Shown: piece after piece, positions 1-64,000 of the stretch | Numbering within the stretch: position 1 is the first letter of the stretch | Layout of the letters: each line of letters begins with the position of its first letter | Virus record (IMG/VR): IMGVR_UViG_3300030329_006380 | Coordinates: 1 to 64,000 of that record | Length of the DNA stretch: 64,000 nucleotides | From: a virus | Direction: 5' to 3' (one strand) | Notes under the pieces: generated by a model | Databases searched by the model: none | Told to the model about the DNA's origin: nothing | Seen by the model: the letters and a program-made list of their open reading frames with translations, nothing else | Program-made: the position numbers and the translations under genes

Positions 1-5
1 GCTTC

Positions 6-41
6 GCTGCCCCCGCTCGTTAATTAGACGGACGGGGCAGC
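6..41 (-). repeat. Intergenic hairpin element, copy 1
   Basis: An 8-bp GC-rich stem (GCTGCCCC with GGGGCAGC) encloses a second imperfect 7-bp stem with one mismatch; the loop carries CTAATTA. It lies just downstream of the zinc-knuckle gene. On the minus strand no T-run follows it inside the window, so it is not an obvious terminator for the genes here. It shares the loop motif CGTCTAA and the flank GAATAAA with three further hairpins at 753, 1630 and 3040. Confidence 0.6.
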
Positions 42-48
42 TTTTTAT

Positions 49-717
49 TCAAATTTTTTTCAACTTTTCGATATGTTCTTGAATTTCCTGAACTCTCCTG
101 TTGGCCATTTGAAGTCTGTCGGAAGCGCGCCACTCGTTAAAGTCCTTCTCCTTGAAGAGTTCAGTAACACGATCATCATTGACATAGTAGCCTTCTGGAT
201 AGTCAAAATCACGACCTAACGATACTACTTCTGATTTCATCCGCCACCCACTCTTCTCATGCTCACCAGAAATCTCTGCTAGACAAACATGACTGGTGTG
301 ATTTGAGTTCCTTACAGACTTAGCTTGGATAACAGAAGTGTGTGGATCAAAAGGGCTGATATACTTGAACAGGACGTGCGTGATCAGCACCAATGCCGAG
401 GAGTACTGGTCAGATCTGCGAACCAAAGCACCCTTACCTACGCCCCTAAGCTTGAAAACTTCTTCTACAAGCCTTCGGTACTTTCGAGTGGTTTCAACAA
501 ATTTGACGCGTATATTCTTTCGCTTGACACATGTTCTCTTTGTATGGCCGGGCTCATGACAATATGAACACTTTCTGTTTTTTACCTTGCTTCTCTCCAA
601 ATGGGCTTGCGCCCATGCATTGCCATCTTTGGCTCTTTGTTTAATTTCTGGGCATGATCTCTTGTTGTGTCCTGTTTGGTAGCAGTAACTACATCTAACT
701 GTTCCATTCCAACTCAT
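49..717 (-). CDS. Double CCHC zinc-knuckle protein
   Basis: 222 residues. Two retroviral-type zinc knuckles of the form C-x2-C-x4-H-x4-C are visible at residues 9-22 (C9, C12, H17, C22) and 50-63 (C50, C53, H58, C63), each with a G just before the His and basic residues behind it. Such knuckles normally bind single-stranded nucleic acid, so an RNA- or ssDNA-binding role is inferred. The remaining 150 residues are not recognised; the C-terminus is a charged helix. The start is fixed by a strong GGAGG five bases before ATG. It is separated from the upstream gene by about 190 bases holding a hairpin repeat. Confidence 0.8.
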   Translation of the reverse strand: MSWNGTVRCSYCYQTGHNKRSCPEIKQRAKDGNAWAQAHLERSKVKNRKCSYCHEPGHTKRTCVKRKNIRVKFVETTRKYRRLVEEVFKLRGVGKGALVRRSDQYSSALVLITHVLFKYISPFDPHTSVIQAKSVRNSNHTSHVCLAEISGEHEKSGWRMKSEVVSLGRDFDYPEGYYVNDDRVTELFKEKDFNEWRASDRLQMANRRVQEIQEHIEKLKKI

Positions 718-752
718 AATATCCTCCGGTTGGAGTCCTTGCCAATCCCGCT

Positions 753-769
753 CTCGTCACTTAGACGAG
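753..769 (-). repeat. Intergenic hairpin element, copy 3
   Basis: A perfect 6-bp stem CTCGTC/GACGAG with loop TAAGT, giving the shared CGTCTAA motif. It sits about 36 bases upstream of the zinc-knuckle start codon, preceded on the minus strand by the shared TTTGAATAA flank. The rest of the 718-908 intergenic stretch holds no convincing ORF. Confidence 0.5.
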
Positions 770-908
770 TGAGGTCAAAAATTATTCAAAAAAAATCGGG
801 CTGCTGCTCTCCTTGTTCACAGCTTACCAGCCTACCTTCATTTAGTGATTGATATGTCTAAGAAATTCACCTGACGTGCTCGTTATAGGCGTTGAGATCA
901 CTTATTTG

Positions 909-1607
909 TTAGTCCCGCTTCTTCTTTTTGAAGAGTTTCAATGCTCTCTCTTCAACAAGGAAAGGTCGGATGCCTCCAACCGGAAGAACCTGATATACTT
1001 TCGCTCCTTTGGTAGCACCCCATGGGGTTCTAGCATTGGACTTCATGATAAAATAGGCAATTGGTTTCCCATTTTTATGGGCTGGAAGTCTTGCTTCCCA
1101 GAATGCCCTATGGTGCGCATTGGCACGAATGGTAACGCATGCTCCATTCTCAAACTTTGGGTGTGCACCCCAAGCATCGAGAACTTTTTCAGCATACTTG
1201 TTTTGTGTCATTGATTTGAAGATCTTATACGAAGGTACATAATCTTCGTTTAATGTATCCTTGAACGAGATTCGAGGATTATAGTTTGGATCCCCTGCTC
1301 TGAGGCCAATTGCTTTTTCAACTTCGCCACGGTAGTAGCTAGTGTTACTATAATATATCGCGCAAATGCGGAATCGCTCTCTTGCATCCGGATCGTTTTT
1401 CCACGTCTCCTTCCAATCAGCAAGGGCTTTAATATTGGAACTTGAATATTGTTTCTCCTTCTTCTCGAAGATTTCCTTTTGTCGGGGAGAAAGAGACCTT
1501 CCCTTTACAATCTGCTCCATGAGAGATAGACAAAAATTAAGAGTCCAATCGTCTACAATGCCATTATTTCTGATAGTGTCAATAACTCTTGTTACACGCT
1601 TTCTCAT
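909..1607 (-). CDS. Hypothetical phage protein
   Basis: 232 residues, not recognised. The N-terminal 50 residues are helical and resemble the start of small phage proteins with an LSPRQKEIFEKK-type helix; the C-terminal half is basic and ends in a Lys/Arg-rich tail (KLFKKKKRD), suggesting nucleic acid contact. ATG is preceded by a weak AGAGAGA. It lies between hairpin copies 2 and 3, in a run of single-gene units at the left end of the window. No function is assigned. Confidence 0.7.
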   Translation of the reverse strand: MRKRVTRVIDTIRNNGIVDDWTLNFCLSLMEQIVKGRSLSPRQKEIFEKKEKQYSSSNIKALADWKETWKNDPDARERFRICAIYYSNTSYYRGEVEKAIGLRAGDPNYNPRISFKDTLNEDYVPSYKIFKSMTQNKYAEKVLDAWGAHPKFENGACVTIRANAHHRAFWEARLPAHKNGKPIAYFIMKSNARTPWGATKGAKVYQVLPVGGIRPFLVEERALKLFKKKKRD

Positions 1608-1629
1608 TACAATCTCTCTGTTGTGGGTC

Positions 1630-1664
1630 GCTGCCCGTTCTGTCTATTAGACGTGCGGGGCAGC
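1630..1664 (-). repeat. Intergenic hairpin element, copy 2
   Basis: Outer stem GCTGCCC/GGGCAGC of 7 bp, inner stem GTCT/AGAC of 4 bp with loop AAT. The outer arm and the A/T-rich flank are almost identical to copy 1 (about 30 bases around GAATAAA-GCTGCCCCG). It fills the gap between the 71-residue gene ending at 1683 and the start codon at 1607. Confidence 0.6.
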
Positions 1665-1682
1665 ATTTTATTCAAATTTTTT

Positions 1683-1898
1683 TCAACACCGTGCTGGCCG
1701 AGCTATAACTCGCAAGTCCATCACTGTGTTAGTTGTGATCAGTGGCCCCCGCTCTTCTTCATCCTTCACAAGCCATTCAACTTTAAAAAATAAATCCGAA
1801 GGGTCTTTCTGGATTACAATTCCTTTTGTCCCCTGTACTGTAATGTTTTCAACCAAATCTCCAATGTTAATATTGTTCTGTATCATGGGTGTTATCAT
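1683..1898 (-). CDS. Small beta-rich hypothetical protein
   Basis: 71 residues. Predicted short beta strands (VENITVQGTKGIVIQKD, FFKVEWLV) suggest a small barrel of SH3-like type, but no family is recognised. Its ATG overlaps the stop of the preceding 115-residue gene (ATGA), with AGGAAGG nine bases upstream, so the two are translationally coupled. It ends immediately before hairpin copy 2. Confidence 0.65.
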   Translation of the reverse strand: MITPMIQNNINIGDLVENITVQGTKGIVIQKDPSDLFFKVEWLVKDEEERGPLITTNTVMDLRVIARPARC

Positions 1899-2242
1899 GT
1901 CTTGTTCACCTTCCTCTTAACCATTTTAAACTTCCTGGCGATCTTCATCACTAGGGAATAAGGTACCTTGAACGTTGACTCCAAATCTCCTTGAGCAATG
2001 GGTTCAAGTCCCATACGCTTCAGTGCCCCGAAGGTATGTGACATCTTAAATGTTGTGTCCCTCACAACATACAAACCAACGTATTTATTTCCGAACCCAT
2101 CAAAAAGGTGGCAGCCATCGAACTCCTTTCCCCTTGAAACAACAATCGGAAAGCCATCTTCTCCACGCGATAAACGCAATCGTTTTTTCTTAGCAAACTC
2201 ACGAAACTTACGCTTTCCAAAATCTTTGGGCATTCTCGCCAT
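1895..2242 (-). CDS. Basic hypothetical phage protein
   Basis: 115 residues, strongly basic at both ends (RKFREFAKKKRLRLSRG at the start, KIARKFKMVKRKVNKT at the end). The centre has alternating hydrophobic strands. Not recognised. Start ATG follows GAGAGGA. Coupled to the 71-residue gene downstream and only 19 bases after the methyltransferase stop. Confidence 0.65.
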   Translation of the reverse strand: MARMPKDFGKRKFREFAKKKRLRLSRGEDGFPIVVSRGKEFDGCHLFDGFGNKYVGLYVVRDTTFKMSHTFGALKRMGLEPIAQGDLESTFKVPYSLVMKIARKFKMVKRKVNKT

Positions 2243-2261
2243 AACAATCCTCTCTAAGTGA

Positions 2262-3008
2262 TTATACTAATTCTTTTTCAAGTTCTGAAATCTTTGAACA
2301 TGCAAGTTCAAAGTACTCTTCGTTTTTTTCAATTCCAATAAATCTCCTATTATGTTTCATGGCAACAATTGCAGTTGTTCCCGATCCTAAAAAAGGATCA
2401 ATAATCAAATCCCCTTCTTCTGTAGTTGGGAGTATACAATTTTCAACCAACTTCTCAGGGAAAGAGCAAACGTGACCGTCATTTCTCGAAGGCGGGATCT
2501 TCCAAATATTAGTCAACCCTGCTTCGTTTTTCCACTGCCGAGGCTTTTGTATTTGATATACCCTCTCTTCTTGAATATGATATCTTCTAGATGGGTTGCC
2601 AATCCCACATCTATCCCATATAATTTCGCACCAAATTGGAAACTTAGCCAACCATTGCATCGGATGATGCAGGTTGCTTTGAGACCGGAAAATATTTCTA
2701 TTGTGCCAAGCAAATCTAACTTTATGATTATAAAAAATACTGCTGCGGCACACTCTCATGAGAGAGTGAATCACCGATTGTTGCCACCCTTGATATTCCC
2801 ACTCTGGCATTTCATCAAAATACCACCGCTTGTATTTTTCTGTCATAGCTTTGCTTGTTTTGGATTTTCCATAGTTTGAATATCTTTTACAAAGATTGTA
2901 TGGAGGTGAAGTAACACAAACTTCAATTGAGTTTCTCTCCAGCCCCTCCATGACTTCCATACAATCTCCAAGATAAACAACTCCATTTTTAAATTCTCTT
3001 TTCTTCAT
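2262..3008 (-). CDS. DNA methyltransferase, SPPY (N4-cytosine/N6-adenine) type
   Basis: 248 residues. Transfers a methyl group from S-adenosylmethionine to an exocyclic amino group in DNA. The catalytic motif TSPPYNL is at residues 33-39 and the SAM-binding motif DPFLGSGTT lies near residue 205; the order catalytic then SAM-binding marks a beta-class enzyme. SPPY is commonest in N4-cytosine enzymes, but N6-adenine activity cannot be excluded. No matching restriction gene is next to it, so it probably protects phage DNA or modifies it for regulation. Hairpin copy 4 precedes the start; the ribosome site is weak. Confidence 0.9.
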   Translation of the reverse strand: MKKREFKNGVVYLGDCMEVMEGLERNSIEVCVTSPPYNLCKRYSNYGKSKTSKAMTEKYKRWYFDEMPEWEYQGWQQSVIHSLMRVCRSSIFYNHKVRFAWHNRNIFRSQSNLHHPMQWLAKFPIWCEIIWDRCGIGNPSRRYHIQEERVYQIQKPRQWKNEAGLTNIWKIPPSRNDGHVCSFPEKLVENCILPTTEEGDLIIDPFLGSGTTAIVAMKHNRRFIGIEKNEEYFELACSKISELEKELV

Positions 3009-3039
3009 TCTGCACTCTCGGTGTTGAGGTTTGTTCCGC

Positions 3040-3058
3040 GCTCATCCCTTAGACGAGC
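3040..3058 (-). repeat. Intergenic hairpin element, copy 4
   Basis: 7-bp stem GCTCGTC/GATGAGC with one G-T wobble and loop TAAGG, again exposing CGTCTAA. It lies 32 bases upstream of the methyltransferase start and just after the stop of the preceding gene, whose end also gives the GAATAA flank. Confidence 0.5.
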
Positions 3059-3069
3059 CAGCGAAGAAT

Positions 3070-3438
3070 TTATTCACTCTTTTCTTCTGGTGCTTCGCCG
3101 CCGAATGTTAACTGCTCGTCATCTTCGAAAGTTATGATAGTTTTATTCAATGGATGCGGTTTTACATGAACCTTCAGAAAATCATTCAGTGAATCAAAAA
3201 TTGCAATTCCACCTCGTGGTGGAGGGAACAACCAGTGGATAACCACCTGTCCCGTTGCGTACTCAACCCCCTCAATTACGACACCAATGCCTGAGATTCC
3301 CGTCTCATCGTATTGTCTGGCGACTGTGAATGTTCGAATGCCCCGTGGTGCCTTTTTTGGCGGAGGCTTGGGCTTAAGGTCTTCAGTTTCTATATTTATC
3401 GCTTCGTCTTTTTCAACGTTAGTATTGTCTTCAATCAT
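3070..3438 (-). CDS. Small conserved-type phage protein
   Basis: 122 residues from the ATG at 3438, which lies five bases after the preceding stop and about 12 bases after AGGA; a longer reading from a TTG at 3468 is less likely. A proline/lysine-rich linker (PKPPPKKAPRG) is followed by a compact beta-rich domain with the pattern VARxxDxTGxSGxGVVIEGVxxxxGQVVIHW. An acidic tail ends the protein. The domain looks like a small phage or bacterial beta fold, but I cannot name it. Confidence 0.6.
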   Translation of the reverse strand: MIEDNTNVEKDEAINIETEDLKPKPPPKKAPRGIRTFTVARQYDETGISGIGVVIEGVEYATGQVVIHWLFPPPRGGIAIFDSLNDFLKVHVKPHPLNKTIITFEDDEQLTFGGEAPEEKSE

Positions 3439-3442
3439 TGTT

Positions 3443-3625
3443 TTAATTGATCCTATATATGCTGACAATATAATCCTTCAAAATTTTGTCGTATGTTATA
3501 TTGAAAGTTTTGTTTTTAAACCAATAAACCACACAATTAATTCCATGCATTGCATGTCTTTGGCCTTTTTCTATGATTACTCCCACATCTCCATTGATGC
3601 GAACAACCATGTCTCCCTCATTCAT
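3443..3625 (-). CDS. Small hypothetical protein
   Basis: 60 residues, beta-rich (DMVVRINGDVGVIIEKGQ, CVVYWF), consistent with a small barrel like the 71-residue protein at 1683. ATG follows GAGG with good spacing, and lies eight bases after the stop of the membrane protein gene upstream. Not recognised. Confidence 0.6.
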   Translation of the reverse strand: MNEGDMVVRINGDVGVIIEKGQRHAMHGINCVVYWFKNKTFNITYDKILKDYIVSIYRIN

Positions 3626-3632
3626 ATGTACC

Positions 3633-3992
3633 TCACTTCATAAACACTTGTATGCATACAATCGCTAAGGAAAGTACTATACAAATCATTGTCTTGGGTG
3701 CAAACATACTCTCATTATAAAAATAGTACGTGAGAATCGGGAAAGAAAGAAATGATATTCCAAAAGCCAATAATCTAGCAGACCATAGAGATCCCATACC
3801 ATCGACTGTATATTTTACACCGTAATAAAACATAAAGGCAATGGGGTAAGAAAAAACCAATATTGAAACTAAAGGCCTTTCCTTCCACCATTGCCATATA
3901 AATTGGGAATTAACCTGAAACCAAGTCAAAACATGACCAGTAAAAAACAAGCAACCAGCGATAAGCAATTTTGACCAAACTGTCGATTCCAT
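3633..3992 (-). CDS. Four-helix integral membrane protein
   Basis: 119 residues from ATG at 3992. About four hydrophobic segments are visible, roughly residues 6-25, 41-58, 70-92 and 98-118, with a Trp-rich loop (QWWKERP) between the first two. Not a named family to me; it looks like small multidrug-type or inner-membrane proteins of marine phages only in size. The Shine-Dalgarno GGGGGG is the 3' arm of the hairpin that ends the hsp20 transcript, so translation could depend on whether that stem opens. An in-frame TTG further upstream lies inside the stem and is rejected. Confidence 0.7.
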   Translation of the reverse strand: MESTVWSKLLIAGCLFFTGHVLTWFQVNSQFIWQWWKERPLVSILVFSYPIAFMFYYGVKYTVDGMGSLWSARLLAFGISFLSFPILTYYFYNESMFAPKTMICIVLSLAIVCIQVFMK

Positions 3993-4048
3993 AAAACCCC
4001 CCAAGAATACAATATATATAGTTAGTTAATCACTTCTTGGGGGTTTTT
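3993..4048 (-). terminator. Hairpin terminator after hsp20
   Basis: Arms of about 14 bp (AAAAACCCCCAAGAA with TTCTTGGGGGGTTTT, one extra G in the second arm) around a 26-base A/T-rich loop. A T-run follows on both strands, so it could act in both directions. The second arm also supplies the ribosome site of the membrane protein gene at 3633. Confidence 0.75.
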
Positions 4049-4050
4049 GA

Positions 4051-4449
4051 TTACTGGACCTCGATTGTGTGGGCCTTAACAATCTCAGACTCTGGCTTTT
4101 TAACTGTTAAAACCAACACCCCCGCATCATATTTTGCTGCAATATCTTTTTCCGTTAATCCCTTCGAAACCTGCCATGACTTAGAAAAGCTCTTTTTCGA
4201 GAGAAATCTAAGATCTTCTTTGTTTCTTTCATAAGAGACAGAAAGGGTTGTTCCCTCCAAATTGACTTTAAAATCTTCCTTTTTTAAACCCGGCGCGGCA
4301 ACTGAGATTTCGTGTGCATCGCCCAGATCACGGACATAAACATCTCCAGAAGATTTTATTTTGGGAGTCTCCAGTGCAAGAAGATCTCCAAATAGATCAT
4401 CGAAGAGAAAAGTGGTGGGGTGATTATAATTCCTTCTAGTGGTTAACAT
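4051..4449 (-). CDS. hsp20: Small heat shock protein Hsp20
   Basis: 132 residues. An ATP-independent holdase that binds unfolding proteins in oligomers. The alpha-crystallin domain spans about residues 38-123, with the conserved pattern DVYVRDLGDAHEISVAAPGL at its start and GVLVLTVKK near its end. Hsp20 genes occur in T4-like cyanophages, so the family is known in phages. ATG follows AAAGGAG. The leader has an A/U-rich stem that pairs with part of the ribosome site (see findings). A terminator follows at 3993. Confidence 0.93.
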   Translation of the reverse strand: MLTTRRNYNHPTTFLFDDLFGDLLALETPKIKSSGDVYVRDLGDAHEISVAAPGLKKEDFKVNLEGTTLSVSYERNKEDLRFLSKKSFSKSWQVSKGLTEKDIAAKYDAGVLVLTVKKPESEIVKAHTIEVQ

Positions 4450-4459
4450 AATGTTTCTC

Positions 4460-4502
4460 CTTTAAAATAATTTGTGCCGCCACCATTGCGGCTATTTTAA
4501 AG
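4460..4502 (-). promoter_or_regulatory. Possible RNA-thermometer-like leader of hsp20
   Basis: A perfect 10-bp A/U-rich stem (CTTTAAAATA at 4493-4502 with TATTTTAAAG at 4460-4469) encloses a second GC stem GCCGC/GCGGC. The last bases of the 3' arm overlap the AAAGGAG ribosome site of hsp20. This is the layout of thermosensor leaders of small heat shock genes. It is only present in RNA that starts upstream of 4502. Confidence 0.4.
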
Positions 4503-4522
4503 TTAAACACCAGCTAACGCAA
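4494..4522 (-). promoter_or_regulatory. Weak candidate sigma70-like promoter for hsp20
   Basis: TAAAAT at 4494-4499 is a good -10; TTGCGT at 4517-4522 is a poor -35, with a 17-base spacer. If this is the start, the RNA would begin near 4487 and lack the 5' arm of the leader stem, so promoter and thermometer readings compete. Confidence 0.25.
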
Positions 4523-4544
4523 GTCAAGCATATTTTTATATTTT

Positions 4545-6494
4545 TTATTGTTCAATACAGATTTCTGAGAAGACAAGGCCCAGATCAATCGCCGCTAGAT
4601 CATGACGACTTAACCTAGAGAGTTCAAAGACATGCTGGCGTCCAGTTGGCACCATTGTATCCCACGGTGAATAAAAACCACTGGGCGTGAATACAAAAAG
4701 TTCCAATGGATCCCCGTCAGTCCAGCTTTCGTTTGTGACGCTTTTACATCCTGGTAATTCGCAAGGTGCCATCACATCAATAACATCAGTCGGAGTAATC
4801 TGTTCATTTGTTTGAGCTATTTCATCAGTAAACATTAATATAAATGGAGTAGCATTGTCGCGCCAATTAATTTGCAAATTATTTTGCATAGAGGCAATGT
4901 GATACACAGTATCCAAAGAGGGCTCCAGTCCTCCATCTGTCGTCATGCTGCTCAGGCTGGTAATTAAGTCTCCAATCTCGCTCAATTGTTGATAGAGCAC
5001 GGGATTCCCATCATCCTCCAGTTGACCAAACATAACAATGCCAAATTTATGCTCAGAATTATTTAATGAAGAGGCAAACATGGCGATCGCATCCCGAAGA
5101 TATGTTATATAACTGCTCATACTTCCAGAAACATCAATCGCAAAAATTATATCAGCCTTCTCAAAAACACGCTCCATATCATCAACCAATCCATTGCAAT
5201 CATTATCAATTGAATCACAGACTTCATCCTCAGGGGTCACTTCATTCTGACAACCCAGCCAAACACCGCGAAAACATCTTTCTGTTCCTGACTCGCAGAT
5301 TCCGACATCAATAGTTTGAGGTGGACCGGAATAACAATCACGAGTTATATTTTCATCTATATCCAGATCACAATCATCATCATAATTGTTGCAAAGTTCA
5401 ATCTGTGGCAGTTCTCCAACGCATTCGGACCACGTGCCATCCTCCATGCAAGTTTGTATTCCATACCCGCACATCGGGGGATTATTTCTACACACCTGTG
5501 TTTGCCCAAGTATACATGGGCACTCAAGATCTTCATCAATTGCCCCGTTGCAATTGTTGTCGATGCCATCACAGATTTCCTCAGTTGGTGCGGGAGCATC
5601 ACAGTCAACCCACTGACCATACGAACATTCTTCTATCCCGCGACCACAATCTGTCGTACACTCTTGCACCAATCCCTCGTCAACTGTGCCGTCGCAGTCG
5701 TTATCAAGCCCATCACATATTTCATTTTCAGGCAATGTGGCACCCCAGCATGTTATTTCAGCTTCGATGCAAGAGTCGCGACCGAAGTTACATTCACCAA
5801 CGTCGGTGGGGCCGCACTCGCCTCCTAAGCCTGCCATCTCATCCATAACACCATCGCAGTCATTGTCGTAACCATCACAGATCTCAGATTCTGGGCCAAT
5901 AAACTCTTCGCATTCAGACATTTCGCCGTCATAGCACTGTCGCCAACCACGAACACATGTTGAAAGAGCATCTTCATCATTATATATAATCCATGGATTT
6001 GACTCTTCTATCTCGCACGATATCCGCTTTGACCATCCCTCATCCACACTTCCATCGCAATCATCATCCACTCCATTACATAACTCATCGATTCCAGCAA
6101 ATCCTTCATCAATCTCACCGTTACAGTTATTGTCGATCTCATCACATACCTCTATTGGTTCTGGGGCGCACTCACCGCATGAATTGGTGACACCCTCGTC
6201 TTTCTCTCCATCACAGTCATTATCCAGACCGTCGCATACTTCCTCGACAGGAAGGACCTCTCCAACACACGGACCCCATGAATCTCCAAAACAAAATTTT
6301 CTTCCGCGAGTACATGCGCCTTTCATCGGACCATCAGTGCACTCCGACCAGACACCTGCCATGCATAAAGGCTCTTCGACTTCCTCTGCGGCGCCTCCGG
6401 TCGACTTAATTTGACCATCTGAGCATCCGAATAAAAAAATAAAAGCGAGCATAACCGCGTGAAGTGTTGAAGTTATGATCGCTTTCTTATTCAT
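4545..6494 (-). CDS. MopE-repeat and VWA-domain lipoprotein
   Basis: 649 residues. Residues 1-24 form a lipoprotein signal with lipobox L-F-G-C24. Eight copies of a putative metal-binding motif of the type CDGxDNDCDGxxDEG follow to about residue 440, most preceded by a Trp/Cys-rich segment. The C-terminal ~200 residues are a von Willebrand A domain with the MIDAS motif DVSGS and a later FTDE strand. Such MopE-type repeats bind divalent metal in outer-membrane proteins of myxobacteria and methanotrophs; VWA domains bind protein ligands. I infer a lipid-anchored, secreted surface protein acquired from a host. It sits between hsp20 and a membrane-anchored transglutaminase-like gene. Unusual for a phage. 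Confidence 0.88.
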   Translation of the reverse strand: MNKKAIITSTLHAVMLAFIFLFGCSDGQIKSTGGAAEEVEEPLCMAGVWSECTDGPMKGACTRGRKFCFGDSWGPCVGEVLPVEEVCDGLDNDCDGEKDEGVTNSCGECAPEPIEVCDEIDNNCNGEIDEGFAGIDELCNGVDDDCDGSVDEGWSKRISCEIEESNPWIIYNDEDALSTCVRGWRQCYDGEMSECEEFIGPESEICDGYDNDCDGVMDEMAGLGGECGPTDVGECNFGRDSCIEAEITCWGATLPENEICDGLDNDCDGTVDEGLVQECTTDCGRGIEECSYGQWVDCDAPAPTEEICDGIDNNCNGAIDEDLECPCILGQTQVCRNNPPMCGYGIQTCMEDGTWSECVGELPQIELCNNYDDDCDLDIDENITRDCYSGPPQTIDVGICESGTERCFRGVWLGCQNEVTPEDEVCDSIDNDCNGLVDDMERVFEKADIIFAIDVSGSMSSYITYLRDAIAMFASSLNNSEHKFGIVMFGQLEDDGNPVLYQQLSEIGDLITSLSSMTTDGGLEPSLDTVYHIASMQNNLQINWRDNATPFILMFTDEIAQTNEQITPTDVIDVMAPCELPGCKSVTNESWTDGDPLELFVFTPSGFYSPWDTMVPTGRQHVFELSRLSRHDLAAIDLGLVFSEICIEQ

Positions 6495-6506
6495 TCTGTT
6501 GTCTCC

Positions 6507-7085
6507 TTATCTTAGTTTAATCACCTTTCCAAATACTGGGGTATCATCGAACTTTAAATATTTTACCTCAAGCATGGCCGCGTGCAGGGGCTTCGCACCT
6601 CTTTGAAAAGAGCTTTGTTCATACCATTGATGTTTGTGCCACATTATCCTAGGATTATGATAGTCAGTCCAATAATATTTATCGTCTAGTCCCTGAAATA
6701 CACAGAGCGCATGGCCGGATATCCTTCCACTTCTCTTTTCCATGTGATAAAATGATATCCATGTTCTTTTAGCCAATCCGGATTTCAAAAGCGCTGCGCA
6801 CCAATATATAGCGTGGTCGTCACAGTCGCCAATTTCTTCATTTTCAGCAATATTTTTCTGAACTCTGGTTGGGTGATAAACAACGTCGAACGCGCCGCCA
6901 AGCGGATCGGATCGCCACATAGTGCCATATTCTAAAGCGGATGCTATTTCTTCGGGTGCAGAGTAAACTTTGACAGGAAAATTTTTGGTTTGCGTAAAAT
7001 ATATTGTAATTTTATACCATACTTTAGCGAGCCAAAGGAAAAAATTAAAAAAAATATATAATCCAATTTTAATTAATGAGTTCAT
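6507..7085 (-). CDS. Membrane-anchored transglutaminase-like cysteine protease
   Basis: 192 residues. An N-terminal hydrophobic anchor (about 6-30) is followed by a transglutaminase-like fold with the expected triad: C88 in GDCDDHA, H125 in SGHALCVF and D141 in YWTDYHNP. Related bacterial proteins are periplasmic proteases or amide-bond enzymes. The gene lies between the amidase block and the MopE/VWA lipoprotein, so it may process a cell-surface protein or peptidoglycan; this is inference. The ribosome site AGGGG lies in the arm of a 6-bp hairpin at 7094-7112. Confidence 0.75.
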   Translation of the reverse strand: MNSLIKIGLYIFFNFFLWLAKVWYKITIYFTQTKNFPVKVYSAPEEIASALEYGTMWRSDPLGGAFDVVYHPTRVQKNIAENEEIGDCDDHAIYWCAALLKSGLAKRTWISFYHMEKRSGRISGHALCVFQGLDDKYYWTDYHNPRIMWHKHQWYEQSSFQRGAKPLHAAMLEVKYLKFDDTPVFGKVIKLR

Positions 7086-7093
7086 TTAACGTT

Positions 7094-7112
7094 CCCCTAG
7101 AATAATTAGGGG
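7094..7112 (-). promoter_or_regulatory. Hairpin covering a ribosome binding site
   Basis: CCCCTA and TAGGGG form a 6-bp stem with a 7-base loop; the second arm contains the AGGGG Shine-Dalgarno of the gene starting at 7085. No T-run follows, so it is not a good terminator. Confidence 0.4.
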
Positions 7113-7120
7113 GTAGTAAA

Positions 7121-7294
7121 TTAATCTTCTTTTTTTTCTTCTAAGGCTCCGAAGCCCGCGGGTGCCGATTCGGATCTCTCGTAATTAGGGTTTTCTTTAA
7201 AGGGAGCGGCTTTGTGTTTGTTCCCGCCTTTCCCTATGAGTTTAAATTTCATTTTTTTATGTTTTTTCTTCATTTTATCTTGAAATTCGCCCAT
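7121..7294 (-). CDS. Lysine-rich small protein
   Basis: 57 residues from the ATG at 7294, which follows GGGGGG and the amidase stop; a longer reading from 7348 overlaps the amidase and is less likely. The first half is very basic (KMKKKHKKMKFKLIGKGGNKHK), the end is acidic. No family is recognised. It may be a nucleic-acid-binding or virion-internal peptide, but nothing shows this directly. Confidence 0.55.
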   Translation of the reverse strand: MGEFQDKMKKKHKKMKFKLIGKGGNKHKAAPFKENPNYERSESAPAGFGALEEKKED

Positions 7295-7295
7295 C

Positions 7296-8039
7296 TTAAA
7301 CCCCCCGCATAAAACCCTTGAGAAAGAGCCAAAGCTGATTAACAACACTTTTCGCCGCTGCGTCTGCGACTTCTTCAGTATTCTTAGTAGTATTATTTTT
7401 CTTCTCTTCCACTAGGGAAAACAAATATCCCCAGTCGAAATGACCAGGATCCCAGCCACCTTTCTTACTTCCACGTGAAATTGGATCCACATCTTCGTGA
7501 CCTAATATATACTTTCTCTCTAAAGGGATTTCTAGGTTATCACACAAAGATTTTATTAACTTAGCTAGGCTTTTATATTGTGCTTGAGTATAAGCACTAG
7601 TAATAGCTCCGTTTCCATGAGCCAGCAAATCAATGCCAACTGAATTGACATTCGGGCTACCCTTCCAAACCGGTAGGCTTATTGGGTTTTTTAGATCTGG
7701 CCATCTTTCGGTCCACCACTCGTAAAGCTTTTCGGACTGCAAGAGCTTTCTTTTACCACTCCCAGTGTGCCATGCTACTTCAGTTACTGGCAAGAATTGC
7801 CAAATCTTTCCCGTATGATCAATCAAAAAATGGCCTTTATATTTTAATACGTTCGCCATTCTTTTAGCATATGCTTCGCCGATCTTATCAACGGTATTGT
7901 TGTTATTCTTTATTCTTTTTAATCCTGCGCCGTAACCAGTGGTATGTATAATAATTGAATTAATTTTCGATATTAATCTTTTTTTGCCACGAGGGGTCGT
8001 ACTTTCTAAAAATTCATCTGTTACATCAAAGGGGTCCAC
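7296..8039 (-). CDS. N-acetylmuramoyl-L-alanine amidase (endolysin)
   Basis: 247 residues from a GTG start preceded by GCGAGGA. Cleaves the bond between N-acetylmuramic acid and L-alanine in peptidoglycan. It is an amidase-2 (PGRP-like) fold: zinc ligand H32 in IIIHTT, and the C-terminal GHEDVDP...KKGGWDPGHFDW segment near residues 175-200 with the second His, the Lys and the DPG motif. There is no signal peptide, so access to the wall would need a holin. The C-terminus has a hydrophobic LWLFLKGFM patch. Likely lysis enzyme, with the transglycosylase at 21199 as a second one. Confidence 0.9.
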   Translation of the reverse strand: MDPFDVTDEFLESTTPRGKKRLISKINSIIIHTTGYGAGLKRIKNNNNTVDKIGEAYAKRMANVLKYKGHFLIDHTGKIWQFLPVTEVAWHTGSGKRKLLQSEKLYEWWTERWPDLKNPISLPVWKGSPNVNSVGIDLLAHGNGAITSAYTQAQYKSLAKLIKSLCDNLEIPLERKYILGHEDVDPISRGSKKGGWDPGHFDWGYLFSLVEEKKNNTTKNTEEVADAAAKSVVNQLWLFLKGFMRGV

Positions 8040-8054
8040 ATTAATATCCTCGCA

Positions 8055-8543
8055 TTAAATACGATATTTCTCTTGTTGTCCAACTAAGCTTATGTATCTT
8101 TCTATACTTATCGGATCAAGTAAATTTAAAGCCAAAAGTTTCTTCAAGATCCAGTGCTTGGGTTCCCTTTCTGGGATTCTTTCTATCTCTTCCCAGCTAA
8201 ATACTTCCGTCTCCTCGTTTCTTTGTACACCCGGATGCAATTGTGGCAATACTAATATAAATAATTTATAAAGCCGGTCATCTTTAACTAGTGAAATACT
8301 ATCAACAATTCTGTATTCACCCTTGTAGCCCGCCTCTTCTTTGAACTCTCTCGTAGCAGCGTCAATAAATCTTTCTCCGGGTTCAACTGTTCCTCCCGGA
8401 AGCCCCCATTGGCCAGGATCCGCAATCTCTTTCGATCTTTTTCCAAGCAAGATCTTTCCGCTCATATCAATCGCAATAACTCCTGCACCCCCAGTTTGTA
8501 ATTTCTTTTTAATTTTCTTCTTTGGAAGTTTGATTCGTATCAT
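8055..8543 (-). CDS. Nudix hydrolase
   Basis: 162 residues. A complete Nudix box GxxxxxExxxxxxxREUxEExGU is present in the stretch GTVEPGERFIDAATREFKEE around residues 50-72. Nudix enzymes cleave nucleoside diphosphates linked to another group; candidates are oxidised dNTPs, NAD-type dinucleotides or RNA caps. The substrate cannot be read from sequence. ATG overlaps the stop of the gene upstream (ATGA), so it is coupled to it. Confidence 0.92.
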   Translation of the reverse strand: MIRIKLPKKKIKKKLQTGGAGVIAIDMSGKILLGKRSKEIADPGQWGLPGGTVEPGERFIDAATREFKEEAGYKGEYRIVDSISLVKDDRLYKLFILVLPQLHPGVQRNEETEVFSWEEIERIPEREPKHWILKKLLALNLLDPISIERYISLVGQQEKYRI

Positions 8544-8896
8544 AATATTTGTTCCGGCTTCTTTACAAATTGAATTGACTTCAGGCCCTCGATTCTTCTT
8601 TCTCTACTAGGATGGAACAGAGCAACATGCCTTAAGTATTTAAAATACTGCCGCCAGTGACCAATTTTAATAAACTTAAACTTAACCATATGAATTTCCT
8701 CCTCTTCAGTTGCAACAACTTCTACTGAGGAGCAGACAGTAATGCCTTCTATTCCCCGAAATTTATCTAAAATATCAGTGATGTTTGCGCCACGCGCTAC
8801 TTTAAATTTTGCGTAGCCTCTCCAGATTTCATGTGCAACCTCTTCTTGGATAGAGAGGTTGAAGTCCTTAAATTCTTGGATCCATTTATCTGTCAT
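8540..8896 (-). CDS. Hypothetical phage protein
   Basis: 118 residues from the ATG at 8896, eight bases after GGAG; a GTG three codons upstream touches the ribosome site and is rejected. The middle has a beta-alpha-beta pattern (KFKVARGANITDILDKFRGIEGITVCSS) like a small RNA-binding or ferredoxin-like domain. Function unknown. A TAAACTACTTA motif lies 31 bases upstream, identical to one before the gp13-type neck gene, so it may open a late transcript with the Nudix and amidase genes. Confidence 0.65.
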   Translation of the reverse strand: MTDKWIQEFKDFNLSIQEEVAHEIWRGYAKFKVARGANITDILDKFRGIEGITVCSSVEVVATEEEEIHMVKFKFIKIGHWRQYFKYLRHVALFHPSRERRIEGLKSIQFVKKPEQIL

Positions 8897-8926
8897 GGTG
8901 TGCACTCCATTAAATACTTACATCAT

Positions 8927-8937
8927 TAAGTAGTTTA
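8927..8937 (-). promoter_or_regulatory. Candidate late promoter motif TAAACTACTTA
   Basis: Identical to the motif at 50202 and a one-base variant of those at 47530, 42873, 14850 and 53165. It lies in the only non-coding gap of this area, about 30 bases upstream of the start at 8896. Confidence 0.4.
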
Positions 8938-8952
8938 TAATTTTGATTATCT

Positions 8953-9279
8953 CTAATGTACTTCAAGTGATACATTACAATTTAATAAATCATTCTTAGA
9001 ATGTTCAAATCTCTCCAACAAAGAGCGTAATATCAAAGCCTCAGGTTTACTAAGTACTATTTCTTCTACTTGTGATTGATCATAGCAAATTTTTTGTATA
9101 AACTCACCAGTGATTTTAGTTATTGTAAAATGGGAACATAGCGATGCAACAACAATTCCATTAAAATGTCGATTAGATAGAAAGAGTCTCAACAAGTGAA
9201 AAACATATTTTTTCTCCTGTTCCATCTCTCTCATGGTGTTTAAACACTTTACGTATGGAATTGTTATTGCGCCATTCAT
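8953..9279 (-). CDS. Hypothetical phage protein
   Basis: 108 residues from the ATG at 9279, preceded by GGGGATAGT that also holds the stop of the gene upstream. Mostly helical, with a central hydrophobic strand pair (FNGIVVASLCSHFTI). Not recognised. It is the last gene before the promoter-like gap at 8927. Confidence 0.6.
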   Translation of the reverse strand: MNGAITIPYVKCLNTMREMEQEKKYVFHLLRLFLSNRHFNGIVVASLCSHFTITKITGEFIQKICYDQSQVEEIVLSKPEALILRSLLERFEHSKNDLLNCNVSLEVH

Positions 9280-9280
9280 A

Positions 9281-9592
9281 CTATCCCCTGAGGAGTTGTT
9301 TTCCTTTATTAAGTTTATCTGCAACAACTGATGGACTTCCAACAACTATCATACTTCTAGACATATTGCCGTCAGCAAGCAACAGCTTTGTAAATTCCTG
9401 CATAGGGTTTAATTCTAACTGTAGCAATCCATTCTTCATTTTTGTTGCGGTCAATGGATCTTCGCGAAAAGAAACTATTTGACTAGTATTAACATAAACT
9501 TCGCGAAGAGAATAATTTTTTCTAGGCGAAGTATTTTCTGTGTAATTAGAGACCCCGGAATCTTGATATATTTCAACCATTTTAACTATCAT
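9281..9592 (-). CDS. Hypothetical phage protein
   Basis: 103 residues. Starts with short strands (MVEIYQDSG) and a segment LREVYVNTSQIVSFREDP, then a C-terminal helix/strand pair with MIVVGSP. Not recognised. ATG follows AGGAG by six bases and overlaps the stop of the gene upstream, so it is part of a coupled run downstream of groEL. Confidence 0.6.
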   Translation of the reverse strand: MIVKMVEIYQDSGVSNYTENTSPRKNYSLREVYVNTSQIVSFREDPLTATKMKNGLLQLELNPMQEFTKLLLADGNMSRSMIVVGSPSVVADKLNKGKQLLRG

Positions 9593-9797
9593 CCTTAACT
9601 CCTTTTTCTATAAGAAATGCATCTCTTCTAGCAACGTACCAAACGTTGTTGTCAAAAGACAGTTTAACATAATTATTTACCTCTTCCAGTACAATTCCAA
9701 TGGCCGGTTTTTGCAGCTTCTTATAGTCACTGTGCAAACTGTGAGAATCATAGAGAAGAATTTGAGATGGAAGATGTACTAAATCACCCCTCTTCAT
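9582..9797 (-). CDS. Small beta-rich hypothetical protein
   Basis: 71 residues from ATG at 9797 (GAGGG upstream), overlapping the end of the 114-residue gene by 14 bases. The pattern KRGDLVHLPSQ...AIGIVLEEVNNYVKLSFDNNVWYVARRD resembles the small barrel-like proteins found repeatedly in this window (1683, 3443). Function unknown. Confidence 0.6.
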   Translation of the reverse strand: MKRGDLVHLPSQILLYDSHSLHSDYKKLQKPAIGIVLEEVNNYVKLSFDNNVWYVARRDAFLIEKGVKDDS

Positions 9798-10128
9798 TAG
9801 ATCCCTCTTCTTTAACTTGAGGCTCGGGGGGCTGGTGACTGTGAATGGAGTCACCTCTCTTTTGCAATAAAACTTCTTGATGACCGGTCACCATTGAAAT
9901 AATGTTTCTTAACCTCAAGTTAACAAAGGCCAGATCACCGTAAACTTTATTTAATTTCTGCAGCACCTTCTCTGAATTCGTTGGCGCTTCATCCAATAAA
10001 TTACAGATCTCAGTTAATTGTGGACTAATTTCCGCAACTAATTTTGCATCAATATCTTTCGAGATCAACTCCTTTGCTCTCGTTGGCAATTCCTCAATTG
10101 GGATTGTGTATGAAATATCTACTAACAT
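9784..10128 (-). CDS. Helical protein downstream of groEL
   Basis: 114 residues. Its ATG follows directly on the groEL stop (TAAATG). Almost entirely helical with heptad-like spacing, then a Pro/Glu tail. It occupies the place where a co-chaperonin might be expected but shows none of the GroES beta-barrel pattern. Not recognised. Confidence 0.65.
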   Translation of the reverse strand: MLVDISYTIPIEELPTRAKELISKDIDAKLVAEISPQLTEICNLLDEAPTNSEKVLQKLNKVYGDLAFVNLRLRNIISMVTGHQEVLLQKRGDSIHSHQPPEPQVKEEGSNEEG

Positions 10129-11700
10129 TTAAGCCTCCACTATTGCATGGTTAGTTGTAATAAGTGTTGAAGTCACTGACACGGCGTTTTGCAGTGCGCA
10201 CCTAGTAACTTTTGTTGGATCGATAATCCCAGCATCCACTAGATCGACGATGCGTCGATTAGCAAAATCATAACCATTATTTCCTTCACATTCGTACTTT
10301 ATTCTCTGGATGATAATGTCTGGCGACTCTCCGGCATTTTGAGCCATCTGGCGAACTGGCTCTGAAAGTGCCAACAAAACAATTTTCTTTCCTAGCTCCT
10401 GCTCCTCGTTGTCTGTCTCTACTTCTAAACCCTCAGAAGCTCGAATAAGCGCTGTGCCTCCGCCCGGAACAACGCCCTCTTGTTGGGCTGCCTTAACTGC
10501 TTCCAGTGCGTCAATAATCCGATGTTTTTTTTCTACCATTTCAAGTTCAGTTGCTGCCCCAACTCTAATAACTGCAATGCCAGAAGCAAGACGAGTGATG
10601 CGCCCCTGTATCCTCTCGCATTCATGAATATTATCAGTTTGATTAAGCTCTGCCTTGAGTGCTTCAATTCGCTTTTCAATTTCATCTTCATCTCCATTCC
10701 CATCCATGATGGTGGTCATATTCTTGGTGATTTCAATAGATTTCGCAACACCCAAGTGTTCTAATTTAGTTTCTTTTAATTTATGGCCTGTTTCCCGAGT
10801 AATAAACTCTGCTCCAATTGATATAGCCAGATCTTTTAGAATATCTCTTCTTTCTTGTCCATAGCAAGGAGCCTTAACTGCCGCGACCTTCATTGTTCCA
10901 CGAATGGAGTTCATAATTAATGCCGCCAAAGCTTGTCCAGAAACTTCTTCTGCGACAATCACCAGAGGCCGGCCCTCACGAGCGACAACTTCTAGAACAG
11001 GGAGCATGTCCTCAACCAATTCAATTTTAAAATCAGTAACCAACACAAATGGATTATCATATTTGGTGACTCCTCGTGATTCATCCGTGATAAATTGCGG
11101 AGATGAATATCCGGAATCAATTCTGAATCCTTCGACAATGTCTAAGGATGTCTCATAAGATCTTGCATCTTCAATTGTTATCGACCCATCATTGCCAACC
11201 AAATCAACCGCAGTGGCAATAAGTTTGCCAATAGTTTCATCACCGTTTGCTGAAATGGTGGCAATATGTTCAACATCTTCTTTCTTTTTAATTGGTTTCG
11301 ATATTTCCCGTAAACCAGAGACAATTCTTTCAATTGTTTTGTCCATCCCTCTCTTAAGCTCAATAGGTGATGCCCCCGAGATTAAATATTTCTGGGATCT
11401 CCGGAGGAGGGCTCGGGCCAAAACAGTCGCAGTGGTAGTTCCATCGCCTGCATCTGAGTTTGTTTTTGCTGCAGCCTGTTTGATTGCTTGTGCTCCTAGA
11501 TTTTCAAAGGGGTCCTCAAGATCAATAAATTTTGCAACTGTTACGCCATCTTTTGTAATAATGGGCCTAGCGTCTTTCCGCTGAATTATAACATTTCTTC
11601 CTCGGGGACCAAGCGTACTGGCAACGTTATCTGCTAAGATATTAGCCCCGTTCAGAATTTTATTTTGCAATGTTAGCTTTGATTCATATTGTTTTGGCAT
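10129..11700 (-). CDS. groEL: GroEL-type chaperonin
   Basis: 523 residues, full length for a group I chaperonin (about 545) but without the GGM tail. Folds proteins in a double-ring cavity with ATP. Visible signatures: LGPRGRNVIIQ and KDGVTVA near the start, the ATPase loop DAGDGTTTATVLA near residues 83-95, EGVVPGGGTALIRA and the C-terminal DLVDAGIIDPTKVTR. Phage GroELs are known in a few large phages, some working without GroES. Here a GroES-like gene exists 11 kb away at 23203. A perfect sigma70 promoter lies directly upstream inside an inverted repeat. Probable clients are capsid or tail proteins. Confidence 0.96.
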   Translation of the reverse strand: MPKQYESKLTLQNKILNGANILADNVASTLGPRGRNVIIQRKDARPIITKDGVTVAKFIDLEDPFENLGAQAIKQAAAKTNSDAGDGTTTATVLARALLRRSQKYLISGASPIELKRGMDKTIERIVSGLREISKPIKKKEDVEHIATISANGDETIGKLIATAVDLVGNDGSITIEDARSYETSLDIVEGFRIDSGYSSPQFITDESRGVTKYDNPFVLVTDFKIELVEDMLPVLEVVAREGRPLVIVAEEVSGQALAALIMNSIRGTMKVAAVKAPCYGQERRDILKDLAISIGAEFITRETGHKLKETKLEHLGVAKSIEITKNMTTIMDGNGDEDEIEKRIEALKAELNQTDNIHECERIQGRITRLASGIAVIRVGAATELEMVEKKHRIIDALEAVKAAQQEGVVPGGGTALIRASEGLEVETDNEEQELGKKIVLLALSEPVRQMAQNAGESPDIIIQRIKYECEGNNGYDFANRRIVDLVDAGIIDPTKVTRCALQNAVSVTSTLITTNHAIVEA

Positions 11701-11715
11701 TTTTCCTCCAAATAA

Positions 11716-11750
11716 AAAACCATGTTGTGTATATTATACAACATGGTTTT
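11716..11750 (-). terminator. Inverted repeat terminator upstream of groEL
   Basis: Perfect 13-bp arms (AAAACCATGTTGT and its complement) around a 9-base loop, followed on the minus strand by TTTTTTATTT. It should end the transcript of the 427-residue gene at 11775. Its loop contains the -10 box of the groEL promoter. Confidence 0.8.
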
Positions 11751-11761
11751 GTAGGTGTCAA
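11733..11761 (-). promoter_or_regulatory. Perfect consensus sigma70 promoter of groEL
   Basis: TTGACA at 11756-11761 and TATAAT at 11733-11738 with a 17-base spacer, giving a start near 11726 and a leader of about 25 bases. The -10 box and most of the spacer lie within the 13-bp inverted repeat at 11716-11750, so the same DNA could be a terminator for upstream transcription, an operator, and a promoter. Confidence 0.8.
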
Positions 11762-11774
11762 GGTTTAAATTGTA

Positions 11775-13058
11775 TTATTCGAGATACTTTTCGCCAGCGG
11801 CTGGGCTGGTTTTCTTGGGGGTGAGATCTTCTGTCCCTTCGATTATTTCCTTTGCCGACGCAATGGCACCTTCAGCATGTTGTATTTCCAGCCCACTAGT
11901 AAAAAATAAATTTAAAGATTTTGTCATATCCTTGGTGTTCTGAATGACCTTATAAACTGCTTCATCTAATTCCATGGAGACTCTTTTTAATAAGTCATCA
12001 AGTCCTTTCTGTCCAACCTCCAGTTCTCCAATAAGATCACCCTGTGCTTCAACAAAGTCTTTTTTTATACTAAACTTCATCTTCGCGAGCCTGCCATAAC
12101 TGGTTTCTAGTGCTGCTTTTTTTTGTTCCTGATCAAGACTGGAATATATTTTAATAGATTTTTTCCATGGAAAATAATCCCTGCCGGCAAATTTGCGTTT
12201 CTGTGCCTCCATTGTAACCTTCGCGGAGGCTTCAAGCTCTTCAGGTTGCTCGATAGGTTCTTCAGGTTGCTCGATAGGTTCCGGACGTCTTAATCTTATA
12301 TGTTGTGTGTTCTCGGATTTAGAGAGAATATCCAACACGTTATCTAAAGTAATGTTAAGTTGATATACTTTAATTTTTTCAACCTCGTCATCGCCCTCCT
12401 TCATGGCTATAAAAAACTTTAGCTTTTCTATCTCTACTCCCTCTCTACCTACTAAGGTTTTAGTCAAATTAGTATAACTACCCTCAGTCCGACCCTTGGC
12501 ACTTATTAATTTGACAGTGATGTCATCAGTAATATCAGCAATTGTCTTTGATCCCTGAGCAGGGATCTGTTGCTTACCCAACAATGTGGCAAGAAAAGAT
12601 TCAAAAGTAAAACCTGCTGAAGCTGGATTAAAATCTCTAATGATAGTTGTTAGAGTTTTAAAAAATACCAAATAAGAAAGAATTAATTTAATTTTTTCTG
12701 GTGAGGAAGCACCTTCAAGTTCTGGAAGTGCTCCCTTATAAAAATTTTGTATGTTTCCTAACTTTTCCTTAAGCGATGCGCCCTTAATCGTCCTAAGATA
12801 GTTAATTAATTCAGTGCGCTGTTCACTTGGAATCTTCTTGCCTTCCTCCCCAGACATCTTCGACCACCCTATCTCTGATATCCCAATCGTAGGTATACCG
12901 TCCCAAGTTAGTGAAAGACTTTTATTTTCCACCAGCAGAGATTCCATCTTGGCGTCCAATGCTTCCACTATCATCTCTTGTAAATTTTCTAAAGGAAGGT
13001 CTTGCTTCTTGGTCTTGTTCACCCTTCTTTCGATTAAAAGATCCAAATCATTAATCAT
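11775..13058 (-). CDS. Conserved-type phage protein, possible nuclease-like core
   Basis: 427 residues, not firmly recognised. Around residues 143-195 there is a stretch with the order SAGFTFESFLATLLG, then DDITVKLISAKG, which is reminiscent of PD-(D/E)xK nuclease-type cores (a Glu-containing helix, then D...x-K strand). A Pro/Glu linker with a short repeat (EPIEQPEEPIEQPEE) separates this from a C-terminal helical half. It could equally be a virion protein. Located between clpP and groEL, ended by the inverted-repeat terminator. Confidence 0.6.
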   Translation of the reverse strand: MINDLDLLIERRVNKTKKQDLPLENLQEMIVEALDAKMESLLVENKSLSLTWDGIPTIGISEIGWSKMSGEEGKKIPSEQRTELINYLRTIKGASLKEKLGNIQNFYKGALPELEGASSPEKIKLILSYLVFFKTLTTIIRDFNPASAGFTFESFLATLLGKQQIPAQGSKTIADITDDITVKLISAKGRTEGSYTNLTKTLVGREGVEIEKLKFFIAMKEGDDEVEKIKVYQLNITLDNVLDILSKSENTQHIRLRRPEPIEQPEEPIEQPEELEASAKVTMEAQKRKFAGRDYFPWKKSIKIYSSLDQEQKKAALETSYGRLAKMKFSIKKDFVEAQGDLIGELEVGQKGLDDLLKRVSMELDEAVYKVIQNTKDMTKSLNLFFTSGLEIQHAEGAIASAKEIIEGTEDLTPKKTSPAAGEKYLE

Positions 13059-13070
13059 GCTTCTACCTCT

Positions 13071-13649
13071 CTAAACTATTTTATCTGCAATACCATATGC
13101 AACTGCTTCTTCCGCAGAAAGGTATACATTTGTTTTCTTACTAATTATCTTGTTGATCTTCTTAACGGAAAGATTTGTTTCCCGTGCAAGACATTCAAAG
13201 TATTTTTCCTGTGTCCATGCTACTTCTTCTAAATCATTCTGCATTTCTGAAACAGAACCCTGCAATCCTGATCCTCGGGCATTGTGAATCATAACGCGGC
13301 AATATTTGCCAATCTTACGCTTCCCTTTGGTGCCAGCGGCAAGCAACAATACGCCAGCAGACATAACTTTCCCTAGAGCCAAACAGTGGATCTCGTTTTC
13401 TTTTCGCACAATACGCATGGTATCATAAATCGAAAACATATCGTATGCATCGCCTCCGCCCGTAGAAATAATAAATTTAATTGGGGCCTTCTTTTTTTCT
13501 TTATTCTTGCTGTTATTTAGCAGCATCAGGGAATATGTAACCTCTGATGCCCTCTCTTCACTAACTTCACCGTAGAGACCCACCAAGCGTGGCTCTTCCA
13601 GTTCAACGGAGACTAACTGTTCTAATTCTTCAACTATTTCTTTTGACAT
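13071..13649 (-). CDS. clpP: ClpP-like serine protease
   Basis: 192 residues, the size of bacterial ClpP. Degrades proteins inside a tetradecamer, normally fed by ClpA/ClpX. The nucleophile S97 in VMSAG and H122 in MIHNARG fall at the same numbers as in E. coli ClpP, but the third triad position (Asp in the DRFLSA segment) reads N174 in TNVYLSAEEA. ClpP-like proteins in other phages serve in head maturation; here a separate gp21-type protease does that, so a regulatory or host-takeover role is more likely. Strong AAGGAGG start. Confidence 0.9.
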   Translation of the reverse strand: MSKEIVEELEQLVSVELEEPRLVGLYGEVSEERASEVTYSLMLLNNSKNKEKKKAPIKFIISTGGGDAYDMFSIYDTMRIVRKENEIHCLALGKVMSAGVLLLAAGTKGKRKIGKYCRVMIHNARGSGLQGSVSEMQNDLEEVAWTQEKYFECLARETNLSVKKINKIISKKTNVYLSAEEAVAYGIADKIV

Positions 13650-13671
13650 AATAAAACCCTCCTTAGTATAA

Positions 13672-14064
13672 CTACTTCTGTGAAGATTTTTTTATCAATT
13701 CCATGGCCCCTTCCCAATCTTCAAAATCAATTATTTTTGTTTTAAAAATTATGGGGAATATTATCTTTATTTTTTCAACTGACTGTTGTTTCCAGTCTTC
13801 GATCAATTTCTTATCTAGTTCTTTGGATATTTCTATCGTATCGTGACCTAGATCTATGTCTTCCATGGTTTTATATTTAATCTCACATATAAAATTCATA
13901 TCATCAACAACATTAGACATCAAAAACAAAGACTGGATAATTGTTATTTGTGCTAATTTTGCTGCTTTAACAACCCGCATGGCTTTTGATAAGCCGCTAA
14001 ACAACAAGGCGCCCAAAACAAACCATATGCACTCATAGACACCCGCCACATAATATTCACCCAT
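13672..14064 (-). CDS. Membrane-associated hypothetical protein
   Basis: 130 residues. Residues 6-26 form a hydrophobic segment (YECIWFVLGALLFSGL), with a second moderately hydrophobic stretch around 38-52 (LAQITIIQSLFLMSNV); the rest is charged and probably cytoplasmic. Not recognised. ATG follows AGGGAG after a terminator at 14082. Confidence 0.65.
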   Translation of the reverse strand: MGEYYVAGVYECIWFVLGALLFSGLSKAMRVVKAAKLAQITIIQSLFLMSNVVDDMNFICEIKYKTMEDIDLGHDTIEISKELDKKLIEDWKQQSVEKIKIIFPIIFKTKIIDFEDWEGAMELIKKSSQK

Positions 14065-14081
14065 ATTTCTCCCTTGGTTGC

Positions 14082-14114
14082 AAAAAAAAGGCCCCTAGTT
14101 AAAAACTGGGGCCT
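14082..14114 (-). terminator. Intrinsic terminator after the acidic protein gene
   Basis: AGGCCCC-AGTT paired with AACT-A-GGGGCCT (11 bp with one bulge), followed by eight T on the minus strand. Confidence 0.85.
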
Positions 14115-14142
14115 GAAATAACCATTATGGTCTTTTTCGACA

Positions 14143-14805
14143 TTATTTCTTTTTTGTGTATTTTAAAAGTCTCTTAGCAACGCGCTTGGTAACTTCTTCC
14201 AAAATCTCTTTTTCTTTTCGCTGCTTTTGCATATAAGCTTCAACCCTGCGGGCTATCTTTTCAACCAACTTGTCTTTATTAGACGGCACCACTTGAATAT
14301 CAGCTTTTTCAAATTCCTTCATAACTTCTTCCAAGGCCAACTCTTCTTCTGCTTCTCCTTCAGAGGGAAGATCAAATTCTTCGGCAGCGGGTTCGAGTTC
14401 AAGCTCCTCTCCGGCAGGCTCCTCTAGTTCCGGGGCCAATTCATCGTCGGCTGCACCTTCGTCGGCGGCCTCCTCTGCTGCTGTCACAACCTTCTTCAAG
14501 AAAGGTAAAGCGCCCTCAAGTTCCTCAGGGGAGATATCAATTTCTGCATCTGCGGCAGGTTCCTCAGCTTCCTCAGCGCCAAGCTCTTCACCTGCAGCCA
14601 GATCATCGAGAACGGCCTCTTCGTCGGCAAGGGGTTCTTCAAGAGCTACTCCTTCAGCGCCAAGTTCTAATTCTTCACCGGCTTCGGCAGGAAGCTCTTC
14701 TTCATCTCTGACATAGACCTTGCCAGTTTCATTTATAGCGCCAATTTTGGCCAATTTCTGAAAGCGGCGGATTGTGCTTTCGTTAAGTAATTTATCTTTG
14801 CTCAT
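14143..14805 (-). CDS. Highly acidic, probably virion-associated protein
   Basis: 220 residues. Starts with LLNESTIRRFQKLAKI, then a long Glu/Ala/Asp-rich region to about residue 160 and a basic helical end (RKEKEILEEVTKRVAKRLLKYTKKK). The acidic region is like that at the portal C-terminus. The N-terminal peptide resembles short signals on head-internal proteins of T4-like phages. It has its own promoter-like motif of the virion class at 14850 and its own terminator, suggesting strong late expression. Function inferred only. Confidence 0.7.
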   Translation of the reverse strand: MSKDKLLNESTIRRFQKLAKIGAINETGKVYVRDEEELPAEAGEELELGAEGVALEEPLADEEAVLDDLAAGEELGAEEAEEPAADAEIDISPEELEGALPFLKKVVTAAEEAADEGAADDELAPELEEPAGEELELEPAAEEFDLPSEGEAEEELALEEVMKEFEKADIQVVPSNKDKLVEKIARRVEAYMQKQRKEKEILEEVTKRVAKRLLKYTKKK

Positions 14806-14849
14806 TTGAATCTCTCCTTAAAAGAAAATAAATTAGGAATCTCAATGTA

Positions 14850-14860
14850 TAATAAATAGT
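14850..14860 (-). promoter_or_regulatory. Candidate late promoter motif ACTATTTATTA
   Basis: ACTATTTATTATACATTGA here closely matches ACTATTTATTACACTGAAT at 53165 before the scaffold gene. It lies 45 bases upstream of the acidic protein start, in a 73-base gap. Confidence 0.45.
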
Positions 14861-14878
14861 ATTACAAACCTGAAAAAG

Positions 14879-15214
14879 CTATAAATCAGGATGTTCTTTT
14901 TCCAGTATGTCGAATATACTTTCGACCTCTCCTTCGTTTAGGCCAAACTTTGTCTTGGTCAACTTAGCTTTTTTAATTAGATTCCTATTAGATTTTCTCT
15001 GACCCTTTTCGGATTGGCCTCTTTCTTCTTTATGTTCATCAATTATATGAGTGATTCTTTCATCGTTTTTCAGGTAAGCCGAAATAATCATCTGAAAGAA
15101 CTCGGTTATTTTCATATTATCATAATTCAATCTTATTTTTAGTTCTGCATGTCTCTTGTCCGTCTCCTTGAAAACAATGTTTTTCTTGGTTAGGCCATAA
15201 AGTGTGTCATTCAT
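14879..15214 (-). CDS. Possible ribbon-helix-helix DNA-binding protein
   Basis: 111 residues. Residues 21-50 (RHAELKIRLNYDNMKITEFF...) show the strand-helix-helix pattern of MetJ/Arc-type ribbon-helix-helix proteins, where the strand pair contacts DNA. The middle is strongly basic (KGQRKSNRNLIKKAKL). A transcriptional regulator is inferred; no operator is identified. Start overlaps the thioredoxin stop. Confidence 0.6.
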   Translation of the reverse strand: MNDTLYGLTKKNIVFKETDKRHAELKIRLNYDNMKITEFFQMIISAYLKNDERITHIIDEHKEERGQSEKGQRKSNRNLIKKAKLTKTKFGLNEGEVESIFDILEKEHPDL

Positions 15215-15566
15215 TTTCTTTTATTTTCCTTAAAAGATATTCAGATAGGTCTTCAAAACTATATCCAGAGTCTGGGTTTGGATCTGATGGCCACTCCAAC
15301 TCTCTAATGCTGTTTCTATGAAAATAAAATATTGTTGGCACCCCATCTTTAATAAAGGCTTTTGATAATCTTTTTTCCACTCTAACGTTAACATTGCCAA
15401 AATTAATTCTATCTTGAAAAGCTAACGCTAGTTGATCAAAAACTGGCTCTAGTCCTATGCATAGTGCGCATGTATCAGAAGTAAACTTCACCAACCATGG
15501 CTTGTCGCTCTCTTTAACAGAGAGATTAAAGTTTGAAAGAAATAATTTTTTAACTTTGCTTTTCAT
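15207..15566 (-). CDS. Thioredoxin-like protein
   Basis: 119 residues from ATG at 15566, inside the end of the dUTPase gene. Thioredoxin fold with a CxxC site C33-A-L-C36 in SDTCALCIGLEPVFDQL and the cis-Pro segment GVPTIFYF near residue 77. The WCGPC of classical thioredoxins is not present. Likely electron donor, possibly for the class II ribonucleotide reductase at 23793, whose C-terminal Cys pair needs a reductant. An upstream in-frame GTG at 15599 lacks a ribosome site. Confidence 0.85.
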   Translation of the reverse strand: MKSKVKKLFLSNFNLSVKESDKPWLVKFTSDTCALCIGLEPVFDQLALAFQDRINFGNVNVRVEKRLSKAFIKDGVPTIFYFHRNSIRELEWPSDPNPDSGYSFEDLSEYLLRKIKENE

Positions 15567-16014
15567 CTGTCGATCCCAATGCTCCTTCCCCCCGATCACT
15601 TATTGTAATGGGGTACTCGTTGTAAAGATTGCCTTCTTCCTTTGTTTCTACCGCCCTAAAATGTACAATTGGAACCAAAACTGCTTGAGCTATCTTCATT
15701 CCCGGTTCTATCTTTCGCCGGAGAACACCAATATTATGAAGGTTAACAAAGACCTCCCCCTCATACCCTGAGTCGACAACGCAAGCACCAACAATTAAAC
15801 TCTTCTTGGCAGCAACGCCAGATCTATTTTTAATCTCCAGCATATAACCATGCGGAATTCCAAATTTTAATCCTGTTTGTAATACCGCTCCATAGCCGGG
15901 TTGAAGCAGTACAGCATTGCCGTCTTCTGGATTAAAATACAAATCCAACCCCGCATCGGAAGGATTTGCACGAGTTGGGCATACGCCTCTCATTTTATAG
16001 TACTCCAATAACAT
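15550..16014 (-). CDS. dut: dUTP diphosphatase
   Basis: 154 residues. Hydrolyses dUTP to dUMP and pyrophosphate, feeding ThyX and keeping uracil out of DNA. All five trimeric dUTPase motifs are visible: PSDAGLDLY, NRSGVAAKK, VVDSGYEGEV, KIAQAVL and the C-terminal RGEGALGSTD. ATG follows AAGGAGG. It lies between the DnaE-type polymerase and thioredoxin genes. Confidence 0.97.
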   Translation of the reverse strand: MLLEYYKMRGVCPTRANPSDAGLDLYFNPEDGNAVLLQPGYGAVLQTGLKFGIPHGYMLEIKNRSGVAAKKSLIVGACVVDSGYEGEVFVNLHNIGVLRRKIEPGMKIAQAVLVPIVHFRAVETKEEGNLYNEYPITISDRGEGALGSTDEKQS

Positions 16015-16029
16015 AAAGCCTCCTTATAA

Positions 16030-19000
16030 TTATGCTAACATTTTAAAATTATGATAAACTGATCGCGTTGAGAACCCCCACGCATCATTATAGTCCAGTG
16101 TTCCTTGATATGGGCGATTAAGATGTACTACATCGCGGTCCTTCTTCACCGCCCAGCATCGTATCTTAACCATCTGACTACTAGAATCAGTGACATCGAG
16201 GATCCAATAATCTTTTCCTGTTTTAGTTTTCTTTCGGGTTATAGTTCTAGGGATGAACCATGCCTCCTTAAGATCAGGATCGTACTCTGATATCGGAGGA
16301 ATCATACTATCTTCAATCTTCTTCATAACCATGGGGACCATTACCTTGTGGTAAGGGAACAACCCAGTTAAAGACACAAGGAAGTTTAATTTATCTGCTT
16401 CGGAAAAATCACCCTCTGGTTCATATGTCGCTATATTTTCCAGAAGCTTCTTCTTGCTCTTTGGCCGATCAACAGCAACCGCTGACCAGAAATGTTTCAG
16501 GCCAGAAAACCTCTCGTCTATTAAACAATTCAGTGCCTGACTTCGCGCCAAAACATCGATCGCTTTTTTATTTAATTTAGAATAAACGATCGCTTCATTA
16601 AATAAAAACTCTTCGATGTCCTTGAAGGGTCGATTCGCAATAATTTGCTCCACAGCTTTATCACCCAAACCCTTGATAGATGTTAGTGGCTGAATCAGTG
16701 TCTGGCCATCCTCCGAGACACCCCAGGAAGTACCAGAGGTATTAATATTAATTGATTCTATTTCATACCCCAAGCTCTTAGCAATACCAATGGCCTGCTC
16801 CTTACGAGCTTCTGGTTCACGATCCAAAAATGCCGCTAACCATTCGGCGGGGTGATAGTTCAATAACCACGCGCACTGAAAAGACAGCAGACAATAAGAA
16901 ACAGCATGAGATTTATTGAATCCGTAGCCACTGAAGTATTCAAATGTCTGCCAAAGATTTTCTGCTTCTTGTTTGGAGAAACCCTTTTCCACGCAGCCAA
17001 CAATAAACTTCTTGTAGATCTTTTGCTTTTGCTCGGCAACTTTACCCGTACCCTTCTTGGTTAAGAGCTTACGAAGTTTGTTACCCTCCTCCAGCGACAA
17101 GTCTTTACCCAGCTTGTGGGCAAGGATCGCAATCTGCTCTTGAAAGATAAGAAACCCATAAGTGTCCGCAGTGTATTCCTCAATCAGAGGGTGAGCATAC
17201 TCAACTTCCTCAGGAAACATCTTTGCTTCAACATATTTACGATCAACTTTTGCGCTCAGTGGTCCGGGACGATAAATTGAAGTAATGGCAGATAAGTCAA
17301 TAATATTCTCTGGCTTTGCTTTGACACAAAAAGTTTGCGCACCCTTCTGAGTGAACTGGAAGATCCCAGCAAACTTACCATCATGAAATATATTTTTCCA
17401 CACTGCTTTATTTTTTAAATCAATTTTGTCTGGATGGAGATTCTCGTCATAAAACTTCCTGATTTGTGTCATTGAAGGATTTTCAATCCCGTGAACGCGT
17501 TTAAGGATATTTTCAATACACTGCTGAATCATTTCAATTGTTGAGAGACCCAGTAGATCAAATTTAATAAAGCCCATGGGCTCCAGATGACGAACATTCT
17601 GACCTTCAGACCATGGAGTTTGAGATACGCCACCTGAGTTAATCAAGGGCATGTGTTTATCTAAATCCTCGCCAACAACAACACCCCCAGCGTGACGACT
17701 AACACTTCGAATTTGCCCATGAAGAGCTTCAACGTGCTGTTTAATGTGAGGATATTTCACAAGAAAAGATTGTAGGCTGGAACTATACTGCATCACCTCG
17801 TCAAACGTCGGCACATATACCCCCGCAGAGATACCATGAGCCGCTTTGGCAGCGGGAGTAGCTTCATCCATCATCTTACTGGTAACCGTATTAACTTCTT
17901 TAAAAGGAATATTATAAAACTTTGATATATCCTTAATGAGCGAACGAAGTTTGAGTGTATTATAATTTGAAATCGGTACAACAACATTTCTGCCCCACTC
18001 CTCTATTAGAGTCTCCTTAAGACGCATCGGGTTTGCAACATCGTAATCAATATCAGGATATCCGTCGCCATCTTTTGTCAAGAACCTCTCAAACAGGAGA
18101 TCATATTTTAGTGGATCAACCTGAGTGATGCCCAGTACATACGACGTCAAAGCTCCCGCCGCAGAACCTCGTGCTGGTCCGACAAGAGATAATTCCTGTG
18201 CTTTATCGGAGATTGCCTTCATTGTCAAGAAGTACTTTGAAAACCCACGATCGCCAATAACATGAAGCTCCCTGCGTAAACGATCAATATACTCTTTATT
18301 TGTGTGAAGGTTCTTCTCTTTCAAGCCCTCAATAGCGGCACGAGCAAGAGCTTCATCTTCATCCATCCCCTCGGTTAACACGAAAGAGGGCAAACGAACA
18401 GTTCTGTCCGGAATAAAATCTTCGATGCGCTCATGAGCAATCTGATGGGTTCTTTTAATACTATCAAGAATCAATTGATCATCATACTCCTGATCGAGCT
18501 TCTGGCAATAGGTTTTATAAGATTCCCAAACTTGATCACCATTCTTGGGATATAATTCATATCCAATTTCTTCCACACTCTCTGGGAGTTCATTAGAAAG
18601 CCACGCGGGGCGTTTCTTTCCGAGCCATGCCAAGCGCTTGTATAGTTCTCGGTCTTTCCAAGCATCAGGGTTTGGATAATGCGAGTCTACTGTGGTGATC
18701 AACTCCAAGTTAAATCGCTTTGCTGTCTCAATAACAAAGTGATTGAGTTCATGCTGTTCAGGGATAGCATTCCACTGGACCTCTGCGTACCACCTGTCAC
18801 CAAAAATGTCCAACATCTTGTTAGTTGCTGTCGCCATGGCCTCTAGAACAGCCTCAGGTCCTTCCTCGCGATTCTCCCAATAACAACCAGCATAAACGCC
18901 CCCGAGACATGCTGAGGACGCAATTATACCTTCATTGTATTCCTTGAGGATATCATAATCAATTCTGGGGTATCGATAAAAATTTTCCCGCTGATAGGAA

Positions 19001-19449
19001 AGTGAAACAATTTTAAAAAGATTGTTTAAGCCAGTCTGATTTTGAGCCAACAGCACTAAGTGTCGTCGACGATTCAATATATTTTTAACCTTTCGTGTTT
19101 GTTCCTCATCTTCAACAACAGTTGCGGAGATTTCTTCTTTTTTCTTACGCTTTTTAGTTGCCTGATTCTTCTCATATTCTTCGCGCCACTCACTCAATGA
19201 GGGGGTGAAATAAGCTTCCATGCCATAAATGGCTTTGAAGTTTTTTCCAGAAGACTTCATTTTCTCTAGATGCATAAGCATGTGTGGAAGAGAGTTCATA
19301 TTTCCGTGATTCGTGATCGCATGCGCATCCAAACCATTAGAGTAAGCAAAGTCAAAATGTTCGTCAGGATAGCCCAAGCCGTCGCCAACTGAGTATCCAT
19401 CATGCGCGTGTAATCCAACAAATGGTATGTTACTTCTATTCCTGCTCAA
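16030..19449 (-). CDS. dnaE: DNA polymerase III alpha subunit (DnaE type)
   Basis: 1139 residues, full DnaE size (E. coli 1160). Start is TTG at 19449 with GGAGGAG five bases upstream, overlapping the preceding gene. The N-terminal PHP domain keeps the metal-binding pattern of active enzymes: LHAHD, NHGNM, GMEAYF, RHLVLLA, SACLGG and VDSHY. The polymerase core has GPARGSAAG, the catalytic PDIDYD pair and FDLLGL, then YRPGPL and GYGFNKSHAVSY. No beta-clamp or tau gene is seen nearby, so host factors or genes outside the window would be needed. A family A polymerase is also encoded at 31235. Confidence 0.96.
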   Translation of the reverse strand: MSRNRSNIPFVGLHAHDGYSVGDGLGYPDEHFDFAYSNGLDAHAITNHGNMNSLPHMLMHLEKMKSSGKNFKAIYGMEAYFTPSLSEWREEYEKNQATKKRKKKEEISATVVEDEEQTRKVKNILNRRRHLVLLAQNQTGLNNLFKIVSLSYQRENFYRYPRIDYDILKEYNEGIIASSACLGGVYAGCYWENREEGPEAVLEAMATATNKMLDIFGDRWYAEVQWNAIPEQHELNHFVIETAKRFNLELITTVDSHYPNPDAWKDRELYKRLAWLGKKRPAWLSNELPESVEEIGYELYPKNGDQVWESYKTYCQKLDQEYDDQLILDSIKRTHQIAHERIEDFIPDRTVRLPSFVLTEGMDEDEALARAAIEGLKEKNLHTNKEYIDRLRRELHVIGDRGFSKYFLTMKAISDKAQELSLVGPARGSAAGALTSYVLGITQVDPLKYDLLFERFLTKDGDGYPDIDYDVANPMRLKETLIEEWGRNVVVPISNYNTLKLRSLIKDISKFYNIPFKEVNTVTSKMMDEATPAAKAAHGISAGVYVPTFDEVMQYSSSLQSFLVKYPHIKQHVEALHGQIRSVSRHAGGVVVGEDLDKHMPLINSGGVSQTPWSEGQNVRHLEPMGFIKFDLLGLSTIEMIQQCIENILKRVHGIENPSMTQIRKFYDENLHPDKIDLKNKAVWKNIFHDGKFAGIFQFTQKGAQTFCVKAKPENIIDLSAITSIYRPGPLSAKVDRKYVEAKMFPEEVEYAHPLIEEYTADTYGFLIFQEQIAILAHKLGKDLSLEEGNKLRKLLTKKGTGKVAEQKQKIYKKFIVGCVEKGFSKQEAENLWQTFEYFSGYGFNKSHAVSYCLLSFQCAWLLNYHPAEWLAAFLDREPEARKEQAIGIAKSLGYEIESININTSGTSWGVSEDGQTLIQPLTSIKGLGDKAVEQIIANRPFKDIEEFLFNEAIVYSKLNKKAIDVLARSQALNCLIDERFSGLKHFWSAVAVDRPKSKKKLLENIATYEPEGDFSEADKLNFLVSLTGLFPYHKVMVPMVMKKIEDSMIPPISEYDPDLKEAWFIPRTITRKKTKTGKDYWILDVTDSSSQMVKIRCWAVKKDRDVVHLNRPYQGTLDYNDAWGFSTRSVYHNFKMLA

Positions 19450-20362
19450 AATCTCCTCCTATGGGATTTAGTTCGTGATAAGACAAAAGGTTTTTGGTTG
19501 GTCGTTTAATTAACTTTCTTTCCTCGGACCCTAGATATTTGCATAGGCCGTCCCATGATCCTATATTATAATACCAGTCTGTTTCCACCTTTTCTTCCTC
19601 CTTGATATCATAAAAGCGAAATACATAATCTAAAGGAAAGTTTCTAGCTGAATTTCTTTCGTGCGGAGGTAGAGGGATCGTTGCGTACAGTCCATATCTT
19701 CTCTCCTCCATTGGCTGATCGGGGCACCACCTACCAGTACCTTCCTTCTTGACTCGTCGACTTATTATTTTAACATCTTCTAGTGTCAAAGTAAAGCCCA
19801 AATATTCACCATCTGTAACTGTTTTCCCCTCGTGTGTTATAAAAAATCGGCCGCCGCGGAGAAGGTGTTTTCTGTGGTGGAAGGGTATTCCCGGATCATA
19901 AATTCCATAGGGAAACGCCACATAAAATTTATCTGGACGGATCCACTTACTTATGGCTCTACTAGCATCATCGGCGGTGAGGGCACCATGTAAAACACTC
20001 CATCCCAAACAGTCCCTCCTCTTTCGATCGAGAGGGTGAATGGGGACATAAAAAATTGGAATGTATTCTTTGTGAAATTCCGGATATCCAGCAAACTTTG
20101 AGCGATGCATCGCAGTTGGGTCGCCCAGATAATCTCCTAATCTATGACGCAACAATGGTTGCATGTCATCATGACATACGATCCAAATTGTCTTGCAGGA
20201 CGCACACGCACATTCAACAACAGCGCGTTCGACTGCTAAATAATCCGCTGCTATAGGCTGTAAGCTATCATGCCATGGGAATTCAAAATCTAATTTTTGG
20301 CCTGCCACCGGGACTATCCCGGCTAAGTAAGGGCTTTTCGGTGGAGTCTTTTTCTTTTTCAT
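19436..20362 (-). CDS. Nucleotidyltransferase-like protein
   Basis: 308 residues. The N-terminal ~100 residues follow a sugar-nucleotide (GT-A/NTP-transferase) pattern: YLAGIVPVAGQKLDFEFPWH, a helix with VERAVVECACASCKTIWIV, then RLGDYLGDP. The usual GxGTR pyrophosphorylase loop is diverged to PVAGQK. The C-terminal part is unassigned. It overlaps both neighbours (318-residue gene upstream, dnaE downstream), which suggests a job with the polymerase or in nucleotide or glycosyl modification. Call is tentative. Confidence 0.6.
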   Translation of the reverse strand: MKKKKTPPKSPYLAGIVPVAGQKLDFEFPWHDSLQPIAADYLAVERAVVECACASCKTIWIVCHDDMQPLLRHRLGDYLGDPTAMHRSKFAGYPEFHKEYIPIFYVPIHPLDRKRRDCLGWSVLHGALTADDASRAISKWIRPDKFYVAFPYGIYDPGIPFHHRKHLLRGGRFFITHEGKTVTDGEYLGFTLTLEDVKIISRRVKKEGTGRWCPDQPMEERRYGLYATIPLPPHERNSARNFPLDYVFRFYDIKEEEKVETDWYYNIGSWDGLCKYLGSEERKLIKRPTKNLLSYHELNPIGGDFEQE

Positions 20363-21239
20363 TAATAATCTCTTTAATGGTTATATTTATAAACTTGACA
20401 TTATCAAAATCTTCATATATATCGCGTTCACATTTATATAATTGCCTCTCGGCAGCCTCCATTTTCAAAGCCATGTATTTATATACTTTTGGGTTTTCTG
20501 TTGAGCGACCATTTCGAGCACCACGAATACCCAGCGATTTCATAATTTTCTGAATTTTAAATCTAGCGTATGTATCTGAATATTCGAATTTATCTAGCTG
20601 CTTTTTCTTTAAATAAGAAATGGCACAGACATCTTTCCTCATCAAATTAAGACCGTCAATTCGATCAGAAGGGTAGAAGAAAATTTCTTTAACAAATTCA
20701 TCCTCAGAAGAGTAGTATTCGTGTTCATGAGAAAGACCGGAGCGCACATCCATCCAATCCAAAACTTTATATAATTTGGGTTTTTCCTGCTTGGGGGCAG
20801 GAATACCAACTATATTCTCTTCATCAAAAATATAAAGTTCTTCAAAGTGTATCTTAGATAGTCTAGAGTCTTTTGTTTGTATACTTAAGATACTGTCTTC
20901 AACTCGCAAGGAAAACACTTTATCGCAAGGATATAACAACCCCCTCAAAGAAAGGTTAAATAATAGTTTTCTAGCAATCGGTAATTTAAAATATCCGAAA
21001 TCTTTATCTGCTAGAGATAGCGACTCCTCAACCCCCAAGCACTGGCACTCTGACGGTGTTAAGAAGTCAAAATAACTTATTGATTCTTCTAGACTTATGT
21101 TGGTTATCAATAAACAATCATTTAATAAGCTGTAAAGTATTGCTTCAAATGTTGATCCTATAACCACTTTGTCGTGATTATAGATGTGATTTCTCATCTT
21201 AGTGTTTGAATAGTTTTGGGTTTGAATGCGGATCGACAC
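20283..21239 (-). CDS. Hypothetical phage protein
   Basis: 318 residues from GTG at 21239 (GAGGAG four bases upstream); an ATG at 21196 would give a protein starting MRNHIYNHDKVVIGS. That start of a strand-loop-helix (DKVVIGSTFEAILYSLLND) resembles a Rossmann-type N-terminus. No further family signs. The C-terminal 80 residues are basic and helical. It overlaps the transglycosylase stop upstream and the nucleotidyltransferase-like gene downstream by 80 bases. Confidence 0.65.
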   Translation of the reverse strand: MSIRIQTQNYSNTKMRNHIYNHDKVVIGSTFEAILYSLLNDCLLITNISLEESISYFDFLTPSECQCLGVEESLSLADKDFGYFKLPIARKLLFNLSLRGLLYPCDKVFSLRVEDSILSIQTKDSRLSKIHFEELYIFDEENIVGIPAPKQEKPKLYKVLDWMDVRSGLSHEHEYYSSEDEFVKEIFFYPSDRIDGLNLMRKDVCAISYLKKKQLDKFEYSDTYARFKIQKIMKSLGIRGARNGRSTENPKVYKYMALKMEAAERQLYKCERDIYEDFDNVKFINITIKEIINEKEKDSTEKPLLSRDSPGGRPKIRF

Positions 21240-21744
21240 AACACTCCTCTTCCATAGTCATGCACTCGTGATATTCCTCTGCTTTCTTTTTTATTGCTTT
21301 CGAAAATTTTAAAATTTTTCTAGCATATCCGATTCCACGCTGTTTTGCGCGCCAAGATTTGCATGAACTTGAATAAGGGCCTCTATTATATTTGCACAAT
21401 GTAGATTTAATATTTCCGGAGGAATTCTCGTGCAGAAGGCCGAGAATTTTTGCCCCAACCTGAATTGAAGTCTCCGGATCATGAAGGGCCTTGCATGAGT
21501 AGTGTTTCCCCAAAGTACCTTTGGTGTATCGAGGGAGAACCTGTGTTAGGCCGCATGCGCCAGCTTTCGATCTGACCTTTGGGCTCCAACGGCTTTCATA
21601 AAAAATTAAAGAAAATAGTATTTCCGGTTTAACATTATTTTTGTCCGCTTCCTCTAGAATCACGGCTGACTGCTCGCATGCTAATTCATGATTTGGCATG
21701 TTCAGTGCTGTTATTGCCAAGCAAAACATAAAAGGTGTAATCAT
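21199..21744 (-). CDS. Lytic transglycosylase (SLT domain)
   Basis: 181 residues. Cleaves peptidoglycan glycan strands forming 1,6-anhydromuramic ends. Catalytic E50 in FYESRWSP, followed by KAGACGLTQVLP and later LCKYNRG, the signature order of family 1 transglycosylases. The first 20 residues are hydrophobic and could be a signal peptide, which would place it in the periplasm. Several extra Cys suggest disulfides. It may act at lysis with the amidase or at DNA entry; it is far from the tail genes, favouring lysis. Confidence 0.9.
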   Translation of the reverse strand: MITPFMFCLAITALNMPNHELACEQSAVILEEADKNNVKPEILFSLIFYESRWSPKVRSKAGACGLTQVLPRYTKGTLGKHYSCKALHDPETSIQVGAKILGLLHENSSGNIKSTLCKYNRGPYSSSCKSWRAKQRGIGYARKILKFSKAIKKKAEEYHECMTMEEECCVDPHSNPKLFKH

Positions 21745-21753
21745 ATCTTTTCC

Positions 21754-22272
21754 TCAAATCAATTGGTATTCTTTGTCGCCCCTATATTGGACGAACCAAC
21801 TGGGTACTTTATTCAAAGGATATCTAATCTTTGGCTTTGATGCATAAAATTTTCTATAAGATTCAACGATATCGTCTGATTTAAATTTTTCGGGCATGCA
21901 CAACGGTAATGTTGTTGGTTCATGGTAGGGGAACAAACCCGGATTAAAATCAACAATCAACTCACGAAGAACCCCCTCACACTTATGAGTCTTTCCGAAT
22001 CTCTCAGTATACTCTCTCAGTAAAGCGCGCGTATGGCGCACCAAAAGCATATAATTAGCCGAAGATTCACAAACCCACTTAGTGGAAGGATGGTTCTTGT
22101 GAGTTGATCTATAGCGAGCTATCTGCCGACCAGATAGCTCATTAAGAGCAGTGGAGAGCATCTGACACGACTCTAGAATCATCTTAACTACTCTATAGTT
22201 GTCTTGAGAAACTGCAGAAGCTTCCCAGTCAATCTCTCCACACTCGTTACGTTCGATAGCAAAAATATTCAT
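21754..22272 (-). CDS. Conserved-type phage protein with ESCQML motif
   Basis: 172 residues from ATG at 22272 (GAGGAG upstream). Pattern: MNIFAIERN, then NYRVVKMILESCQMLSTAL, HPSTKWVCESSANYMLLVRHTRALLREY, ERFGKTHKCEGVL. This layout of conserved His, Glu, Trp and Cys residues recurs in phage proteins of unknown function as I recall it. It may be an enzyme of nucleic acid metabolism, but I do not assign one. It overlaps the small membrane gene upstream. Confidence 0.65.
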   Translation of the reverse strand: MNIFAIERNECGEIDWEASAVSQDNYRVVKMILESCQMLSTALNELSGRQIARYRSTHKNHPSTKWVCESSANYMLLVRHTRALLREYTERFGKTHKCEGVLRELIVDFNPGLFPYHEPTTLPLCMPEKFKSDDIVESYRKFYASKPKIRYPLNKVPSWFVQYRGDKEYQLI

Positions 22273-22510
22273 GTTTCTCCTCAAAACAAATTGCTGGTAT
22301 CTCGCCTTCTTTAGGGACGTAGTCGCCCTCTACTTCTTCTTCCGGAATGGTTTCTTCAATTTGATTCGGCTGAATCGTTTCCAGCTTTTTATCTTCTGCG
22401 AATGCTATTTGAAACCATGTGGTGACAGTAAAAGCAATAAAGAATGTCACTCCAAGGAGAATAGTTCCTCGGATCTTATCCTCCACCGTCTCTAATTTAT
22501 TCGTTAACAT
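22247..22510 (-). CDS. Small single-pass membrane or exported protein
   Basis: 87 residues from ATG at 22510 (AGGAGG). One hydrophobic helix at about residues 20-40 ends in AFAEDKK, which could be a signal-peptidase site, followed by a Glu/Pro-rich tail with two Cys near the end. It sits directly upstream of the 172-residue gene and the transglycosylase, so a spanin-like or lysis-accessory role is conceivable, not shown. Confidence 0.6.
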   Translation of the reverse strand: MLTNKLETVEDKIRGTILLGVTFFIAFTVTTWFQIAFAEDKKLETIQPNQIEETIPEEEVEGDYVPKEGEIPAICFEEKHEYFCYRT

Positions 22511-23201
22511 TATTTTCCTCCTTGTACGCCGCAATAGTTACTGGATATAACTCTGATGCTATTTCTAGGCATGCTTCTGCGACTCTCTGTATTTCCCATT
22601 GCGCTCCTTCGTGGGAACGTAAATCTATAAATTTCATTAAATTATTTAAATTAACTGTGCCATAGTATTCCGTGTACATGTTTTGTGGTAATACGCCCCT
22701 TGCCTGCTCCCGACACACCCCGCTTTTAATTAACGCCTCATAGAGGGCCATGGAGCGGCCATGATGCTGCTTCATCATCAAAGAAGCATCTCCAGAAACT
22801 CCTAGTGAGCCATGAGAAAAGTGAATTAAGGGGTTAGATAAATCATCCGGATTGGATGCTTGACGGTTACTTTTATGTTGCGTGCGAAATGCTTTAGGCT
22901 CATAAAATTCAATATTAACGTCTGTATATCTTCTACTAATCTCATTATAGCTCCAAGTCCTGTGTCTGTGGTGCTGTGATCTGACGAACAGAGGGACCTT
23001 GAAGCGAAATGTCATGACACAATGCTCCAATGTGGAAGTGTGCCGATGTTTAATTAGATACTTAATAAGTTTTTTATCTTTTTCATCTAAACTTTCTTTA
23101 TGTACACCAAAACTAACGCGTGCACTATTAACAACAGACAGGTCAGTCCCAACATGATCGACCAATTCTACTTTCCCTATACCATCATCATATATTTCCA
23201 T
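22497..23201 (-). CDS. thyX: Flavin-dependent thymidylate synthase
   Basis: 234 residues. Converts dUMP to dTMP with methylene-tetrahydrofolate, FAD and NADPH. The ThyX signature RHRxxSxNExSxRY is complete at residues 79-92. It works downstream of the dUTPase and ribonucleotide reductase in the same genome. Start ATG lies two bases after the GroES-like gene's stop, with CAGAGGATAAT upstream. Confidence 0.97.
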   Translation of the reverse strand: MEIYDDGIGKVELVDHVGTDLSVVNSARVSFGVHKESLDEKDKKLIKYLIKHRHTSTLEHCVMTFRFKVPLFVRSQHHRHRTWSYNEISRRYTDVNIEFYEPKAFRTQHKSNRQASNPDDLSNPLIHFSHGSLGVSGDASLMMKQHHGRSMALYEALIKSGVCREQARGVLPQNMYTEYYGTVNLNNLMKFIDLRSHEGAQWEIQRVAEACLEIASELYPVTIAAYKEENNVNE

Positions 23202-23202
23202 A

Positions 23203-23526
23203 TTATCCTCTGTGGCTCACATTTTCATAAAAACCTAATACATAATTCTCCTGAATTAGTTGAATTCGATGGTCATTAACAGTGATGTCTCGTACCATAT
23301 GGTGTTCGACGAGTATTCGGGCACCTTTATTCAAATTAATTATACAATCCTCGGCAACATCAATAACTCTTGCCACAACCACCGGTGGACCTTCTTTTTT
23401 ATAGTCCTCGGGCAAAAGAACCAAGCTATTATCCTCCTCCTCTTGCCATTCTAAAATAATATGAATATGCCGATTTGTTGGTTTAAAGGATGGCAATGAT
23501 TGACACTCTTCATACGCAATTCCCAT
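23203..23526 (-). CDS. GroES-like co-chaperonin (candidate)
   Basis: 107 residues from ATG at 23526 (GGGAGG five bases upstream), the size of Cpn10. The layout matches GroES: an early strand RHIHIIL (like the RVLVK strand), a loop EEEDNS then LVLLPEDYKKE (like GIVLPD), VVVARVIDVAEDC, the barrel turn KGARILVEHHMVRDITVND and the terminal IQLIQENYVLGFYE. Identity is low, so this is fold-level inference. Partner would be the GroEL at 10129. Located between a small gene and thyX. Confidence 0.55.
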   Translation of the reverse strand: MGIAYEECQSLPSFKPTNRHIHIILEWQEEEDNSLVLLPEDYKKEGPPVVVARVIDVAEDCIINLNKGARILVEHHMVRDITVNDHRIQLIQENYVLGFYENVSHRG

Positions 23527-23527
23527 A

Positions 23528-23779
23528 TCAGCCTCCCACTTTATTAGAGATTTTATTGTAGACTTCATTGAGCGCATTGATGTCGATATCACCTTTGACC
23601 AAGCGATATGCTTTTACCGCAATGCGTAGCTCATCGCGTGTTAACCATCCATTCTCAATATAATTCTTCTTGAGATCCCTACGGTGCTCTTTGAATGGCT
23701 CCATTTTCTCCTCAATAGCAGAAAGGGATCTGATATAATCAACGACACGCTGTTCTTTTGTGGTAGAGTTGGTAGACAT
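23528..23779 (-). CDS. Small helical protein
   Basis: 83 residues, helical, with the stretch IEEKMEPFKEHRRDLKKNYIENGWLTRDELRIAVKAYRL. The shape recalls small nucleoid-type proteins such as the GapR group, but key residues are not conserved enough for a call. ATG follows GGAGGAAAC. Coupled to the GroES-like gene. Confidence 0.55.
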   Translation of the reverse strand: MSTNSTTKEQRVVDYIRSLSAIEEKMEPFKEHRRDLKKNYIENGWLTRDELRIAVKAYRLVKGDIDINALNEVYNKISNKVGG

Positions 23780-23792
23780 GTTTCCTCCATGG

Positions 23793-25670
23793 TTAAAGTT
23801 CTTTTACTTCACAGACACCACCAGAGCAAGCTAGCTCACCCTGTAATTTTGTTTCATCATTATACTCTATAATATTTGTTAAGTCAATACTTTTAAGCAA
23901 TGAAAATAATTTTTCATACTCCTCCTCTGTACACTCCTCGAATGGAGCCTGAACATATGTTCCTCCGTCATAGGGCAAAACACTCAATCCATTAAAAATA
24001 TTTCTGTTCATCCACATCCAAACTCCAACGCCTGCCCACTCACTCTCTTTTATACTAACTGTGGCACTAACATTGTGACTATTTTGACCACTAATGTGTC
24101 CGGGTGCCACCCACTCAGTACTAATCTTTTTAACGCGCTGCAGGAAATTAAACACGCTCTCATCGCGTGTAGTGGCGCCGTCAGGGGCTTTTATTGGAAT
24201 CGTGATGACCGCTGAGGCGTTGGGAGTAAAATAATCATCCTCTACTAGTTCTGGGTGGTTCTCAGCCAAATAACCGTATATGACCTCTCCTTTCCCAACT
24301 CGAAGACGACGTTTATAAAATTTACTATGCCATGCATGAATTCCTGAGGATGTGCCCAGAATACAACTGGTTGTTCCTGCAGGTTTGACACAAGTAAGTC
24401 TGGCAGCGGGATTAATACCTAAGAGATCGGCAACTCTCTTATTTTCTTCAATGACAACATTCGCTGCAGCGGTTAAATCCATATTGTCGATCTTTCCAGA
24501 TGCGATACCAGTCATACTGACGCCCAACAAAGCGTCTTTCTCTGTGGTTTCTTTCCAGATCTCTCGTAAATAATGAAAATCCGTATAGCTGGCCTGAAGT
24601 GTTGCAATAAAAGATGCTGCTTTACAGCGAGCTTCAAGCTCTTCTTGATCCTCTAGATCGGAAACATTAATCTCTGTAAGGTTGCAAAACTGATGGGGGC
24701 GGAGGCCTATCTCAACACAAGGATTAGCACCCCACAATTGATTATTGCTAAAATAAATTCCAGGTTCCCCTGATTTGGACTCTTCTACCTTTTTCCAGAA
24801 GTCTTTAAATTCATGCTCTTTCACTCTATGCCTCAAGGCAACAGCGGAGTTGTTTGCCCTTGCTCTTTGAGGATTTAGTTCCCACCATTTGCCAAACTTA
24901 GCAGTTCTCATTTGTTCGTCATCAAAGGAAAATAAAGAAATTAATGCTGCTCGGCGGATTCCACCTGCTAGCACAGCATCGGCAATATAACAAACAATAT
25001 CATGAGCTTCAATGGAGGAAAGTTTTTGTCCAGGCAGCTTGGCATCGAGCACTTTTCGAATATTGTGAATGCAGTCTTTCAAGGGCTGTGGACCGGGTGC
25101 CTTACCTCCGGAAGTAACCAGTCGCGATCCTTTGCGACGTATATCATCATAAATGAAATCTGGGTCCGACTTACCATAAAAATAAGCCTCAACTAAAACT
25201 TTAACTGCGTCTGACCACCCTTCTATTGAATCTCCAATAACATATCTTCTTCTCTTGTATTTGTCTGTTTTTGGATTTTTCCTAGGGAAAACTATTGCTG
25301 GGAGAGAATCAACATCATGCTTTTGTACGGAAAATCCAACTCCAGTACCGGACAACAATAAAAACATTATTTCAGAAAATGCATCTAAGTGATCAATCGG
25401 TAAAAAAGAGCAATTAAATATTCTTGTGTTGTTTAGTTCAATAGGTTTTCCGGCAAACTGCATAGAGCGCATAGAGGGGAGTACCTTTTTATCATGCACA
25501 AAAGTGTACGCCTCCTCAATCTGATCTTTCAATTCAGGAAATCTTCGAATATGCATCTCTTTGTTGCGGTCGACCGTCTCTGAAAAGATCTCGCGCCTGT
25601 ACTTATCCGGCATATATTTCGCATACTTCATGAAGTGTGTAATATCAGATAGAATTTGTGTTGATTTCAT
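23793..25670 (-). CDS. nrdJ: Adenosylcobalamin-dependent (class II) ribonucleotide reductase
   Basis: 625 residues; monomeric RTPR-like enzymes have about 739. Reduces ribonucleoside triphosphates using a radical made from adenosylcobalamin. The catalytic NPCVE motif is at 316-320 (thiyl C318, E320). C87 and C329 fit the redox pair, with the same 11-residue spacing to C318 as in Lactobacillus RTPR, and the C-terminal shuttle pair C615/C620 is in CSGGVC. B12 dependence means oxygen-independent dNTP supply but reliance on host cobalamin. ATGA overlap with the helicase gene upstream. Confidence 0.95.
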   Translation of the reverse strand: MKSTQILSDITHFMKYAKYMPDKYRREIFSETVDRNKEMHIRRFPELKDQIEEAYTFVHDKKVLPSMRSMQFAGKPIELNNTRIFNCSFLPIDHLDAFSEIMFLLLSGTGVGFSVQKHDVDSLPAIVFPRKNPKTDKYKRRRYVIGDSIEGWSDAVKVLVEAYFYGKSDPDFIYDDIRRKGSRLVTSGGKAPGPQPLKDCIHNIRKVLDAKLPGQKLSSIEAHDIVCYIADAVLAGGIRRAALISLFSFDDEQMRTAKFGKWWELNPQRARANNSAVALRHRVKEHEFKDFWKKVEESKSGEPGIYFSNNQLWGANPCVEIGLRPHQFCNLTEINVSDLEDQEELEARCKAASFIATLQASYTDFHYLREIWKETTEKDALLGVSMTGIASGKIDNMDLTAAANVVIEENKRVADLLGINPAARLTCVKPAGTTSCILGTSSGIHAWHSKFYKRRLRVGKGEVIYGYLAENHPELVEDDYFTPNASAVITIPIKAPDGATTRDESVFNFLQRVKKISTEWVAPGHISGQNSHNVSATVSIKESEWAGVGVWMWMNRNIFNGLSVLPYDGGTYVQAPFEECTEEEYEKLFSLLKSIDLTNIIEYNDETKLQGELACSGGVCEVKEL

Positions 25671-27052
25671 TTTCGTTTTCCTTTTTGCCTAAATTTTTTA
25701 TATTTGCTCCGAAGATCTTCTGAGGATTCTTTAAGAGTCTTTTGTATCTCAATTGGTTCTATTCCCTCGCCTTGTGGTAGAATTTTAATCTCTACACTTG
25801 AAGTATCCATAAATATGGGAAATACTATCCCATCTGCCCCATTTCTATTTTTAGCAATGAATATTCTCCCACTATTAGTATTTTTATCTTGTACTGTTCT
25901 GGATATTGAAAAAATTAGATCTGCAACAAAGCACTTGCTGAAAGCCTCTGATATCGACTCCATCGTAATAACCTCAGCATTTAATCCACTCCTATTGGTC
26001 TGACTAGCTGTCCATATCGGACATTCAAACTCTTGAGCCATCCCTCTCAGTTCTTCATAGATGGACTCTAGTTCATTTCTTTTCTCTTTTCTCCGCTCGG
26101 TTGGTCTCAATAAGTCACCATAGTCAACAATAATCATATCAATATCTCGCCCATGCATACGGAGTTTTTCTAGATGATTGACTATTGTTCTGGTACTGGC
26201 AGTCTTTGTAGGATATTCTTTAACTGTAAGACCACCTTCTATATTCTTTACTTTTTCTAATATCTCTTCCTTGCATGCATTTAGATTGCCTAGCTTAACT
26301 CCAGTCAGGCAACTATCGTATCTTCTGGCTACTACTGTATCTTGCAATTCCAGCGTATAGTGAATAACGGATTTGCCCTCTATGATCGCTTGTGTACCTA
26401 AATGCACCAAGGCCATAGATTTACCTGCTCCAGTGGGAGCAATTACAACCCCTAGCTCCCCTTTTCCCAAGCCACCACTTGTCAGTCTATCCATATCTTC
26501 CCAGCCCGTAGTAATGGGATTCCGCACTCTGGGAATATATCGGGTCTCAAAATCCTGAACGAATTCATATCCGAAATCATTATCGTTACCAAGCTTTAAA
26601 GCGTCATCAATCAATGTCTTGATCTCTTCAAAGGAAGAGTTGTTTAACAGATTAATAGATTTTAATATTGCTTCCTTTAGCTTTTGTTTTTTGCAAAAAT
26701 CTAAACTTGTATCCTTGATATACTCAGAGCCATCAACCTTTGTCCCTGAAGCGACAATTCTAGCAAAATAATCCCTAGTTTGCTGTTGAATAACTTCATT
26801 CTGGTCTTGCAATTCTGTGCGCAAGATTGAAACAAATATATCATATGTTGGATGAAGTTTATATTTTTCTTTGTATTCATAAATTTTTTCGCAAAAAATC
26901 TGCAAGTATTTCAATTCGAAAAAAGAAGGAGTTAGCACCTCTCCAATCTGATCGGCAAATGGTCGATCTTGCAGTATTAATTGGCATAAGTTTTCTTGAA
27001 AAGACTTTCCAAATTTCGAAAAATCTTCTTTTTTCGTCAAAGTCAGATTCAT
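25667..27052 (-). CDS. Replicative DNA helicase (DnaB/gp41-like)
   Basis: 461 residues. Hexameric 5'-3' helicase at the replication fork. The N-terminal ~165 residues are the helical collar; the RecA-like C-terminal domain has Walker A APTGAGKS at 205-212, Walker B DMIIVDYGDLL near 300, and the ASQTNRSG sensor loop near 345. A basic tail ends the protein. A terminator hairpin lies just upstream, between this gene and the small gene at 27181, so read-through or an unseen promoter must feed it. No primase is seen in this window. Confidence 0.93.
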   Translation of the reverse strand: MNLTLTKKEDFSKFGKSFQENLCQLILQDRPFADQIGEVLTPSFFELKYLQIFCEKIYEYKEKYKLHPTYDIFVSILRTELQDQNEVIQQQTRDYFARIVASGTKVDGSEYIKDTSLDFCKKQKLKEAILKSINLLNNSSFEEIKTLIDDALKLGNDNDFGYEFVQDFETRYIPRVRNPITTGWEDMDRLTSGGLGKGELGVVIAPTGAGKSMALVHLGTQAIIEGKSVIHYTLELQDTVVARRYDSCLTGVKLGNLNACKEEILEKVKNIEGGLTVKEYPTKTASTRTIVNHLEKLRMHGRDIDMIIVDYGDLLRPTERRKEKRNELESIYEELRGMAQEFECPIWTASQTNRSGLNAEVITMESISEAFSKCFVADLIFSISRTVQDKNTNSGRIFIAKNRNGADGIVFPIFMDTSSVEIKILPQGEGIEPIEIQKTLKESSEDLRSKYKKFRQKGKRK

Positions 27053-27062
27053 TTTTTGCCTT

Positions 27063-27089
27063 AAAAAAGAAAAACCTCTCCATGAGGTT
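27063..27089 (-). terminator. Hairpin terminator before the helicase gene
   Basis: 6-bp stem AACCTC/GAGGTT with loop ATGGA, followed by TTTTTCTTTTTT on the minus strand. It sits between the small membrane gene and the helicase start and probably attenuates rather than stops transcription. Confidence 0.6.
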
Positions 27090-27180
27090 ATTATAAAATC
27101 AATTCACCTCCCTATACAGGGGATCCATTAAGATTACGGTCTATATAACTGTGAGCACAGATAGAGGAAAGTCATCATTA

Positions 27181-27321
27181 CTAATTATCTTCATCATCTC
27201 TTTCCTCTTCATTTTTTTCAACAAAATTTACATTACAAGTGATAAAGATCAGCATACCCGATACAATCATAAAACAAATTATTAGTCTACCAACTAAGTC
27301 TAAAATTTCTAATGTTGTCAT
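27181..27321 (-). CDS. 46-residue single-pass membrane peptide
   Basis: Small ORF with a strong start: GGAGG five bases before ATG at 27321. Residues 8-30 form one hydrophobic helix (LVGRLIICFMIVSGMLIFI), followed by a very acidic tail (EKNEEERDDEDN). It lies between tRNA-Arg and the helicase. Holin-like and small regulatory membrane peptides look like this, but function is open. The 90 bases below it (27090-27180) show nothing else I can name. Confidence 0.55.
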   Translation of the reverse strand: MTTLEILDLVGRLIICFMIVSGMLIFITCNVNFVEKNEEERDDEDN

Positions 27322-27339
27322 TTTTACCTCCATTGAAAA

Positions 27340-27413
27340 CACACCCATCAGGACTCGAACCTGAAACCTACGGCTTAGAAGGCCGTTGCTCTATCCAATT
27401 GAGCTATGGGTGC
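27340..27413 (-). tRNA. tRNA-Arg (anticodon UCU)
   Basis: Full cloverleaf: acceptor GCACCCA/TGGGTGT (first pair G-U), D-stem GCTC/GAGC, anticodon stem ACGGC/GCCGT with loop CTTCTAA (anticodon TCT, reads AGA/AGG), T-stem TCAGG/CCTGA with TTCGAGT. CCA is not encoded. AGA is common in these AT-rich phage genes, which fits a codon-supply role. Confidence 0.95.
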
Positions 27414-27447
27414 CGGCCGACATTAGTAAGACGCGTGAATGCAATTT

Positions 27448-28431
27448 TTATTCATGAGAAAATGATTTTTCCACAGATATTTTCTTCGAGCACGTAAAAA
27501 GCTCTTCCCAGTTGTAACTTCCCACCCCATCCTCCAGCATCAAACCCAGAAGAGCAGTCTTGTTAAAGTCTCTATAGGGAATAGAAACCTTGTTTTTTAT
27601 CTGCTTGCTGGTCTGCGGGGATATGACCGGCGAATACAACTGCATTAATTTATAATTGTCCAAGATGGTCTTTTTTTCTTCAATAATCCTTTCATGAATC
27701 TTAAGTCTCTTTTCCTGCTCCATACAGAACTCAACCACAGACTTGGTTTCATGAAATTTTTCTTCTTTAAGAAAAGGAAACCGCTTGGCTATAGTTGCCA
27801 AACCTGCGCCTTTAATACCTTGGATATTATCAGATTTATCACCAGCTATAGCACGTGCAAGAGCGAAATTATTTGGATGGATCCCAAATTTCTCCACTAC
27901 TGCATTCATGTTCAGTATTTCATTAACTATTGGACGCATAAGTACTGTCTCTTTGTCCAGTAGTTGGATAAAATCTTTATCCATAGACACTATAACTTTC
28001 TGAGATCCTTTATACTCGGGGAGGCCAACAACATATGCAATGACATCATCTGCTTCTAAACCCTCAAATACCAACTGGATTACAGGAAGAGTATTTAGAT
28101 ACTCAATGATTCTAAATTGTTGCCATGTTCTATTTTGGATCTCCTGATCCTCGGTTAAGTTTTTAATATTTCTATTTAACCGCAGGGGTTTGCGACCCTC
28201 TTTGTAGTTTTTGTTAGCCTGCTTGCGGCGCTGACTTCCACCGGTGCCGTCCCAGCAGATCACAATCTCATCTGGTTTTACCTCTCGGATAGTCTTCTGC
28301 AAAGACTTTAAAAACCCCTGAACACCGCCGATTGGCTGGCCACCGGACGATATAGAGGGGTTAACTATGTAACTCCGAATAAACATATTCAGAGCATCAA
28401 CTATCAGCACTCTCTTCTTTGTCGACGTCAT
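27448..28431 (-). CDS. 5'-3' exonuclease / flap nuclease (Pol I N-domain type)
   Basis: 327 residues. Removes RNA primers and 5' flaps. FEN/PIN fold with the acidic metal cluster visible in order: VLIVDALNMF near 10, ICWDGTGG near 60, LEADDVIA near 125, SMDKDFIQL near 148, and GDKSDNIQGIKGAG near 195 (H3TH). It corresponds to the exonuclease domain that is fused in bacterial Pol I, while the polymerase part is the separate gene at 31235. It overlaps the RecA-type gene by 35 bases. Confidence 0.93.
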   Translation of the reverse strand: MTSTKKRVLIVDALNMFIRSYIVNPSISSGGQPIGGVQGFLKSLQKTIREVKPDEIVICWDGTGGSQRRKQANKNYKEGRKPLRLNRNIKNLTEDQEIQNRTWQQFRIIEYLNTLPVIQLVFEGLEADDVIAYVVGLPEYKGSQKVIVSMDKDFIQLLDKETVLMRPIVNEILNMNAVVEKFGIHPNNFALARAIAGDKSDNIQGIKGAGLATIAKRFPFLKEEKFHETKSVVEFCMEQEKRLKIHERIIEEKKTILDNYKLMQLYSPVISPQTSKQIKNKVSIPYRDFNKTALLGLMLEDGVGSYNWEELFTCSKKISVEKSFSHE

Positions 28432-29521
28432 AAAAATCCTCTGCTTTCCCTTCTCTCTTCTCGAATTTTAAAATTACTTCTTCATCCATAATATCCATGA
28501 CTCTCTGTCTGAACTTGGGTTCTTGAAGTTTATCTAGCCAATTGGCTCTTTGAAACTTTGCTTCGGAGCCATCGTCCATCTTCATATAGAGCCATGACCC
28601 TCCAGAACGTAAGGAAGGTGAGCCCTTAATGGCCTCCAGCCATGACTGTTCATCTTGAATACCAACTTGTCCACCCCAAAGGATCTTAAAGGCACACTGT
28701 CGACCAGCAGATCCAAACCTACATTTCTGAAGTCTTACTTTGACTTCCGAACCAATCCTGAACCCATGTTTATCTTCAATAAAACTGGCTTTTGCCTTGC
28801 GACCTGTGAGCCAAATCCTCAGTGAATAAGCATAATTTAATGCTTTGCCGCCCGGAGTTACATATGGAGTGGTCAGCGCTTCAGACATATTGCGCGTGAT
28901 ATTTGCTTTTAATTGATTTAATACTAATAATGTAGATTGTGTATCAGCTATTGACAACAATAACTTTGACATGCCTTTTGCTAGGATACGAGCTTTAAGA
29001 GCCATTGAAGACTGAGGATTAAAGTCTCCCTCAATATCTCCAATAGCTGGGGTGAGTGCAAGTGAATCCCATACAAACAACATGCGGTTATTATTAGAAG
29101 ACAACAACTGTTCAATAGTTTCAAGAACGAATTCGACACTTTGAGCCTGTACGTAAATAAGTTTCTCTATATCGCAACCTGCGTTCTGCAGGAAGCTAGG
29201 ATCGATAGCACTTTCGCTATCAAAATAAACAACATCCATACCCATCTTCTGGGCATTCGCAGCAACCATTGCTGCCATAAAAGATTTGCCGGTAGATTCT
29301 AAACCGGCAATTTCAGTAACTTTCCCAACTGGGATCCCCGCCAGTTTTCCTCGGGCTATGATCGAATCAAGCCACCTAGATCCTGTCGGGATCCAATCTT
29401 TAACCGTCGTGGGGTTCTCCTCAGTCAAGTCATGGGCAACTGTAATTCCGGCTTTTTTATTAATTAAAGATCTCATATCATCGATGGATAGACCTGTCTT
29501 GTCTTGTTTTTTTCTTGCCAT
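28397..29521 (-). CDS. uvsX: RecA/UvsX-like recombinase
   Basis: 374 residues. ATP-dependent strand exchange for recombination-driven replication and repair. Walker A GLESTGKS at 73-80, Walker B MLFVWDSLAL near 148, and the NQLKANI segment near 205 as the Gln switch. Sequence layout is nearer to bacterial RecA than to T4 UvsX, and it carries an acidic tail. Strong AAGGAGGAG start directly behind a terminator at 29532, which should reduce its expression relative to ssb. Confidence 0.93.
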   Translation of the reverse strand: MARKKQDKTGLSIDDMRSLINKKAGITVAHDLTEENPTTVKDWIPTGSRWLDSIIARGKLAGIPVGKVTEIAGLESTGKSFMAAMVAANAQKMGMDVVYFDSESAIDPSFLQNAGCDIEKLIYVQAQSVEFVLETIEQLLSSNNNRMLFVWDSLALTPAIGDIEGDFNPQSSMALKARILAKGMSKLLLSIADTQSTLLVLNQLKANITRNMSEALTTPYVTPGGKALNYAYSLRIWLTGRKAKASFIEDKHGFRIGSEVKVRLQKCRFGSAGRQCAFKILWGGQVGIQDEQSWLEAIKGSPSLRSGGSWLYMKMDDGSEAKFQRANWLDKLQEPKFRQRVMDIMDEEVILKFEKREGKAEDFYDVDKEESADS

Positions 29522-29531
29522 ACTCCTCCTT

Positions 29532-29557
29532 AAAAAAGGGGGGCTTTCGCCCCCCTT
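29532..29557 (-). terminator. Terminator between ssb and recA-type genes
   Basis: 9-bp stem AAGGGGGGC/GCCCCCCTT capped by a GAAA tetraloop, followed by TTTTTT. The recombinase ribosome site begins within a few bases, so it likely works as an attenuator in the operon. Confidence 0.85.
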
Positions 29558-29567
29558 GGGTTAGGTA

Positions 29568-30305
29568 TTATGTCAACAATTCGTTGAAAGCTTTATCAAT
29601 TGATGAATCCGTGTTGTACTTTGTGGTCTCGGACGAAACCTCTTCAGCACCGTCTTCGGCAAGAAGGAACTCATCAAGCATAGATTGTACCTGTTCAGGT
29701 GTTTTACGCTCAAAGAGCCCAGAGATATCTGGCACAGAGCCCAGCAACTCTTTAGCTAGCTCATTATCTTCTACCATGGGCGAGGGGCGGCGACGAGGGG
29801 TGATCTTCGTCTGAGGGAATGATGCCCCTGCGGGTTTTCCATATTGGAGAACCAAATCAGTGCCACTATCAGCATCGGTAATATCGCCATACTCAGGATT
29901 AAGAACAAGGCCCAGGAGGGTTTCATAGACCTGCTTCCCATATCCCCAAATACGTACACCTTGAGACTCTTCGCCGCGAACAATCACAGGGGAGAAAAAG
30001 CGCTGGCGAGCGGACAAGGATTTAGCCATTTTAATGCTATCCTCAGACTTGTCTTTCCAGAGTTCTTTAACAAACTTATCAAGGGGATCATCCTCTCCAA
30101 AGTTTCTTTTGGGGCTGAGAAATCCGGGATTATCTCCCACATTATAGTGGAACCAATAATCCTTAAAAGGATCTCCATCAGCCGTTGGGACAAGACGAAT
30201 TGTCTGCTCTCCATCGGAAGGGCGCCAGAAGTAACTGCGATTGCCATTACCGCGATTCTTCAAGGCTGCGTACTTAGCTCTCATTTTTTTCATGTCGATA
30301 CCCAT
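29568..30305 (-). CDS. Single-stranded DNA-binding protein (gp32-like)
   Basis: 245 residues. Coats ssDNA during replication. The N-terminal basic segment (KKMRAKYAALKNRGNGNRSYFWRPSDGEQTIRLVP) is the gp32-type opening, followed by an OB-fold region and the acidic C-terminal tail (from about 205) that recruits partner proteins. The zinc-binding Cys/His cluster of T4 gp32 is not evident. Strong AGGAGG start. It is the first gene of a transcript starting at a perfect sigma70 promoter. Confidence 0.88.
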   Translation of the reverse strand: MGIDMKKMRAKYAALKNRGNGNRSYFWRPSDGEQTIRLVPTADGDPFKDYWFHYNVGDNPGFLSPKRNFGEDDPLDKFVKELWKDKSEDSIKMAKSLSARQRFFSPVIVRGEESQGVRIWGYGKQVYETLLGLVLNPEYGDITDADSGTDLVLQYGKPAGASFPQTKITPRRRPSPMVEDNELAKELLGSVPDISGLFERKTPEQVQSMLDEFLLAEDGAEEVSSETTKYNTDSSIDKAFNELLT

Positions 30306-30350
30306 AATAACCTCCTAAAGTTGTTGGGTTGGGTGAAATTACCCTATAGT

Positions 30351-30374
30351 ATGCTTGGCCAATTTCCCAAGCAT
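30351..30374 (-). promoter_or_regulatory. 5'-leader hairpin of ssb mRNA
   Basis: Perfect 8-bp stem ATGCTTGG/CCAAGCAT with an 8-base loop, immediately at the predicted 5' end of the transcript and about 45 bases upstream of the start. There is no T-run. It could protect the RNA end or serve as an SSB autoregulation site, as T4 gp32 uses a leader pseudoknot. Confidence 0.5.
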
Positions 30375-30382
30375 CTATGAGT

Positions 30383-30411
30383 ATTATAGCAAACGATATG
30401 TTCGCTGTCAA
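30383..30411 (-). promoter_or_regulatory. Perfect consensus sigma70 promoter of ssb
   Basis: TTGACA at 30406-30411, TATAAT at 30383-30388, spacer 17 bases. Predicted start near 30376, leader about 70 bases. It is in the 109-base gap between the tubulin-like gene and ssb. Confidence 0.85.
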
Positions 30412-30414
30412 GTA

Positions 30415-31242
30415 TTAATTTTGAATTATGGAAGAGTAATTTAAGGTGTAGCAGTAATTCTGCTCATATGAGGTCGAAAAAATTCCAAAACCAGATTTAA
30501 TGTCTCCGGATGTAATCTTGACCTGCTCTGTTATATCTCTAAAAAGAGACCCTTTGGTCTCTAAATCTTTCTCTGAAATGGCATAATAATATTTTTTGTC
30601 GCGGATGCTCTCCAGAGGAAAAAATAATTTCTCCTCACCGGTTTCAATATTGACAATCCCTATAGTAGCTATTCTAGATATTTCAGAGACATCCGAAAAT
30701 GTTTCAACAATTGCTTTTGAATTTTCTAAAACATTAATCATATTGACTGAGGATGATATCATTTCATTTATGGAATCAAAATATTTCTTAATAGGTACAT
30801 CCCCTATTATATCGCTAACAAAATTATTGTGCACGAGAATAATATTTTTAAAAAGTCCGGATCTAGCATATTCTTGAAGTACATTAAACGTTACTCTCTC
30901 TTGTAGGCGTTTTATACCCGTTAATAATTGAACATCAGGTCTAATATATAATAAGCTTATATTACGATCTTTGATTGTCTCTAATAACCTCAATACCACT
31001 GCTGATACATGGCCGGATCCACCCAATATCAAACAAACGTCATCTTCGACATCTTGCAAAAAAGATGAGAAATCTGGGCAATTTTTTTCATATTTTTCTG
31101 GGTGGTCCTCAAAAGGTATTCTGAAGAAGTTGGCGCCAACCCTCTCTTCCGCGTCCATATATTTGACGGTGTACTGCGGAAAATATTCAAACTTTTTTGC
31201 AATTTCGCAACCGCAATTTCCTAGCCCTATGATACTATACAT
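30415..31242 (-). CDS. Tubulin/FtsZ-superfamily-like protein (candidate)
   Basis: 275 residues. Residues 3-18 (SIIGLGNCGCEIAKKF) look like the first FtsZ loop (IGVGGGGGNA), and residues 71-86 (LILGGSGHVSAVVLRL) take the place of the GGGTGTG signature loop. The following helix-strand ISLLYIRPD...GIKRLQERVTFNVLQEYA...IILVHNN mirrors the FtsZ order VTKPF...A..GI..L....D.LIVIPN. The GTP loop is degenerate (GGSGH), so GTPase activity is doubtful. Phage tubulins (PhuZ) position DNA in large phages; here the gene lies between the polymerase and ssb. The start overlaps the polymerase end. Confidence 0.5.
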   Translation of the reverse strand: MYSIIGLGNCGCEIAKKFEYFPQYTVKYMDAEERVGANFFRIPFEDHPEKYEKNCPDFSSFLQDVEDDVCLILGGSGHVSAVVLRLLETIKDRNISLLYIRPDVQLLTGIKRLQERVTFNVLQEYARSGLFKNIILVHNNFVSDIIGDVPIKKYFDSINEMISSSVNMINVLENSKAIVETFSDVSEISRIATIGIVNIETGEEKLFFPLESIRDKKYYYAISEKDLETKGSLFRDITEQVKITSGDIKSGFGIFSTSYEQNYCYTLNYSSIIQN

Positions 31243-32452
31243 TTAATTTCCTCATTGCAGCGAAATTTTTCCCAGCCTTGATATTAACTTTAAAGTCTCC
31301 AAAAATCGTCCGGCGAAAAATTTCGACAATCTCCAAAACCAAATCTCGGTCAGAATCAGAAAAATCAATAACAATCGAATCATGCATGCAAAAAGCAATT
31401 TGAGAACTGGAATCTTTTAAAAAATCGTGAATCTTAACCATTTGCTGCAACATTAAATCAGATGTGGTGCTCTGAATGATATAGTTCACCGCTCGATAAT
31501 CATCACAGTCGATGGATCGCTCAAAGATGGTATTAACCTTTGAACCATCAAAGTATTTTTCTTTAACTGCATCGCGCTTATAAATCATGTCTGCTGTTCT
31601 GTGAGTTGCATTAGGATTGTAAAGCCATGCAAAGATTTTTTTCTTGGCTTCATCCCGCGAGATGTTTTCCCCACCAAAAATATTTTTCATGTTCCATTCG
31701 TGAATGTCTTCTTCTGGTTGTTTAACATTCAGGAGGCCCAAAACTGTTCTCAGTTCTGCTGCATTGAAATCCAATTCCAAAAACCAATCATTATTTGGCT
31801 TCAAAATCCCTCGAAATTTCTTATTCATGGTCAAGATAGGAAAAGAGTTCTTCATGGTTGACAGTCTTCCTGTTTTTGTACCAAAAATGTTATATAAGGG
31901 GGTATTTTTTGTGCTCTGGAGCCTCTTGAAGAAGTTCCGTGCCTCAATAGTCGATAGATGGCCACGAAGAGGTTTTTCGTCAATATTTAGCTCTCTAGCG
32001 CCAATTTCCTCAACAACCTTAGAAAGCTCATAAAGAAGGTCGTAGTTTTTGGGTTTTTCATATGTCTCGAAGACATGTTCACAAATTTCATTCTTGAGGT
32101 GACAATATTCGAGCAGAAATTTTTCTGGGATCATATCAAAAAAGCAAAAATCATCCATGGAAATTTTTGCTGTTGCAAAAGAGAGAAGAAACGCTTTCAA
32201 TTTCTTCGTCGCCTTGTTCCACTCTGGTTTTAAAAATTCTGGGCACACTTCATCAAGTTGTTTCCCATTGCAGTATAAACTGGCACACTCAACTTCATGA
32301 CCGTTTAGGTGTCGAGTATATTTCCATGTTTTTGTTAATTTTTTTCTAGAAGGTATTCTGGGGTGGATCGATCCATTCATGTAAATGCCGCGGCATTCTG
32401 CTTTATTGTCTAAAATCTGAAATAACACAATTCCCTCGCTATAAATTGACAT
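31235..32452 (-). CDS. Family A DNA polymerase, polymerase domain only
   Basis: 405 residues, versus about 600 for a Klenow-type enzyme; no 3'-5' exonuclease motifs are seen. Motif A is LELDFNAAELR near residue 225, the O-helix counterpart is SRDEAKKKIFAWLYNP near 270, and motif C is CMHDSIVIDF near 355-364, in which the usual HDE reads HDS. The metal-binding Asp residues of motifs A and C are kept. Together with the exonuclease at 27448 it makes a split Pol I. Role relative to the DnaE at 16030 is unclear. Confidence 0.88.
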   Translation of the reverse strand: MSIYSEGIVLFQILDNKAECRGIYMNGSIHPRIPSRKKLTKTWKYTRHLNGHEVECASLYCNGKQLDEVCPEFLKPEWNKATKKLKAFLLSFATAKISMDDFCFFDMIPEKFLLEYCHLKNEICEHVFETYEKPKNYDLLYELSKVVEEIGARELNIDEKPLRGHLSTIEARNFFKRLQSTKNTPLYNIFGTKTGRLSTMKNSFPILTMNKKFRGILKPNNDWFLELDFNAAELRTVLGLLNVKQPEEDIHEWNMKNIFGGENISRDEAKKKIFAWLYNPNATHRTADMIYKRDAVKEKYFDGSKVNTIFERSIDCDDYRAVNYIIQSTTSDLMLQQMVKIHDFLKDSSSQIAFCMHDSIVIDFSDSDRDLVLEIVEIFRRTIFGDFKVNIKAGKNFAAMRKLNV

Positions 32453-33779
32453 CCTGCATATAACTCGGGGTGATTATCGATGGACCTCTTATATTGTCGA
32501 TGATCTTGCTGTGCCTCGACTCTTCTAGGTACATCTCCGCCCCAAATTTTGCTCGGCGATATCGATTTTCCGAAATCGCCAGCACTTGATTGTCAGTATA
32601 GCGCAAAATGTTTCGATATGCAAGAAAAAAATCATTTCCACTCGAAGAAAGTGCTAATTTATACCTCCGAACTATATTTTCTTCCAATATCTGGAGGGAC
32701 CTAGGGTTTGGTTTAAATCTGACTTCCAATAAACGAACATGCAGATAAAATAATATCCAAAATATATCTGGGTATTTATTCTCGAATTCCTGCTGACTAA
32801 TCGGCTGACGGGGAACATGTGAAGTTGTAGCAGAGTAATTTTGAAACCTTTGAGAGGGGCGCATGGTACCATCAGCACACCCAATTAAATAATTTTTAGT
32901 TGCAAATGGAAACTCGTCAACAAACTCATTATACATATCAAAAAGCCCTTGCTTTATTAAAGATATATCTGCGGTATAAGCTTGAGTATAGTAACCACTA
33001 AATAATTCTGTAATGCTTCCTATACCATAAGGCTTCATAAACTCAAACATGTTAGCAGAACTAATGTCTGCTATTAATCTCCATGGACAATTTTTATCAA
33101 CGTAGAAACCAAACTTTCTAGCAGCATTAATATAAAAATTAAATGATGGATCCTTAATATAGTTCCTCATTTTTATCCAATCATCAGACTCAGGATTATC
33201 TGAGATGTCAATCATCAAACCGGAGATCCCAGAAGTACAATACTTAGATTTAATAAAACTGGACTTTGTTAAAGGATGCAACATGGCATTGCTGTATATA
33301 TATTTCCTGAATTCTCTGAAGAAGTCGTCAAACGTTGTAACCTTATTTTGCAACTCAGGATCTTCCATCAAATGGATGGTTGAGAAAGTGCCAATATATG
33401 ATTCCAAGTGATTTCTATAGAATACATTAGAGTTTTCATATGCTCTATGGGGAATAAAATCTCCAATGAAACTCCGTGAAATATTAATTTTCTTTAACAT
33501 CGATGCTTGCGCCATATGCTTACGCAAAGCCATGAAAGCATCAACAACAAAATCTAAGGCCCATAGTGATCTAATACCAGGATGAAAAAGTTTCAAGTTA
33601 TCTGCCTTAGGGTATATTGAATTAAATTTGTTATCAACTTTTCCATATAACGGATTTTCGTACAACAAATCCATCAATAAATATTCTTCAACCAGATTAT
33701 ATGCATTCTCTTGAAAATGCATTCTATTGTGAAAACTATCAAACGCTGTCATTTCATTGGTTGCACTAAAATCAGGCAT
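32439..33779 (-). CDS. Virion-type hypothetical protein
   Basis: 446 residues, largely helical with many aromatic residues, no signal or membrane segment. Not recognised. It follows the large baseplate-type gene by six bases and overlaps the polymerase start, so it marks the border between structural and replication modules. A baseplate or internal virion protein is the best guess by position. AAGGAT upstream of ATG. Confidence 0.65.
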   Translation of the reverse strand: MPDFSATNEMTAFDSFHNRMHFQENAYNLVEEYLLMDLLYENPLYGKVDNKFNSIYPKADNLKLFHPGIRSLWALDFVVDAFMALRKHMAQASMLKKINISRSFIGDFIPHRAYENSNVFYRNHLESYIGTFSTIHLMEDPELQNKVTTFDDFFREFRKYIYSNAMLHPLTKSSFIKSKYCTSGISGLMIDISDNPESDDWIKMRNYIKDPSFNFYINAARKFGFYVDKNCPWRLIADISSANMFEFMKPYGIGSITELFSGYYTQAYTADISLIKQGLFDMYNEFVDEFPFATKNYLIGCADGTMRPSQRFQNYSATTSHVPRQPISQQEFENKYPDIFWILFYLHVRLLEVRFKPNPRSLQILEENIVRRYKLALSSSGNDFFLAYRNILRYTDNQVLAISENRYRRAKFGAEMYLEESRHSKIIDNIRGPSIITPSYMQDVNL

Positions 33780-33785
33780 CTTTGC

Positions 33786-36700
33786 TTATCCTTTTTTTGA
33801 TCCCGGATCCCACAGGTCATCCATTCTATGTCCCCCTGGAGGGACTATGTCACTATTATGAGCAAAACCTGGACCAACATCATCACCATATTTCACCCAA
33901 TTATATATGCCTTTTCGCGCTTGCGCGCCTTCATTAGCCCAAAAGTGAGTGCATTCTGCTTCAATCTTTTTCTTGTCCCAGTTGCTGTGGAATGGGTCCA
34001 AGAAACGATTAATTTGATCTCTTCTAGACGTCGCGACCTTGCTTTGATATTTCGCGCTCAATCGCGTTTCATATTTCATAGAATCAATTCTGTGTTCAAC
34101 CTCAAGCACAAAATAATATCCACCCAGACCTAGCTTTCCAGCAAATTGTGAAGCGGCATTGGCCCTGCCCCAACTATTGGGGAGTTTTTCATTAATATAT
34201 ATATACATTCCAGGTTTAAAATAAGCATTTCCATATAAAGTTAAGTCTGCATCATACGGGTCATATATGTGGTCCACACTTCCTTCACTAGCATCAACTA
34301 TTCTTTTCGTGCGAAGTTCCTCAAAGGTGTTTTTCTTAAACTTAATATCTTTTAGAAAGCCACCTGCAACACCCATATCAAAGTGAAAAATTCCATGCTC
34401 TGCATCTTTCTTTTCTTGGCGTGTGAAGCCACCAATATCTTCATTCTCGCCATACAAATATAAATAATAAAAAATATCTTTACCCTTTAGGCGACTACTA
34501 TCATGCGACATGTCTATTCGCGGTGGATTTGGGCGAGCCAACAGGCCAGGAAACTTATGTAAAAATTCATCGTCTTCCGAACCGGCGCCGGGATCCGACC
34601 AGACAGATTGTCCAGGCTTTGCCTTTCGAAGTTGCTTCAATCGCGCATCATCCAAAACAACACGCGGAAGTCTAGGAATTGGATCGCGAGGTGACTTGCG
34701 ACCACTTTCACCGATAATCCCATAAGAAGACATATGCTTCATCATCGGTCGACCGATTTGTTTAACGCCGCGGATGCAGGTTTCGCCTAACGCAGCAAAC
34801 AATAAGTCGCTGGCGCAATTCCTGATGAAATCCCTAAGAGTCCACATGTGGCTACCTTTATCAGTGCACATTTTCTGAAACCATGTCATATAATCTTGCA
34901 AAGATATTGGAAGATCCCCTAGGTTTATGGAGTATGCCATCTGAGAATCTTTCCTATAATCTTTTAAAATTGTATTACCTAAGATAATACGAGTTCTGGA
35001 CATATAATCGCGATTTGGGGGACTTTCCTTAAATAACAATTCCACTGCAGTATCGATTAGGTCTGAAAAATAAACAAAATTAATTCTGCGCATATTCACT
35101 GATTTTTGTTTTGAGACCAAAGCAAAATCTCCCGAATCCTGAGGGGAGTCCAAGCAGGCTTTAATATTGCAAATTCGTGTTTCTTTGTTTTGCGAAGAAT
35201 AATTTCTCATTGTGCGGCAAGCTGATGTGTCTTCTAGTTTTTTATTTTTTCCCTTACCCTTCTTTACTCTCGGCGGTGTTGATTGACCAGCAGCTTTTGG
35301 AGTTTCGGGAGCTTTTTTTCCTTTTTGCCTCTCTTTTCTCTTGCGCTCTATCATTTCGCTAATCGCTCCGATTTTCTCGCGCCACAAATCAACATCTTTA
35401 AGGCTCAAATCAACAAAGTGTATCTTACCATCATCATACAGTTTTTCTAAAATCTTTCTATATTTTCGCATCTGAACTCGGGCGCGCATTTCATGAATCT
35501 GAGCGTCGTCATCAACTTTAATCTTCAATATTTTAGCCAAGCCCTTACGAACTTTAATTAAATTATCGGTACTGAGCCTGTGTTCTTTTGCGGTGCTAAT
35601 TTTTAATTCCATGGCCGAAAGATCCCTTTCTTGCCCTTCTTCATCCAACTCAAAGGTCTGCATGGTATCCTTTGTGTCGTGATAAACTTTTTCCGAATCC
35701 AGTATCCAAGCCGCGGCAGATATATTAATACCTTTCCGGCGCTGATCTTTGGGGAACACCGTATTGAAAAGGCGCACATCCGTGTTCATCATTGGTTTAG
35801 CATCATAATCTTCCGCATGGCCAAATATTTCTGCCGGCACCCAGCGCTTTGGACGTCCGCATTTCTTTCGATCCTTCAAACAACCTTCACCGTCTTGATT
35901 GTCATTTTTTATACGTGATTGAATTTCCTTGGCTATGATCGTGTATAGTCTTTTCTGTCTTACCTTCAATGCTGCATCAAGAGCTTGCTCTTTTTCTATT
36001 TCGTCAGCTTCCCCAGTTGGATTAAAAAGATCAAATCTAGAGCTAGCAAAAACTTGCTCCAAGGACGCTGTAAATTCAATTTTAACTTTGACACTGCCAT
36101 CTTTCCCAATATCAAAAACATGCTTAGAATAGCTCAGCAAAAGACTCGTTGATGTTTTTTTAATTTGCTCTATCAACTGTTTAATGCTTTCTGGTGATTC
36201 TCCGGGAAGAACCTCCATCAACGCGCTTTTTGGGGGTGTGGCCCACCCAATCTCGGCTCGGGTCCAAAAGCTATTACCCAAGGTGCCACCTATAAAATTT
36301 TCTTTCCTTGTTCTTCCATCGTAAACTTGTGTTTTATTCTCCTTGCCAGCCCTCTTCTTCTCGTTGACCGGATCCTTGCCCTGCGGAATTATAATATCTG
36401 AGTGTCTTACCTCTCTCGATTCCCCCTCAGGACTGGTTACTTCACGCACTTTAAAAAACTCATCGATATTCGCATAATACAGTTCCAATTCAGCTTGCAA
36501 AAATATATCAACAGTTACGGGATTTCCCCCCAAATATTTGTAAGAAAAAGATTTGATGCCACCGCCAGATGGGAGATCCTCAAGTGAACTTCTCTCCACT
36601 TGTGGGAACGGTATCTCAAACTCAACAAAATCAGTAGGCTTGCTAAGCTTGTCTTGTTTGTTTCTGGGGTATACTTTAAAGAGCCTTATCTTCGGCACCA

Positions 36701-37304
36701 AAAGTCCCTGCACTGCGGGTGTCAATTTTTTGAATATATCAAAGCCGGCGCTGTGGCCCTCAAATAAACCAACAACTTTCTCGGGATAACTGGCGTCTAA
36801 TAGGGTTATATTTCGTGGAGAAAACGACGGGAGTCCCGAAAAAAACTTGCACATGGAACAACCAGAGATTGATTTATGATGTTGTACAAAATCTCGCCAA
36901 TATGCCATAAGATAACACTGTTCGTCAAAATTTATAGCGCTTTGCGATTCCCGCGCAGAGGAATCGTCCTCTTTCATATCCTCTTCCAGCAGTTCGAATT
37001 CTTTTTCGATCTCGTCTATCGATTTTTCTTTTTCTTTATCAGCCTTAAGAGATTTTTTGCTTTTTTTCTTCCATTTTTGTCTTTTCTTTTTCCCCTTTTT
37101 GTCCTCTGGTGGGGCCAAAGGATCGGCGCCGTCCATTGCACTCACGACATCATCTACATTAGTTCCCTCAATATTCGCTGGCAAGACACTTTCTGGGTCT
37201 TTTTGCGATTGCTGAAGGGCCTTCTGGGTCTTTTCTTTCCGATCCTCCGAAAATCGAGAGGCTCCCATTCTCTGACCATGTAATAGATTCTTATTTTCAG
37301 CCAT
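33786..37304 (-). CDS. Large baseplate/hub-type structural protein
   Basis: 1172 residues. The first 110 are low-complexity and highly charged (K/E-rich, with KKGKKKRQKWKKKSKKSLK). A further Lys-rich linker lies near 680-710. The C-terminal region from about 1000 has PGMYIYINE and GGYYFVLEVEHRIDSMKYETRL, a pattern seen in tail hub proteins (gp27/gpD-like) where a last beta domain reports W-x-x-G-Y-x-V. Scattered Cys (CSMCKFF near 155) could bind metal. Position after the LysM wedge gene supports a baseplate hub. Exact homolog not named. Confidence 0.65.
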   Translation of the reverse strand: MAENKNLLHGQRMGASRFSEDRKEKTQKALQQSQKDPESVLPANIEGTNVDDVVSAMDGADPLAPPEDKKGKKKRQKWKKKSKKSLKADKEKEKSIDEIEKEFELLEEDMKEDDSSARESQSAINFDEQCYLMAYWRDFVQHHKSISGCSMCKFFSGLPSFSPRNITLLDASYPEKVVGLFEGHSAGFDIFKKLTPAVQGLLVPKIRLFKVYPRNKQDKLSKPTDFVEFEIPFPQVERSSLEDLPSGGGIKSFSYKYLGGNPVTVDIFLQAELELYYANIDEFFKVREVTSPEGESREVRHSDIIIPQGKDPVNEKKRAGKENKTQVYDGRTRKENFIGGTLGNSFWTRAEIGWATPPKSALMEVLPGESPESIKQLIEQIKKTSTSLLLSYSKHVFDIGKDGSVKVKIEFTASLEQVFASSRFDLFNPTGEADEIEKEQALDAALKVRQKRLYTIIAKEIQSRIKNDNQDGEGCLKDRKKCGRPKRWVPAEIFGHAEDYDAKPMMNTDVRLFNTVFPKDQRRKGINISAAAWILDSEKVYHDTKDTMQTFELDEEGQERDLSAMELKISTAKEHRLSTDNLIKVRKGLAKILKIKVDDDAQIHEMRARVQMRKYRKILEKLYDDGKIHFVDLSLKDVDLWREKIGAISEMIERKRKERQKGKKAPETPKAAGQSTPPRVKKGKGKNKKLEDTSACRTMRNYSSQNKETRICNIKACLDSPQDSGDFALVSKQKSVNMRRINFVYFSDLIDTAVELLFKESPPNRDYMSRTRIILGNTILKDYRKDSQMAYSINLGDLPISLQDYMTWFQKMCTDKGSHMWTLRDFIRNCASDLLFAALGETCIRGVKQIGRPMMKHMSSYGIIGESGRKSPRDPIPRLPRVVLDDARLKQLRKAKPGQSVWSDPGAGSEDDEFLHKFPGLLARPNPPRIDMSHDSSRLKGKDIFYYLYLYGENEDIGGFTRQEKKDAEHGIFHFDMGVAGGFLKDIKFKKNTFEELRTKRIVDASEGSVDHIYDPYDADLTLYGNAYFKPGMYIYINEKLPNSWGRANAASQFAGKLGLGGYYFVLEVEHRIDSMKYETRLSAKYQSKVATSRRDQINRFLDPFHSNWDKKKIEAECTHFWANEGAQARKGIYNWVKYGDDVGPGFAHNSDIVPPGGHRMDDLWDPGSKKG

Positions 37305-37320
37305 TTGTTTTCCCTATAAA

Positions 37321-37686
37321 TCACATAAAACTCAACACGCGTTCAAGAGGCAGTGGGATATGAACAAAGTCACCGACCTTCAAATGAGCCTCAGTTGGCG
37401 CGCGGTTAAACCAAGCTATGACCCACCATAAGCTAGGATCGTCATAATATTGATCAGCCAGCTTATAAAGTCTATCGCCAGTAGTCCAAGTATGACCAAT
37501 CAAATCCAGCGTGGTCATTTGATCCACAGTGGGTCTTCTCAAAGTAGAAACCGGCGTTAAATAATGTCGCATTCTCTTTATTTTTCTTTCTTCAAGATAT
37601 TGTTCATAATGTTTTGTATTTTCCGCAAGATTTTCTCTATCCAAAGTCCTGATCCTGCGGCCAGAAAATCGCAATCCATTTGACAT
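37321..37686 (-). CDS. LysM-domain baseplate wedge protein (gp53-like)
   Basis: 121 residues from ATG at 37686 (GAGGAG); an in-frame upstream start at 37707 is less likely. The C-terminal half is a LysM-like fold: HTWTTGDRLYKLADQYYDDPSLWWVIAWFN then LKVGDFVHIPLP, the same pattern as T4 gp53 and related tail LysM proteins. It would link baseplate parts and may touch peptidoglycan. Lies between the tube-cap-like gene and the large hub-type gene. Confidence 0.85.
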   Translation of the reverse strand: MSNGLRFSGRRIRTLDRENLAENTKHYEQYLEERKIKRMRHYLTPVSTLRRPTVDQMTTLDLIGHTWTTGDRLYKLADQYYDDPSLWWVIAWFNRAPTEAHLKVGDFVHIPLPLERVLSFM

Positions 37687-37725
37687 GTTATTTCTCTCCT
37701 CGTGCAAACAACAACCCAGTCACAA

Positions 37726-39951
37726 TTATCGATGTTGCGCCAGATACTTCCCCGTTAAAGCCATTTTTATTTCCTCGTCAAATTCGCCTTCCAGACTCAT
37801 TTGTTTTGATTTGCCCACGTCCACCGACATGGCACCATAAATAGGTTCCCCCGTCACTTTATCTGTTGTGCGGAAATCATACGGAAAATCATAAAAACCA
37901 CCCTCTGGGTCCAAAGCAGAAGGATGCTTCACGCCGGCCATTTTTCTGGACCAGTCTGGGACGCTAGAATTCCATCCCAAAGTAAAATCATGCAACACAA
38001 CAAATGAAAGATTCAGCGTTATTTTTTTTGGTATAAGATATGCTGCCGATGCCTCCTCCACTTGTGATTGAAAGAAACCAACGTCCAAATCGGGGGTCAC
38101 CGATACAGAACTAATAGCCGCCAGCAAACCTGATTTACGAGATGGACTCGTTATCATATTTGCCCAGCCAATCTTTAAAAGTGGGGCTGCATTGATCCTT
38201 GTTGAAGATAGAGACAAGCTGGGATCCCCGAGGCCACGGGAGGCTTCGTAACCAGGATATAAATTCTGAATTAATTGATTGAGATTCTGCATATTTCGAA
38301 TCCCCTCGGAAAATCTATCGGATAATATTTCAACGTCCAGTGACATATTTCTTTTTGTGTTCGAATATGTCATAATAGGATCCATACGGCCATATACATC
38401 TTCTGAATTCCATGCCAATTCATAATTATCAGAAAGTGTGGTAACAAATGCTGTGAAGGCAGCCACGCGGCCTGTTGGCACATGTTTAAACGTAACGTAA
38501 TCCGGTGTTGGGACAATCTTCCCCCGCTTCTCATCTTCATTAAAAATATATTTTACCCTAGGGTGTTTCGAAGAATAACTGGTTGGAGTATGAACGTATG
38601 TGCCTCTTAATTCCGCTTCCTCTAGGGCTTTTCGTTGGCCAGCAGTAACTTCTTGCTGCTTCTTTATTTTCTTGGCTTCCCCCTGTCGACGTTGACGCTC
38701 GGCCTCTTTAGCTCGTTGTTCTCTTTCCCTTTCAGCCCGCAATTCGTCTTCATATTCTTTATTTAGCCTATTTCTCTCTTTTTGTTCGGCTAGCCGCTGC
38801 GCCAAGAGACGCTGTCTCTCTTTTTCGCGGGCAGCTTCTTCTTCCAGTTTTTTTATTTTTTCTTCTTGGGCTTTTTTTGCGGCGGCGGCTCGGGCGCGGG
38901 CTCGGGCGCGGGCGCGAGCCTTTTTATTCACTAAGGCTTTCTTTTCCCCTTCTTCTGTTGCTGTATGTATTGCCATATTTAATGCTACTAGATCTGTAAC
39001 GTCTTTGTCCCCGTCGCTCGCCAAAACTGCTGCGCCGGCATGTGCTGCAATTTTATCCTTTTCTGCTTGAGTGAGAATAACCCTTCCAACCTTTGCGGTG
39101 ATACTTTTCAACTTCGCTCGCTCTTCGGCCAGTTGCTTTTCAATGGTACTTATGGTACCTCCGATATTATCTATACCCGCGAGACGGGCCCTTTTGAGAT
39201 CAATTGATGCAAGATCTCCATCCTTGATCACCAGCGCACCTTCCGCGTCGTCCATGATGGACCGAGCGGTGCCATGCACGTTTTGCCAATATTTGCGGTT
39301 CGTTTCTGCTGCCTTTTCCTCTTCTAGAAGTTTTTCGGCCGCGGCGGCGGCCTCCCTGTCAAAATCCTCTTTAGTGAGGCCGCCTTGATTCCTGCGGATC
39401 AATCCTTGATCAGCTTCGATATTCATGAGATTTCTTTTATAATCTAGTTCCAGTTTCGCATTCAACTCATCGCGCATCCGTTGCTTTGTAGCCTCATCAT
39501 GGCCACTAGTTTCAATTTCAATCGCCGCGGTGCCGGCATCTACTAGTCTCCCGGCTTTATTTAAAAGCTTTCGGGTGCCATACCATGCTGCTGTGGATTC
39601 ATCGGCGAGCCCAGTGACCAGTTGTTCTGTAGTAACCGGTCTTCCACTAAGGCTGGGGAGAATTGGTTGGTTGTAATAAATACTCATCCCCAAGTGCTTA
39701 ACATCTTGCCAATATGTTGACGCTTCGGGTTTTTCTGGAGCGCCAACACGTGCAGTGGCTAAAGTGGGATCAACGACTTTTGGCTTTTCTTCTGATGAGT
39801 CGAGCCCTAAAGAGGCCAAAGCTCTATCCTCCAGATCGCCGCCTTCGCCGGTGCCCTTCTTTGATGGCGTGCTCGCCGATATATCGACTTGAGCATTGGG
39901 GTCTGTGTCCGGTACTTCCCTGCAGCCATATGAATTACATATCAAAGCCAT
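37726..39951 (-). CDS. Baseplate tube-cap-like protein with long coiled coil
   Basis: 741 residues. Residues about 150-460 are a charged Ala/Arg/Glu/Lys-rich coiled coil, including an (AR)n run near 350 encoded by a GC-rich microsatellite. The C-terminal 280 residues are globular with VYGRMDPIMTYSNTKRNMSLDVEIL and an ALLKIGWANMI segment, typical of tail-tube-initiator or gp48/gp54-type baseplate proteins. The order tape measure, this gene, LysM wedge fits that. The inserted coiled coil is unusual for the family. Confidence 0.65.
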   Translation of the reverse strand: MALICNSYGCREVPDTDPNAQVDISASTPSKKGTGEGGDLEDRALASLGLDSSEEKPKVVDPTLATARVGAPEKPEASTYWQDVKHLGMSIYYNQPILPSLSGRPVTTEQLVTGLADESTAAWYGTRKLLNKAGRLVDAGTAAIEIETSGHDEATKQRMRDELNAKLELDYKRNLMNIEADQGLIRRNQGGLTKEDFDREAAAAAEKLLEEEKAAETNRKYWQNVHGTARSIMDDAEGALVIKDGDLASIDLKRARLAGIDNIGGTISTIEKQLAEERAKLKSITAKVGRVILTQAEKDKIAAHAGAAVLASDGDKDVTDLVALNMAIHTATEEGEKKALVNKKARARARARARAAAAKKAQEEKIKKLEEEAAREKERQRLLAQRLAEQKERNRLNKEYEDELRAEREREQRAKEAERQRRQGEAKKIKKQQEVTAGQRKALEEAELRGTYVHTPTSYSSKHPRVKYIFNEDEKRGKIVPTPDYVTFKHVPTGRVAAFTAFVTTLSDNYELAWNSEDVYGRMDPIMTYSNTKRNMSLDVEILSDRFSEGIRNMQNLNQLIQNLYPGYEASRGLGDPSLSLSSTRINAAPLLKIGWANMITSPSRKSGLLAAISSVSVTPDLDVGFFQSQVEEASAAYLIPKKITLNLSFVVLHDFTLGWNSSVPDWSRKMAGVKHPSALDPEGGFYDFPYDFRTTDKVTGEPIYGAMSVDVGKSKQMSLEGEFDEEIKMALTGKYLAQHR
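38879..38920 (-). repeat. GC-rich Arg/Ala-coding microsatellite
   Basis: A run of GCx and CGx codons (GCTCGCGCCCGCGCC-like on the coding strand) encodes alternating Ala and Arg in the coiled coil of the 741-residue protein. Its composition stands out against the AT-rich surroundings and it is prone to slippage. Confidence 0.6.
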
Positions 39952-39962
39952 CTCTTATTCTC

Positions 39963-42491
39963 CTATCCGTTTCTCACGGCATTAACTGCTCTCGCAAATT
40001 CTTTTCCATCTAGCATCAAAGTAATATTATATTTTTCAGTACTAAACCCCGAGCCACCCGTGGCTCCTCCGCCTTCGCCAAAGCCAACTGTGGTACCGGC
40101 TGGGGATGCTGCCGCAGGGGCGCCAGGTGAACCAGCAATTAAACTAGTAGCCACTTCAAAAACATTCGCCGATTTGTCAATAACTTTGGCAACGCTGGGT
40201 CGAGCATATTCCGGAACAACATGCAGGGCTGCGGCCATGGCAGCGACACCGGCTGCCAGCATTATAAGTGGTGCACTGGCAAAATACCCAACCAGTCCCA
40301 ATGCCCCTAAAGCAATTGCTAGACCACCAAAAGCCATGGATAATTGACCAATTACGCCAACATATTTTGCCAACGTTGGTAGTGCGCCGGTCAGTGTCTT
40401 GATAAACACCGAGAAGGATACCATAGTAACCGCTATCCCTGCTCCAATTAGGGCGACTGCACCGCCAAAAAATAACATTGGTTTCGAGGCAAGTTTTGCT
40501 CCCAGTGCGATAAGAGCAAAGAAGCCTAAAACTGCAACCCCCATTGCAATAAGGGCAGATTGTGTTTGTTCTGGATTTAGATCCCTAAAGGCCTTTACCA
40601 ACTGTGCAAGCCCTAGAGCAGCAACCGCTACGCCTGCACCCAACATTAAAAAGGCAAAACCCAGAGATAGAATTTGACCTGAACTGGCCAAGAAGCCTCC
40701 CAACTTGCTTCCCTTGCCTACAACAGACCCAACATCCTTTGCGCTCTTAGCTGCCTTAGCAAGCATGAGGCCAGAGAATAGTTTTCCGACACCTCCCATG
40801 ACAAGGGAAAGGGCGACCAAGGCAACCTTGAAAGCAATAAAGGCACCAATAATATCATAAAGGGATATCTTATGTTTATCTAGAAACTTCTCCATCTTTT
40901 GAAACCAAAAAATCAATTTCTCGACAACCATCTTAACATCGCTAACAATACCGGTTCGTGCAAAGGCTCTCTCTATTGCTCGCGTGAGGCGCTCCATCAA
41001 TGGCAAGGCACGGTGGGCTGCAGACATTAATTTCTCAAGTTGTTTTCGCGAATGAGCTTCTTTAGCAGCCTTCCTTTGTATTTTCAACTTCTCTTCGTCC
41101 GTTGTGTTGGAATCCTTCAGGAGAGCGTTCAATCCCTCTTGGCCAATCACTGCAGCGATCGCTTTTTTCGTCAAGTGGTCAGTGCTGCCGGTTAAAAGTC
41201 CGGATAGTCTGATTTGTTCTTTCAAATATTTGATTCTTTCTTCATCTCGCATACCGACCATCTTAACTGAATTTAAATAATTGCCGCCCATCAATTGATT
41301 TAATTTATTTACTTTATCTTGTGCGTCAGAAAAAGTATCAAAACCTTGGGCCACACCAACAAGAGTAGAAACTTCCGTACCTGTTGCTTTTGCTTCAGTA
41401 GCCAAATCCTTAAAAGTTCTTTTCATATTTTTGCCAAAAAATTGCATTCGACCAGCAGAAGTTTGAAAATCCTTGGCCATCTTACCTGCATTAACACCAA
41501 TAGCTGATCCCATGCGGGCCAATTCAACGTTGAATCCCATGGCTTGCTCAGTTGACATACCAAAAGTTTTAGTAAGTTCGGTCATGTTTTCAGCAACCTG
41601 AGCTTCTGACATTCCCATTCTAGAGAGTGCTGTGGTAGTGGTCACCAATGCAGCGGCGCGGTTTGCCTCAAGGGATGAGAACTCTGAATATCCCTCATAA
41701 AGCGCTGCAATGGATTTATGTTGCTCCTGCATATTTGCAGAGATACCTAGGCCGGCTTTGTATGATTGGGCCAGCACCGTATTATATTTTTGCACGCCTC
41801 CAGTCAACCCAGACAGCGAAGCTTCGGCATCAAGCTGGGCGCTGACTGCTTTCCATGTTGCCTCAAAAAATTTCATCATGATTGAGTTAGTGGCAGAATG
41901 AGCAACTTGAAAATTAATTGTACTTTTTGCCAAAGCTTTAAAGCCATTGGCCAAGCCAGCCTCTTTCATTTTGCTAGCAAAGTTATCCAGTTGCGCAAAA
42001 ATGCCCTCATTAAAATTCATTCCCAATAAGCCCATGAAGTTACGTGTGAGGCCCTCAGCGGCGGCCTCCATCTCCTTCATGTTCTTTTCGCCCTCAGCGG
42101 ATAACTCATTGAATTTTTTCATGACCGCGATTTTTTGCGCATTATCTTTCTGCCGAGCTTCACGTTCCTTGCCGCTCATGTCATGAATTTCTACCAGAGC
42201 ATCTCTTTGTGTTAACTGAAGTTCAGTTAATTCACCCTGATGCTCTTCCAACTGCTGTAATATGTCTAGTTGCTTAGCTATTTCTTCATGGTTCATCGCC
42301 AACATGCTAGCTTCTGCTTCCAGAGCGTGCAAGCGCCCTTCGGCGAATTCGCGGCGCTTGTCCATATCCTGAACGGCTCTCTTCGCTAGAGCTTCTGCCT
42401 CTTTCTCAGCTTGATTAGCACGCTCAACCTGTTCTGCATATTCTCTAGCTAGTTGTACTCGAAACTGTGAAGTTGCACTGTCATTTGCCAT
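39963..42491 (-). CDS. Tail tape measure protein
   Basis: 842 residues. Long helical N-terminal part (coiled coil to about 170), a middle helical domain, and several hydrophobic Ala/Gly/Leu segments between about 560 and 790 (VALVALSLVMGGVGKLF, SLGFAFLMLGAGVAVAALGL and others), typical of tape measure proteins that fill the tail tube and later meet the membrane. At about 1.5 A per residue this implies a tail near 125 nm, an estimate from the general rule. ATG follows AGGAAATATTTTAA. Confidence 0.85.
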   Translation of the reverse strand: MANDSATSQFRVQLAREYAEQVERANQAEKEAEALAKRAVQDMDKRREFAEGRLHALEAEASMLAMNHEEIAKQLDILQQLEEHQGELTELQLTQRDALVEIHDMSGKEREARQKDNAQKIAVMKKFNELSAEGEKNMKEMEAAAEGLTRNFMGLLGMNFNEGIFAQLDNFASKMKEAGLANGFKALAKSTINFQVAHSATNSIMMKFFEATWKAVSAQLDAEASLSGLTGGVQKYNTVLAQSYKAGLGISANMQEQHKSIAALYEGYSEFSSLEANRAAALVTTTTALSRMGMSEAQVAENMTELTKTFGMSTEQAMGFNVELARMGSAIGVNAGKMAKDFQTSAGRMQFFGKNMKRTFKDLATEAKATGTEVSTLVGVAQGFDTFSDAQDKVNKLNQLMGGNYLNSVKMVGMRDEERIKYLKEQIRLSGLLTGSTDHLTKKAIAAVIGQEGLNALLKDSNTTDEEKLKIQRKAAKEAHSRKQLEKLMSAAHRALPLMERLTRAIERAFARTGIVSDVKMVVEKLIFWFQKMEKFLDKHKISLYDIIGAFIAFKVALVALSLVMGGVGKLFSGLMLAKAAKSAKDVGSVVGKGSKLGGFLASSGQILSLGFAFLMLGAGVAVAALGLAQLVKAFRDLNPEQTQSALIAMGVAVLGFFALIALGAKLASKPMLFFGGAVALIGAGIAVTMVSFSVFIKTLTGALPTLAKYVGVIGQLSMAFGGLAIALGALGLVGYFASAPLIMLAAGVAAMAAALHVVPEYARPSVAKVIDKSANVFEVATSLIAGSPGAPAAASPAGTTVGFGEGGGATGGSGFSTEKYNITLMLDGKEFARAVNAVRNG

Positions 42492-42503
42492 TTAAAATAT
42501 TTC

Positions 42504-42842
42504 CTAATGAATCGGATACAATAATCCGGTTTCTTTTTCAAAAGCTTCTATTGCGCGATTCAATTCATATTTACTGCGAAAAGTATTGGGATTTAATAAA
42601 CCAAATTTCTTAAAAGAATTTGCATATTTTTTCTCTTTTGCCAATACACTCATAAATGCCGCTATTTCATTTCTCGACCCTCGAACAGTAAGGGGAACAG
42701 GCTTTTGGTCGAACATAATACCCAAAACATTTTCCATGGCGGCTCCAAACATTCTCAAGAAACTTTCATCCAATCTCTTGCTTTTCAGCGCTTCTAGGTC
42801 GATAATCAGGGGCTGTATTTTCTCTTCGTGAAGTTTTTTCAT
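42504..42842 (-). CDS. Small tail-assembly-type protein
   Basis: 112 residues from ATG at 42842 (AAGGAG); a GTG at 42851 is possible. Helical, with RLDESFLRMFGAAMENVLGIMF and a C-terminal NPNTFRSKYELNRAIEAFEKETGL helix. It stands directly before the tape measure gene, where tail assembly chaperones are found, but I see no slippery frameshift with a neighbour. A candidate late promoter motif lies 31 bases upstream. Confidence 0.65.
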   Translation of the reverse strand: MKKLHEEKIQPLIIDLEALKSKRLDESFLRMFGAAMENVLGIMFDQKPVPLTVRGSRNEIAAFMSVLAKEKKYANSFKKFGLLNPNTFRSKYELNRAIEAFEKETGLLYPIH

Positions 42843-42872
42843 TATTTTCACTCCTTAGGTATATCTCTTTCT

Positions 42873-42885
42873 TAAATAGTGTTTA
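42873..42885 (-). promoter_or_regulatory. Candidate late promoter motif TAAACACTATTTA
   Basis: Contains ACTATTTA of the virion-gene motif. It lies between a strong terminator at 42884 and the small gene starting at 42842, where a new transcript should begin. Confidence 0.45.
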
Positions 42886-42918
42886 AAAAAAAATAAGGCC
42901 GGCTAGTGGCCGGCCTTA
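42884..42918 (-). terminator. Strong intrinsic terminator
   Basis: 10-bp stem TAAGGCCGGC/GCCGGCCTTA (minus-strand order with loop CACTA) followed by nine or more T. It ends the sheath-tube-baseplate transcript after the 68-residue gene. Confidence 0.92.
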
Positions 42919-42925
42919 TATAAAA

Positions 42926-43132
42926 TCATCTTTTTGCTTTCTTCATTGCATCTTCTGAGGCCTTGTTTTCATCTTCAATTTGCTTAACCAACCTCTGTAG
43001 AAACCATCGTCTAATAACAATTGGAAGATTATAAGCTTCAAAAAAGCTCCAGCCACCATAATATTTTAATAAGAAAAATTCTTCGTATACTGCTTCTATA
43101 TATTTATCACTTAGGCCAAAAAAATTCCGCAT
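42926..43132 (-). CDS. Small baseplate assembly protein (gp51-like position)
   Basis: 68 residues. Helical with KYIEAVYEEFFLLKYYGGWSFFEAYNLPIVIRRWFLQRL, a pattern common to a short gene that follows the gp26-type baseplate gene in many myoviruses. Its ATG lies inside the end of that gene (26-base overlap) with GGAGG upstream. A role in hub assembly is inferred from position. Confidence 0.7.
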   Translation of the reverse strand: MRNFFGLSDKYIEAVYEEFFLLKYYGGWSFFEAYNLPIVIRRWFLQRLVKQIEDENKASEDAMKKAKR

Positions 43133-43973
43133 TCAGCGGAACCTCCAGTATGGTTTCTGAACCACAGTGTTCGCAAAGAAATTCATGACTCATATCAATT
43201 GTCGGCATTGAAGCCTCGTAGGCTTCCCTTAAAAATCTAGAATCACGGGCCGGCATCACATTGATAAAATTACTAATTAATCCAGGCCTCTCGTCGCCGT
43301 TAACAGATACGATAAGCGATTTAAATAAATCAGTAACAATTGATTCTGGTAGTTTATTCTTCTTTTTTCTAGTCACCATTGAAGATATTTTCTTCTCATC
43401 GTTGCCTCGCAAAAGTCTGAACTTCACTTCCACGCCCGAAATTGGCAATTTCAATAAAAAATACCCTTCTGGGTCAACCTTGAGGCCATAAGAGTCATAA
43501 TCCTCTGCATGGTTAATTGGACATAAAAGTAAATTAAAATCATATTCACTGACTCCTGCACATGATGGGCATGTAACTTTTGTCTCATATGATTCTCCAT
43601 ATCCAGTAATTCTTGCTGCGATCATTAAAGCGTTTTTATCGCCAACTAACATATCGTCTAGACGAATGGATTTATCCATTATAATATTTTGCAAGAAACG
43701 GTCAATCGCAACCCCTTTCTTTAAAAGAGTTTTAGAAGACAATATATCTTCATCTTTCGCAATCATATACCTTATCTCTATACTTTCTCTGCCGTGTAAA
43801 GGATGGCCCTCGGGATAATATCTCCCGCGAGAAGGAAGCTCAACAAATTGTGTCGGTAATGTAAAAGAAAAAGCATGTTCTTGTTCGGGCTTATCTTGTA
43901 CGATGGGGGGAATAGGTAAATCCGGTGCAAAATCCTTCACACCGGATCTCTCTTCATTATTTCTCCTAGTCAT
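43107..43973 (-). CDS. T4 gp26-like baseplate hub protein
   Basis: 288 residues. Belongs by pattern to the T4 baseplate gp26 group: LPTQFVELPSRGRYYPEGHPL at residues 39-60, YMIAKDEDILSS, then MLVGDKNALMIAARITGYG. Two Cys pairs, CPSC near 148 and CEHC near 270, probably bind zinc. Needed for assembly of the baseplate hub. ATG follows AGAGG. Lies directly after the tail tube gene. Confidence 0.88.
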   Translation of the reverse strand: MTRRNNEERSGVKDFAPDLPIPPIVQDKPEQEHAFSFTLPTQFVELPSRGRYYPEGHPLHGRESIEIRYMIAKDEDILSSKTLLKKGVAIDRFLQNIIMDKSIRLDDMLVGDKNALMIAARITGYGESYETKVTCPSCAGVSEYDFNLLLCPINHAEDYDSYGLKVDPEGYFLLKLPISGVEVKFRLLRGNDEKKISSMVTRKKKNKLPESIVTDLFKSLIVSVNGDERPGLISNFINVMPARDSRFLREAYEASMPTIDMSHEFLCEHCGSETILEVPLNAEFFWPK

Positions 43974-43995
43974 TTTAACCTCTTAGTTATTGTTT

Positions 43996-44499
43996 TTAGC
44001 CCAAAGAATACTTGGCATAATCATAACGAAGAGTAAGTGTAAGATCAACCATACCTTCGCCTTCATAATCCAACTCTCCCAATGCAGCCTTTTGAATCCA
44101 AGCATTGTAGATAGTGAATCGATTATTTGTTTGGCCTTCGGGTGTCAATTCATGGATCGTCATCTGTCCAAAGGAATTAACAGCTAGAGCTTTACTAATT
44201 GTACTTCGGACATTGGGGTTTTCCGGAAAGAAATACCCTGCTTGCTGTAATTTAAAATAGAGCTTAGCGGTGGAATCAGCGGCACCACCGGGATCAACAA
44301 TTGTAAGATCTATAGCATCCCAAGTCACTCGACCAGGATACCAAAAGCTGTGGTTTAAAAATTTATGCTCGGTCTCACCCACCGTAAAGGAAGGGCGGGT
44401 GACCTTTTTAGCGATCCAGTGATCAAAGTCTTCAACATAGACAACCCAACGATGTTGTCTTTTCGGTTCAATAGCAGGGTTCGCCCAGAAATTAGACAT
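43996..44499 (-). CDS. Tail tube protein (gp19-like)
   Basis: 167 residues, same size as T4 gp19 (163). Stacked hexamers form the inner tube. Visible pattern: NPAIEPKRQHRWVVYVEDFDHW at the start, KVTRPSFTVGE, HSFWYPGRVTWDAIDLTIVDP, and a final strand VDLTLTLRYDYAKY. Strong AGGAG start, 48 bases after the sheath gene, a gap with a weak AAGTG/CACTT stem. Confidence 0.95.
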   Translation of the reverse strand: MSNFWANPAIEPKRQHRWVVYVEDFDHWIAKKVTRPSFTVGETEHKFLNHSFWYPGRVTWDAIDLTIVDPGGAADSTAKLYFKLQQAGYFFPENPNVRSTISKALAVNSFGQMTIHELTPEGQTNNRFTIYNAWIQKAALGELDYEGEGMVDLTLTLRYDYAKYSLG

Positions 44500-44547
44500 A
44501 TCTTTATCTCCTATAAGTGCCTCAAATTAATTAGTAGACACTTAACT

Positions 44548-47469
44548 TTATTCTAGAAAATCAGCGCCAGTGTTTGTAATCACAAAATCAAGCGCGATAA
44601 ATTCAATTGATCTAGCGGGTTTGAGGTATACCTTGGCATACATGATATTTCTATCAACCATATCCGCTGTTGTGGTTGTCTCATCCAAGACAACCAAGAA
44701 ATCAGACAAACCAAATCTAATCTTAACATTGGTCAAGAAGGGATTAACTCTGCCCAAAAATCTGTTCCATGTTGCTTGTACATTTTGATCAAAGAGAATG
44801 TCTTTCGCCATTCTGGAGATAATTCTCTTGACAAAGATCATCAAACGTCTAACATTAATTCTATCCAAGGCAGATGGTGTTACCTGTAGGGTCTTTTGTC
44901 CAAAGACCACAATGCCTTCTGCGGGGAAAGAAGCAATCGGGTTAATGTTTTTCTCATAAAGCCTGTCTCTTTCCTTAGAAGTCAATCTCTGACGAACACC
45001 AACAACATTCAAGCCGCCTGCACCCAAGCTAAGACCACCACGATTAAAACCAGCGGGGGCAAACCAAAGCTCAGAGCGTACTTCACTACTTCCCATTACA
45101 CCCAAAGCAATGACTGATGGCGGAATCCACACATTGTTACCAGAAATTGTATCTCTGATTTGTACCCATGGGTAATATGCGCATCCATATGAAGAATTAA
45201 TTGCTCGGGCATCTAAACTAGAAATCACTGAGTTTACGGATCCTATTCTATCTGCCTCCGCGCTAGTGCTCTCTGTAGAGGGGGTATAGTCATTCAAAAG
45301 GTCGATAATTGCCATAGAATCTGTTCTAGAGTCGCAAATATCAATCATTCTCTGTGTTAATGATTTCTGCCTAATTCCTGGAGCGACAAGCAGGTTCATT
45401 TCAACATCTTCCGGATCGGCAACAGTATCTAGTGCACGCTTGACAGTGTGATATGCATAGTTTGTTTTCTCAACGGCACTTTCAACCAACACGTGGTTAC
45501 CAAAAGGCTCTTGCTCAAGAATATCCAAACCATCAGCGCCGCCCAGAACCGGCAAAGTAAATCTATCAAACCCTGCATCGAGAGTTCCTGTGACACCAAA
45601 AACAGCGGTATAAGATGTGCCAGCGGCTCGGGATCCTTCATTGTAATCGCCATGTGTTGCGCTAGTTGATGTATTGTCGGCGCTTCCGGAAACATTATCC
45701 AAGGTGAAGTAAAAAGAATACTCTTGATATGTGGAGTCCGGATACGATTTATCGCCAGTAGTACCCTGTATTCCTTTTGGCGCCGGAGCAGTAATATCAC
45801 CATAGCTTTCATTAAACCTAGTTTCAGTCCCAGTAAGAATCGTCGTGATACCCCAGTAGGTATCCTCTGGTTTATTGACGGATACTCCCGTTTCTCGGGT
45901 ACCCATTCTCAAAGGAAGTGTGGGGAACTGAAATTTAGCTTTCCATGCAGTGGTATACTCGCTAAATTTAATATATACAAAGTCGCCAATTGGCTCATCA
46001 GTTGCCAATGTTGTAAATCCGGGAATAGATCCGGTGCCAACAACAAATTGACTTGCGCCTGCTGCTGCATAATCATGATATTTTTTCGGAGTTGAAGATC
46101 CGCTAACGACACCAAAGCCCAGCATCCTAGGTGGCCCATAGAATCCAAAGGGGATCAAGGCCTTATTGATGCCGCCGTTTCTGACTCTTTCGTCCACATC
46201 AACTCTAAAGTATTTGGAATAATTTCGATAATCACCAATCAGTCTATGGGTTCTCTCTGACTCAACCCATGTTAAATATTGATCGCCAATCTTTTTACAA
46301 ATATAGTTGTCAGAGTTTGGATTAAGATTACAGTTTGAATATCGCTCCACAACTTTTTGTGCAGTATCCAGATCATCAACTTTTCGTATTACAACCGAAA
46401 AAGTGCCATATGGATCATAAGGGCTCCTAGAAGCTCGAATATCCTGTATCGATACCTTAAGGTTTCTGGAGGGCCATGCGCCGCCATTTAACGACACCAA
46501 TCTAAACAATTTCTGTACATTAGTGAACGTTTCGCTAAAATCGGTTGCATCGCCAACATGCTGAGAGACGATCCATGGAGTGGCGGCATTATGCCTAGCG
46601 TATTGATGATTTGCTTGCTCAGCAACTGCCGAACCAGAAGTCTGGAGTCCCAAGATTATACCAATCTGAGTTGATCCCGTGCATCTGGTTTTAACATCAT
46701 TTTCGAACGTCTCACCCAACCAGTAATACTTTTTGTCTGACACAACATCGGCATTTGTCAAAGTTGGATTGGTGTTGAAAACCTTTCGAATAAACTTTTT
46801 ATCATTTGGGTCAAAGTTAAACTCAATATTCTCAGTAGCAGAACTGTGATATACTGACGCAACAAAAGTATTTGGCTTCCCAGAGACACTCAATATTGGA
46901 GTGGCAGTTGCCGTTTTATCTGTGTCTCGGTCTATTCTAGTGCCCTTAAGTGCTGTATATCCCTCGCCATGATAAAAAATAGCTGCCAAGGTGCCAGTAA
47001 TATATCCCTGATCTGTTATTGCCGCGGCAGAACCCGAGTCGACAATAAATAATCCATAGGCACCGCCGCCAGTAGTATCAAGAAGATTTGCGACACCAGA
47101 AGAATTGCGAGTTTGCCAGCCAGCCAGTCCATTTCCAGTGGCACCAGTGTCCTGTTCGCCCAAAAGACGAATCATCGTAACAGGGCCATTTGACCTCAAA
47201 TAAGCTTGTGCTGCATACGCTGCATAGGTTGGCCCAATTGAATTTCCATCGCGCCATTGATCACCCCCACCTGCACCGGCAATAGGCTCTCCAAAAGTTT
47301 CAACAAATTCTGAAAAGGAGTTAACCAAATGTGGAACCATTCCAGGACCCTTTTCGGTTCGGCCAATAATAACCGGTCCAGGAAAAGGTGAGGAAGCGGG
47401 TAACTGCGAGTTGTCGATTTCTTTTAAGAAAATCCCTGGGGATGAGAATTTAAACTGTCTTTCAGCCAT
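44548..47469 (-). CDS. Tail sheath protein (gp18-like)
   Basis: 973 residues, larger than T4 gp18 (659), with long inserted surface domains in the middle. The conserved ends are clear: SSPGIFLKEIDNSQLP at the N-terminus with PVIIGRTEKGP and, in the last 250 residues, NSSYGCAYYPWVQI, WIPPSVIALGVMG, WFAPAGFNRGGL, LYEKNINPIASFPAEGIVVFGQKT and RINVRRLMIFVKR. It contracts at injection. Its own late-type motif lies at 47530. Confidence 0.96.
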   Translation of the reverse strand: MAERQFKFSSPGIFLKEIDNSQLPASSPFPGPVIIGRTEKGPGMVPHLVNSFSEFVETFGEPIAGAGGGDQWRDGNSIGPTYAAYAAQAYLRSNGPVTMIRLLGEQDTGATGNGLAGWQTRNSSGVANLLDTTGGGAYGLFIVDSGSAAAITDQGYITGTLAAIFYHGEGYTALKGTRIDRDTDKTATATPILSVSGKPNTFVASVYHSSATENIEFNFDPNDKKFIRKVFNTNPTLTNADVVSDKKYYWLGETFENDVKTRCTGSTQIGIILGLQTSGSAVAEQANHQYARHNAATPWIVSQHVGDATDFSETFTNVQKLFRLVSLNGGAWPSRNLKVSIQDIRASRSPYDPYGTFSVVIRKVDDLDTAQKVVERYSNCNLNPNSDNYICKKIGDQYLTWVESERTHRLIGDYRNYSKYFRVDVDERVRNGGINKALIPFGFYGPPRMLGFGVVSGSSTPKKYHDYAAAGASQFVVGTGSIPGFTTLATDEPIGDFVYIKFSEYTTAWKAKFQFPTLPLRMGTRETGVSVNKPEDTYWGITTILTGTETRFNESYGDITAPAPKGIQGTTGDKSYPDSTYQEYSFYFTLDNVSGSADNTSTSATHGDYNEGSRAAGTSYTAVFGVTGTLDAGFDRFTLPVLGGADGLDILEQEPFGNHVLVESAVEKTNYAYHTVKRALDTVADPEDVEMNLLVAPGIRQKSLTQRMIDICDSRTDSMAIIDLLNDYTPSTESTSAEADRIGSVNSVISSLDARAINSSYGCAYYPWVQIRDTISGNNVWIPPSVIALGVMGSSEVRSELWFAPAGFNRGGLSLGAGGLNVVGVRQRLTSKERDRLYEKNINPIASFPAEGIVVFGQKTLQVTPSALDRINVRRLMIFVKRIISRMAKDILFDQNVQATWNRFLGRVNPFLTNVKIRFGLSDFLVVLDETTTTADMVDRNIMYAKVYLKPARSIEFIALDFVITNTGADFLE

Positions 47470-47529
47470 TTGAATTTATCTCCTTAATTTTAAACGTATA
47501 ACACGATAAAAACTATATATTTTCTAGAG

Positions 47530-47540
47530 TAAATAGTTTA
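47530..47540 (-). promoter_or_regulatory. Candidate late promoter motif TAAACTATTTA
   Basis: One base different from TAAACTACTTA at 8927 and 50202. It lies in the 93-base gap upstream of the sheath gene, 61 bases before its start. Confidence 0.45.
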
Positions 47541-47562
47541 TCATAAGAGCAAACACCATTTA

Positions 47563-48420
47563 TTACTCTCTATAAAACCCTTTTTTCCCAATATGGTCCT
47601 GTATATCGCCTAATATTACGCGCTCGCGAGGTATTTTGACCTCTACGGCATTTTCCCTAATTACCATCTTGGGCGCCTTTTGGTTCTTGTCACTACCAAT
47701 TAAATACGCCAGAACTTTAAATGATATAGTTGTTTTATATTGCCTTTCTGCTACTTCTAGTGTCGCAATATTATTGTCTTGCTTATAATCCCCGTCAACA
47801 AAAACTTCGTAGGAATGGCCATTTTTTCTTACTACCTCCTGAGAGGCTCGGCCGGGGATTGCTATGAATGGAATTACTATTTCATTAATTTGTTGTTGAT
47901 ATTCCGCTATTACAGATAAACTATAATTAACCTCAACGAAGACCGGGTTGGGTATTGTTATTGTTTCATAAACAACCTTTTCATTCGGCCTATTTCTGTT
48001 TCTAAAGTTTCTTTGATTATACAATCTCTTGGAATCGGCATTAGCAAAATTTGAAGTCTTTTTTTGATTTATTCTTCGAGCAATCGTTATTGAACCTTGT
48101 TTTTCGTCTTTCACTCCGGGAATATTCGAATACATCATATTGCCTGCACTTTTATCTCTTGTCAGCGACACTCGCTCAAGGGTCATAATAGGTAAATTTA
48201 TCGATCCAGAGGGAGTCATCAACTCTTTATTATGCTTTCTCTGATATGCTCTCTCAGATGAGATCCATACAACCGGCACCTTTTTGAATCCATCTCGGGT
48301 GGTACAATGTATATCAAACCTCTGATCAATATGTTCAAACATTGCTGTATCGATACCTTCAATTGTCGAAGGTTGAAATGGTATTTCTCTTAATTTAAGT
48401 TTTTTATTATTAGCTTGCAT
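47563..48420 (-). CDS. Tail completion / sheath-stabiliser-type protein (gp15-like)
   Basis: 285 residues from ATG at 48420, which overlaps the end of the previous gene; a longer reading from 48552 would run 143 bases into that gene and is rejected. Beta-rich, with RFDIHCTTRDGFKKVPVVWISSERAYQRK and LPIMTLERVSLTRDKS. By pattern and place between neck and sheath genes it should cap the tail. The homology to T4 gp15 is by position and recall, not alignment. Confidence 0.7.
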   Translation of the reverse strand: MQANNKKLKLREIPFQPSTIEGIDTAMFEHIDQRFDIHCTTRDGFKKVPVVWISSERAYQRKHNKELMTPSGSINLPIMTLERVSLTRDKSAGNMMYSNIPGVKDEKQGSITIARRINQKKTSNFANADSKRLYNQRNFRNRNRPNEKVVYETITIPNPVFVEVNYSLSVIAEYQQQINEIVIPFIAIPGRASQEVVRKNGHSYEVFVDGDYKQDNNIATLEVAERQYKTTISFKVLAYLIGSDKNQKAPKMVIRENAVEVKIPRERVILGDIQDHIGKKGFYRE

Positions 48421-48895
48421 CAAATAATCCTTTTCTCGAAAGAATACATTTTGCAGAAATTTCAAAACGATGTTCAATTTGTCCAAATAATTGTTTAGGT
48501 TCTGAAAGAGAAACGATTTCAAAATACAAATCACCATACAACACAAAATCACCTTCTCTTACGAATAAATCCTGATCTTCTGTCAATCTTCTTTTATGGA
48601 AGTTAACTGTTATTTCGGATTTCCTATCCAAGGCACCATTGGACATCCATGAGGTTTCAAAGTTATCCCATGCAATCAATGCATATACGCGCACCGGTGG
48701 CAAAAATGTTTTTTTCATTGCTTCACCATAAATTGGGTGAAAATTCGTATGTTCTAGATCAATCGAATAATAAAGAATTTGCTGGCCAATGACTCTCTCA
48801 ATTAACTCATCATTAACTTGCTTAACGAGATTCCTCTCTTTCTCTCCTAAGAATAAAGGAGGTGGTGGCTGATCTGGCTGTTCCCACTCGGACAT
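48410..48895 (-). CDS. Neck / head completion protein (gp14-like)
   Basis: 161 residues. LFLGEKERNLVKQVNDELIERVIGQQILYYSIDLEHTNFHPIYGEA near the start is a pattern of myovirus head-closure proteins; the rest is beta-rich. It lies between the gp13-type and gp15-type genes. ATG follows AAAGGAG. Assignment as gp14 is positional; T4 gp14 is longer (256). Confidence 0.7.
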   Translation of the reverse strand: MSEWEQPDQPPPPLFLGEKERNLVKQVNDELIERVIGQQILYYSIDLEHTNFHPIYGEAMKKTFLPPVRVYALIAWDNFETSWMSNGALDRKSEITVNFHKRRLTEDQDLFVREGDFVLYGDLYFEIVSLSEPKQLFGQIEHRFEISAKCILSRKGLFDAS

Positions 48896-48908
48896 TCATT
48901 TTTCTCCT

Positions 48909-50183
48909 TTATCCAACAAATACCGAAACCGGTACCTGCTGTATAACTTTATTAACAGAATCTGCCATAGCGGCTTCGCTCTCAGAAAGTTTTTGGTATG
49001 TCATTTCATCTAGCATTGTCTTAAGTTCTTCGCGCAACTTTTCTTGCTCTTCTTTTGCTTGCGAAAATAAATCCGAGGCATTCAAAGTAACTGATTCTCC
49101 GGGTATCGGGACAGTTTGAAATTTCCCCCTAATTTGCCCCAGCGTTTCTTTACTTAAGGCCAAAGCAAACCTCCGAATCCATTGCTTTCCTATACTATTA
49201 ATATTAGCATATGGGATATTTGCAAATGGTATCGTATTCATGTTATTGATGCCATCAACGCCAGTTGTTCTATCTGAGTCATCATCCCATGCGTCTGTTT
49301 GGACTGAAAACTCCACCCACATTTTAGTTGGTTGTACTCGATTTGTCGAGGGGAATATCCTTAATTTATTATTTTTTATCTCATATGAATAATGCGAAAT
49401 TCTTGTATATAATGAATCCTCGAATGCCATGGCTTGCAATTTATTCTGCCATGCTGGGATTACTTCAAAGCTTGAATCGTCTGTATACTGTCCATAGCTG
49501 AACATATTGCCGATAACATTTAACCCGCCATAATACCCAAAAAACCGCCACATTGCTTGCGGAGTTTTATAATACACTTTTTTAATAAATATTTTTTTAT
49601 TGCCAATTTTATTATCGCCCAAATTTGAATCAGAATACGGTAGCGATGATGTGGCAAACGCAGAGGAAGATATAATTGTCTGCAAGTCATAATCCTGCTG
49701 ATTAACAACCGTGTTGAAAGAAGCAGAGTATATAGTTTCGTTGCCACCTAAACCAATTTCCGCTTCAACACCCTCAGAAAAGCGGCGCGCATATTCAAAT
49801 CTCACTTTTGGGAACTTCAAAGCAACGCCAGTTGGGCCCGAACTTATCTCACCCTTATGGTCAAAGGTCCCAGTTGTGTTTCCTAGAACGTTCGATAAAA
49901 CATTTTTTGATTGATGTAGATTAACAATGTAAGAGTATTCCAAGCACGACTCTTCATATGCTGAATATATGTTCCCCTTCGTTAGCTCAATGTCCAGTAC
50001 ATCTCCACCTAATTTTTTATAAGTATAGGCGACTTGTTTGAGTGCGCCAGTGAAAAACTCCGTACTCGATGTGTAGACCCCAAATGGCAAACTGGCTTCT
50101 ATAGTAGCTTGTGCATCAGAGCTAGTCACCGGTAAAGTAATCGCGCTAGTGGTGCTTGCTGGCGTAAGTGTTGGATGGGACAT
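48909..50183 (-). CDS. Neck protein (gp13-like)
   Basis: 424 residues. The C-terminal third carries the gp13-type pattern: a Gly/Asn stretch, then GKQWIRRFALALSKETLGQIRGKFQTVPIPGESVTLNASDL and a helix with AKEEQEKLREEL. It closes the head after packaging and receives the tail. First gene after the capsid terminator, with its own motif TAAACTACTTA and GAGGAG start. Confidence 0.82.
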   Translation of the reverse strand: MSHPTLTPASTTSAITLPVTSSDAQATIEASLPFGVYTSSTEFFTGALKQVAYTYKKLGGDVLDIELTKGNIYSAYEESCLEYSYIVNLHQSKNVLSNVLGNTTGTFDHKGEISSGPTGVALKFPKVRFEYARRFSEGVEAEIGLGGNETIYSASFNTVVNQQDYDLQTIISSSAFATSSLPYSDSNLGDNKIGNKKIFIKKVYYKTPQAMWRFFGYYGGLNVIGNMFSYGQYTDDSSFEVIPAWQNKLQAMAFEDSLYTRISHYSYEIKNNKLRIFPSTNRVQPTKMWVEFSVQTDAWDDDSDRTTGVDGINNMNTIPFANIPYANINSIGKQWIRRFALALSKETLGQIRGKFQTVPIPGESVTLNASDLFSQAKEEQEKLREELKTMLDEMTYQKLSESEAAMADSVNKVIQQVPVSVFVG

Positions 50184-50201
50184 AATATTCTCTCCTCACA
50201 G

Positions 50202-50212
50202 TAAGTAGTTTA
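50202..50212 (-). promoter_or_regulatory. Candidate late promoter motif TAAACTACTTA
   Basis: Identical to 8927-8937. It lies between the capsid terminator and the gp13-type gene, 19 bases before its start, so it overlaps or abuts the ribosome site region; a very short leader would result. Confidence 0.4.
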
Positions 50213-50220
50213 AAAAATAC

Positions 50221-50256
50221 AAAACCCCACCTCAAACTGGTCAAGGCGGGGTTTTT
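50221..50256 (-). terminator. Intrinsic terminator after the major capsid gene
   Basis: AAAACCCCGCCT paired with AGGTGGGGTTTT (one mismatch) across a 12-base middle, with T-runs on both sides. It limits read-through from the highly expressed capsid gene. Confidence 0.88.
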
Positions 50257-50279
50257 GTATGATCAAAGATCAATCAGGA

Positions 50280-52016
50280 TTAGCCAAGGAAGTCCTTGAT
50301 GACGACCAAACCGTACATGTCAGGACGAACCATCTTCTTAGCATACCGAGTCATGACTCCCTTACGGGGCACGAAGTCCTCGGTACCGAAGATCGTAGGA
50401 GTGACTTGCAGGGGGACGTAAGGAGCGTATACGTAGCCGCTTTCTAAGAAGCTTCCACCATTACGTCCAACAAGAACCACATTTCGTGGGAAATAGGGAT
50501 CAACATAGACATCCCACTTCTTACTGAGTGTACCTGCTTTCACGGCACCAGCAGTGCCGGCAGCATCGTCATGGGTCACACTGGCGCGGAAACCAGAAGT
50601 AAACTCAAGAAGGTTAGCTGTCTCGGGGCCAACAACAATAAAGTTTGCTCCACCCCTCAGCACCTTGCGGTGAATCTGAGCCGAAATATCATTGATAGTT
50701 TCGAGAAGAGTCTCGTACCATTCGCTAACAGTACCAGTGAAGTCTGCTCCGAGAAGCGATTCATTGGAAAAAGTACTGATGTCGGTACCAGTTCCACGAT
50801 CCACAAAACGACCTGGGCGACGTGACCAGTAATATGTTCCGGCGGTCGCGCCTTGGACGAGATCATTCAAGATTTCTCGATCAATTTCGAGCGCAATTTG
50901 CTCAGACAAAATACCAGTCAGTTCAACTTCGGCATCAAGGTTATGATAAGCGTTCAAGTCCTGACCAAGTTCCGGCGACCATTTAGCTTTGAGCTTCTTG
51001 GTAATCGCCGTGACTGCTACGCTGTCGACCTTAATGTCGATCTCGGGAATCTGATTTTTCCCATCGGTGACTGAGGCTCCAGTCTGTCCGCCTGCTGATA
51101 CGCCAGCTTCTTCAAGACCCCAATCAGATGCACCAACAACAGCACCAAGAGCATTGGCGGGGTTGAAGTTATCAACGATCGGATATGAAATAATATGTTC
51201 GTCCTGTGAGGTGGTCACCGCTGCGGCGGCGCCGTCGACGATGGTAAAGGTAACGGTTTTATCTGCACCGGTACCAGAAATCGATGTCAGACGCCTGACG
51301 AGCACGTCATCACCATCCAAATCTGTGATCTCAATAGCACCAAGCATATCTTCGTTGAAATTATACGTACCGGACATTATGCATGTAAGCTGTATAATTC
51401 CCTTGTCAGAATCAGCAGCTAAAAGATCCGGATCGTAACGAATAAGTTTTTTCTGTGCATCGGTCAAGGCACCAATCGTAGTAGCAGCAAAACCAGAGAC
51501 TGCGTTGAGTGTACAGGCAGCGGTAGAACCAGTAGGTGAAGAGTAAGCGTTGGCCATATTATAAAAGCCGCCACCCTCTTCAGTGACATCAGTGACACCG
51601 CCGGTCAAAGCACTAGCTACGACACCACCACCATAAAGGGAGTCGCCGGCATCAACGCCATGGCGACCAGTGGTTTGAGAACTGTAAGTAAAGTCCAGGA
51701 AGAAAATGAGGCCCGAGGGCAAGCTCATCGGCTGGACGGAAACGAGATCATTGGCAATCAATCCACCAAAGACCCTTCGAACGATTGGGAATGCAACGGC
51801 CGCAAAGCCTTCGACATCGCCAGCAGCCATGGAAGAAGCTTCACGAAGAAGCTCTTTGGCTTGATTTTCTAAAAGCAAAGACATACTCTGCTTGGTTCTT
51901 TCATCACCCAGACCTTCAAGAAGTCCGGTTTTTTCCCACTTATTAAGGATGGCTTCGCCTTCCTTTTGGACATTGCGATTAACAATACCCTCTGTCAATT
52001 TTTGTAAAATAGACAT
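50280..52016 (-). CDS. Major capsid protein (gp23-like)
   Basis: 578 residues (T4 gp23 521). HK97 fold of the T4 type. The N-terminal ~65 residues (LLENQAKELLREASSM) are the part that gp21-type proteases remove; the mature start is likely near the FAAVAFPIVRRVFGGLIANDLVSVQPM block, which is the hallmark of gp23. Later blocks include VDSVAVTAITKKLKAKWSPELGQDL and the C-terminal PRNVVLVGRNG. A cleavage site of the (I/L)xE type is not pinpointed. GGAGG start; terminator after. Confidence 0.96.
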   Translation of the reverse strand: MSILQKLTEGIVNRNVQKEGEAILNKWEKTGLLEGLGDERTKQSMSLLLENQAKELLREASSMAAGDVEGFAAVAFPIVRRVFGGLIANDLVSVQPMSLPSGLIFFLDFTYSSQTTGRHGVDAGDSLYGGGVVASALTGGVTDVTEEGGGFYNMANAYSSPTGSTAACTLNAVSGFAATTIGALTDAQKKLIRYDPDLLAADSDKGIIQLTCIMSGTYNFNEDMLGAIEITDLDGDDVLVRRLTSISGTGADKTVTFTIVDGAAAAVTTSQDEHIISYPIVDNFNPANALGAVVGASDWGLEEAGVSAGGQTGASVTDGKNQIPEIDIKVDSVAVTAITKKLKAKWSPELGQDLNAYHNLDAEVELTGILSEQIALEIDREILNDLVQGATAGTYYWSRRPGRFVDRGTGTDISTFSNESLLGADFTGTVSEWYETLLETINDISAQIHRKVLRGGANFIVVGPETANLLEFTSGFRASVTHDDAAGTAGAVKAGTLSKKWDVYVDPYFPRNVVLVGRNGGSFLESGYVYAPYVPLQVTPTIFGTEDFVPRKGVMTRYAKKMVRPDMYGLVVIKDFLG

Positions 52017-52031
52017 TTAGTTTCCTCCTTT

Positions 52032-53132
52032 TTATTTTTTTATTCCAGCTAAAAGTTTCATTCTATCAGCAAAAGAAGCTTCGCGATCATTGCGTTTTTC
52101 TCTACGCGGAAAGAATGGTGAAGAGTTCTTATTTACAGCCTCGCTCAATGATTTTGGACCTCTCCTCTTCTTGATGGAAAGATCACTCACTGCGCTCTCA
52201 AGAGTCTCGTAAATTACTTTTGCCTCTTCAATGGTTTGTGCTTTAGAAATAGATTCGACAATTCTTTTCTTTTGTCGCTCATTCAAAGAGGAACTATTCA
52301 AGGCACGATTAATGTAGAGCAACCTAGCATTGGAGAGATTGACCTCATTAAGTTTGGTTTCAAATTTTTTGAAAACCTTTAAGTATTTTTCATTCTTTGT
52401 TTTATAGTCATCGAGTACACTCTCGGTAACCTTAAGTGTCTCTTCTAAGTTTTTATTTTTTTCTTCCAGATCTTCTTTCTCGGCTTTAAGTTCACCAATT
52501 GAAGCCAATAAAGCATAATTTTCTTCCATCTCTGCCGTGGGTTTATCGGCGCCGACCGCCCAGCCTGAGGGCTTAGGATCATAATCAAATTCAAGCTCTT
52601 CTAGAATTCCTTCTAAATCAATGTCTTCCAGATCAATGTCTTCATTTTCATGCAACGCGACTGCGGGTTGCTCAGCCGGCACCTCGGGCGCAAATTCTAC
52701 AGCATCTGACACTTCAATGTCTGATAAAATATTACCGCGGTCGGTCATATCCTCTGGGTCGACATTGTCCTGTTTTTGATCATAATCTAATTGTGCTGCC
52801 AGATCCTGCAAATCGATTGTTAATTCAATTTGGTCATCGTGCTCTGGTGCATGCGGAACTGTATCTAGCATTTCTGTGCCAGTAAAAGGAATCTGCGATA
52901 GGGTTACTTCTTCCTCTGGAGATAATTCCACTGTCATACCTGTCGGCGACGAAGCTTCCTCTTGATCGGTGGTATCATCAAAAAACCTCTCTAAATCTTG
53001 TTCCAATAGAGAGTTGACGGCTTCTTTAATTTCAGTTGAATATTTCTCAATAACAGCAGCTTCTGCGTTTTTGATTGCAGCCTCTTTTAAAGCGGTTGCA
53101 TCTACGATAGCTTGATCAAGCAGACTGGACAT
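52032..53132 (-). CDS. Prohead scaffold protein (gp22-like)
   Basis: 366 residues. Acidic and helical; residues about 215-290 are a coiled coil (ELKAEKEDLEEKNKNLEETLKV). It stands directly before the capsid gene and after the protease, the place of T4 gp22. The C-terminus SFADRMKLLAGIKK shares KLLAGIK with the 390-residue protein at 57932. Its own late-type motif is at 53165. Confidence 0.8.
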   Translation of the reverse strand: MSSLLDQAIVDATALKEAAIKNAEAAVIEKYSTEIKEAVNSLLEQDLERFFDDTTDQEEASSPTGMTVELSPEEEVTLSQIPFTGTEMLDTVPHAPEHDDQIELTIDLQDLAAQLDYDQKQDNVDPEDMTDRGNILSDIEVSDAVEFAPEVPAEQPAVALHENEDIDLEDIDLEGILEELEFDYDPKPSGWAVGADKPTAEMEENYALLASIGELKAEKEDLEEKNKNLEETLKVTESVLDDYKTKNEKYLKVFKKFETKLNEVNLSNARLLYINRALNSSSLNERQKKRIVESISKAQTIEEAKVIYETLESAVSDLSIKKRRGPKSLSEAVNKNSSPFFPRREKRNDREASFADRMKLLAGIKK

Positions 53133-53164
53133 AGTGAATCTCCTAGAAAAAATAGTATTCAGTG

Positions 53165-53175
53165 TAATAAATAGT
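53165..53175 (-). promoter_or_regulatory. Candidate late promoter motif ACTATTTATTA
   Basis: Matches the 14850 site over 11 bases, with further similarity downstream (ACACTGAA against ACATTGAG). It lies 33 bases upstream of the scaffold start in a 79-base gap, and would drive scaffold and capsid. Confidence 0.5.
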
Positions 53176-53211
53176 AATCAGGTCTTTTAAAGGAAGTTTT
53201 TTTGTCGGAGG

Positions 53212-53604
53212 CTAAGAGTTGTCAGTTAACTGAGCTTCGAGTTCTTTAATTTTTTGTTCCAATGTTTCCGTATACGTAAGGGCACGAACCGATTTGACTA
53301 CCCAAAAAGGCTCTCTATATACTAATGGATACTTAATCAATATCCATAGATCATTATTGGCTTTGTGCGGAACCCAATACCACTCATCGGGTGCACCAAG
53401 CCGAGCGTGCGCTTCATCATAATCAAAAGGAATTGGCACATAATCTTTGTCTTCTCGATTCCACAATTCTTTGACTGCCGCTGTAGTCGGCACTATACTT
53501 AAATCAAAGATTTTCTTGAAACCAAACAATGGTTGGTTAGGTTGAAAAAAGACATCAAACATCCTCTCTGTCGTAACTTTATATCTTCGAGTACTTACTT
53601 TCAT
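53212..53604 (-). CDS. Hypothetical virion-cluster protein
   Basis: 130 residues, rich in Trp and Tyr (LGAPDEWYWVPHKANNDLWILIKYPLVYREPFWVV), with a short C-terminal coiled coil (LEQKIKELEAQL). Not recognised. GAGGAG start. Between the surface-type gene cluster and the scaffold. Confidence 0.65.
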   Translation of the reverse strand: MKVSTRRYKVTTERMFDVFFQPNQPLFGFKKIFDLSIVPTTAAVKELWNREDKDYVPIPFDYDEAHARLGAPDEWYWVPHKANNDLWILIKYPLVYREPFWVVKSVRALTYTETLEQKIKELEAQLTDNS

Positions 53605-53624
53605 CTCTTCTCCTCAATAACCAT

Positions 53625-54770
53625 TTAAGATTCGTTGACAAATAATAGTCCTTCAGTCTGTGCATCGGTGTCTCGGGCAACACCGTAAGCCAATATACCT
53701 CCCGAAGCATCCAATATCTTTGTTCTGTTATATATTTTTCCGGGGGAAAGTGTTATCTGCCTAGCATATCCCACTGACCATAGGGGGTCCACAGCATATT
53801 GAAATATCATAGGTTCATAAATAAACCTTACTTCTGTACCGTCTTGAACTAGCCCAGAATTTGCCTCGTCTATGGTGTTACCGCCGCGGCGCAGGTCATA
53901 CTGGCAACCTCGTATGTATTTCCAACCGGCATCGGGCTTAGCACCATCGGCACTTCCACTGTCCCAGACTTTTATCGTGACGCCAAAGCCTCCGCCATCG
54001 GAACCCCCGAATGCGCTATACTCGCTGCCAAGAGCATGGTGCGTGGTTTTGAAAACATCGGTATAAGAGCCTCCATAGAGGCCGCCATGCATTGCATAAA
54101 GTCTCCAAGGCTCCGAAGCAGAACTTCGATGGGCGGCGCCGGTGACATAAGGAACGAGCCAGCAACCAGCGCCAAAAAAAGTAGCAACACTTGCATTCTC
54201 ATGATCACGCATAAAGTGGAAAAAGATACACTCAGCGGTTTCTAAAATATATGAATACCGAAGAGATCTTGAAGTAATATCTGTAAGGGCGGCCTTAGAC
54301 CAGCCTGACCAACGCGCTGATCCGCTAGAAAAAACATTTATTGCGCCGGCGCTGGCATTGTCTTCGGTCCATCCACCCGCAACCCCATAGGCGCCGGTGC
54401 AAATGGTGTCTTCTCCGGCAAATGGGGCGTATCCCATATATAAATAAGTATCGCTGCTGTTATCTGACTCGCCGGCACATACCTGTGCTGCGGGTGGGCC
54501 CATGACCGCGCCTCCATCGTCCTCCCCCTGAACAAAAACAATTCTTTGATCGCTATAATCCTCGCCTGTTGTTTTTGGCGCAATAACAATAGCATTTGTG
54601 CCTGATGCATGTGTTGCAGATCCAGAAACCACCTTCCAATAGTTACTAGCTTCCACGGCTGCGGATATATGGTGTAAGCACCCAGTTAAATGGCCGGTTG
54701 TGGCAAAATCTGTGGGACCCAAGTCCCTGACCGCGCTCATTTTCCAAGTTAATGTAGGTAAATCTGCCAT
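53625..54770 (-). CDS. Surface-type virion protein
   Basis: 381 residues, rich in Gly, Ser, Ala and Thr with many aromatic residues and few charges; beta-rich with repeated phrases such as YAMHGGLYGGSYTDV and GGSDGGGFGVTIKVWDSGSADG. This composition fits capsid decoration or fibre proteins. No receptor domain is identified. It belongs to a run of four such genes (53625-56073) inside the head cluster. Confidence 0.65.
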   Translation of the reverse strand: MADLPTLTWKMSAVRDLGPTDFATTGHLTGCLHHISAAVEASNYWKVVSGSATHASGTNAIVIAPKTTGEDYSDQRIVFVQGEDDGGAVMGPPAAQVCAGESDNSSDTYLYMGYAPFAGEDTICTGAYGVAGGWTEDNASAGAINVFSSGSARWSGWSKAALTDITSRSLRYSYILETAECIFFHFMRDHENASVATFFGAGCWLVPYVTGAAHRSSASEPWRLYAMHGGLYGGSYTDVFKTTHHALGSEYSAFGGSDGGGFGVTIKVWDSGSADGAKPDAGWKYIRGCQYDLRRGGNTIDEANSGLVQDGTEVRFIYEPMIFQYAVDPLWSVGYARQITLSPGKIYNRTKILDASGGILAYGVARDTDAQTEGLLFVNES

Positions 54771-54790
54771 TTCTTAAATACTCCAAAAAA

Positions 54791-55060
54791 TCAAGGGGAT
54801 GCGGATCCAACAGCAACAGTGCCATGGCTACCAGTTATAGTACTAAGTGATTTACCGCCACCGAATATTCCACTGCCAGTAAGATGCGGCAGAATAGTGG
54901 CACTACCAGTTGGGCCAATTGCGTATCGCATGCCTCCTGCGACAACGACGATTTCAGATTGCCAGCGGCGTGATCCGACTGGGTACTTCTCTATTAGGGA
55001 AGTCAATTCAAGATCATCTACAACCTTCCACACTCCATCTTCTAATATTAATCTAGCCAT
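54791..55060 (-). CDS. Small Gly-rich virion protein
   Basis: 89 residues. A helical/strand start (LILEDGVWKVVDDLELTSL) is followed by a Gly/Ser/Thr-rich end. The ribosome site is weak; ATG is two bases after the stop of the preceding gene, suggesting translational coupling. Function not recognised. Confidence 0.6.
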   Translation of the reverse strand: MARLILEDGVWKVVDDLELTSLIEKYPVGSRRWQSEIVVVAGGMRYAIGPTGSATILPHLTGSGIFGGGKSLSTITGSHGTVAVGSASP

Positions 55061-55062
55061 AA

Positions 55063-55533
55063 TTAGTTAACCCAAATCGAATGCCAAACAGCACCATTCC
55101 CTGAAATGAAGGCAATCGCTCCATAGTTTGAATTTATCACAACTGATGTTGCACCATCAATGGTATCCGATCCTGCACGTGCAACTGTAATATTCTTCGA
55201 GGATGCATTTCCAGATTTATCTTTTATCAAAAGAATTCGACCAGCTTGTGCAGATACTGCCGGCAGGTTAACTGTTATTGCTGTACTGGATGTGTCCACC
55301 AGTAATACGTGATCACTTGACCCCACAGAGTGAGGAGTACTTGATACATCTGTTACGGTCCAAATATTAACTGCCATGGCTATAGCTGCCTCCACTGCTT
55401 GTCTTAGAAATATATTGTTTGGTCCACCGCGTGATCCTAGAAAAAATGGTGCAACAGCGGCACCATATTCTGATGCCAAGTCCTGATTTGTTTGTATTGT
55501 GTGATCCCCACTCCATCTATTTCTCGTTGCCAA
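55063..55533 (-). CDS. Virion protein with fibre-type beta domain
   Basis: 156 residues from a TTG start (GAGG upstream). The second half follows a common fibre or head-decoration domain: HVLLVDTSSTAITVNLPAV, AGRILLIKDKSGNASSKNITV, GSDTIDGATSVVINSNYGAIAFIS, ending VWHSIWVN. Such domains occur repeatedly at tips of phage and adhesin fibres. Likely on the capsid or neck given the location. Confidence 0.7.
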   Translation of the reverse strand: MATRNRWSGDHTIQTNQDLASEYGAAVAPFFLGSRGGPNNIFLRQAVEAAIAMAVNIWTVTDVSSTPHSVGSSDHVLLVDTSSTAITVNLPAVSAQAGRILLIKDKSGNASSKNITVARAGSDTIDGATSVVINSNYGAIAFISGNGAVWHSIWVN

Positions 55534-55563
55534 AACAATCGACCTCGTTCAAAAGTTAAACGG

Positions 55564-56073
55564 TTAACCAACCCCCAAAGAACCAGTCCAGTTATCAAAA
55601 TCAACAGAGCCAGTGCTAATTGGTGTCAATCCTGCGATAATTGAAGCAGTGGCCTGATGGGCGGTGTCTCCCATCAAAAAAATGTCCTTTACACGCCACT
55701 CTCCGGTATAACTTTCACCCGGAGCAAGAACAAAATAATTTGCTCCGTAAGAACCGGCGTTCAACTCAAAGCCTTCACCGCCAGCTACTGATCCATCGGC
55801 GCCATGGTTCAATCCCCCAGTAGCAACAGTACCGATGCTTGCAAACCCAACTCTCATTGATCCCGTTGTCGATGCTCCAGCATGCGAGGTGCCGGCGCGA
55901 CCAACTGTGTTTCTAATTGTAACAAACTTAGAAACCCGTGGTAACGACACCTTTATTGGTCCAACACTATTTGATGCAGGTACAATTATTGACGAACTTA
56001 AATACGGAATTGCACTAGATTGATAAACACTAGTTGAGAACATTCCCGCTTTATGAGATTTAAATGTTGACAT
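55564..56073 (-). CDS. Surface-type virion protein
   Basis: 169 residues, Ser/Gly/Ala-rich and beta-rich, with a central MRVGFASIG and a FVLAPGESYTGEWRVKDIFL segment that looks like a jelly-roll strand pair, as in decoration proteins. Not recognised. AGGAT start. First of the four surface-type genes. Confidence 0.65.
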   Translation of the reverse strand: MSTFKSHKAGMFSTSVYQSSAIPYLSSSIIVPASNSVGPIKVSLPRVSKFVTIRNTVGRAGTSHAGASTTGSMRVGFASIGTVATGGLNHGADGSVAGGEGFELNAGSYGANYFVLAPGESYTGEWRVKDIFLMGDTAHQATASIIAGLTPISTGSVDFDNWTGSLGVG

Positions 56074-56079
56074 AGGATC

Positions 56080-56343
56080 CTACCTCTTGCGTTTTTTAAT
56101 ATAATTAGTACCACTAATGATACTTCGCTCTATTTCTTTCTGTTCTAAAAGCTCTTGTCTTCTTTTTTTCTTAATAAGGCGTTTTTTTCTATTCCTTATA
56201 GAAGATGGCTTTTCATATCTTTGCTTAGCTAAATATTCTTCTAAAATTTTTTCTTTCTTCACTTTCCTTGTGAATCTCTTGATTGCTCTCTCAACCGACT
56301 CACCGGTCTTGACTTTAACTTCTAAATTAACTGGCTTTGGCAT
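56080..56343 (-). CDS. rpsU: Ribosomal protein bS21-like
   Basis: 87 residues from ATG at 56343 (AAGGA five bases upstream). The bS21 pattern is clear: VKTGESVERAIKRFTRKV near 11-28, KILEEYLAKQRYEKPSSIRNRKK near 32-54, then a very basic tail about 20 residues longer than usual. bS21 sits on the 30S platform near the anti-Shine-Dalgarno and affects initiation. Phage-encoded bS21 is known from some large and marine phages. Here it lies among head genes, so it is likely made late and may bias ribosomes to phage messages. Confidence 0.85.
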   Translation of the reverse strand: MPKPVNLEVKVKTGESVERAIKRFTRKVKKEKILEEYLAKQRYEKPSSIRNRKKRLIKKKRRQELLEQKEIERSIISGTNYIKKRKR

Positions 56344-56351
56344 AATATTCC

Positions 56352-56759
56352 TTAAATCATTTTTTTCCAATTATCTGACAATGGACCAAAAATTTTATCT
56401 ACATCAACACCCGAGTCTCCGGCCGCGAAGTTTGATAGTGGCGAAGACGGGGACACTCCCTCTGTAGGGGATCCCGCACTATTTAAAGGTTGAGTTCCCT
56501 CAAAAAGATCTACGTCTCCATAAGAATCCCTTCCGATGGCATCCAGCATCTTCTGTTTTGTTTCATTAAGTTTTTTCTTGAAATTTTGCTTTTCTTCGCG
56601 AATAGCAGGAGGGTTAGCCTGAATTGTCTCTTTTTGAGCCCCTGTCCCTCTGACAACTTCTGTAATAATTCCGGATAGCACCCCCTCTTCGAAGATAACT
56701 TCCTTAATACACTGCTTGATTAACGGTTTTAAAATTTTTTTAAATTCGCTGGTTTTCAT
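56352..56759 (-). CDS. Head-cluster hypothetical protein
   Basis: 135 residues. Starts with a helical block (EFKKILKPLIKQCIKEVIFEEGVLSGIITEV) and ends in a Ser/Pro/Gly-rich part. The opening is like short helical peptides on several neighbours and may be a prohead-internal signal. Not recognised. ATG overlaps the end of the 199-residue gene. Confidence 0.65.
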   Translation of the reverse strand: MKTSEFKKILKPLIKQCIKEVIFEEGVLSGIITEVVRGTGAQKETIQANPPAIREEKQNFKKKLNETKQKMLDAIGRDSYGDVDLFEGTQPLNSAGSPTEGVSPSSPLSNFAAGDSGVDVDKIFGPLSDNWKKMI

Positions 56760-57339
56760 ATTCTCTCGCTAGTTGTTCGAAGGTATCATTTATTTTCTTA
56801 ATTAATTGTCTCTTGAGCGCATCATATAGCCCTTTGTCTCTAAATTTTTTCATGTCGTCTGTCAGAATCGAATCTATTTTAGTGCCAAAAATTTCAAAAA
56901 ACATATGTTCTAATTGCCATCGATCATCCCTTTCCAGAGCATTAATAAAGTTATTTCTTTCAGTTTCTACGTAATCAATAATTTTATTAATACGCTTATT
57001 CTCTGATTCTTCTTGAAGAGCCATCCTTCTCTTAAGAATCTGAGCCGGTGTCTCCCTGTCTAAATTAAGGATCAGGAACACTAAAATCGTTTGAATTGGA
57101 TAGCCGCGATGGTCGACTGTTCCAACTCTTAGATAATTAAGAAATTTTTTCCGAGCGGCGTCTGCTTCTTTTTGAAGAAGTTCGCGTTCATGCTGGGCCT
57201 TGGCTTTTTCCATCTCTGTTGGAATACGCTTTGATTTGTAGGTCTCTCCCGAGCCTTGAGGTTTCTCTATAGTATCAACTAATGAACCCCTTAAAGAAGC
57301 CTCAATCATCTCCATAAGAATTTTCTTTGTCAATTTCAT
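56740..57339 (-). CDS. Head-cluster helical protein
   Basis: 199 residues, almost entirely helical, starting KLTKKILMEMIEASL, a short amphipathic helix typical of proteins packaged in T4-like proheads. No membrane segment apart from a mildly hydrophobic TILVFLILNL. The start codon follows the protease stop directly. Internal core protein is inferred. Confidence 0.65.
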   Translation of the reverse strand: MKLTKKILMEMIEASLRGSLVDTIEKPQGSGETYKSKRIPTEMEKAKAQHERELLQKEADAARKKFLNYLRVGTVDHRGYPIQTILVFLILNLDRETPAQILKRRMALQEESENKRINKIIDYVETERNNFINALERDDRWQLEHMFFEIFGTKIDSILTDDMKKFRDKGLYDALKRQLIKKINDTFEQLAREYENQRI

Positions 57340-57939
57340 CTACTTGATCCCCAATACATCATTTAAGGCCTGATTGATTCTTTCTGCCTTAGAATCTTGT
57401 TTCTTCTCCTTCCACTCCTTCAACATAAATGCATTGGGAGTGGAAGGTTCAGAAACAATATCAAAACAAATAAGCTGGAAATCGTCTTCGACAATCGTAT
57501 CACCTCCTTCTTGTCGAACCGATCCCAAGCCCCGCGAAGAAATTCCAGTTTTAATATTAGACCTTATCAGTTCTTGCAATATTTTACCGGATGGTGTATT
57601 AAGCACCTCAATCTTTCCCATGACATTGGGGCCATCCCACCAGATTTCAGTGACTAAATGAGATACATTTTGAAGATTGATAACGGCTTCCGGTGGATGA
57701 TCTAACTCTCCAAGGGCGCGCCGCTCTTTAATTAAATTTAAATATTTTTTTATTTCTCGCTCCAAAATTGCTTGAGGGTATTTACGACCATTGCCGTTTC
57801 TACAATCTGCCTCTTGAAGTTTGCCAGAAAGGAAGACAACGCCACTGGCGGCGCGGACCTTCTCTTCTTCAGTTAAGAGATCTTGACATACGCCGTCGGC
57901 GCACAATTCATAGTATTCTCTAAGGACGTATTTACTCAT
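57340..57939 (-). CDS. Prohead maturation protease (gp21-like)
   Basis: 199 residues (T4 gp21 212). Serine protease that cleaves scaffold and capsid precursors. The herpes-protease-like fold shows H81 in GELDHP and the nucleophile Ser134/135 in KTGISSRGLGS, in the usual order. The front part has VVFLSGKLQEADCRNGNGRKYP, also typical. AGGA start overlaps the previous gene's end. Confidence 0.92.
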   Translation of the reverse strand: MSKYVLREYYELCADGVCQDLLTEEEKVRAASGVVFLSGKLQEADCRNGNGRKYPQAILEREIKKYLNLIKERRALGELDHPPEAVINLQNVSHLVTEIWWDGPNVMGKIEVLNTPSGKILQELIRSNIKTGISSRGLGSVRQEGGDTIVEDDFQLICFDIVSEPSTPNAFMLKEWKEKKQDSKAERINQALNDVLGIK

Positions 57940-59104
57940 TGTTCTTAATTCCTGCTAAAAGTTTCCAACGTTGATAGTTTTTTTGTTCTTCAAGGCTGAG
58001 AGGTTCAATCATGGTTTTTACTTTCGGTCGGTGTGAGGGTGTTGGTGCCTTGCCTTCGTCACCTGTGGATTTCGTTTCTCTAAAGCGTTTGTTTAACATA
58101 TTAATGAACTCTGGGGAAAGGTTCATGGTTTCAGCCGACCGTCTCTTTAACTCTTGGCGCTCGCGGTCTGCCGAAGTTTCTTCCTCCGGTGCAGGTGGAA
58201 CTTCCTGATCTGCTTGAGTCGCGATCTTCTTTTTGTCGCCTGATACGGTGGTCGCGAGTTTAGAGGTATCAATTATTTGTGTTTCAAGATCCTGTGCCGC
58301 AGTGCCCTTAAGCTTGGAGGTATCAATTATTTGTGTTTCAAGATCCTGTGGCACAGCAGGTCTTTGCGCTTGGCGCGCTTTTGCTCGGGCTGTGGCCATG
58401 GCTTTGGATCTCTCCTCCCTAGCTGACGAAAAGGCTGCGGCGCTTTTGTTACGTCGCTTCTGAAATTCTTTTTCGCGGTCGGGCAGACCCAGTGTGTCAA
58501 TTTTATTTTTCGGTACTTGATTCTTAACCAAAAACTTTTTAATTTTTGAAGCTACGCTATTGGTTAATTTATTTTTTATTTTTTCTGGTAGATCAACTGC
58601 ATGGGCTGAAAATACAGTATCGATAATCTTTGATATATCAATATTGCGTTGGGGAGTTTCTCTCTTGGATGTGGGAGCGTCAACATCAAGTTCTTCTTTG
58701 ACGTGAAACGCGTCTCCGAAAATATTTTCATCTTCCAGATAACTGGTCAACTCTTCCCCGATCTTCTCGATAACACTTCGTGATATTTTCCGCGAAGCTT
58801 TTATACCAGCTTTCTGTAAAGTGTAATCTAGATCTGTTTTCATTTTTCTTAAAGCATCGGAGAGGCGAATCTTGCGTCCGGATTTTCTAGGCTGCTCTTC
58901 TGGTGTCTCTTCTGGAGCTTGTTCTGGTGCCTGCGCTGATTGGTCTTCGACCGGAGAATGTCTCTGCTTCCAAGCATCCTTTTTTTCTCGACGGGCGGTA
59001 ACAATATCCTTTGCACGATTGGCAAGATATTCCCTATACCTAGGGGATATATCTTCTTCAAGTACATCAAACTGCTTTGTAATTTTCAACTTCAAAATCT
59101 TCAA
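57932..59104 (-). CDS. Head-internal, scaffold-like protein with an 18-residue duplication
   Basis: 390 residues from a TTG start (GGGAG upstream). Highly charged and helical, Pro/Glu linkers, and a tandem QDLETQIIDTSKL repeat at about 258-293. The C-terminus YQRWKLLAGIKNNE shares KLLAGIK with the scaffold. T4 gp67/gp68-type core proteins occupy this place; the protein is much larger. Likely a core protein cleaved by the adjacent protease, inferred. Confidence 0.65.
   Translation of the reverse strand: MKILKLKITKQFDVLEEDISPRYREYLANRAKDIVTARREKKDAWKQRHSPVEDQSAQAPEQAPEETPEEQPRKSGRKIRLSDALRKMKTDLDYTLQKAGIKASRKISRSVIEKIGEELTSYLEDENIFGDAFHVKEELDVDAPTSKRETPQRNIDISKIIDTVFSAHAVDLPEKIKNKLTNSVASKIKKFLVKNQVPKNKIDTLGLPDREKEFQKRRNKSAAAFSSAREERSKAMATARAKARQAQRPAVPQDLETQIIDTSKLKGTAAQDLETQIIDTSKLATTVSGDKKKIATQADQEVPPAPEEETSADRERQELKRRSAETMNLSPEFINMLNKRFRETKSTGDEGKAPTPSHRPKVKTMIEPLSLEEQKNYQRWKLLAGIKNNE
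58263..58350 (-). repeat. 54-bp direct repeat inside a coding region
   Basis: GAGGTATCAATTATTTGTGT and the following 14 bases occur twice, at 58263 and 58317, in frame (18 codons). The two copies are nearly identical in DNA, indicating a recent duplication. Confidence 0.85.
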
Positions 59105-59125
59105 GAAAATCTCCCGTAACCAGGC

Positions 59126-59233
59126 TCACCCTGGCATGATTATGCAGCCTGACCGGCAGCGGCGCACTCTCTGTAGCATCCATCGAGATCCCATAAGATT
59201 CTCAAGATCCCTAAGCATTAGAAAATTATCCAT
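59126..59233 (-). CDS. Possible 35-residue peptide
   Basis: ATG at 59233 lies inside the end of the 100-residue membrane gene, with GGGGGAG three bases upstream. The peptide is basic with two Cys (RRCRSGC). It fills most of the gap before the 390-residue gene. Only the start signal supports it. Confidence 0.3.
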   Translation of the reverse strand: MDNFLMLRDLENLMGSRWMLQRVRRCRSGCIIMPG

Positions 59234-59528
59234 TTTCTCCCCCTTGGATTATATTCACCTTCACGCCAAAATCATCAAAAAGCATTGTCATGATATATGA
59301 CACTCCAGATGATATCCCTCCTAATATAAGGAAGTTGGCAAAATTATATTCAAAATTAAATAGTTCTGTAAAGCCGTTAATGCCGAATAAAAAGGCTCCA
59401 ACCCAAAAGCCCATGCACATGGGGCAATGAAAGAAATGATGTTCCGGTCGAATTTTCTCAAAAATCTTTCCGTAAACTAAAATTAATGTAATTCCGTAAG
59501 AAGCAAGAGTAAAATATAATAAGTCCAC
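59226..59528 (-). CDS. Membrane protein with CPMC motif
   Basis: 100 residues from a GTG start (AGGATGTAAA upstream). Hydrophobic segments at about 4-20, 38-52 and 65-85, with FHCPMCMGFWVGAF between the first two. This Cys-x-x-Cys in front of a membrane helix resembles small DUF1360-type membrane proteins. Its presence between head genes is typical of T4-like genomes but unexplained. Confidence 0.65.
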   Translation of the reverse strand: MDLLYFTLASYGITLILVYGKIFEKIRPEHHFFHCPMCMGFWVGAFLFGINGFTELFNFEYNFANFLILGGISSGVSYIMTMLFDDFGVKVNIIQGGENG

Positions 59529-59529
59529 T

Positions 59530-60060
59530 TTACATCCTGTATAAGCTTACTGATCCAAATGATCCATACGGGTAAATATATCCGGGCCTAATTGCACCCT
59601 GTGTTTCCTCATGGGGCACTTCGCCTAGTTCCGTAGAAGCCTCTTCATCTGGGTCTAGCATTTCCTGTTCCATCTTCTCAAAGACATCATTGTAGATATA
59701 ATAAGATTTATCTTCTTGGATATATGCGTCTAATGCCAATAGCACCATGTTTAAAGAATTTACCTCTTCGCTCTTGGGATAGGTAGCCTCCAGTACACCA
59801 TACATATTACCACCTTGAATCGTCTCAACATCAACAACTCCCTTTTTCCCCAGATATTCAAAAATTCGATCCTGCACGTCGTACACATCGTCGCTCATTT
59901 TGTCTTTTGCGAAAATGACAACCTTTCTCGCTGCCGGACGAATCACAATATCAACCTCCGGATGGTCGTAGATCATAATGTCTCCATTGAGAGCCCTTCG
60001 CGCATTAATAGTTATATCTTTTTTATGTGCCTCTGGTGTTATATTAAGTGCTAAATTCAT
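59530..60060 (-). CDS. Head-cluster hypothetical protein
   Basis: 176 residues. N-terminal beta-rich part (DIMIYDHPEVDIVIRPAARKVVIFAKDK), a helical middle and an acidic linker, then a Gly/Tyr-rich end (GYIYPYGSFGSVSLY). Not recognised. Start overlaps the stop of the 272-residue gene (TAATG). Confidence 0.65.
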   Translation of the reverse strand: MNLALNITPEAHKKDITINARRALNGDIMIYDHPEVDIVIRPAARKVVIFAKDKMSDDVYDVQDRIFEYLGKKGVVDVETIQGGNMYGVLEATYPKSEEVNSLNMVLLALDAYIQEDKSYYIYNDVFEKMEQEMLDPDEEASTELGEVPHEETQGAIRPGYIYPYGSFGSVSLYRM

Positions 60061-60878
60061 TACTTTTTGATCTCTCTTATAAGATTTTGAATTTTAAGAA
60101 TTTTTTGAAATTCCTCGACAACAAGCTCTTTCTTTGCATAAGACTGCAGAATACCTAGAACTTCTTTTAATTTTTCTACAATCGTTTCTTCTTTTTTAAC
60201 CTCTTTATCGGTGAGAGAGTCCTTGACCTCTTCTTTAAGTCTACCTATCTCTTCATTTAAAAACATCTTAAGGCTTAAGCCATTATCACTAAAAGATGCT
60301 ATATATCGGCTCAACAATTCTTTTTGTTCTTCAAAAAGGATATGTCCATATTTTTCATTAAATTTACTAATAAAAGTAGAATATGTAATATTATCAATAG
60401 GCATCATCTCTTTTTCCTCTTCCCTGCGAGAAGAAATAGTATTAATCAAGTTAGTTTCCAGCAGTACGCGTGTTTTAACCGGCATCGCGGCATTAAAAAT
60501 TTGTTGAATACTGGCTAAATCTTTATAATTCCTAACAAAATTTAAATAAACACTTTTTGGAAGTTCTTTGTTGATCCTATTAATCAGATTGCTTTGCTCT
60601 AGAAATAAACTTTTTTTATCAATCTTTTCATATTCTCTCTTAGTCTCGAAAATTATTCTCTCTGCCAAATAAGGATTAATACCACTAGAATCGTACAAGG
60701 AGCGATAAAGCTCTAATTCCTTATATAAAAGCGTATCCTTGGAAAAATGTGTCTTTAATATTTCCAATATTGTGTGTTTTTTATCAGAATTCTTATTGAT
60801 TATGGACTTAGTTAATTCCTTAATCAAGGTTTCATATAAAAAAGCAGTGTTTCTTTTCTTATTGTGCTTCAGTTTCAT
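60060..60878 (-). CDS. Helical head-cluster protein
   Basis: 272 residues from ATG at 60878, which lies inside the end of the portal gene; a TTG at 60902 is a longer alternative. Begins MKLKHNKKRNTAFLYETLIKELTKSII and is helical throughout, ending in KILKIQNLIREIKK. The opening resembles a small RNA-binding helical bundle only vaguely. It follows portal directly, the place of packaging or core helpers. No function assigned. Confidence 0.65.
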   Translation of the reverse strand: MKLKHNKKRNTAFLYETLIKELTKSIINKNSDKKHTILEILKTHFSKDTLLYKELELYRSLYDSSGINPYLAERIIFETKREYEKIDKKSLFLEQSNLINRINKELPKSVYLNFVRNYKDLASIQQIFNAAMPVKTRVLLETNLINTISSRREEEKEMMPIDNITYSTFISKFNEKYGHILFEEQKELLSRYIASFSDNGLSLKMFLNEEIGRLKEEVKDSLTDKEVKKEETIVEKLKEVLGILQSYAKKELVVEEFQKILKIQNLIREIKK

Positions 60879-62832
60879 TCTTTTTGGACTCCATTTGCGC
60901 AATTAAATCAGCAATTTCTTTTTTAGACTCAAAAAGAAGATGCTCTTCTTCACTATCATAACTAGTTTCTTTTACTTCGTAAATTCCCTTTGCTAGGCTA
61001 AAGCCTTTAAAAATGTTACGATCTGTAGACTTTGCAGTCTCTGACGAATATTTTCCCCACATGCTTCTTTTGCGGGCGCCCATATCTCTTTTATCCGTGG
61101 CGACCGGTCGGTACCACTTTCCCTTCGCCCCTTTAGTTAAGTAACCCTTTCTTCTTTTTGGTATCTTATACCACTCATCATCTCTCTTTCCTGGTACGTC
61201 GCCTCCAGGCGTAGCTAAGAGGCCGCCGGCGGGTGAATCATCATCCTCAATCTCAATTTCTCCACCTTCGTCACCAGCAAGAAGGTCTTCAGCTTCCTCT
61301 TCTGCGCCCAACTCGTCCGGTTCAAACCCCTCTTCTTCTCCTCCAAGTATATCTCCCCCAACGCCTTGAGCAGCGAGGGCTGCTTCTCCAGCAGCTTCAG
61401 AAGTTGAATTAAGGATCGATTCAAACTTAGCATCGTGAAAAAGCTCACGCTGGATTCTAATAAAGACTTCCTCGGATAAATTAAAAATATGTTTTGCAAC
61501 CCATCGCTTGCTAAAATATCCTTCTGTGGCACTTGCAGCAACATCAAACTTAGTTCGCCAATGTTCTAGTTCTTGCATTTCAGAAATCTTCGAAGGATTA
61601 TTTAATGCTAATTTGAAGTCAACCAAGTCTTTCCCCTTAAACCCTAAGATATAGAGGTGAATTGTACCAACTTTTTCTAATTCAGCTACAATAGATCTCT
61701 GAAGTCTCTGAATTGTTCTAGCGAATCTAATATCTTTTTGAGCCAGTGTCTGTTTGTCTTCATCGGCCCCCTCACCCCGTGACAAATAAGATTGAGGAAC
61801 CTTGATTGCGGCGAAAAGCTTGTCTCTGAGGTATTTTACATCATCAATATCGCCAGTATACGTACCTCCAGGAACTGTTTCAATTCTCGAAGATTGTCCG
61901 CCACGGACGGGGATAAAATAATCCTCTTCTATACTCATAGGGTTATACCGAAGGTCAACACGGCCTGTATCGGGATCGACAACTTGATTCCTTTTCATCT
62001 GTGTCATAACTTTTTGCATATATTGTTCTACATCAGGTGCACTGATATTTCCAACATCAATATAAAAAACGCGGCGCTCAGGGGAGCGAACAATACGATA
62101 AGCCATCATCGCATCTTCTAAGAGATTAAGTTGGCGCCATATTCGGCGGGCCGGATCTAAAACAGAGGTGCCATATGGTGCAAATTTATCATTCCCCAGT
62201 ATGCGAAAATGCGCAACTTGCCAATTCTCAAAAGTCAACCCTCCGGAGTTCCATTGATACTGTACATAATTAGGATTGGTACTATCTTGTCCTTCCAGCC
62301 TCTCTATCTCTCCAGCGGGGAGACCAATAACGTGTTTAACACCCAGATCTTCATCAATATCCAAATATAAGAAAAAGTCCCCAAATTTACACATGGTGCG
62401 ACACCAACCAAATAAATTAAATTCTACATTTAATATATTACTATACAATGCTTCAAGAATCGACTTTATCTCTTGGTTAGGGCAATCAATCGTGAGAAGG
62501 GGCTGCAATCCGGAAGAAGTAGTCATCTCATCTGCATATATATCAAGTGCAGATGCTAGCTCCGGTGTGAACTCCATTTGCTGAAAATCGTTATACCTCA
62601 AGGTCCTTTCTTGGTTAACCATGAGGTTTGATTGTAGTTGTTCCAGAGGGTTATAGGCAGTCTTTTTGAACTGCTTTCCGGAGGCCGATTGAAATTTGTG
62701 TTTATCTAAAAACCTTCTTCTTAATTGACGCTCGGTTTGAGAGCGATAATTCACCAAAGGACCAGAAAACAAACGCGTCAGCCTCTTAAATAAGAGAGAG
62801 GATCTATTTTTGGGATTTCTAATTGTTGCCAT
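60859..62832 (-). CDS. Portal protein (gp20-like)
   Basis: 657 residues. Dodecameric channel for DNA entry. T4-type portal pattern: NPLEQLQSNLMVNQERTLRYNDFQQMEFTPELASALDIYADE near 62-105, YRIVRSPERRVFYIDVGN near 243, and VPQSYLSRGEG near 347, where the long helix begins. The C-terminal 150 residues hold a Glu/Gly-rich acidic insert (about 495-545) then a basic region, longer than in T4 (524 residues). AAGGG start, two bases after terminase. Confidence 0.95.
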   Translation of the reverse strand: MATIRNPKNRSSLLFKRLTRLFSGPLVNYRSQTERQLRRRFLDKHKFQSASGKQFKKTAYNPLEQLQSNLMVNQERTLRYNDFQQMEFTPELASALDIYADEMTTSSGLQPLLTIDCPNQEIKSILEALYSNILNVEFNLFGWCRTMCKFGDFFLYLDIDEDLGVKHVIGLPAGEIERLEGQDSTNPNYVQYQWNSGGLTFENWQVAHFRILGNDKFAPYGTSVLDPARRIWRQLNLLEDAMMAYRIVRSPERRVFYIDVGNISAPDVEQYMQKVMTQMKRNQVVDPDTGRVDLRYNPMSIEEDYFIPVRGGQSSRIETVPGGTYTGDIDDVKYLRDKLFAAIKVPQSYLSRGEGADEDKQTLAQKDIRFARTIQRLQRSIVAELEKVGTIHLYILGFKGKDLVDFKLALNNPSKISEMQELEHWRTKFDVAASATEGYFSKRWVAKHIFNLSEEVFIRIQRELFHDAKFESILNSTSEAAGEAALAAQGVGGDILGGEEEGFEPDELGAEEEAEDLLAGDEGGEIEIEDDDSPAGGLLATPGGDVPGKRDDEWYKIPKRRKGYLTKGAKGKWYRPVATDKRDMGARKRSMWGKYSSETAKSTDRNIFKGFSLAKGIYEVKETSYDSEEEHLLFESKKEIADLIAQMESKKNETEAQ

Positions 62833-62834
62833 GT

Positions 62835-64000
62835 TTAACCCTTATAGAGCCAAGCAAAATCTTTATATTGCTTAATTTGCTCTTTTTGTTGTTTATGTTT
62901 ATACTCCGGCATGCCATTAATCGATGTATTCAAAGTATTACCCACCGTCATTATCGAAGACAAGGCTGCTTTTGTGTATTCAACATCTCTTTTGTTCTCC
63001 ACCAGAGCGGTATCTCTGACCCAACAACCTATGGCACATGCCATAATTAAATCATCATTATAACTTCGTTGAGCTTGTGCCTTTCCATTGTTCCAAACAA
63101 AGGTTTTCATTTCATTAATAAGTCTGGAGGAATACATTATAAGTAGTTTATTTCGAATGAACTCCTCCATTTTCGCGATTATCAAGGGCTTTGTCTTTGA
63201 AGAGGTTGTAAACCCCGCAACAGCGCCGGTTCTATTTTCTGCTAAATATTCTTCTATGTACTCATGTGTTGATTTAATTGAGTGATAAACGTTTGGATAC
63301 TTCCTTTCCTTTAGTTTGTCTAAAACTGTATATCCCACAGTATTGTTTTCAACGACGATCATACAGTTTCCATATTCTCGGCCGGCATTTTCAAGAATCT
63401 CTGAAAAAACATCTGGGGCTATTTTCCCTTGGTATTCGGCAATTATCTCCATGGTCTCCAGCTTAAAAACATGAAAAACCGAATAGTCAGCACCGTCTCC
63501 ACGTGCAACATCTGCCGATATCATATAAGAAAAAGACGCGTCAAATTTTTCCCATATCCAATAGTTCCGATCATACCCTGTTTTATATAATGGCTCTCTT
63601 ATCCCCTTAAATATCCTAGTAATATCATCGGAATGAAAAACTGTTTCACCGGAAGCATTGAAGTTGCACTCCAATTCTTGGGCAATTTGCCGTTTGGACA
63701 TATTTCTGGTTTCATGAGCAAACCACTCTTCATCACGGTCTGGGTGTACATTCCAATGCAATTTTATTGGGTTAAAATCATTTTTACCTTGGTCTGAATC
63801 GATATATGTTCTGTGAAACCAATTCCCAACGCCATTTGGTGTCGAAAGGGCAATGCACCGGCCACCGGTTGAGAGTGTCGGGTAAAGGCCAGTCCATAGC
63901 TCTTCCAATCCATCAACATGAGCAGCCTCATCAATTATCAGTAAAGAAAGAGCCTCAGAACGGCCCGCATCTGCACTAGTTGATGATGCTTTTATTTGAG
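62835..64000 (-). CDS. Terminase large subunit (gp17-like), 5' end outside window
   Basis: The open frame continues to the window edge, so only the C-terminal 388 residues are seen. The ATPase end has Walker B LLIIDEAAH and the coupling segment STPNGVGNWFHR. The RNase H-like nuclease follows: ISADVARGDGADYSVFHVF, IVVENNTVGYTVLDKL and YNDDLIMACAIG with the three acidic metal ligands. Drives headful packaging into the portal, whose gene follows. The internal ATG at 63908 is not the true start. Confidence 0.95.
   Translation of the reverse strand, partial: QIKASSTSADAGRSEALSLLIIDEAAHVDGLEELWTGLYPTLSTGGRCIALSTPNGVGNWFHRTYIDSDQGKNDFNPIKLHWNVHPDRDEEWFAHETRNMSKRQIAQELECNFNASGETVFHSDDITRIFKGIREPLYKTGYDRNYWIWEKFDASFSYMISADVARGDGADYSVFHVFKLETMEIIAEYQGKIAPDVFSEILENAGREYGNCMIVVENNTVGYTVLDKLKERKYPNVYHSIKSTHEYIEEYLAENRTGAVAGFTTSSKTKPLIIAKMEEFIRNKLLIMYSSRLINEMKTFVWNNGKAQAQRSYNDDLIMACAIGCWVRDTALVENKRDVEYTKAALSSIMTVGNTLNTSINGMPEYKHKQQKEQIKQYKDFAWLYKG

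Follow-up and report, generated by a model that had tools for sequence, protein, structure and literature searches.

Surface proteins of the Myxococcota with MopE repeats (PF11617, 'putative metal-binding motif') contain many copies of the sequence CDGxDNDCDG and are secreted or lipoproteins. A phage-encoded lipoprotein of known function is Llp of T5, the superinfection-exclusion lipoprotein of a lytic phage, which is small and periplasmic and jams FhuA (PMC9586334). Searches of the open literature revealed no paper joining MopE, phage and von Willebrand. The locus described here encodes a lipoprotein with both MopE repeats and a von Willebrand-type (VWA) domain. It lies in a stretch of 64,000 nucleotides (the window) of a 136,483-bp IMG/VR virus record, IMGVR_UViG_3300030329_006380. 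The record encodes a T4-type major head protein, a portal and a contractile sheath; the carrier of the lipoprotein is a tailed phage with T4-like head and contractile tail genes.

Architecture of the lipoprotein

The 649-residue open reading frame is a real gene, reads from an ATG on the minus strand and lies outside the structural gene block. Its features are as follows (window coordinates).

4545..6494, minus strand: MopE-repeat/VWA lipoprotein gene (P0001), 649 aa; from the ORF reading and full-length viral relatives
6503..6508, minus strand: Shine-Dalgarno sequence AAGGAG, 8 bases 5' of the lipoprotein ATG; read from the sequence
6423..6494, minus strand: signal peptide (residues 1-23) and predicted lipid-acceptor Cys24 (LFGC); from a conserved Cys column
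5172..6236, minus strand: eight MopE/Cys-Asp repeats, residues 87 to about 441; from PF11617 and the motif count
4548..5159, minus strand: VWA head, residues 446-649; from PF00092, alignment, the AF2 model and PDB fold matches

The N-terminus (MNKKAIITSTLHAVMLAFIFLFGC24) has a basic n-region, a hydrophobic core and a lipobox-like LFGC, in agreement with the lipobox-plus-hydrophobic-core rule that defined a bacterial-type lipoprotein. Both elements were found in 32 of 36 virus-type members by this rule-based scan, and conservation of the Cys24 column reaches 90% or more across the aligned family. The motif C-[DN]-x-x-D-[DN]-[DN]-C-[DN] was counted eight times, and the region belongs to Cu-binding_MopE (PF11617; E 2e-30, 105 bits, Pfam cut-off 27). 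Residues 448-572 match VWA (PF00092; E 6e-6) at 27 bits, above the cut-off of 23.8. The repeats, the 49 cysteines and the VWA domain all recur in the full-length relatives, far above chance. The signal peptide with lipobox, the eight repeats and the VWA domain, all proposed in the initial annotation of this DNA, are confirmed.

The same annotation described the VWA domain as containing a MIDAS. This holds for D454, S456, S458 and D557 (the DxSxS motif and the Asp of the MIDAS), which are invariant in a 14-member alignment, but not for the usual MIDAS threonine, which is not conserved and in whose loop E524...D528 is family-invariant instead. E558 and Q561 are likewise invariant in the family VWA head. 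The metal site may resemble that of the beta-integrin I-like domain, which we take, from its motifs, to have Glu for Thr. In the AF2 model the VWA domain is confident (block pLDDT mostly 76-90, residues 450 to 570) and much of the repeat region is of low confidence. The best PDB fold matches of the model are integrin I and I-like domains (E 1e-8); a sequence search of the PDB gave no match to the lipoprotein. The repeat region may form a metal-binding, disulfide-rich stalk, and the sequence supports the earlier proposal that this tailed phage encodes a protein that is lipid-anchored, Cys/Asp-rich, of adhesion type and probably divalent-metal-dependent.

Viral and cellular relatives

Two viral scans found relatives over most of the length, with 34-36% identity to the window protein, on 13 contigs, two of which have an identical sequence. 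A second set of full-length relatives occurs among trypsin-carrying viruses. The relatives reach about 790 aa, compared with 649 aa in the window, and in most of the sister contigs read the full-length ones are downstream of a phage GroEL gene. Among capsid sisters (61-66% capsid identity to the window), five of 12 contigs (>28 kb) have the gene; in four the copy is full-length, and in the fifth the contig ends within it. The 191-kb sister phage G060 is collinear with the window record (71 reciprocal best hits) and has the MopE-VWA gene at the orthologous place, the two proteins sharing 33.5% identity against a median of 42.8% for the 71 orthologues.

The VWA tree contains two viral groups. 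That of the window protein has 17 rows (support 99/94), which are 16 viral contigs and a phage contig, G295:C1, that is discussed below. The other includes T4-like contigs and also L005, which has a PF04860 portal and no T4-type capsid match; the second viral subfamily extends to a phage with an unrelated portal. A single origin of all viral VWA members is neither established nor rejected (AU p 0.32). For either viral subfamily there was no PHROG match of any kind and no NCBIfam model, and no match to the MopE-VWA protein was found in a collection of 50,697 phage records or among cultured phages. The best viral structure match is BFVD A0A516KYY5 (27% identity, E 2.7e-20), a shorter viral protein of 266 aa.

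MopE repeats are abundant in the Myxococcota (210 matches in one genome), and with the full profile the MopE part alone was matched in Myxococcota genomes, among the matches listed. With the VWA part, 284 Myxococcota genomes gave generic VWA matches of at most 56 bits plus one at 159 bits. The latter sits on G295:C1 (34.9 kb, 46% GC), where the matched genes are sister-phage genes; two other sampled contigs of the same MAG have 67-68% GC. G295:C1 is of phage origin and has been binned into a Myxococcota reference MAG, in which it is contig 1; it is likely to be a binning artefact or an infected-host signal. Its binning hints at a Myxococcota host, but weakly, because of the GC mismatch. Shine-Dalgarno sites are frequent in the phage, which argues against a Bacteroidota host.

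The Myxococcota VWA matches examined have no MopE repeat; all the virus-type ones have it. Two successive VWA-domain searches, of 284 and of 237 genomes, do not support a strict Myxococcota origin; the two sets overlap and both include Myxococcota, and about a dozen candidates per genome are scored, so that divergent MopE+VWA proteins could escape. The two domains are combined in proteins of archaeal MAGs with small genomes (L006, L263 and L264), with a lipobox in L006 and L263. L006 (JAUYKZ010000015.1, 23% GC) has archaeal neighbours (proteasome, FttA), and the genomes of L263 and L264 are of the same phylum; of the 193 genomes from this phylum covered by the VWA search, two gave MopE-VWA. 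The initial annotation assigned the architecture to the Myxococcota and relatives, which is supported for the MopE repeats but not for their union with VWA: the strong VWA match among the 284 genomes is on a phage contig, and the architecture also occurs in archaeal MAGs. It named a phage-only family as evidence against its reading; the sequence family is nearly that, but the domain architecture is not phage-only.

Because of the orthologous place in G060 and codon use typical of the phage (rank 13 of 30), the MopE-VWA gene is regarded as old and inherited within a wide group of marine viruses. Codon use and the same locus in sister phages had been suggested as checks on a recent capture from the host, and both went against it. 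Neither a near-identical cellular homologue nor atypical codon use was found.

Gene neighbourhood and the companion protease

The genes around the lipoprotein gene, and the gene for a second lipoprotein, are as follows (window coordinates unless stated).

4051..4449, minus strand: Hsp20 small heat-shock protein, downstream neighbour (PF00011, 2.6e-14)
6507..7085, minus strand: upstream gene, 12 bases away, with a weak transglutaminase-like match (DUF553) below the Pfam cut-off
7296..8039, minus strand: N-acetylmuramoyl-L-alanine amidase (Amidase_2; PF01510, 2.8e-21), same neighbourhood in sister phages
10129..11700, minus strand: phage GroEL-type chaperonin, syntenic landmark upstream of the lipoprotein gene (PF00118, 2.2e-72)
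13071..13649, minus strand: ClpP protease, second syntenic landmark (PF00574)
130121-130924 of the record, plus strand: Trypsin_2 lipoprotein

GroEL is upstream of the lipoprotein gene in the window, in nine other contigs of the synteny table and in G060, and is often accompanied at these loci by ClpP or the amidase. The Hsp20 family (cluster c10) is also near the lipoprotein gene in L032-L034, and the DUF553-like upstream gene has its orthologue elsewhere in a sister phage. Hsp20, GroEL and ClpP lie close together in the window, a proteostasis neighbourhood that is partly kept across sister phages. The amidase, 0.8 kb upstream in the window, has the same neighbourhood in L023, L024, L025, L028, L029 and G060, and a gene for an M15/VanY-type peptidase follows the lipoprotein gene within about 0.5 kb in L023-L027. 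Peptidoglycan hydrolase genes are nearby in 8 of 12 loci of the window's subfamily, the window counted; neither hydrolase family is in the stretches read of L030, L032, L033, L034, L272, L273 (the last two of the trypsin-linked subfamily) and G295. The T4-type late promoter TATAAATA gave 19 matches, only one of them upstream of a gene, so expression timing is not readable from promoters; promoter and terminator scans gave signal at chance level.

Other genes were noted near these loci. The window encodes at 49-717 a protein that sister phages conserve and that carries a pair of CCHC-like zinc knuckles (CxxCxxxGHxxxxC). In one sister phage the small-ORF family c3 (about 90-133 aa) has seven paralogues (L025:4923-7300 and 12447, 15793), several of them in tandem directly upstream of the MopE-VWA gene.

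In L005, L032, L033 and L034 the gene following MopE-VWA encodes the Trypsin_2 lipoprotein. Its lipid Cys29 and an intact triad (His95, Asp142 and Ser212) are invariant in five sequences; the lipobox is present in 84 of 90 viral relatives and the motifs for His and Ser in 80, and no match was found in the phage-record collection. It is present in all three long subfamily-1 records examined (the window record of 136 kb and those of 190 kb and 191 kb), in G060 at the orthologous place with 26.7% identity, again against the median of 42.8% for 71 orthologues. The protease led to 44 contigs of 30 kb or more, some of them duplicates, which include 16 with a MopE-VWA ORF of 574-755 aa, two with a 423-aa version and two with repeats only; a MopE gene was within the stretch read at 3 of 80 protease loci. 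One phage has its MopE-VWA gene near the PhoH-type gene whose counterpart in the window record adjoins the protease gene. The linkage of the two lipoprotein genes is suggestive; common descent of the phages confounds their co-occurrence, as does ascertainment, since these contigs were found via the protease.

The phage's exported set is enlarged by a secreted DUF2490 protein (record 130892-131548) and a secreted FGE-sulfatase-domain protein (PF03781; G000:C1:70518-71222, L019:6518-7222), the latter among replication/recombination genes. Outside the window the record also has a phosphonate-type gene run (G000:C1:118079-121169, L021:14079-17169) for a cytidylyltransferase, a class-V aminotransferase, a TPP enzyme and a PEP mutase (PF13714, 2e-41), embedded in a block of sugar/methyl-transferase-like genes. 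The TPP enzyme is phosphonopyruvate-decarboxylase-like, and its N and C halves are encoded by two separate ORFs that overlap. A glutamine synthetase (PF00120/PF03951; G000:C1:132553-133581, L022), with an orthologue in G060, adjoins a weak PHO4-type transporter match (G000:C1:131561-132523, L022). At G000:C1:133651-135217 (L022:9651-11217) an OMP decarboxylase is beside a protein with a class II tRNA-synthetase fold, judged by eye to be asparagine-synthetase-A-like.

Proposed function and comparison with known systems

An envelope location of the lipoprotein is well supported by its predicted export and lipidation signals. Beyond that, we infer that the protein sits in the outer membrane or at the surface, binds metal and a ligand, acts in exclusion and is a partner of the protease. 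The reading that we tentatively prefer, while giving it rather less than an even chance, is a lipoprotein of the superinfection-exclusion type, by which surface receptors would be blocked or remodelled from within the envelope of the infected cell. A surface role of this kind has a precedent in T5 Llp, an envelope lipoprotein of a lytic phage. The protein would be made during infection and exported via the host Sec and lipoprotein pathway, and its N-terminal cysteine would anchor it in the envelope. A disulfide-bonded, metal-loaded MopE stalk would present the MIDAS-type VWA head, which would most likely grip a host or phage surface protein and block or remodel it; phages of the same kind would then fail to adsorb to infected cells and their debris. 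The trypsin-like lipoprotein would probably act in the same compartment. That both lipoproteins fall below the median identity is as would be expected for exposed, host-facing proteins, though this is not specific to arms-race genes. A doubtful extension, to which we give about one chance in four, is an undescribed two-lipoprotein envelope module, present in marine T4-like and at least one unrelated phage type, in which the MopE-VWA 'gripper' and an active trypsin-like protease would together cut or mask infected-cell surface proteins in proteolytic superinfection exclusion or surface remodelling.

The main rival, because peptidoglycan hydrolase genes are near in those 8 of 12 loci, is an outer-membrane lipoprotein of the lysis module that loosens or disrupts the outer envelope or surface layer at the end of infection. 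The neighbouring Amidase_2 and M15/VanY-type genes would fit lysis equally well, and the protease lipoprotein could contribute to it; the loci lacking both hydrolase families in the stretches read, and a VWA domain on a long metal-binding stalk, unlike the small spanins, make it rather unlikely. Ranked third, after exclusion and lysis, and less likely again, is an adhesin through which infected cells clump together or attach to particles or other cells, with consequences for transmission or for the sinking of those infected cells. A MIDAS-type VWA on a repeat stalk is the classic layout for this and the best fold matches are integrin I domains, but the advantage for a lytic phage is less obvious than with exclusion.

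The remaining readings are improbable. Phage-wide conservation and fast divergence would suit a virion component, such as a decoration or receptor-binding protein, but the family-wide signal peptide and lipobox would export the protein, whereas T4-like virions assemble in the cytoplasm, and the gene's place outside the structural block also tells against it. The name of PF11617, which refers to copper binding of the kind found in methanotroph MopE, and the acidic, Cys-rich composition would agree with a literal reading as a metal-scavenging or metal-storage lipoprotein, which is very improbable: storage does not need a conserved VWA head, and DxDxDG-type loops suggest structural calcium. Slighter still is the chance, raised in the initial annotation, of a recently captured host surface gene so far without a selected function in the phage. 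The abundance of MopE repeats in the Myxococcota is in its favour, but it is contradicted by the orthologous position in sister phages, the phage-typical codon use, nearest relatives that are all viral and the well-supported 17-row VWA subfamily.

The family defined by these analyses, large surface lipoproteins encoded by phages, is conserved and uncatalogued, and it is tied to a surface protease of the phage. Were the exclusion reading true, superinfection exclusion would no longer be confined to small lipoproteins but would include adhesion-type machinery that works with proteolysis, and there would be a way to test how marine T4-like phages that are uncultured change the surface of their hosts.

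The protein represents a known architecture of the cell surface in a new form, carried by a phage. Its likeness to T5 Llp is one of description, both being phage-encoded lipoproteins in the envelope of a lytic phage's host; unlike the small Llp, for which no repeats or VWA are reported, it has 649 residues with both. With the Myxococcota surface proteins it shares the repeat, but the VWA matches examined there are without MopE and the sole strong full-length one is on the phage contig. Integrin beta I-like and alpha I domains have the same fold, the DxSxS motif and the MIDAS Asp, a resemblance at the level of the fold only (10-16% identity). The archaeal lipoproteins, of which L006 differs from the window protein in sequence (26-27% identity), unite lipobox (L006, L263), MopE repeats and VWA in one chain, as in the phage protein.
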